Of a DNA stretch of 15,943 bases, positions 1 through 15,943 are shown in pieces (positions within the stretch are counted from its first letter, which is position 1; each line of letters begins with the position of its first letter). The stretch comes from Candidatus Sulfotelmatobacter sp. GTDB lineage: Bacteria > Acidobacteriota > Terriglobia > Terriglobales > Acidobacteriaceae. The position numbers were made by a program, and so were the translations under genes. The notes under the pieces were generated by a model, which made no database searches, was not told where the DNA came from, and saw only the letters and a program-made list of their open reading frames with translations. The stretch is taken from assembly GCA_030049565.1 (NCBI GenBank), contig JASIKQ010000134.1, forward strand, positions 1-15,943, read 5' to 3'.

Positions 1-152
1 TCCTACAGAAGTTTTATGTACGCATCCAGCGTCGGCGCGGTGGAGGCAAGGCCAACATCGCCCTGGCCCGCAAATTCCTGGGAGTCATCTACCACACCCT
101 CAAAAACAACTGGGTGTTCGAGGACTTCCCCAACTTCGTTCTGGCCTCCTGA
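1..152 (+). CDS. IS110-family transposase, C-terminal fragment (cut by window edge)
   Basis: The reading frame open from base 3 to the TGA at 150-152 encodes 49 residues. They include RIQRRRGGGKANIALARKF, then a hydrophobic YHTLKNNWVF stretch, and end in PNFVLAS. This basic Arg-rich segment followed by an A-R-K-hydrophobic helix and an aromatic tail resembles the C-terminus of IS110/IS116/IS902 transposases (Transposase_20 region), which catalyse insertion with a DEDD-type N-terminal domain. That catalytic domain lies outside the window, so I cannot say whether the element is intact. IS110 elements usually lack terminal inverted repeats, and I see none after the stop. The element boundary probably falls within about 50 bases downstream of 152. 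The family call is recognition from memory, not a search. Confidence 0.7.
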   Translation, partial: LQKFYVRIQRRRGGGKANIALARKFLGVIYHTLKNNWVFEDFPNFVLAS

Positions 153-203
153 AAACAGGCCAAAACCTAACTTTGAGTAGACAACTATTCATGGGAGAGA
201 AAA

Positions 204-563
204 ATGACATCCATAAATCGCCTGCCGGTATTCGTAGCTCTAATAGCACTTCTGCTTGGCAGAGCCGTTGTCATCGACAATGAGGGGCCGCAGGGCTTTT
301 GCGAGGCATACCAGCATCTGGGCAAAGTCGTGTTCACGCCGTTCCTGACGGGGCTTTCAGAAAGCATCGGCTTTGGGCCTTTGTGCGTGGCTACCCTTGT
401 CATGAGAAGAACCGAGAATCACAAATTCGGCGAGTGCCGCCTGCCCCTGCATCTGTCGTTGAGGAAACACCTTCGGACCGGTTGCCTGGCGGGCTTTCCA
501 GTCATCGGGGGAACTCCGCTCTGTGACGGCTCAGCCGCATTTTGTTACCGTCATGAGCTGTGA
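204..563 (+). CDS. Doubtful small ORF of 119 aa, unknown
   Basis: The ATG at 204 has a plausible Shine-Dalgarno run (GGGAGAG, 193-199). The product would begin with a hydrophobic segment (LPVFVALIALLLGRAVVI, residues 7-24) that could be a signal anchor. The rest is Cys- and Gly-containing sequence that I do not recognise. The ORF overlaps the GTG start of the sigma factor gene by 41 bases. The opposite strand also has an open frame (185-403), and neither looks convincingly protein-like, so this may be a degenerate remnant beside the IS110 element or the leader of the sigma operon. The 153-522 stretch holds no other recognisable feature. Confidence 0.2.
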   Translation: MTSINRLPVFVALIALLLGRAVVIDNEGPQGFCEAYQHLGKVVFTPFLTGLSESIGFGPLCVATLVMRRTENHKFGECRLPLHLSLRKHLRTGCLAGFPVIGGTPLCDGSAAFCYRHEL

Positions 564-1125
564 ATACTCAGTCACGGATCGATTCGTTGGCCTGGCAACA
601 TCTATGAGAGAAAGCCGAGGCGCGTTGGAAGAGCAATTCGACCGTATTCTCGGCGAGTATGGCCCGGCCATCTCGCGACTGGCGTACAGCTACGAGGCAA
701 TCGCCAGTATTCGAGAAGAGTTGATGCAGGAGATCGCGCTCGCGATCTGGCGAGCATTGCCCCATTTTCGCGGTGAGTGTTCAGAGAGAACGTTCGTTTT
801 TCGGATCGCACACAACCGCGGGCTGACGCATGTGAGGAGGCGTCGCGCCCCGCAGCAGTCGCTGGACGACCTGGAAGAGGCCGACGAACCGGTTGATCCG
901 CGTCCTCATCCAGATGAGCAACTGGCACAGATGAACGAACGGCAGCGACTTGCGTCGGCAGTTCAATCCTTGCCAGTCGCTCACAAGCAGATGATCGTGA
1001 TGATGCTCGAGGGTTGGTCGCATGCCGAGATCGCGGAAGTGCTGGGGATTACGGAAAACAATGTGGCAGTTCGGTTGACCCGGGCCAGAAAAGCCTTGAA
1101 GGAGGCGATGGGAGTGACCCAATGA
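523..1125 (+). CDS. ECF-type RNA polymerase sigma factor (sigma-70 family)
   Basis: A 200-residue protein that directs core RNA polymerase to a dedicated set of promoters. Region 2 spans roughly residues 36-107 (EQFDRILGEYGPAISRLAYSY through FVFRIAHNRGLTHVRRRR) and region 4 roughly 140-195. The region 4 helix-turn-helix is GWSHAEIAEVLGITENNVAVRLTRARKAL. A charged linker, DDLEEADEPVDPRPHPDE, joins them, and no region 3 is present, as expected for ECF sigmas. The GTG at 523 has GGGGGA ten bases upstream. ATG codons at 553 and 604 are alternatives that would remove N-terminal residues lying outside the sigma fold. The gene ends in an ATGA overlap with the next gene, a layout typical of a sigma factor co-translated with its regulator. 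Confidence 0.88.
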   Translation: MTAQPHFVTVMSCEYSVTDRFVGLATSMRESRGALEEQFDRILGEYGPAISRLAYSYEAIASIREELMQEIALAIWRALPHFRGECSERTFVFRIAHNRGLTHVRRRRAPQQSLDDLEEADEPVDPRPHPDEQLAQMNERQRLASAVQSLPVAHKQMIVMMLEGWSHAEIAEVLGITENNVAVRLTRARKALKEAMGVTQ

Positions 1126-1145
1126 CGAATGACCCAATGACGAAT
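1116..1145 (+). repeat. Tandem 15-bp duplication at the sigma/membrane-protein junction
   Basis: The 15 bases GACCCAATGACGAAT occur twice without a gap (1116-1130 and 1131-1145). The duplication carries the ATGA stop/start overlap and gives the downstream gene two in-frame ATG codons (1122 and 1137), encoding MTNDPMTND. Confidence 0.95.
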
Positions 1146-1739
1146 GATCGCGAACTTAATCTTTGGCGCGAACAGTGGAGCGGTGTTGCGCCGCTATCGC
1201 CCGAATTCCTGCGCCAAGTCCAGAAAAGAATCAAGGTCCAGGACCGCCGTTTCTGGCTCGGCAATCTGCTGGCCGTGGCAGCATTGGTAGGGATGCTGAT
1301 TCTCGCCTTCTACCAGCTCAGCCATTACACGAGTAGGTTCGGAAAAGGCCAGGCCACTGGCGTGTGTGTTCTGCTTTTCGTCGCTGTTACATGCCGGCTA
1401 TGGCTTATGCGGGGAACATGGCGCGCGGAGACACAGTCGACTCGCGCTTTCGTGGAACTTTGGCAGCGAAGAGTGCTCTCTCGAATCCGGGGACTGCAAA
1501 TCAGCATTTACATAGCAATTGGTTGGCTCGTGTTTTGTGCCGCACTAGCGGCTGCCAATTGGGCGACCATCAGGCTCGAGCTCATGGCCTATCCCATCGC
1601 GTGCCTTGCATTGATGTTGGTCATTGTGGTCATGCTGCGAGTGATTTGGTTCTGCGTGATGTGGCTCCGCCGCCGCAAAGTTGCGGAACTGAATGAAGTC
1701 ACAAAGCTTCTGGAAGAAATGGAAACAATGAATAACTAG
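1122..1739 (+). CDS. Four-helix membrane protein, putative regulator of the adjacent ECF sigma factor
   Basis: A 205-residue product with a soluble N-terminus (residues 1-43, containing LNLWREQWSG and a charged stretch) and four probable transmembrane helices near 45-66, 78-97, 126-147 and 157-181. It ends in a charged tail that could form a short coiled coil (VAELNEVTKLLEEMETMNN). The start at 1122 overlaps the sigma factor stop (ATGA), with GGAG at 1111-1114. A second in-frame ATG at 1137 lies in a tandem copy of the same 15 bases. A longer frame reaches back to 1014 but would run through the sigma gene. I recognise no zinc-binding anti-sigma (HXXXCXXC) motif, so a role as anti-sigma factor rests on position and topology only. 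Confidence 0.75.
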   Translation: MTNDPMTNDRELNLWREQWSGVAPLSPEFLRQVQKRIKVQDRRFWLGNLLAVAALVGMLILAFYQLSHYTSRFGKGQATGVCVLLFVAVTCRLWLMRGTWRAETQSTRAFVELWQRRVLSRIRGLQISIYIAIGWLVFCAALAAANWATIRLELMAYPIACLALMLVIVVMLRVIWFCVMWLRRRKVAELNEVTKLLEEMETMNN

Positions 1740-1839
1740 CTTGCCGGGAAGCTGGATGACGGGCCACCCGCGTTCCCGATTCGGAATGTTTTCCACTTTT
1801 ATTTTTACAGTTCGCCTTTTATTCGCTTCGATCTCTATG

Positions 1840-1845
1840 TATAAT
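1840..1845 (+). promoter_or_regulatory. -10 box of the recA promoter
   Basis: A perfect TATAAT lies 56 bases before the recA start codon. At 17-bp spacing the -35 position (1817-1822, TTTTAT) is a poor match to TTGACA. Upstream is AT-rich sequence (1789-1830). An imperfect dyad, TTCC-N6-GGAA (1773-1786), lies further up and could be an operator, but it matches no SOS box that I can name with confidence. Confidence 0.6.
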
Positions 1846-1901
1846 CCGGCCAAGGTGGATTCACGACAAGCGGAATCCCTACTTCAAGGAGCCACACTCC
1901 C

Positions 1902-3050
1902 ATGGCCGATGAGCGGGGCAAGGCGATCGATCTGGCAGTTTCACAAATAGAAAAACAATTTGGCAAAGGCTCGATCATGCGCCTGGGGTCGAAAGAGGCG
2001 ATCGTGCCGATTGCGGTCATTTCGACCGGTTCGATCTCGTTCGACTCCGCGTTGGGCGTGGGCGGATTTCCTCGCGGCCGCGTGGTTGAGGTTTTCGGGC
2101 CGGAATCTTCCGGCAAGACTACGATCACTCTGCAAGTCATCGCGGAGGCGCAAAAGACGGGAGGCATGGCCGCGTTTGTCGATGCCGAGCACGCGCTCGA
2201 TCCCGCTTACGCCAAAAAACTTGGGGTTGACGTCGACAACCTGCTGGTCTCGCAGCCCGACTATGGCGAGCAGGCGCTGGAAATCACGGAGGCGCTGGTG
2301 CGCTCGAATGCGATCGATGTGCTGGTGGTCGATTCGGTGGCGGCGCTGGTGCCCAAGGCCGAACTCGATGGAGAAATGGGCGACAGTCACATGGGATTGC
2401 AAGCGCGGTTGATGTCGCAGGCGCTGCGCAAGCTGACGGGCACGGTTTCGAAGTCGCGCACTTGCCTGATCTTCATCAATCAGATTCGCGAAAAAATCGG
2501 CGTGATGTTCGGCAATCCTGAGACGACCACCGGCGGCCGCGCGCTGAAATTTTATTCGTCGGTGCGGGTGGATATCCGCCGCATCGCCGCCATCAAAGAG
2601 GGCGACGTAGTCACCGGCTCGCGCACAAAAGTAAAAGTGGTCAAGAACAAAGTGGCCGCGCCATTCCGCGAAGCCGAGTTCGACATCCTCTACGGCGAAG
2701 GCATTTCCCGCGAAGGAGACCTGCTCGACCTGGCCGTCAATAACAATCTCGTAGAGAAGTCCGGCTCCTGGTTCAGCTATAAAGGCGAGCGCATCGGGCA
2801 GGGACGCGAAAACGCGCGCCAGTTCCTCAAAGACAACAAAGAAATCTTCACCCGCCTCGATGCCGAAGTTCGCAAGGCCTGCGGACTAACTCGCGAAGCC
2901 GTGGCGGGGCCGACCCCACTGTCTGCCGAGGAGAAAGAAAAAGCGAGAAGGGCGTCTGGCCAAAGTCCGGCGGTGCAAGGAGGCCGCGTCACCACGATGC
3001 CCACCGGAACCGACGCGGTGAAAGCGCCCATTGTGGCGGCCCGGCGGTGA
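1902..3050 (+). CDS. recA: RecA recombinase
   Basis: ATP-dependent DNA strand-exchange protein for homologous recombination, and coprotease for LexA-type repressors. Of 382 residues, Walker A is GPESSGKTT (66-74), the catalytic Glu is E96 in DAEHALDP, and Walker B is VLVVDS (140-145). The L2 DNA-binding loop is around 194-212 ([18 protein letters not shown]). All core motifs are intact. The ATG has AAGGAG at 1886-1891. The protein is about 30 residues longer than the E. coli enzyme. The extra tail after residue 335 ([19 protein letters not shown] onward, ending APIVAARR) is rich in Ala, Pro, Lys and Arg rather than acidic. No recX follows; instead a repeat-bracketed GIY-YIG gene lies downstream. 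Confidence 0.99.
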
Positions 3051-3101
3051 CAAACGTGATTTTATCGATTGGAGCGACTTTTTAATAAGCCACACTATTT
3101 T

Positions 3102-3230
3102 TGTCATCCCGAGCGAAGCGAGGGATCTGGGTTCTTGCTTGCACCGTCACCGCTTCCGCCGCTCGGCAGAAACCCAGATCCCTCGCTCCGCAAACGGCGC
3201 TCCGCTCGGGATGACAAGTCTAAGGGGCGG
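3102..3230. repeat. Palindromic repeat element, copy 1 (hairpin-forming)
   Basis: A 129-bp unit. Its first 115 bases (3102-3216) begin TGTCATCCCGAGCG and end CGCTCGGGATGACA. The left arm (3102-3135) pairs with the right arm (3168-3216), except that the right arm carries about 14 extra bases, so the stem has a large bulge; the loop is about 32 bases. A further 14 bases (AGTCTAAGGGGCGG) are also shared with copy 2. It lies 51 bases after recA and ends 20 bases before the GIY-YIG start codon. Repeats of this type are common in acidobacterial genomes, as I recall. Strandless folding in either transcript could also terminate recA transcription. Confidence 0.95.
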
Positions 3231-3250
3231 CTAGTGAACAGAGGTGGAAG

Positions 3251-3580
3251 GTGCGTGACGAAAGGCGCTATTTCGTCTACATTCTGACGAATCCTTCGCG
3301 CACGCTTTACACAGGCATCACGAACAGCCTTCGCCGCCGCGTTCGCGAACATAAGGGAAAGCGCGCAGACGGATTTACGGCGAGGTACAACATCAGCCGC
3401 CTGGTTTACTTCGAGAGCTTTGTAGACGTGCGCAACGCAATCGAGCGTGAAAAGCAGATCAAGAGCTGGACTCGTGCGAAGCGCGTGGCACTGGTCGAAT
3501 CCGTGAATCCCAAATGGGATGACCTGTCGCGGGAGTGGGATCAGCCACAGACATTCCGCTTCATTCCGAAGTCAGCGTAA
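3251..3580 (+). CDS. Single-domain GIY-YIG nuclease family protein (COG2827/UPF0213-like)
   Basis: A 109-residue protein consisting of the GIY-YIG nuclease fold. The two-part signature appears as FVY (8-10) and YTG (20-22). It is followed by the helix with the conserved Arg (LRRRVREHK, 27-35), FTARYNISRLVYFE (42-55), and the metal-binding Glu in EREKQIKSW (E67). It ends with the usual SVNPKWDDLS block. All key residues are present, so it is probably an active endonuclease, although the physiological substrate of this small family is unknown. The start is GTG at 3251 with AGAGG just upstream (3240-3244). It sits between two nearly identical hairpin repeats, 20 bases after the first and 9 bases before the second, suggesting a link between nuclease and repeat. 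Confidence 0.92.
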   Translation: MRDERRYFVYILTNPSRTLYTGITNSLRRRVREHKGKRADGFTARYNISRLVYFESFVDVRNAIEREKQIKSWTRAKRVALVESVNPKWDDLSREWDQPQTFRFIPKSA

Positions 3581-3589
3581 ACCCATCCA

Positions 3590-3718
3590 TGTCATCCCGA
3601 GCGAAGCGAGGGATCTGCGTTCTTGCTTGCACCGTCACCGCTTCCGCCGCCTGGCAGAAACCCAGATCCCTCGCTGCGCAAACAGCGCTCCGCTCGGGAT
3701 GACAAGTCTAAGGGGCGG
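3590..3718. repeat. Palindromic repeat element, copy 2 (hairpin-forming)
   Basis: The same 129-bp unit as at 3102-3230, in the same orientation, with five mismatches by my alignment (about 96% identity) and no indel. Arms are 3590-3623 and 3656-3704. It begins 9 bases after the GIY-YIG stop codon. Two of the mismatches are adjacent in the loop (TC versus CT), one alters the left arm, and two fall in the bulged part of the right arm. Confidence 0.95.
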
Positions 3719-3779
3719 TCAGCGCGAGGGATGGCAACCGAGCGGTCGAAACCCAGCAAAACCGTAATATCATTAGAAA

Positions 3780-3801
3780 GGCCAGGGCCGAAGCCCTGGC
3801 C
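3780..3801 (-). terminator. Hairpin terminator for the minus-strand YXWGXW gene
   Basis: A perfect 9-bp GC-rich stem, GGCCAGGGC / GCCCTGGCC, closes a CGAA tetraloop. On the minus strand it lies about 25 bases after the stop of the YXWGXW-repeat gene and is followed by a moderately U-rich CTTTCTAAT. It could also block read-through from the plus-strand GIY-YIG module, although no T-run follows in that direction. Confidence 0.65.
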
Positions 3802-3825
3802 ACTCGACGATTGGCGCTAACTCGC

Positions 3826-4809
3826 TTAGCGGCCTTTATCGTGCTTCTCCTCCCGAGGGGCGTTTTCGTGCTGAGGAGGTTTCGTCTGCTTGGCCGGCTT
3901 GGAAGCGTTCTTTTCTGGGTTTTCATTCTGCGGATGCGCATTCTCGGGGCGGTTGTTTCCAGACGCCGGCCGGTTCGGTGCGTTAACCGAATGCCCGCCT
4001 TCATTCCTTGAAGCCGGCGGAGTCGATGCCCGCGCCTCGCGCGGCAACATCGCGGGAGCGTGATACGGCGCACCCGCTGAGCGCGCCCCGACCACGCCGC
4101 GTCCCTTAAATTCGCCGGGACGAGCGGTCGCTGCTACCGCCGGCGCTCCGTGATTCACCGAAGCAAAGTTGGCGCGGTCTTGATGCGCCGCATGCTCCTG
4201 CTGTACTTGCGACGCAAGCGCGGCTTGATGCGGCTCACGCGCGTAAGCCAGTTCCTGCGCCGTCGGACGCGCCTGCACTCCGCCCGCGCCGCCATTGAAG
4301 GCCACATGCGATTCATTATTCACGATCACGGTACGGTTCACATACACGTTGGTCACGTGTACGGTATCCACGCGCATGACGGCAGTGTTGTAGAAGAAGG
4401 CCCCGCCGCGCCACTCGCCGCCGACGAATCCGACGCCACCGTAGCCAAAGCCGTAGTTGATTCCGCCATAGAAGCCGATGTGCGGTCCCCAATATCCCGG
4501 ATTCCACACATAGACGCCGCCGCTCCATCCCCAGTAGCCGGGTGTCCACAACATGCCGACCGGCGCCACAACCCACGTTCCCGGTACCCAGTAGTAGCCA
4601 TCATCGTCGTCCCAGGCCCAGTAACCAGGAGTCCACAAATAGCCGGGGCCGGGGCAAAACGGCTGCTCATAAACCGGCAATGCCGGCGGACCGATGCGCA
4701 CAGAAATGCCGACCGCGATCTGTGCGGAAGAGGGAGAAGACAGCGCTGCTGGAATCATCAGCAGCAAAAGTGCAAGAGCGAGAAAATGAACTGAACGGTG
4801 CAGTTTCAT
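3826..4809 (-). CDS. Exported YXWGXW-repeat protein
   Basis: A 327-residue secreted or envelope protein of unknown function. Residues 1-29 form a signal peptide (MKLHRSVHFLALALLLLMIP, then SSAQ). Residues about 55-110 contain the WxPGYW-type repeats that define the family (LWTPGYWAW, YYWVPGTWV, LWTPGYWGW, VWNPGYWG). A Gly/Tyr-rich stretch follows (110-132). The C-terminal third is a low-complexity Asn/Pro/Glu/Lys/His-rich tail ending KHDKGR. I chose the ATG at 4809 because GAGG lies 9 bases upstream and the signal peptide begins there; an in-frame ATG at 4833 would add eight residues. It is followed by a terminator at 3780-3801 and appears monocistronic. Confidence 0.85.
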   Translation of the reverse strand: MKLHRSVHFLALALLLLMIPAALSSPSSAQIAVGISVRIGPPALPVYEQPFCPGPGYLWTPGYWAWDDDDGYYWVPGTWVVAPVGMLWTPGYWGWSGGVYVWNPGYWGPHIGFYGGINYGFGYGGVGFVGGEWRGGAFFYNTAVMRVDTVHVTNVYVNRTVIVNNESHVAFNGGAGGVQARPTAQELAYAREPHQAALASQVQQEHAAHQDRANFASVNHGAPAVAATARPGEFKGRGVVGARSAGAPYHAPAMLPREARASTPPASRNEGGHSVNAPNRPASGNNRPENAHPQNENPEKNASKPAKQTKPPQHENAPREEKHDKGR

Positions 4810-4978
4810 TGTGTTTTTCCTCGTGCCGGGCATTCGCCCGGGTCTGAAAGATAAAACACTGTTCCTATAAGGATGTTGCGATAGAGCTAACTTATGAGGA
4901 TTGTAGAGCGTGCCGCCACTCGGCGGTGGCTATCACAGACCACCCCGGAGGCCCCGAGCTCTGGGTGCCCGGCGCTTT

Positions 4979-5410
4979 TTAATTCGCCTTTTTTCGCGCG
5001 ATGCGCTCGTCAATGAGCTTGCGGCCCGCGAAGCCTTCTGCCATGCCGTGCCAGTGCGTGATGGTGGGCTCGCCCATTTTCCAGCAGAGCAGAACAATGC
5101 TGCCGTCGACTTCGCAGGGAAAATCAAGCAGTCCGATTTCGAGATCCTTCACCTGAACGCCCATCGAGTCGATCTCGGCCAGGGCGTCTTTGGCATGCTG
5201 TTCGGCGCGGGCGCGCTCGGCTTTGCGCGAGGCGACCGCCACCACGTCGACGCGCATGCCGCCGTTCAGGAAAATGCGTTTGTTCAGAGCGTGCATTTCG
5301 GCTTCGACTTCTTCCATGGTTTTCTTACTGCTGATCGCGGTGCGCAGCAAAGACTCCAGCACCGGCAGCAACGACTGCGCTTCTTCTAGAGTGAAAGTTC
5401 GCTCTGACAT
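4979..5410 (-). CDS. DUF2203 family protein
   Basis: A 143-residue cytoplasmic protein of unknown function. It shows the family's usual order: an N-terminal FTLEEAQSLLPVLESLL block, a helical and probably coiled middle (residues 26-90, Glu/Lys/Ala-rich), then GVQVKDLEIGLLDFP and the C-terminal signature VLLCWKMGEPTITHWHGMAEGFAGRK. No Shine-Dalgarno sequence is visible before the ATG. Instead a TATACT hexamer stands 6 bases upstream, which fits a leaderless transcript. It lies on the same strand as the DUF1906 gene, with 73 bases between them, and probably has its own promoter. Confidence 0.85.
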   Translation of the reverse strand: MSERTFTLEEAQSLLPVLESLLRTAISSKKTMEEVEAEMHALNKRIFLNGGMRVDVVAVASRKAERARAEQHAKDALAEIDSMGVQVKDLEIGLLDFPCEVDGSIVLLCWKMGEPTITHWHGMAEGFAGRKLIDERIARKKAN

Positions 5411-5416
5411 GGGATT

Positions 5417-5422
5417 AGTATA
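5417..5422 (-). promoter_or_regulatory. -10 hexamer implying a leaderless DUF2203 transcript
   Basis: TATACT on the minus strand, with six bases between it and the ATG (5410). A start site 7 bases downstream of a -10 box would fall on or next to the A of the ATG. No -35 box is evident at 16-18 bp. Confidence 0.5.
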
Positions 5423-5483
5423 TTTTAGCGCAAAAGCCAGTCGTTGGTCGGTGTCTGTCGCTAACCATTATAAGGTCGCTGGT

Positions 5484-6299
5484 TCACCGTGATCTGCCGT
5501 GCGAAGGATCCGGCGACGCGGCCGTATTCACGTCGATATATAGCTGCTGCGCCTGCCCGGTTCCGGGCGCGTAGCAGTTCCCATCACGGCTGTAATTCGT
5601 GCAGCGGGCGGCAACATCTTTGCGTCGCGGCGACTGGGAAAACTGCCAGACTTCGGCAAAGCTCACGCCACTCTGCGCCGGACTGGGTGGATGGTCGGGA
5701 AACGCGCAGCCGGGCGCGGGCGGACAAGCGTCATTTATCGCCCAATAACTGATCTGGCGGGGGCCGGCATTGGCCCGAATGTCTTCCGCAGTAACCACGT
5801 TGCCGTTATCAGCCGCAGGGACACCGGAACAATAAATGCCGGCGCGAAACCCCGCCGCAGTAACACCATCAACCCAGGCGTAGATATAAGCTTTTTGTTC
5901 AGGCAACATGCGTCCGCCCTGCTCCTGATCGAGAAAAATGATCGTGCCTGCGGGAAAACCTTCGCGCCCCGCGGCGACTGCGGCTGCCTCTGCGTCAGAC
6001 TTGCCGACCTTGGTTGCGTGTGCGATTGATTTCAGTTCCGCATAAAGACGTCCATTGAACAGAACCAGAAAACCAAGTCCGGCCGATTCGACTGCCGTGC
6101 GATGTCCCGTCCAGGTATTCGTTTTCTCTCCAGGAGGATGGTTGAGCCAATAACCCGCGTACGAAAAAGTCCGTCCAAGTGTTGCCAGGTTGGCGTCACC
6201 CGGGTAGTCGTTGCGGTCGAAGCCTAGATAGAAACCGTCCTGCGCCGTTAGCACAGAACAAGAAAGAATCAATATTGCCAATAGCCATACCAGCTTCAT
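5484..6299 (-). CDS. Exported DUF1906 (Rv2525c-like) glycoside-hydrolase-like protein
   Basis: A 271-residue exported protein with a signal peptide (MKLVWLLAILILSCSVLTA, cleavage near residue 19/20). The rest resembles the Rv2525c-like glycoside-hydrolase-like TIM-barrel family (DUF1906). It begins GFYLGFDRNDYPG and AGYWLN, has GLGFLVLFNGR, then FLDQEQGG (122-129) where acidic residues of the barrel would lie, and AYIYAWVDGVTAAGFRAGIYCSG. A C-terminal part contains several Cys residues (ACPPAPGC, ARCTNY, GNCYAP), suitable for disulfides outside the cytoplasm. A role in cell-wall glycan binding or cleavage is inferred; no activity can be asserted. The start codon lacks a Shine-Dalgarno sequence and has TAAGAT 6 bases upstream. 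Confidence 0.8.
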   Translation of the reverse strand: MKLVWLLAILILSCSVLTAQDGFYLGFDRNDYPGDANLATLGRTFSYAGYWLNHPPGEKTNTWTGHRTAVESAGLGFLVLFNGRLYAELKSIAHATKVGKSDAEAAAVAAGREGFPAGTIIFLDQEQGGRMLPEQKAYIYAWVDGVTAAGFRAGIYCSGVPAADNGNVVTAEDIRANAGPRQISYWAINDACPPAPGCAFPDHPPSPAQSGVSFAEVWQFSQSPRRKDVAARCTNYSRDGNCYAPGTGQAQQLYIDVNTAASPDPSHGRSR

Positions 6300-6305
6300 G
6301 AATCG

Positions 6306-6311
6306 ATCTTA
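6306..6311 (-). promoter_or_regulatory. -10 hexamer implying a leaderless DUF1906 transcript
   Basis: TAAGAT on the minus strand, six bases upstream of the ATG at 6299, in the same geometry as at 5417-5422 and 13872-13877. No clear -35 box. Confidence 0.4.
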
Positions 6312-6417
6312 ATGCGTCGTCCCTAGACCATTCCCTTTTGCCATAAAACCAAGGCAAGGATCTCATTCGCAGCAATCGTAATCCATCTGCACACAACTGC
6401 CATCAGCAGAGCTCAGG

Positions 6418-6423
6418 TACAAT
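6418..6423 (+). promoter_or_regulatory. -10 box before the lipid kinase gene
   Basis: TACAAT lies 16 bases before the ATG at 6440. A start about 7 bases after it would give a leader of roughly 10 bases. No Shine-Dalgarno sequence and no clear -35 box are visible. Confidence 0.4.
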
Positions 6424-6439
6424 CCAGCTTCGGCCAGCC

Positions 6440-7459
6440 ATGCGCAAGGCAGCTTTGCTCTTCAATCCCGATTCCGGCGGACGCCGCGCCCGGCACCGCG
6501 CGCAACTCGAGTCGGTCTTAGCTTTGCTTCGCGGCGCAAAGGTTGAGGCTGAACTTCTTCTCACCGAGTCCGCTTCCCATGGGGAACAAGAGGCCCACCA
6601 AGCCATTCGCGATGGTTGCGACACTATTTTCGCCTGCGGCGGCGACGGCACCATTAATAACATTGCCCAGGTGCTGGCAAATACTCCCGTCGCCCTGGCC
6701 GTCTTGCCCATGGGCACCGCCAACGCGCTGGCCCACGATCTTGGGCTTCCGAAAAATGTTCTTGCTGCGGCGCAATCGGGCCTTCACGGCGTGCCGCGCC
6801 GCGTTGCGCTCGGCCACATACACTTTCTTGATCTCGCAGGCAAGCCCGCCGACCGCTTTTTCGTTGTCGCCGCCGGCGCCGGAGTGGATGCCCATCTCTT
6901 CTACAAGCTCTACGCCGCCCACAAGCAGCGTATGGGCATGGCAGCTTATTATGCGCAAGCGTGGCGCCTCTGGTTTACGCATCCCATGACCCGTTTCCAG
7001 ATTGATTTTGCCGAGAGCGGTTCCAGGGAAGCGCGCCGCGCTGAAGTCACCGAATTATTGGCCGTGCGCATCCGCAACTTTGGCGGCGTGCTGCGCGAAC
7101 TCGCTCCCGGAGCCTCGCTTGACCGCAACGATCTGCGGCTGGTTTGCTGCATCACCGCCAGCCGCAGCCGTTATTTCGCATACGTGGCGCGCGGATGGTT
7201 TGGGCGCGGATGGAAAATTCCCGGCATCGACCTGGCGCACAGCGAAAAGGTTTCGTGCAGCTATTTGCCGGTTTCACCCTCTACGGTTACAAGCGTTCCG
7301 CAGCAAAAGGTTTACGTTGAAGCCGATGGAGAACTGCTGGGCAGTCTGCCCGCAGAAATTGCTATCGTGCCGGACGCTCTCACCATTCTCGCTCCTCGCG
7401 CTGATCGTGCCGGCCGTGATCATGCAAACGCTGATCCTGCCAGTCCTAATCATGTATGA
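6440..7459 (+). CDS. Diacylglycerol/lipid kinase family protein (YegS/BmrU/DAGK type)
   Basis: A 339-residue member of the DAGK catalytic family, which transfers the gamma-phosphate of ATP to a lipid hydroxyl at the cytoplasmic membrane face. Visible motifs are NPDSGG near the N-terminus (9-14), the nucleotide-binding GGDGT (67-71) and PMGTANALAHDLGLP (90-104), followed by the beta-sandwich domain with VAAGAGVDAHLFY and a late VYVEADGELLGSLP. The natural family end is around TILAPR. The last 19 residues (ADRAGRDHANADPASPNHV) are encoded by a degenerate 15-bp tandem repeat and look like a recent extension. The lipid substrate cannot be told from sequence. The next gene begins 32 bases on, so they are probably co-transcribed. 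Confidence 0.92.
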   Translation: MRKAALLFNPDSGGRRARHRAQLESVLALLRGAKVEAELLLTESASHGEQEAHQAIRDGCDTIFACGGDGTINNIAQVLANTPVALAVLPMGTANALAHDLGLPKNVLAAAQSGLHGVPRRVALGHIHFLDLAGKPADRFFVVAAGAGVDAHLFYKLYAAHKQRMGMAAYYAQAWRLWFTHPMTRFQIDFAESGSREARRAEVTELLAVRIRNFGGVLRELAPGASLDRNDLRLVCCITASRSRYFAYVARGWFGRGWKIPGIDLAHSEKVSCSYLPVSPSTVTSVPQQKVYVEADGELLGSLPAEIAIVPDALTILAPRADRAGRDHANADPASPNHV

Positions 7460-7476
7460 CCCTGATCATGTAAGAA
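7401..7476 (+). repeat. Degenerate 15-bp tandem repeat spanning the lipid kinase stop codon
   Basis: CTGATCxTG-like cores recur at 7401, 7416, 7431, 7446 and 7462 (CTGATCGTG, GTGATCATG, CTGATCCTG, CTAATCATG, CTGATCATG), that is, every 15 bases with one 16. Three full units and part of a fourth encode five-residue steps ADRAG-RDHAN-ADPAS-PNHV; the rest lies after the TGA. Confidence 0.8.
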
Positions 7477-7491
7477 TAGATCGCTGATCGC

Positions 7492-8544
7492 TTGGAACCC
7501 ATCACTCACTTTCTGACCGGCGCTTGCATGGGGCGCGCCGGGCTAAACCGCAAGACGGCACTGGCAACGGCCACCCTCACGCTCGCCGCCGAGGCGCCCG
7601 ATCTCGACATTCTCGGCCGGTTCGGCGGGCCGGCATTCGGCTTCGCCCATCATCGCGGCTTTACCCATTCTTTCCTCGGAGTTCCTATCGACGCCGCCGT
7701 GGTGCTCGGCTTTATTTATCTGATCTGGCGATTGCGCGGACGCAAAACGAAAAATCCCGGCCTGCCGCCGCGCTGGGGATTGCTCTTCTTCTACGCCTGC
7801 CTGGCCGGCTTCAGCCACATTCTGCTTGATTTTACGAATAACTACGGCGTGCGCCCTTTCTGGCCGTTTTCCGAGAAGTGGTATTCGTGGGATATCGTTT
7901 TCATTTTCGAGCCCGTGCTTTTCGCCATGTTGCTGCTCGGACTAATCGTTCCGCCATTGTTCTCTCTGATCGACCGCGAAATCGGCGCGCACACGCGCCA
8001 ACCGCGCGGACGAGTCGCAGCCACGCTTGCACTAATCGGAATGGTGCTCTTATGGGGCGTGCGCGATTTCGAACATCGGCGTGCGGTTAACGCCCTTGCC
8101 GCACGCACCTACCAGGGCGTGGATCCGTTGCGCGCTTCCGCCTATCCCGCGATGACCGATCCATTTCGCTGGTATGGAGTGGTGGAAACTCCCGCGTTCT
8201 TCGCGCTCGCCCCGGTCAATTCGCTCGGCCCCGAGGTCGATCCAGAAAATAGCCTCGACATACGCTACAAGCCGGAAGAGACTCCGATCACGCTAGCTGC
8301 GAAGAAATCTTATCTCGGTCGCGTTTATCTCGATTGGGCGAAGTATCCGATCACCGAGACCGAAGAACTTCCCGATGGCGGATACATTGTTTGGTTTCAG
8401 GATTTGCGTTTTGCGGGACTGCCGCGCGTGTTTGGCCGCCGCAGCCAGCGCGGCCCGCTTAGCGCAGGAGTGCGGCTCGATAAGAATCTCCATGTGGTTG
8501 GCGATGTCTACCCTACGGGCGAGACGTATCCGGAGCCGGACTGA
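7492..8544 (+). CDS. YdjM-like membrane-bound metal-dependent hydrolase (DUF457 family)
   Basis: A 350-residue inner-membrane protein. The N-terminus has the family motifs: THFLTG (5-10), PDLDIL (36-41), HHRGFTHS (53-60) and HILLDFTNNYG (109-119). Their His and Asp residues are presumed metal ligands. Hydrophobic helices lie near 63-80, 96-112, 135-158 and 174-191. The remaining 150 residues form a soluble domain, probably extracytoplasmic, with no motif I recognise. The start is TTG at 7492, where MEPITHFLTG matches the usual family N-terminus; no strong ribosome-binding site precedes it. It closely follows the lipid kinase gene. The substrate of the family is not known to me. Confidence 0.85.
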   Translation: MEPITHFLTGACMGRAGLNRKTALATATLTLAAEAPDLDILGRFGGPAFGFAHHRGFTHSFLGVPIDAAVVLGFIYLIWRLRGRKTKNPGLPPRWGLLFFYACLAGFSHILLDFTNNYGVRPFWPFSEKWYSWDIVFIFEPVLFAMLLLGLIVPPLFSLIDREIGAHTRQPRGRVAATLALIGMVLLWGVRDFEHRRAVNALAARTYQGVDPLRASAYPAMTDPFRWYGVVETPAFFALAPVNSLGPEVDPENSLDIRYKPEETPITLAAKKSYLGRVYLDWAKYPITETEELPDGGYIVWFQDLRFAGLPRVFGRRSQRGPLSAGVRLDKNLHVVGDVYPTGETYPEPD

Positions 8545-8652
8545 AAAAGGCGCGGGCGTATCGCCGACTGTCGTGGCATCTCGCCGCACCGCCGAAACTG
8601 CTAGGCAGTGTCCTTGCGCGCTATTGAGACCCTGCCAACCTCCAGCGCCCGC

Positions 8653-8682
8653 TTGACGTACCTGCCCCACCGCGCCCAGAAT
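8653..8682 (+). promoter_or_regulatory. Candidate sigma-70-type promoter for the DUF6580 gene
   Basis: TTGACG (8653-8658), an 18-base spacer and CAGAAT (8677-8682), ending 23 bases before the ATG at 8706. The -35 is good and the -10 moderate. It is the only clear element in the 155-base gap between this gene and the hydrolase gene before it. Confidence 0.4.
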
Positions 8683-8705
8683 AATGTTTCAGTTGCGAGG
8701 TGCTC

Positions 8706-9269
8706 ATGCTGCCTTATATCTTCGTCCTGCTCGCCATAGCAGTCCGCTTTTTGCCCTTCGCGGGGCCGTTGAATGTTCTGCCGCATGCTTGGCACTTTAC
8801 GCCGCTGGCGGGCTCGCTTCTGTTCTTCGGAGCGCGCGGTTCAAAACGCCAGATGTGGGTACCTCTGGTATTGTTCGCCGCGACCGATGTCGTCCTCACC
8901 AAATTCATCTACGCTTATAGTTTTTCCTGGGATCAACTCGTAACCTGGGCGTGGTACGCGGCAATTCTGTGGCTGGGGACGAACCTGCGAGAAAAATCCG
9001 GTCCCGTGCGCGTGATCGGCGCGGCGCTTGCCAGTTCAGTTTCTTTTTTCCTGATCAGCAACTTCGCGGTTTGGGCGGCCTGGCCGAATATGTATCCACG
9101 AGGGTTGCATGGCCTGATGATGTCTTACGCCGCCGGACTGCCGTTTTTCCGGGGCACGGTCGAGGGCGATTTATTCTTTTCGGCCGCCTTTTTTGGCATG
9201 CCGGTGTTCTTGATGGTGCTCTCCCGCTGGATGCACAAAACCAGCGACGACCACATCGCGGCCGCCTAG
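8706..9269 (+). CDS. DUF6580 family integral membrane protein (putative transporter-like)
   Basis: A 187-residue hydrophobic protein with about five to six membrane segments (residues 3-18, 32-43, 50-66, 78-92, 104-124 and 157-173). Recognisable blocks are NVLPHAWHFTPLAGSLLFFGAR, ATDVVLTKFIYAYSFSWDQ, WAWYAAILWLGTNLR and SNFAVWAAWPNMYP. They match the family named DUF6580, whose function is undetermined and for which transport has been suggested. I place the start at ATG 8706, with GAGG at 8697-8700, rather than the GTG at 8700 that overlaps this site. The gene is convergent with the VTT-domain gene and only 3 bases separate the two stop codons; no terminator is visible there. Confidence 0.82.
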   Translation: MLPYIFVLLAIAVRFLPFAGPLNVLPHAWHFTPLAGSLLFFGARGSKRQMWVPLVLFAATDVVLTKFIYAYSFSWDQLVTWAWYAAILWLGTNLREKSGPVRVIGAALASSVSFFLISNFAVWAAWPNMYPRGLHGLMMSYAAGLPFFRGTVEGDLFFSAAFFGMPVFLMVLSRWMHKTSDDHIAAA

Positions 9270-9272
9270 AAT

Positions 9273-9896
9273 TCACGCACTCGTCTGATCCTTGCGTTTC
9301 CTGCTGCGCCGCATCAGCAACCAAACCAATAATCCGCCCGCAATCGCTCCGATTGCCCACGCCAGATGCCGGCGGAGCAAATTTCCCATCAGGCCGACAA
9401 TCCGCGGGCCGAACCACAACACCAACAGCGAAAGCACGAGAAAACGCACAAATCGTCCCGCAAAAATCGCTGCCGCAAAATCTCGAAAGCGCATTTCGAA
9501 CACGGCCGCGCCCAGAACAAAAATTTTAAAGGGCATGGGCGGAGGCAACATTCCGGGAAACATCAGGGCCCAGAATTCATGCCGCTCAAACGAGCGGTGA
9601 ATCTGTTGAAAGCGTTCTTCTGAAATGCGCTTGCGCAGCACTTTTTCTCCGCCCGCGTATCCGATCAGATAAAGCGGAACGCTGCCCAGCACCGAACCCA
9701 GCGACGCCATGATCACATAGAAGAGCATGCGCTTGCGGTCCTGATACACATAGGTGGCTACCATGGCATCGACCGGCATGCCCAGCAACGCGGAATCCGC
9801 AAATGCGATCGCGAATGGCCCCCAGATTCCGAGGACTCGCAGCAGTCCCCAGACCCACGCGGTGTACCTCGCCAGAATGCGCCCGATAGTTGTCAA
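9273..9896 (-). CDS. VTT-domain (DedA/YqaA-type) membrane protein
   Basis: A 207-residue integral membrane protein of the VTT (SNARE-associated/DedA-like) class, implicated in lipid scrambling and envelope homeostasis. Characteristic features are the re-entrant-loop region GPFAIAFADSALLGMPVDAM (26-45), GSVLGSVPLYLIGYAGG (67-83), the Arg/Pro region HEFWALMFPGMLPPPMPFKIFVLGAAVFEM (106-135), and a late helix AGRFVRFLVL. A final transmembrane helix (179-195) is followed by a basic tail. The TTG at 9896 is chosen because an in-frame stop lies close upstream (9909-9911) and the next Met is at residue 40, inside the fold. It is divergent from the metallophosphoesterase gene. The specific lipid substrate is not deducible. 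Confidence 0.82.
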   Translation of the reverse strand: MTTIGRILARYTAWVWGLLRVLGIWGPFAIAFADSALLGMPVDAMVATYVYQDRKRMLFYVIMASLGSVLGSVPLYLIGYAGGEKVLRKRISEERFQQIHRSFERHEFWALMFPGMLPPPMPFKIFVLGAAVFEMRFRDFAAAIFAGRFVRFLVLSLLVLWFGPRIVGLMGNLLRRHLAWAIGAIAGGLLVWLLMRRSRKRKDQTSA

Positions 9897-9938
9897 ACGA
9901 AATTCAGTCTACGTTAAAAGCACCTTGGTATTCACATG

Positions 9939-9983
9939 GCTGAAATATTCTGCATTTGAAGCGAAAAATCGCAGTGTTTCAGC
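9939..9983. other. Imperfect 45-base hairpin in the divergent intergenic region
   Basis: The outer arms GCTGAAA (9939-9945) and TTTCAGC (9977-9983) are perfect complements. An inner stem pairs CTGCATTT with AAATCGCAG with one bulged base. It lies 43 bases upstream of the VTT gene start and about 115 bases before the metallophosphoesterase gene, so it could be an operator or an RNA structure. No function is assigned. Confidence 0.4.
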
Positions 9984-10009
9984 GCAATCAAGGCTATGTT
10001 GACCGCAAC

Positions 10010-10074
10010 GTTACTACAGTTACTTCCCTAGTTACCATGCACCAATTTTGATGCAATATTCATCGACCTGTAAC
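10010..10074 (+). promoter_or_regulatory. Repeated GTTAC motifs upstream of the metallophosphoesterase gene
   Basis: GTTAC occurs three times in direct orientation (10010-10014, 10019-10023, 10031-10035). It occurs once inverted as GTAAC (10070-10074), overlapping the candidate -10 box. This arrangement could bind a regulator, but five-base motifs recur by chance. Confidence 0.25.
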
Positions 10075-10076
10075 AT
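10048..10076 (+). promoter_or_regulatory. Sigma-70-type promoter for the metallophosphoesterase/GT2 pair
   Basis: TTGATG (10048-10053), a 17-base spacer and TAACAT (10071-10076). Transcription would begin near 10083, leaving a leader of about 14 bases before the ATG at 10097. Confidence 0.6.
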
Positions 10077-10096
10077 CGTCTTGCTACAAATGGAGC

Positions 10097-10906
10097 ATGG
10101 ATCCGCATGCCTACAACACGCTGATCCTCTCCGACCTGCACCTGGGTGCAGAGACGAGTCATGCTCGCGAGGCGACCCAGGTTCTCAAGCAAAACTGCTT
10201 CAAGCGCCTGATTCTGCTGGGCGACATTTTTGCCGATCTCAACTTCGCGCGCCTCACCAAAGATCACTGGAAATTTCTCGGCTATATTCGCAAGCTATCG
10301 AATCCCAAACGCAATATTGAGGTCGTCTGGGTTGAGGGCAATCACGATCACGGCCTCACCGACATCATGTCGCATTTGGTGGGCGTGCGCGTCTATCAGC
10401 ATTACGAATGGTTGTATGACGGGCGTCGCCACATTGCGATTCACGGGCATCAATTCGACGGCTTCCAAGTAAACAATCTGCGGCTCAGCTCCGTGGGAAC
10501 GTCGCTGTATCTGCTTCTGCAAAAACTGGATTTCAAGAGCAAGCCTATTGTGCGGCTCATTGACCGGCTGAACACGCGCTGGCTGCGGATGTCAACGAAA
10601 GTTTCGTCCGGAGCCTTGCACTACGCGTGCCAGCACGATGCCGACCGCATTTTCTGCGGCCACACGCATGAAGCCATCCATGTGGAAGAAGACCGAATTC
10701 ACTACTACAACACAGGCGGCTGGGTTGATTCCCGCCTGACATACGTTACGGTTGACGAGCAAGGAGTGTGCATCCATGAATACAACGAACGAACTGACGA
10801 TCGTGATTCCAGCCAAGAACGAGGCGAAATTGATCCCTCGTTTGCTGACTTCGCTGACCAAGCAGGACTACTCGAAGATGCCGAGTACGAAAGTGTTGGT
10901 CGCTGA
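10097..10906 (+). CDS. LpxH-like metallophosphoesterase (UDP-2,3-diacylglucosamine pyrophosphatase family)
   Basis: A 269-residue calcineurin-like phosphoesterase of the UDP-2,3-diacylglucosamine hydrolase group. All five metal-site motifs are present: DLHLG (13-17, with D13 and H15), GDIFAD (42-47), GNHDH (81-85), HGHQFD (116-121) and CGHTH (187-191). The fold is complete by about residue 227 (YYNTGGWVDSRLTYVTVDEQ and a few more). The last 43 residues are Asp/Glu/Ser-rich and are encoded by DNA that in another frame is the start of the glycosyltransferase gene. True LpxH hydrolyses UDP-diacylglucosamine in lipid A synthesis, but homologues of this subgroup often act elsewhere, so the substrate is uncertain. 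Pairing with GT2 suggests envelope glycolipid or polysaccharide metabolism. Confidence 0.88.
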   Translation: MDPHAYNTLILSDLHLGAETSHAREATQVLKQNCFKRLILLGDIFADLNFARLTKDHWKFLGYIRKLSNPKRNIEVVWVEGNHDHGLTDIMSHLVGVRVYQHYEWLYDGRRHIAIHGHQFDGFQVNNLRLSSVGTSLYLLLQKLDFKSKPIVRLIDRLNTRWLRMSTKVSSGALHYACQHDADRIFCGHTHEAIHVEEDRIHYYNTGGWVDSRLTYVTVDEQGVCIHEYNERTDDRDSSQERGEIDPSFADFADQAGLLEDAEYESVGR

Positions 10907-11495
10907 CGCCAACTCAACCGACGGCACGCCTGAAATCGTCATGAGCTTTCGCGACCGGCTGAACGTGAGCGTGGTCCGCGGGGGAACGCCCTCGGTTGGG
11001 CGCAATCTGGGGGCCGCGCACGCCGACAGCAAATACGTTCTTTTCATCGATGCCGACATTGAGCCGGCGCACCCTTCCGTCATTCGCCGCGCCGTCGAAC
11101 TGGCGCAGCGCAAGCAGCTCCACTGCGTCACCACCAACATTCTTTGCCGCGACGGCAACTGGATCGACAAGCTGCTCTACGCGGGCAACGATTTATTTCA
11201 ATACCTCTCGTACCTGCATCGCCCCTTCGCGACCGGAATGTTCATGCTTTTCGACCTGCAAAAATTTCGCGAGCTGCGCGGCTTTCACGAGCAAGTCCTG
11301 TTCGCTGAAGATTACCTGCTCAGCCAGCAGGTCGACCGCAAGCGGTTTGGTATTGTTCGTGGCGACGTTTACACCACCAACCGGCGCTTCCAGAAGATGG
11401 GACATCTGCGCGTAGGATGGCTGTTCCTGAAAACCGCGATGAATTACTGGAACCCGAATTATTTTCTGCGCGATCACAAGTACTGGCAGACTTAG
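10776..11495 (+). CDS. Glycosyltransferase family 2
   Basis: A 239-residue GT-A fold enzyme that transfers sugar from a nucleotide sugar. It starts with the family-typical LTIVIPAKNEAKLIPRLLTSL (residues 7-27), then VLVADANSTDGT (40-51), the metal-binding DxD as IDAD (91-94), and a FAEDYLL motif (177-182) with the probable catalytic acid. A hydrophobic stretch near the C-terminus may contact the membrane. I choose ATG 10776, with AAGGAG at 10761-10766, rather than an upstream in-frame start at 10752. It begins inside the metallophosphoesterase gene (131-base overlap, +1 frame), so the two are very likely co-transcribed and possibly translationally linked. Acceptor and donor sugars are unknown. 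Confidence 0.88.
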   Translation: MNTTNELTIVIPAKNEAKLIPRLLTSLTKQDYSKMPSTKVLVADANSTDGTPEIVMSFRDRLNVSVVRGGTPSVGRNLGAAHADSKYVLFIDADIEPAHPSVIRRAVELAQRKQLHCVTTNILCRDGNWIDKLLYAGNDLFQYLSYLHRPFATGMFMLFDLQKFRELRGFHEQVLFAEDYLLSQQVDRKRFGIVRGDVYTTNRRFQKMGHLRVGWLFLKTAMNYWNPNYFLRDHKYWQT

Positions 11496-11545
11496 TACAA
11501 GGACGCTTTCGGGCGAGAACCTACAATTTTTGTTCGTGGCCACAA

Positions 11546-11580
11546 AAACAGGATTCCGGTCAACCAACCGGGTCCTGTTT
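11546..11580. terminator. Hairpin terminator between convergent GT2 and SET genes
   Basis: AAACAGGA (11546-11553) pairs with TCCTGTTT (11573-11580), and inside it CCGGT pairs with ACCGG around a six-base loop. On the minus strand the stem runs straight into TTTTTGTGG, a good rho-independent signal for the SET gene, whose stop codon (11560-11562) lies in the hairpin. On the plus strand TTTGCATTT follows, giving weaker termination after GT2. Confidence 0.8.
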
Positions 11581-12144
11581 GCATTTGCTGGTCGCAATCT
11601 GTTTTTGCTGCGACTTCGACCCCTTCCGCCGCGCTTTGCGCCGCATCTTCGCCATCCACTCGGGCGAGTACATGGTTCCGCGGCATTTCGGTGAGCCGCA
11701 TTGGCAGGGTGCAGGCGCCTCATCGTCGTACAGGTTGTAATCCCAGACAAGCTCCTCGCCCGCAGCGATATCTCGCAGCGCGAAGATCCAGGCGCGATTG
11801 TTTATCTCATCGATCTCACAGTTGGGATCGCAAGAGTGATTCAGGAAAGCGCCCAGGCCCTCGCCATCGATCACGGTCTTGCCATCCTCCAGGCCGTACA
11901 GATAAGTGCGCGGCGCGCCATCATAGAGCCGGTCGGCTTCTTCAGGAGTAAGGTGCGGCCCCGCATATTCCACGATGCACACGCCTTTGCGAATGGAGGT
12001 AGTTGTAAACACCCCGATCGCGTGAATATGCGAGGGGCGAACGACCAGGGGCATAAAACTAATTTCGCACGCCGTAGACGTTGAAGGAAAGTCGCATACA
12101 CGCTGGGTTCGTTCACGGCAGGGGTAGCGCACGAGCTGCTTCAT
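11560..12144 (-). CDS. SET-domain protein-lysine methyltransferase homologue with post-SET Cys motif
   Basis: A 194-residue bacterial SET protein. Such enzymes transfer methyl groups from S-adenosylmethionine to lysine side chains. Motifs are IHAIGVFTTTSIRKGVCIVEY (40-60), FLNHSCDPNCE (100-110, the cofactor- and substrate-binding NHSC), GEELVWDYN (129-137) and a post-SET zinc motif CQCGSPKCRG (147-156). The tail is strongly basic (MRRKARRKGSKSQQKQ). ATG 12144 has GGAG five bases upstream. An internal Met at residue 31 (MPLVVRPSH) would match the usual bacterial N-terminus better but has no ribosome-binding site. It starts 13 bases after the trehalase gene stop, so it is probably the distal gene of that unit. 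The target protein is unknown. Confidence 0.9.
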   Translation of the reverse strand: MKQLVRYPCRERTQRVCDFPSTSTACEISFMPLVVRPSHIHAIGVFTTTSIRKGVCIVEYAGPHLTPEEADRLYDGAPRTYLYGLEDGKTVIDGEGLGAFLNHSCDPNCEIDEINNRAWIFALRDIAAGEELVWDYNLYDDEAPAPCQCGSPKCRGTMYSPEWMAKMRRKARRKGSKSQQKQIATSKCKQDPVG

Positions 12145-12157
12145 TGAATCTCCGGGA

Positions 12158-13492
12158 TCATTCCGCTGGCAAAGGCGCTGTCTGCTCCTTCGCGAGCCGT
12201 TGCTCCAACGTGGTTGGCAAGGCGTGCAGCAGTTCCAGAAATGCGGCGTTAGTCCAGCCGAAGCCTACGACGTTCATGGGATAGCCGAGTTCGGCATGGG
12301 CTTCAGAAGAACGAGCGACCACATTATATTTTTCGCGGATGTTGCCGTCGCGCCGGAACTTCTCAGCCACCATCGACAACAATTTGTAGGAAATACGATC
12401 GGCATCCGCATTAAAGCCGTAGCGGCGCAATCCTTCGACAGCAAGAAGATTGATATTTCCCCAGCCGTAGGGCAGGTCCCATTGCGCACCGCTGTCCGTG
12501 ATGCTCATGGCCAATCCGCCGGCCTCCTCGAAAATAGGCAGGTTCTTCTCAACCGCCTTCGCCTGGTCTGGAGTGGCCAGCCCCACCCATAGCGGATAAA
12601 AGGTCGTGGCGTAGCGATAGGAGGACCTCTGCCGCGTCTGAAAATTGAAATCGAAAAAAAGGCCGGATGTCGCGTCCCACAAATATTGAATGATCAGGTT
12701 CTTGCGCTTTTCTGCGCGCTCGCTCCATTTCTTAGCTTCCGCGGGACGCCCCAACCAGTGGCTGATCTGCTCCAGATCCTTTTCCGTCTTATACAGCAAG
12801 CTGTTCAGGCAAACAGGCGCAAAATGGTGTGTCGCCGCGCCAAAAGGGCCGAAGCGGAAACTTACGTCGAAGCCCGACTCGCGCATGGAGCGGTCGCCTT
12901 TATAGTAGTCACCGCTGAGCCGGAACTGGCGCGGGTTCTCGCACTTGCTCGCGAGGGAAGAGGAAACCTCACAGACCTGCTGCGTGTAAACCGCACCCAG
13001 ACCATCTTTCGTGCCTGGCCGATTTTCGATGATGTAACCATCCGCTTCCGAGGGATGGAAGAAAAAATATTCCGCGACTTTGCGGTAATATCCAGCCTCG
13101 TCTTTCAAAGCCTCAGGAGCCGGGCCCTCGCCGAAATCGTAATAGCGGGAAAGGCCGGTGTCGCCGGCGCGATGTGGATCGCGGTTCCACATGTCATAAT
13201 CTTTTTCTATGTCGCGGTAGGCCCTTGCCAGCCACTCTAAATCGCCATGGCCCGATTTCTGCATGGCGTCGTAGACGGCAATAACCATTGAACTCAGAAA
13301 TGGCGGCTGCGATCGCGTCAGGTAGTAAGTGCGATTCGCGTTGAGCACGTCGCCATAATGTTCGACTTCAAAGAAGAAGTTCCCGACCATGCCGCGAGCC
13401 ATCTCGATCCGGCCTTCGCGCAGCAAGCCGCGAATAATGAAGTAGCTATCCCAGCCATTACATTTCGTTGAAGCGGCCGCCGGGCACGACAT
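12158..13492 (-). CDS. C-terminal open frame of the split trehalase (catalytic part)
   Basis: The frame is open from TTG 13552, with an internal ATG at 13492 (MSCPAAASTKC, an out-of-frame reading of PGGRFNEM). Genuine trehalase sequence begins only at GWDSYF. It holds both catalytic regions of GH37 but lacks the signal peptide and the first half of signature 1. Without frame restoration it would not be exported, and it has no evident ribosome-binding site of its own. Confidence 0.55.
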   Translation of the reverse strand: MSCPAAASTKCNGWDSYFIIRGLLREGRIEMARGMVGNFFFEVEHYGDVLNANRTYYLTRSQPPFLSSMVIAVYDAMQKSGHGDLEWLARAYRDIEKDYDMWNRDPHRAGDTGLSRYYDFGEGPAPEALKDEAGYYRKVAEYFFFHPSEADGYIIENRPGTKDGLGAVYTQQVCEVSSSLASKCENPRQFRLSGDYYKGDRSMRESGFDVSFRFGPFGAATHHFAPVCLNSLLYKTEKDLEQISHWLGRPAEAKKWSERAEKRKNLIIQYLWDATSGLFFDFNFQTRQRSSYRYATTFYPLWVGLATPDQAKAVEKNLPIFEEAGGLAMSITDSGAQWDLPYGWGNINLLAVEGLRRYGFNADADRISYKLLSMVAEKFRRDGNIREKYNVVARSSEAHAELGYPMNVVGFGWTNAAFLELLHALPTTLEQRLAKEQTAPLPAE

Positions 13493-13865
13493 ATTCGTTC
13501 GGCAAATACAGCAAACCGGCTGGGTTGATGTTGCAGGTGTCGATCTCGCCAAGGCGATGAATTACAAATGCCAGATGCTCGACTTGAACGTTGCATTTTT
13601 GCGAAAGAACTTGCACGGCGGGCGGCTCGGCCATGCCCGCGGGCAAGTAAAGGATCGCGACGGCGTTCACCTTGGGATCGACGATGCTCTGGCAATCTGT
13701 CATGGAGCGGGTTAGTGCGTCCCATGAAGCAGAGATGTAGTCGAGGATTGGAGCAAGGCCGCGTCCGTCGCCGGCGTGGCCGGACGCCGGTGCGTGGGCC
13801 ACAATCGCGCAGGCCAGCAGGAAAGCCAGCCACTCCGATGCAACCTGCCCCCGGCGGCGAAACAT
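13458..13865 (-). CDS. N-terminal open frame of the split trehalase (135 aa)
   Basis: It starts at ATG 13865, with a TAAAAT hexamer six bases upstream and no good ribosome-binding site. A signal peptide (residues 1-31, with SEWLAFLLACAIVAHAPASGHA) is followed by LDYISASWDALTRSM and ends VVPGGRFNEM at the premature TAA. It carries none of the catalytic residues and would be inactive alone. Confidence 0.6.
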   Translation of the reverse strand: MFRRRGQVASEWLAFLLACAIVAHAPASGHAGDGRGLAPILDYISASWDALTRSMTDCQSIVDPKVNAVAILYLPAGMAEPPAVQVLSQKCNVQVEHLAFVIHRLGEIDTCNINPAGLLYLPNEYVVPGGRFNEM

Positions 13866-13871
13866 TCTCGA

Positions 13872-13877
13872 ATTTTA
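13872..13877 (-). promoter_or_regulatory. -10 hexamer implying a leaderless trehalase transcript
   Basis: TAAAAT on the minus strand, six bases before the ATG at 13865. The divergent gene starts at 13913, so the whole two-way control region is only 47 bases. Confidence 0.4.
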
Positions 13878-13912
13878 GTTTATGCTCATGGTTTTGGTTT
13901 CGAGGGGGATCT

Positions 13913-15943
13913 ATGGCCACGTCCGTTAGGCGTCTTCTCGTCTGCCTTTCTTTGTCTCTATCCTTTTTTGTTCCCGCCAACTCAGCGTTTGCGCAGGTTC
14001 CAGAGAAGATGTATCAAGATCTGCACTGGCGCATGATCGGCCCGTTTCGCGGAGGCCGCACCCGCGCTGCATCCGGTGTTCCGAGCCAGCCCAACGTTTT
14101 TTATATGGGGCAGGTCAATGGTGGAGTGTGGAAAACCGACGATTATGGCCGCACCTGGACGCCCATCTTTGATCAAGAGCCGACGCAATCCATTGGAGCC
14201 ATTGCCGTCGCGCCCTCAAATCCCAATATCCTTTATGTCGGCAGCGGCGAGGGGCTGCATCGGCCCGATCTCTCGATCGGCAACGGAATTTATAAGTCGA
14301 CCGATGCGGGGAAAACCTGGACTCATCTCGGCCTCGACGACGGATTTCAGATCCCAGCCATGGCCGTCGATCCCCGCGATCCCAACAAAGTTTTCGCCGC
14401 CGTGCTCGGTCACCCTTATGGGCCGAATCAGCAGCGTGGTCTTTTTCTTTCCACCGACGGCGGGACTAACTGGAAAAACGTTATTTACAAGGATGAAAAT
14501 ACCGGCGCCTCCGACGTAGAGATCGATCCGTCAAATCCTGACGTGATCTACGCCTCGATGTGGGAGGCTCGCGAAGGACCCTGGGAGGATGGCAACAAAG
14601 TCGATGGCACCGGCGGTGGATTGTTCAAGTCAACTGACGGCGGGAACACGTGGCGTCAGCTAGCCAACGGCCTGCCCAAAGATCTTTCGCAGCTTTATGT
14701 GGCGATTGCGCCGAGCGATTCGAAACGTTTGTATGCCACAGTGGCGACAGCCTCGGGAGGCTTAGGGGTTTACCGCTCCGACGACGCGGGAGAGACGTGG
14801 GCGAAGATAACCGACGATCCGCGGCCTTCGGGACGCATTGGTGGCGGCGATCTTTCGCTGCCGCGCGTCGATTCGAAGAATCCCGACATCGTTTACTGCG
14901 CCAGCACGGTCACGATGAAATCGACCGATGGCGGCAAGACCTGGTTCGGATTTCGCGGTGCGCCCGGCGGCGACGATTATCAGAATTTGTGGATCAATCC
15001 CAACGATCCCAACATTATTCTTCTGGTCAGCGATCAGGGAGCAATCGTCACCGTCAACGGCGGCGCGAGCTGGGGTTCGTGGTACAACCAGCCCACTGCA
15101 CAGATTTATCACGTTTCAGTTGCTCCCACTTTCCCTTATCGCGTGTGCGGAGGCCAGCAGGAAAGCGGTTCAGTATGCATCTCAAGCCGCGGCAACGATG
15201 GCGCAATCACTTTTCGTGATTGGCATCCCGTGGGCGTGATCGAGTACGGATACGTTGCGCCCGATCCCCTCGACCCTGACATCATCTACGGCGGCGGCAG
15301 AAATGAAGTTTCAAAATTTCACTGGTCCACCGGGCAGGTTCAGGACGTTACGCCGATTCCGGTGCGCACCGCAAAGTACCGCACCGACCGTACCGAGCCG
15401 ACCATGTTTTCGCCGATCGATCCGCACACGCTCTATTACGCCAGCAACGTGCTGTTCAAAACCACCGACGGCGGCAACTCGTGGCAGGCGATCAGTCAAG
15501 ATCTGTCTCGCGAGAATCCAGCCATTCCTGAAAGTGTGGGCAAGCTGGTTCCCAAGGGTGCGGAAAAGCAGCGCGGCGTCATCTATGCGCTTGCGCCCTC
15601 GTTCAAGAACAACGACACGCTTTGGGCCGGGACTGATGATGGCCTCATCTGGCTGACGCGCGACGGCGGCAAGAATTGGAATCAAATTACTCCTTCGGAA
15701 TTGACGGCGTGGAGCAAAGTCACGCAGATCAGCGCCTCTCATTTTGATGACGATACGGCTTATGCCTCGGTCAGCCGCTTCCGCATCAACGACGAGCGTC
15801 CTTATATTTATCGCACGCATGATAGTGGCAAGAGCTGGAAGGTGATCACCTCGGGCCTGCCTGAAATCGGTCCGGTTGATACGGTTCGCGACGATCCGCA
15901 TCGCAAAGGTCTGCTGTTCGCCGGCACCGAGAACGCCGTTTGG
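13913..15943 (+). CDS. Secreted Asp-box (BNR/sortilin-VPS10-like) beta-propeller protein, incomplete at right edge
   Basis: The frame is open from ATG 13913 (ribosome-binding run GAGGGGG at 13902-13908) to the window edge, 677 residues with no stop. A signal peptide (MATSVRRLLVCLSLSLSFFV, ending ANSAFA before QVPEK) is followed by LHWRMIGPFRGGRTRAASG and then WD40/YVTN/BNR-like beta-propeller repeats. I count ten Asp-box motifs (S/T-x-D-x-G-x-x-W type): TDDYGRTW, STDAGKTW, STDGGTNW, STDGGNTW, SDDAGETW, STDGGKTW, TVNGGASW, TTDGGNSW, TRDGGKNW, THDSGKSW. The family (VPS10/sortilin-like, often labelled glycosyl hydrolase) is abundant in Acidobacteriota, where it is exported with unproven function. 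The Asp-boxes are structural turns and do not show glycosidase activity. The C-terminal part is missing. Confidence 0.9.
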   Translation, partial: MATSVRRLLVCLSLSLSFFVPANSAFAQVPEKMYQDLHWRMIGPFRGGRTRAASGVPSQPNVFYMGQVNGGVWKTDDYGRTWTPIFDQEPTQSIGAIAVAPSNPNILYVGSGEGLHRPDLSIGNGIYKSTDAGKTWTHLGLDDGFQIPAMAVDPRDPNKVFAAVLGHPYGPNQQRGLFLSTDGGTNWKNVIYKDENTGASDVEIDPSNPDVIYASMWEAREGPWEDGNKVDGTGGGLFKSTDGGNTWRQLANGLPKDLSQLYVAIAPSDSKRLYATVATASGGLGVYRSDDAGETWAKITDDPRPSGRIGGGDLSLPRVDSKNPDIVYCASTVTMKSTDGGKTWFGFRGAPGGDDYQNLWINPNDPNIILLVSDQGAIVTVNGGASWGSWYNQPTAQIYHVSVAPTFPYRVCGGQQESGSVCISSRGNDGAITFRDWHPVGVIEYGYVAPDPLDPDIIYGGGRNEVSKFHWSTGQVQDVTPIPVRTAKYRTDRTEPTMFSPIDPHTLYYASNVLFKTTDGGNSWQAISQDLSRENPAIPESVGKLVPKGAEKQRGVIYALAPSFKNNDTLWAGTDDGLIWLTRDGGKNWNQITPSELTAWSKVTQISASHFDDDTAYASVSRFRINDERPYIYRTHDSGKSWKVITSGLPEIGPVDTVRDDPHRKGLLFAGTENAVW

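Follow-up and report, generated by a model that had tools for sequence, protein, structure and literature searches.

A small GIY-YIG nuclease gene bracketed by REPINs in an Acidobacterial genome, a candidate mover of C/TGTC-tagged REPs

REPs were split in the 2013 survey of Di Nocera et al. into a GTAG superfamily, found with RAYTs, and a CGTC superfamily, for which the accessible part of the survey gives no association with a transposase gene and leaves the mover of the repeats open (PMC3733652). The GTAG repeats and their RAYTs are the described system closest to the locus reported here. In the accessible part of a study on them, RAYTs are single-copy genes accompanied by many REPINs, and REPINs are commoner in those E. 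coli genomes that have a RAYT gene (PMC8049555). An earlier, sequence-only reading of our locus had likened its nuclease gene, wrapped in palindromic repeats, to this REP/RAYT (TnpA-REP, REPtron) arrangement, and the likeness holds in part. In both cases the palindromes on either side of the gene are of its own type, this type co-varies with the protein, one or a few genes go with tens or more of repeats, REPINs are made of inverted pairs, and genomes that carry the gene are richer in repeats. The enzyme, however, is a different one, as only PF01541 (GIY-YIG) was matched here, whereas RAYTs are HUH/Y1 tyrosine enzymes (PF01797). The tag also differs, being TGTC in the window and mostly C/TGTC in its relatives as against GTAG in the RAYT palindromes, and our gene is not always found between outward-facing inverted repeats. 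Since both the HUH/Y1 domain and the GTAG tag are absent, the nuclease is not a RAYT; what the two systems have in common is arrangement, specificity and copy structure.

The window, by which we mean the whole stretch of 15,943 nucleotides that was analysed, has recA on the plus strand (1902..3050), followed on the same strand by a first repeat of 129 bases (3102..3230), a GIY-YIG nuclease gene with a GTG start that encodes a single-domain protein of 109 amino acids (3251..3580), and a second repeat in direct orientation (3590..3718). An ORF on the minus strand, labelled YXWGXW in the sequence-only reading, lies on the far side (3826..4833). The geometry described in that reading was borne out, in that the two repeats share 124 of 129 bases (about 96% identity), the gaps between gene and repeats are exactly 20 and 9 bases, and no obvious target-site duplication is seen in the window. 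Each repeat had also been described as an imperfect hairpin with arms of 34 and 49 bases, and this was recovered as a nested hairpin when the repeats were folded as single-stranded DNA, with an outer stem of 14 bp and an inner stem of 17 bp (one inner mismatch in copy 2); the arms are unequal because an extra small hairpin sits on the 3' arm. The fold energies were -42.3 kcal/mol (z -7.3) and -40.1 kcal/mol (z -6.4), and none of 200 shuffled sequences was equally stable.

On closer inspection, a pair of inverted TGTC-tagged REPs separated by a spacer, in other words a REPIN, describes the 129-base unit better. Copy 1 has TGTCATCCCGAGCGAAGCGAGGGATCT at its left end and the imperfect reverse complement of this at its right end. 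In the left REP of copy 1 (3102..3128, plus strand), an unpaired TGTC tag is followed by a 5-bp stem (ATCCC/GGGAT), a GA/GA internal loop and a GC-GAA-GC mini-hairpin; folded alone as single-stranded DNA (3102-3127), this REP is weak (z -1.3), with 21 of 200 shuffles equally stable. The tip of the REP reads GA-GCGAAGC-GA, with possible tandem G-A pairs beside GCGAAGC, which is an exceptionally stable DNA mini-hairpin. We also observed two ORFs of 82 amino acids (3104-3352, minus strand, and 3519-3767, plus strand) that are largely translated repeat, and spurious ORFs from such repeats may inflate protein databases.

The nuclease gene is a free-standing ORF, and the sole Pfam match of its product is PF01541 (55.3 bits; cut-off 22.6). 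Residues that are invariant in 26 aligned sequences include Y20, G22, R30, H34, E55, R66, E67 and K71, with Y10 nearly so; we take the catalytic residues to be among these, and with PF01541 they place the protein in the GIY-YIG superfamily. A helix of the form AIxREKxIK is largely invariant in the same alignment and may serve in recognition. Foldseek, run with an AlphaFold2 model (pLDDT 85.7), gave a single match below E 0.001, the UPF0213 protein 1zg2, and then Slx1 nucleases from E 0.012; the PDB sequence matches were 1zg2 and 1ywl. NCBIfam, PHROGs and PADLOC models did not match the protein, Rfam gave no match at the gathering threshold, and phage records searched with the protein returned three weak matches and nothing indicating a phage origin.

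UPF0213, or YhbQ-like, small GIY-YIG proteins (1zg2, 1ywl) are the best matches in both sequence and fold and share the single-domain architecture. YhbQ and COG2827 are, we assume, labels for small GIY-YIG proteins of this kind, and we know of no established function for the UPF0213 proteins. GIY-YIG homing endonucleases (I-TevI, I-BmoI) resemble the window protein in catalytic domain and in selfish context, but the window gene is without intron, intein, NUMOD or other C-terminal DNA-binding domain. Slx1 shares the GIY-YIG fold (Foldseek 6seh, E 0.012; 7cq4, E 0.13) and is a structure-specific nuclease that acts on branched DNA; it is, however, eukaryotic and has Slx4 as a partner according to the entry titles, and to our knowledge it has no link to repeats.

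We favor the interpretation that this REPIN-nuclease-REPIN cassette is one case of a partnership that crosses phyla, joining single-domain GIY-YIG nucleases of one clade to C/TGTC-tagged repetitive extragenic palindromes, and that the nuclease probably recognises, nicks and disperses its own REPs much as a RAYT does. Under this scheme the nuclease would recognise, through the tag and stem, the hairpin that its own REP type forms in DNA that is single-stranded or extruded, and would then nick at or near the REP. The nick would start copying or recombination, whether by strand transfer or through repair, and REPs and REPINs would in this way be dispersed in trans, the enzyme being the cause of the spread of the repeats. 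The gene itself would be kept at low copy between cognate REPs, and would occasionally be gained, lost or moved with them.

The sequence-only reading had proposed a search for empty sites in related genomes, and insert-free sites do exist, at the sufB-sufC junction in Azospirillum and between recA and coaD in the genus of the window, with a Sphingobium locus as a partial case. In A. lipoferum a REPIN-gene-REPIN arrangement lies between sufB and sufC (L152, gene 2498-2791), and A. ramasamyi, A. oryzae and B510 have just a short gap at this junction, with 94.7-96.2% identity over the matching 71%. Shinella PSBB067 has a gene of the same kind at sufB-sufC with a different repeat type (L219, about 965-1389), and unrelated small genes are listed at this junction in other records. 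Among 30 recA loci, five (the window included) have the gene with repeats, three a gene-free repeat and one a lone tag some 1 kb off; another is cut short within a repeat, and in the remaining 20 no tag was seen as far as coaD or inside 1.4 kb. The gene follows recA on one contig in G040, G023, G036, G028 and G026. The far side of the cassette is rearranged in the window, since most of the relatives that we read have there the gene that we label coaD. At the Sphingobium fnrL/response regulator junction, two strains have REP-gene-REP, two have one palindrome and one has none. A deletion running from one ACCCCGGG copy to the other, these being short direct repeats inside the two inverted REPs, would leave just such a solo palindrome (L158/L220 compared with L215/L217), so loss, and not gain alone, must be considered; this suggests hairpin-assisted loss of the gene at this locus. 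No target-site duplication was callable at the Azospirillum and Sphingobium junctions, where the edges are too diverged.

These sites also bear on the strongest rival to our interpretation, an unlikely one in our estimation, which is that the GIY-YIG gene is a homing-type parasite that cuts gene-free REPs and has its cassette copied in by repair, making the REPs landing sites and not cargo. GIY-YIG is a known homing nuclease domain according to the accessible part of PMC1564403, the two Sphingobium strains with a single palindrome have it exactly where the others have REP-gene-REP, and the recA-coaD repeats without a gene (3 of 30 loci) could be such landing sites. Homing, however, predicts many near-identical gene copies, and 45 of 53 within-genome paralogue pairs (from G018, G070 and G010, the tandem pair L173/L174 being excluded) are less than 55% identical, with one pair at 93%. 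Homing is also at odds with the excess of repeats over genes, at least 45 to 1 in the complete chromosome G150, where one intact GIY gene of the profile is accompanied by at least 45 repeat places, two of them adjoining the gene. Kamptonema has a single gene alongside 61 repeat matches, many of them partial, and in G013 a single gene goes with at least 36 repeat matches. Furthermore, the gene is flanked by full REPINs, not half-sites, in both the window and A. lipoferum, and Pfam found no extra DNA-binding domain in the protein.

The assembly that contains the window is a draft of 3.48 Mb, 73% complete, in which 26 matches to the 129-base unit were found, three of them inside the cassette; the two copies in the window are the only full-length ones and the others are mostly the TGTC-tagged end. 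Three GIY-YIG matches were found in this genome, namely the window gene, one within a 668-aa frame (L011) that is presumably UvrC, and a second small gene (L010) with no such repeats beside it. L010 was dropped as a paralogue control because its search returned mainly repeat-associated genes. In 45 genomes, the eight carriers of a window-type gene (at least 73% identical, a line chosen after the list was seen) had a median of 25 window-type repeats versus 11 in the other 37 (p 0.0015), the counts being lower bounds to be read as relative only, with at most 19 candidates scored per genome. Many window-type repeats were also found without a window-type gene in G010 (34 repeats, genome 99% complete), G039 (25, 96% complete) and G044 (32, only 61% complete).

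Persistence of REPs without a close gene, as in G010, is what one might expect if the nuclease were instead a domesticated hairpin-processing repair enzyme, with the REPs regulating its expression or serving as substrates for removal and some other enzyme spreading them. The weak fold likeness to Slx1 fits this idea, as does the closeness of the nearest palindrome tags of five stem types, which lie at a median of 54 bases before the gene (118 of 140 loci, distances measured from the homologous region) and 42.5 bases after it (102 of 140). We nevertheless consider a repair role improbable, given that cognate repeats are more numerous, not fewer, in carriers, and that the gene looks mobile; its presence is patchy, with the window protein matched in 85 of 150 related genomes (0-9 matches each), and its sites are gene-free in relatives.

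For the reading that we prefer, in which the nuclease would disperse its own REPs, the company that the gene keeps in other genomes is central. At 30 near loci, one being that of the window and the others the top locus from each of 29 further genomes, a palindrome tag of one of the five stem types was found within 250 bases at 30 of 30 and on both sides at 23 of 30, and a motif test over 200 bases was positive on any side at 30 of 30 and on both at 21 of 30. Genes for recA in the same genus, which are themselves at the hot spot, had the motif on both sides in 2 of 30 cases. A profile made from 26 sequences then recovered at least 578 relatives in GTDB genomes, of which the best 80 were kept, 75 from 25 named phyla and five unplaced. 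This sample, as the best of at least 578 from a profile of near relatives, is biased to the clade and consists mostly of metagenome assemblies; two of the 80 loci are records also present among the near loci.

In a comparison of the kind that the sequence-only reading had proposed, GIY-YIG genes are flanked by repeats more often than control genes. The motif GTCATYBYGA occurred on both sides of 45 of 80 GIY-YIG genes versus 1 of the 304 neighbour genes; at least one side had it in 72 of 80 and 37 of 304, respectively. In a motif-free count, the most enriched 6-mer was TGTCAT (70 of 80 versus 63 of 304 neighbour genes). With the five-type tag within 250 bases, 72 of 80 cross-phylum genes scored on either side and 52 on both. 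Among 299 neighbour genes, 54 scored on either side and 6 on both, and among 101 small ORFs (80-150 aa, mechanically called) 15 and 1, respectively; none of the five main tags was found at 8 of the 80 loci. Repeat flanking is therefore the usual state of these homologues, across phyla and near the window alike. Together with the insert-free sites, these counts mean that none of the three outcomes named as refuting in the sequence-only reading came about. A test for a tag with a matching 5-base arm placed repeats on both sides of 49 of the 80 loci, on one side of 17 and on neither of 14, with at least one in 93 of 903 control windows; this test is blind to GGGACCT-type ends and was passed at only 15 of 30 near loci. 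The three tests replaced a strict perfect-stem hairpin detector, which missed known repeats. An outward-facing inverted pair was present at 33 of the 80 cross-phylum loci and at 17 of the 30 near ones; in the window there are two direct REPINs, each an inverted pair.

The type of repeat also matches the gene. We found that: (i) the main stem type upstream equals that downstream in 44 of 52 two-sided loci, compared with a shuffle mean of 12.5, and none of 10000 shuffles reached 44; (ii) in three genomes with paralogues (8, 6 and 5 loci), repeats upstream and downstream of one gene match, a fit equalled by 34 of 40320, 2 of 720 and 6 of 120 permutations, with repeat types that differ between most paralogues and are shared by some pairs; (iii) within genomes, repeat similarity climbs with protein identity (rho 0.39, 53 pairs, p 0.004) and (iv) on a protein tree of the 80 loci, 64 of them scorable, stem types require 23 changes versus 35.8 when shuffled (0 of 200 as low) and a mean of 28.9 when shuffled within phyla (1 of 300 as low as 23). 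Shuffles alone were used on this tree because it is built from few columns, is weakly resolved and has no starred branch. The ATTGC stem type accounts for two changes, with its nine loci spread across at least five phyla; ATCCC and ATTCC, taken singly, showed no significant clustering on the tree. REP type thus co-varies with protein type.

It is very improbable that this association reflects passive build-up, with REPs inserting by chance around small dispensable genes, GIY-YIG genes included. REPs are indeed common, as the 26 matches in the window's own genome and the control genes with the motif on at least one side indicate, but the rarity of two-sided flanking among neighbour genes, small ORFs and Y1_Tnp genes contradicts this explanation, as does the agreement of stem types. 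Least credible of all is mobilisation of the repeats by a RAYT/Y1 or other transposase elsewhere in the genome, since, although 43 of 45 genomes in the genus carry Y1_Tnp genes, the best of these RAYT-family genes (30 taken from many matches) had the motif on both sides in 0 of 30 cases and on either side in 1 of 30, and the accessible part of the 2013 survey likewise gives CGTC REPs no such association (PMC3733652).

The CGTC superfamily is the described class of repeat to which the GIY-YIG-associated palindromes come closest, sharing a C/TGTC (or CCTC) tag and a stem that is mostly AT-initial. A tblastn search of plasmid records gave 35 records, ten of which were opened, picked for variety. 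By the five-type tag alone, six of these ten named loci score, five of them on both sides; the remaining named loci count only if CCTC tags or other stem starts are allowed. In Azospirillum lipoferum 4B, Rhizobium CIAT894 and Shinella WSC3-e the gene is flanked on each side by CGTC-stem-CCA palindromes, reading CGTC-ATCCCCGC-GAAG-GCGGGGAT-CCA, CGTC-ATCCCAGGG-CTTGA-CCCTGGGAT-CCA and CGTC-ATCCTCGGG-CTTGA-CCCGAGGAT-CCA, respectively, and all three have the CGTC tag, AT-initial stem of 8-9 bp, loop of 4-5 bases and CCA tail of the superfamily. The tags are C/TGTC with different stem starts in Novosphingobium and Sphingobium, CCTC in two Sinorhizobium and TGTC in Planktothrix and Spirosoma, and Photobacterium (L160) has a REP downstream only. 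In Planktothrix, the plasmid gene (L155, 2498-2782) has an MmeI-type restriction enzyme on one side and DISARM drmA on the other. A. lipoferum, S. meliloti and N. aromaticivorans, which all have GIY-flanking repeats, are species named as CGTC carriers in the accessible part of Di Nocera et al. 2013, where no enzyme is associated with these repeats (PMC3733652). The window repeat itself has the unpaired C/TGTC tag and the AT-initial stem (TGTC-ATCCC...GGGAT), but in place of the 8-9 bp stem, 4-5 base loop and CCA-like tail it has a 5-bp stem, a GA/GA interruption and a GCGAAGC tip, and then CT; because stem length and tail depart in this way, it is a TGTC-tagged relative and not a member of the CGTC superfamily.

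We lean towards the wider view that mobilising the C/TGTC-tagged REP superfamily is, throughout bacteria, the dedicated role of the GIY-YIG nucleases in this clade. They would then constitute a second, independently evolved system of REP dispersal, in which a GIY-YIG protein of about 100 amino acids stands in for the HUH transposase and tells hairpin types apart by tag and stem. The nuclease is, in our opinion, a strong candidate for the long-missing enzyme partner of CGTC-type REPs. In searches of open-access journal papers, judged mostly by their listings, we found no published link of GIY-YIG nucleases with REPs. With a matching nuclease beside the repeats in 25 named phyla, the question of what moves the CGTC REPs becomes testable with one protein and one oligonucleotide. 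If this wider view is correct, it would suggest a function for genes annotated just as 'GIY-YIG nuclease family protein', and it would help to account for an abundant class of bacterial intergenic repeat.

A further observation concerns the DNA upstream of the gene in Acidobacterial homologues. The window gene is without the TGTGAC...GTCACA-like motif, and by eye many of these homologues (L163, L165, L166, L167, L171, L172 and L176-L178) have either this motif or TTCAT(C/T)CGTCACAGAC shortly upstream, a sequence that we take to resemble a CRP/FNR-type site.
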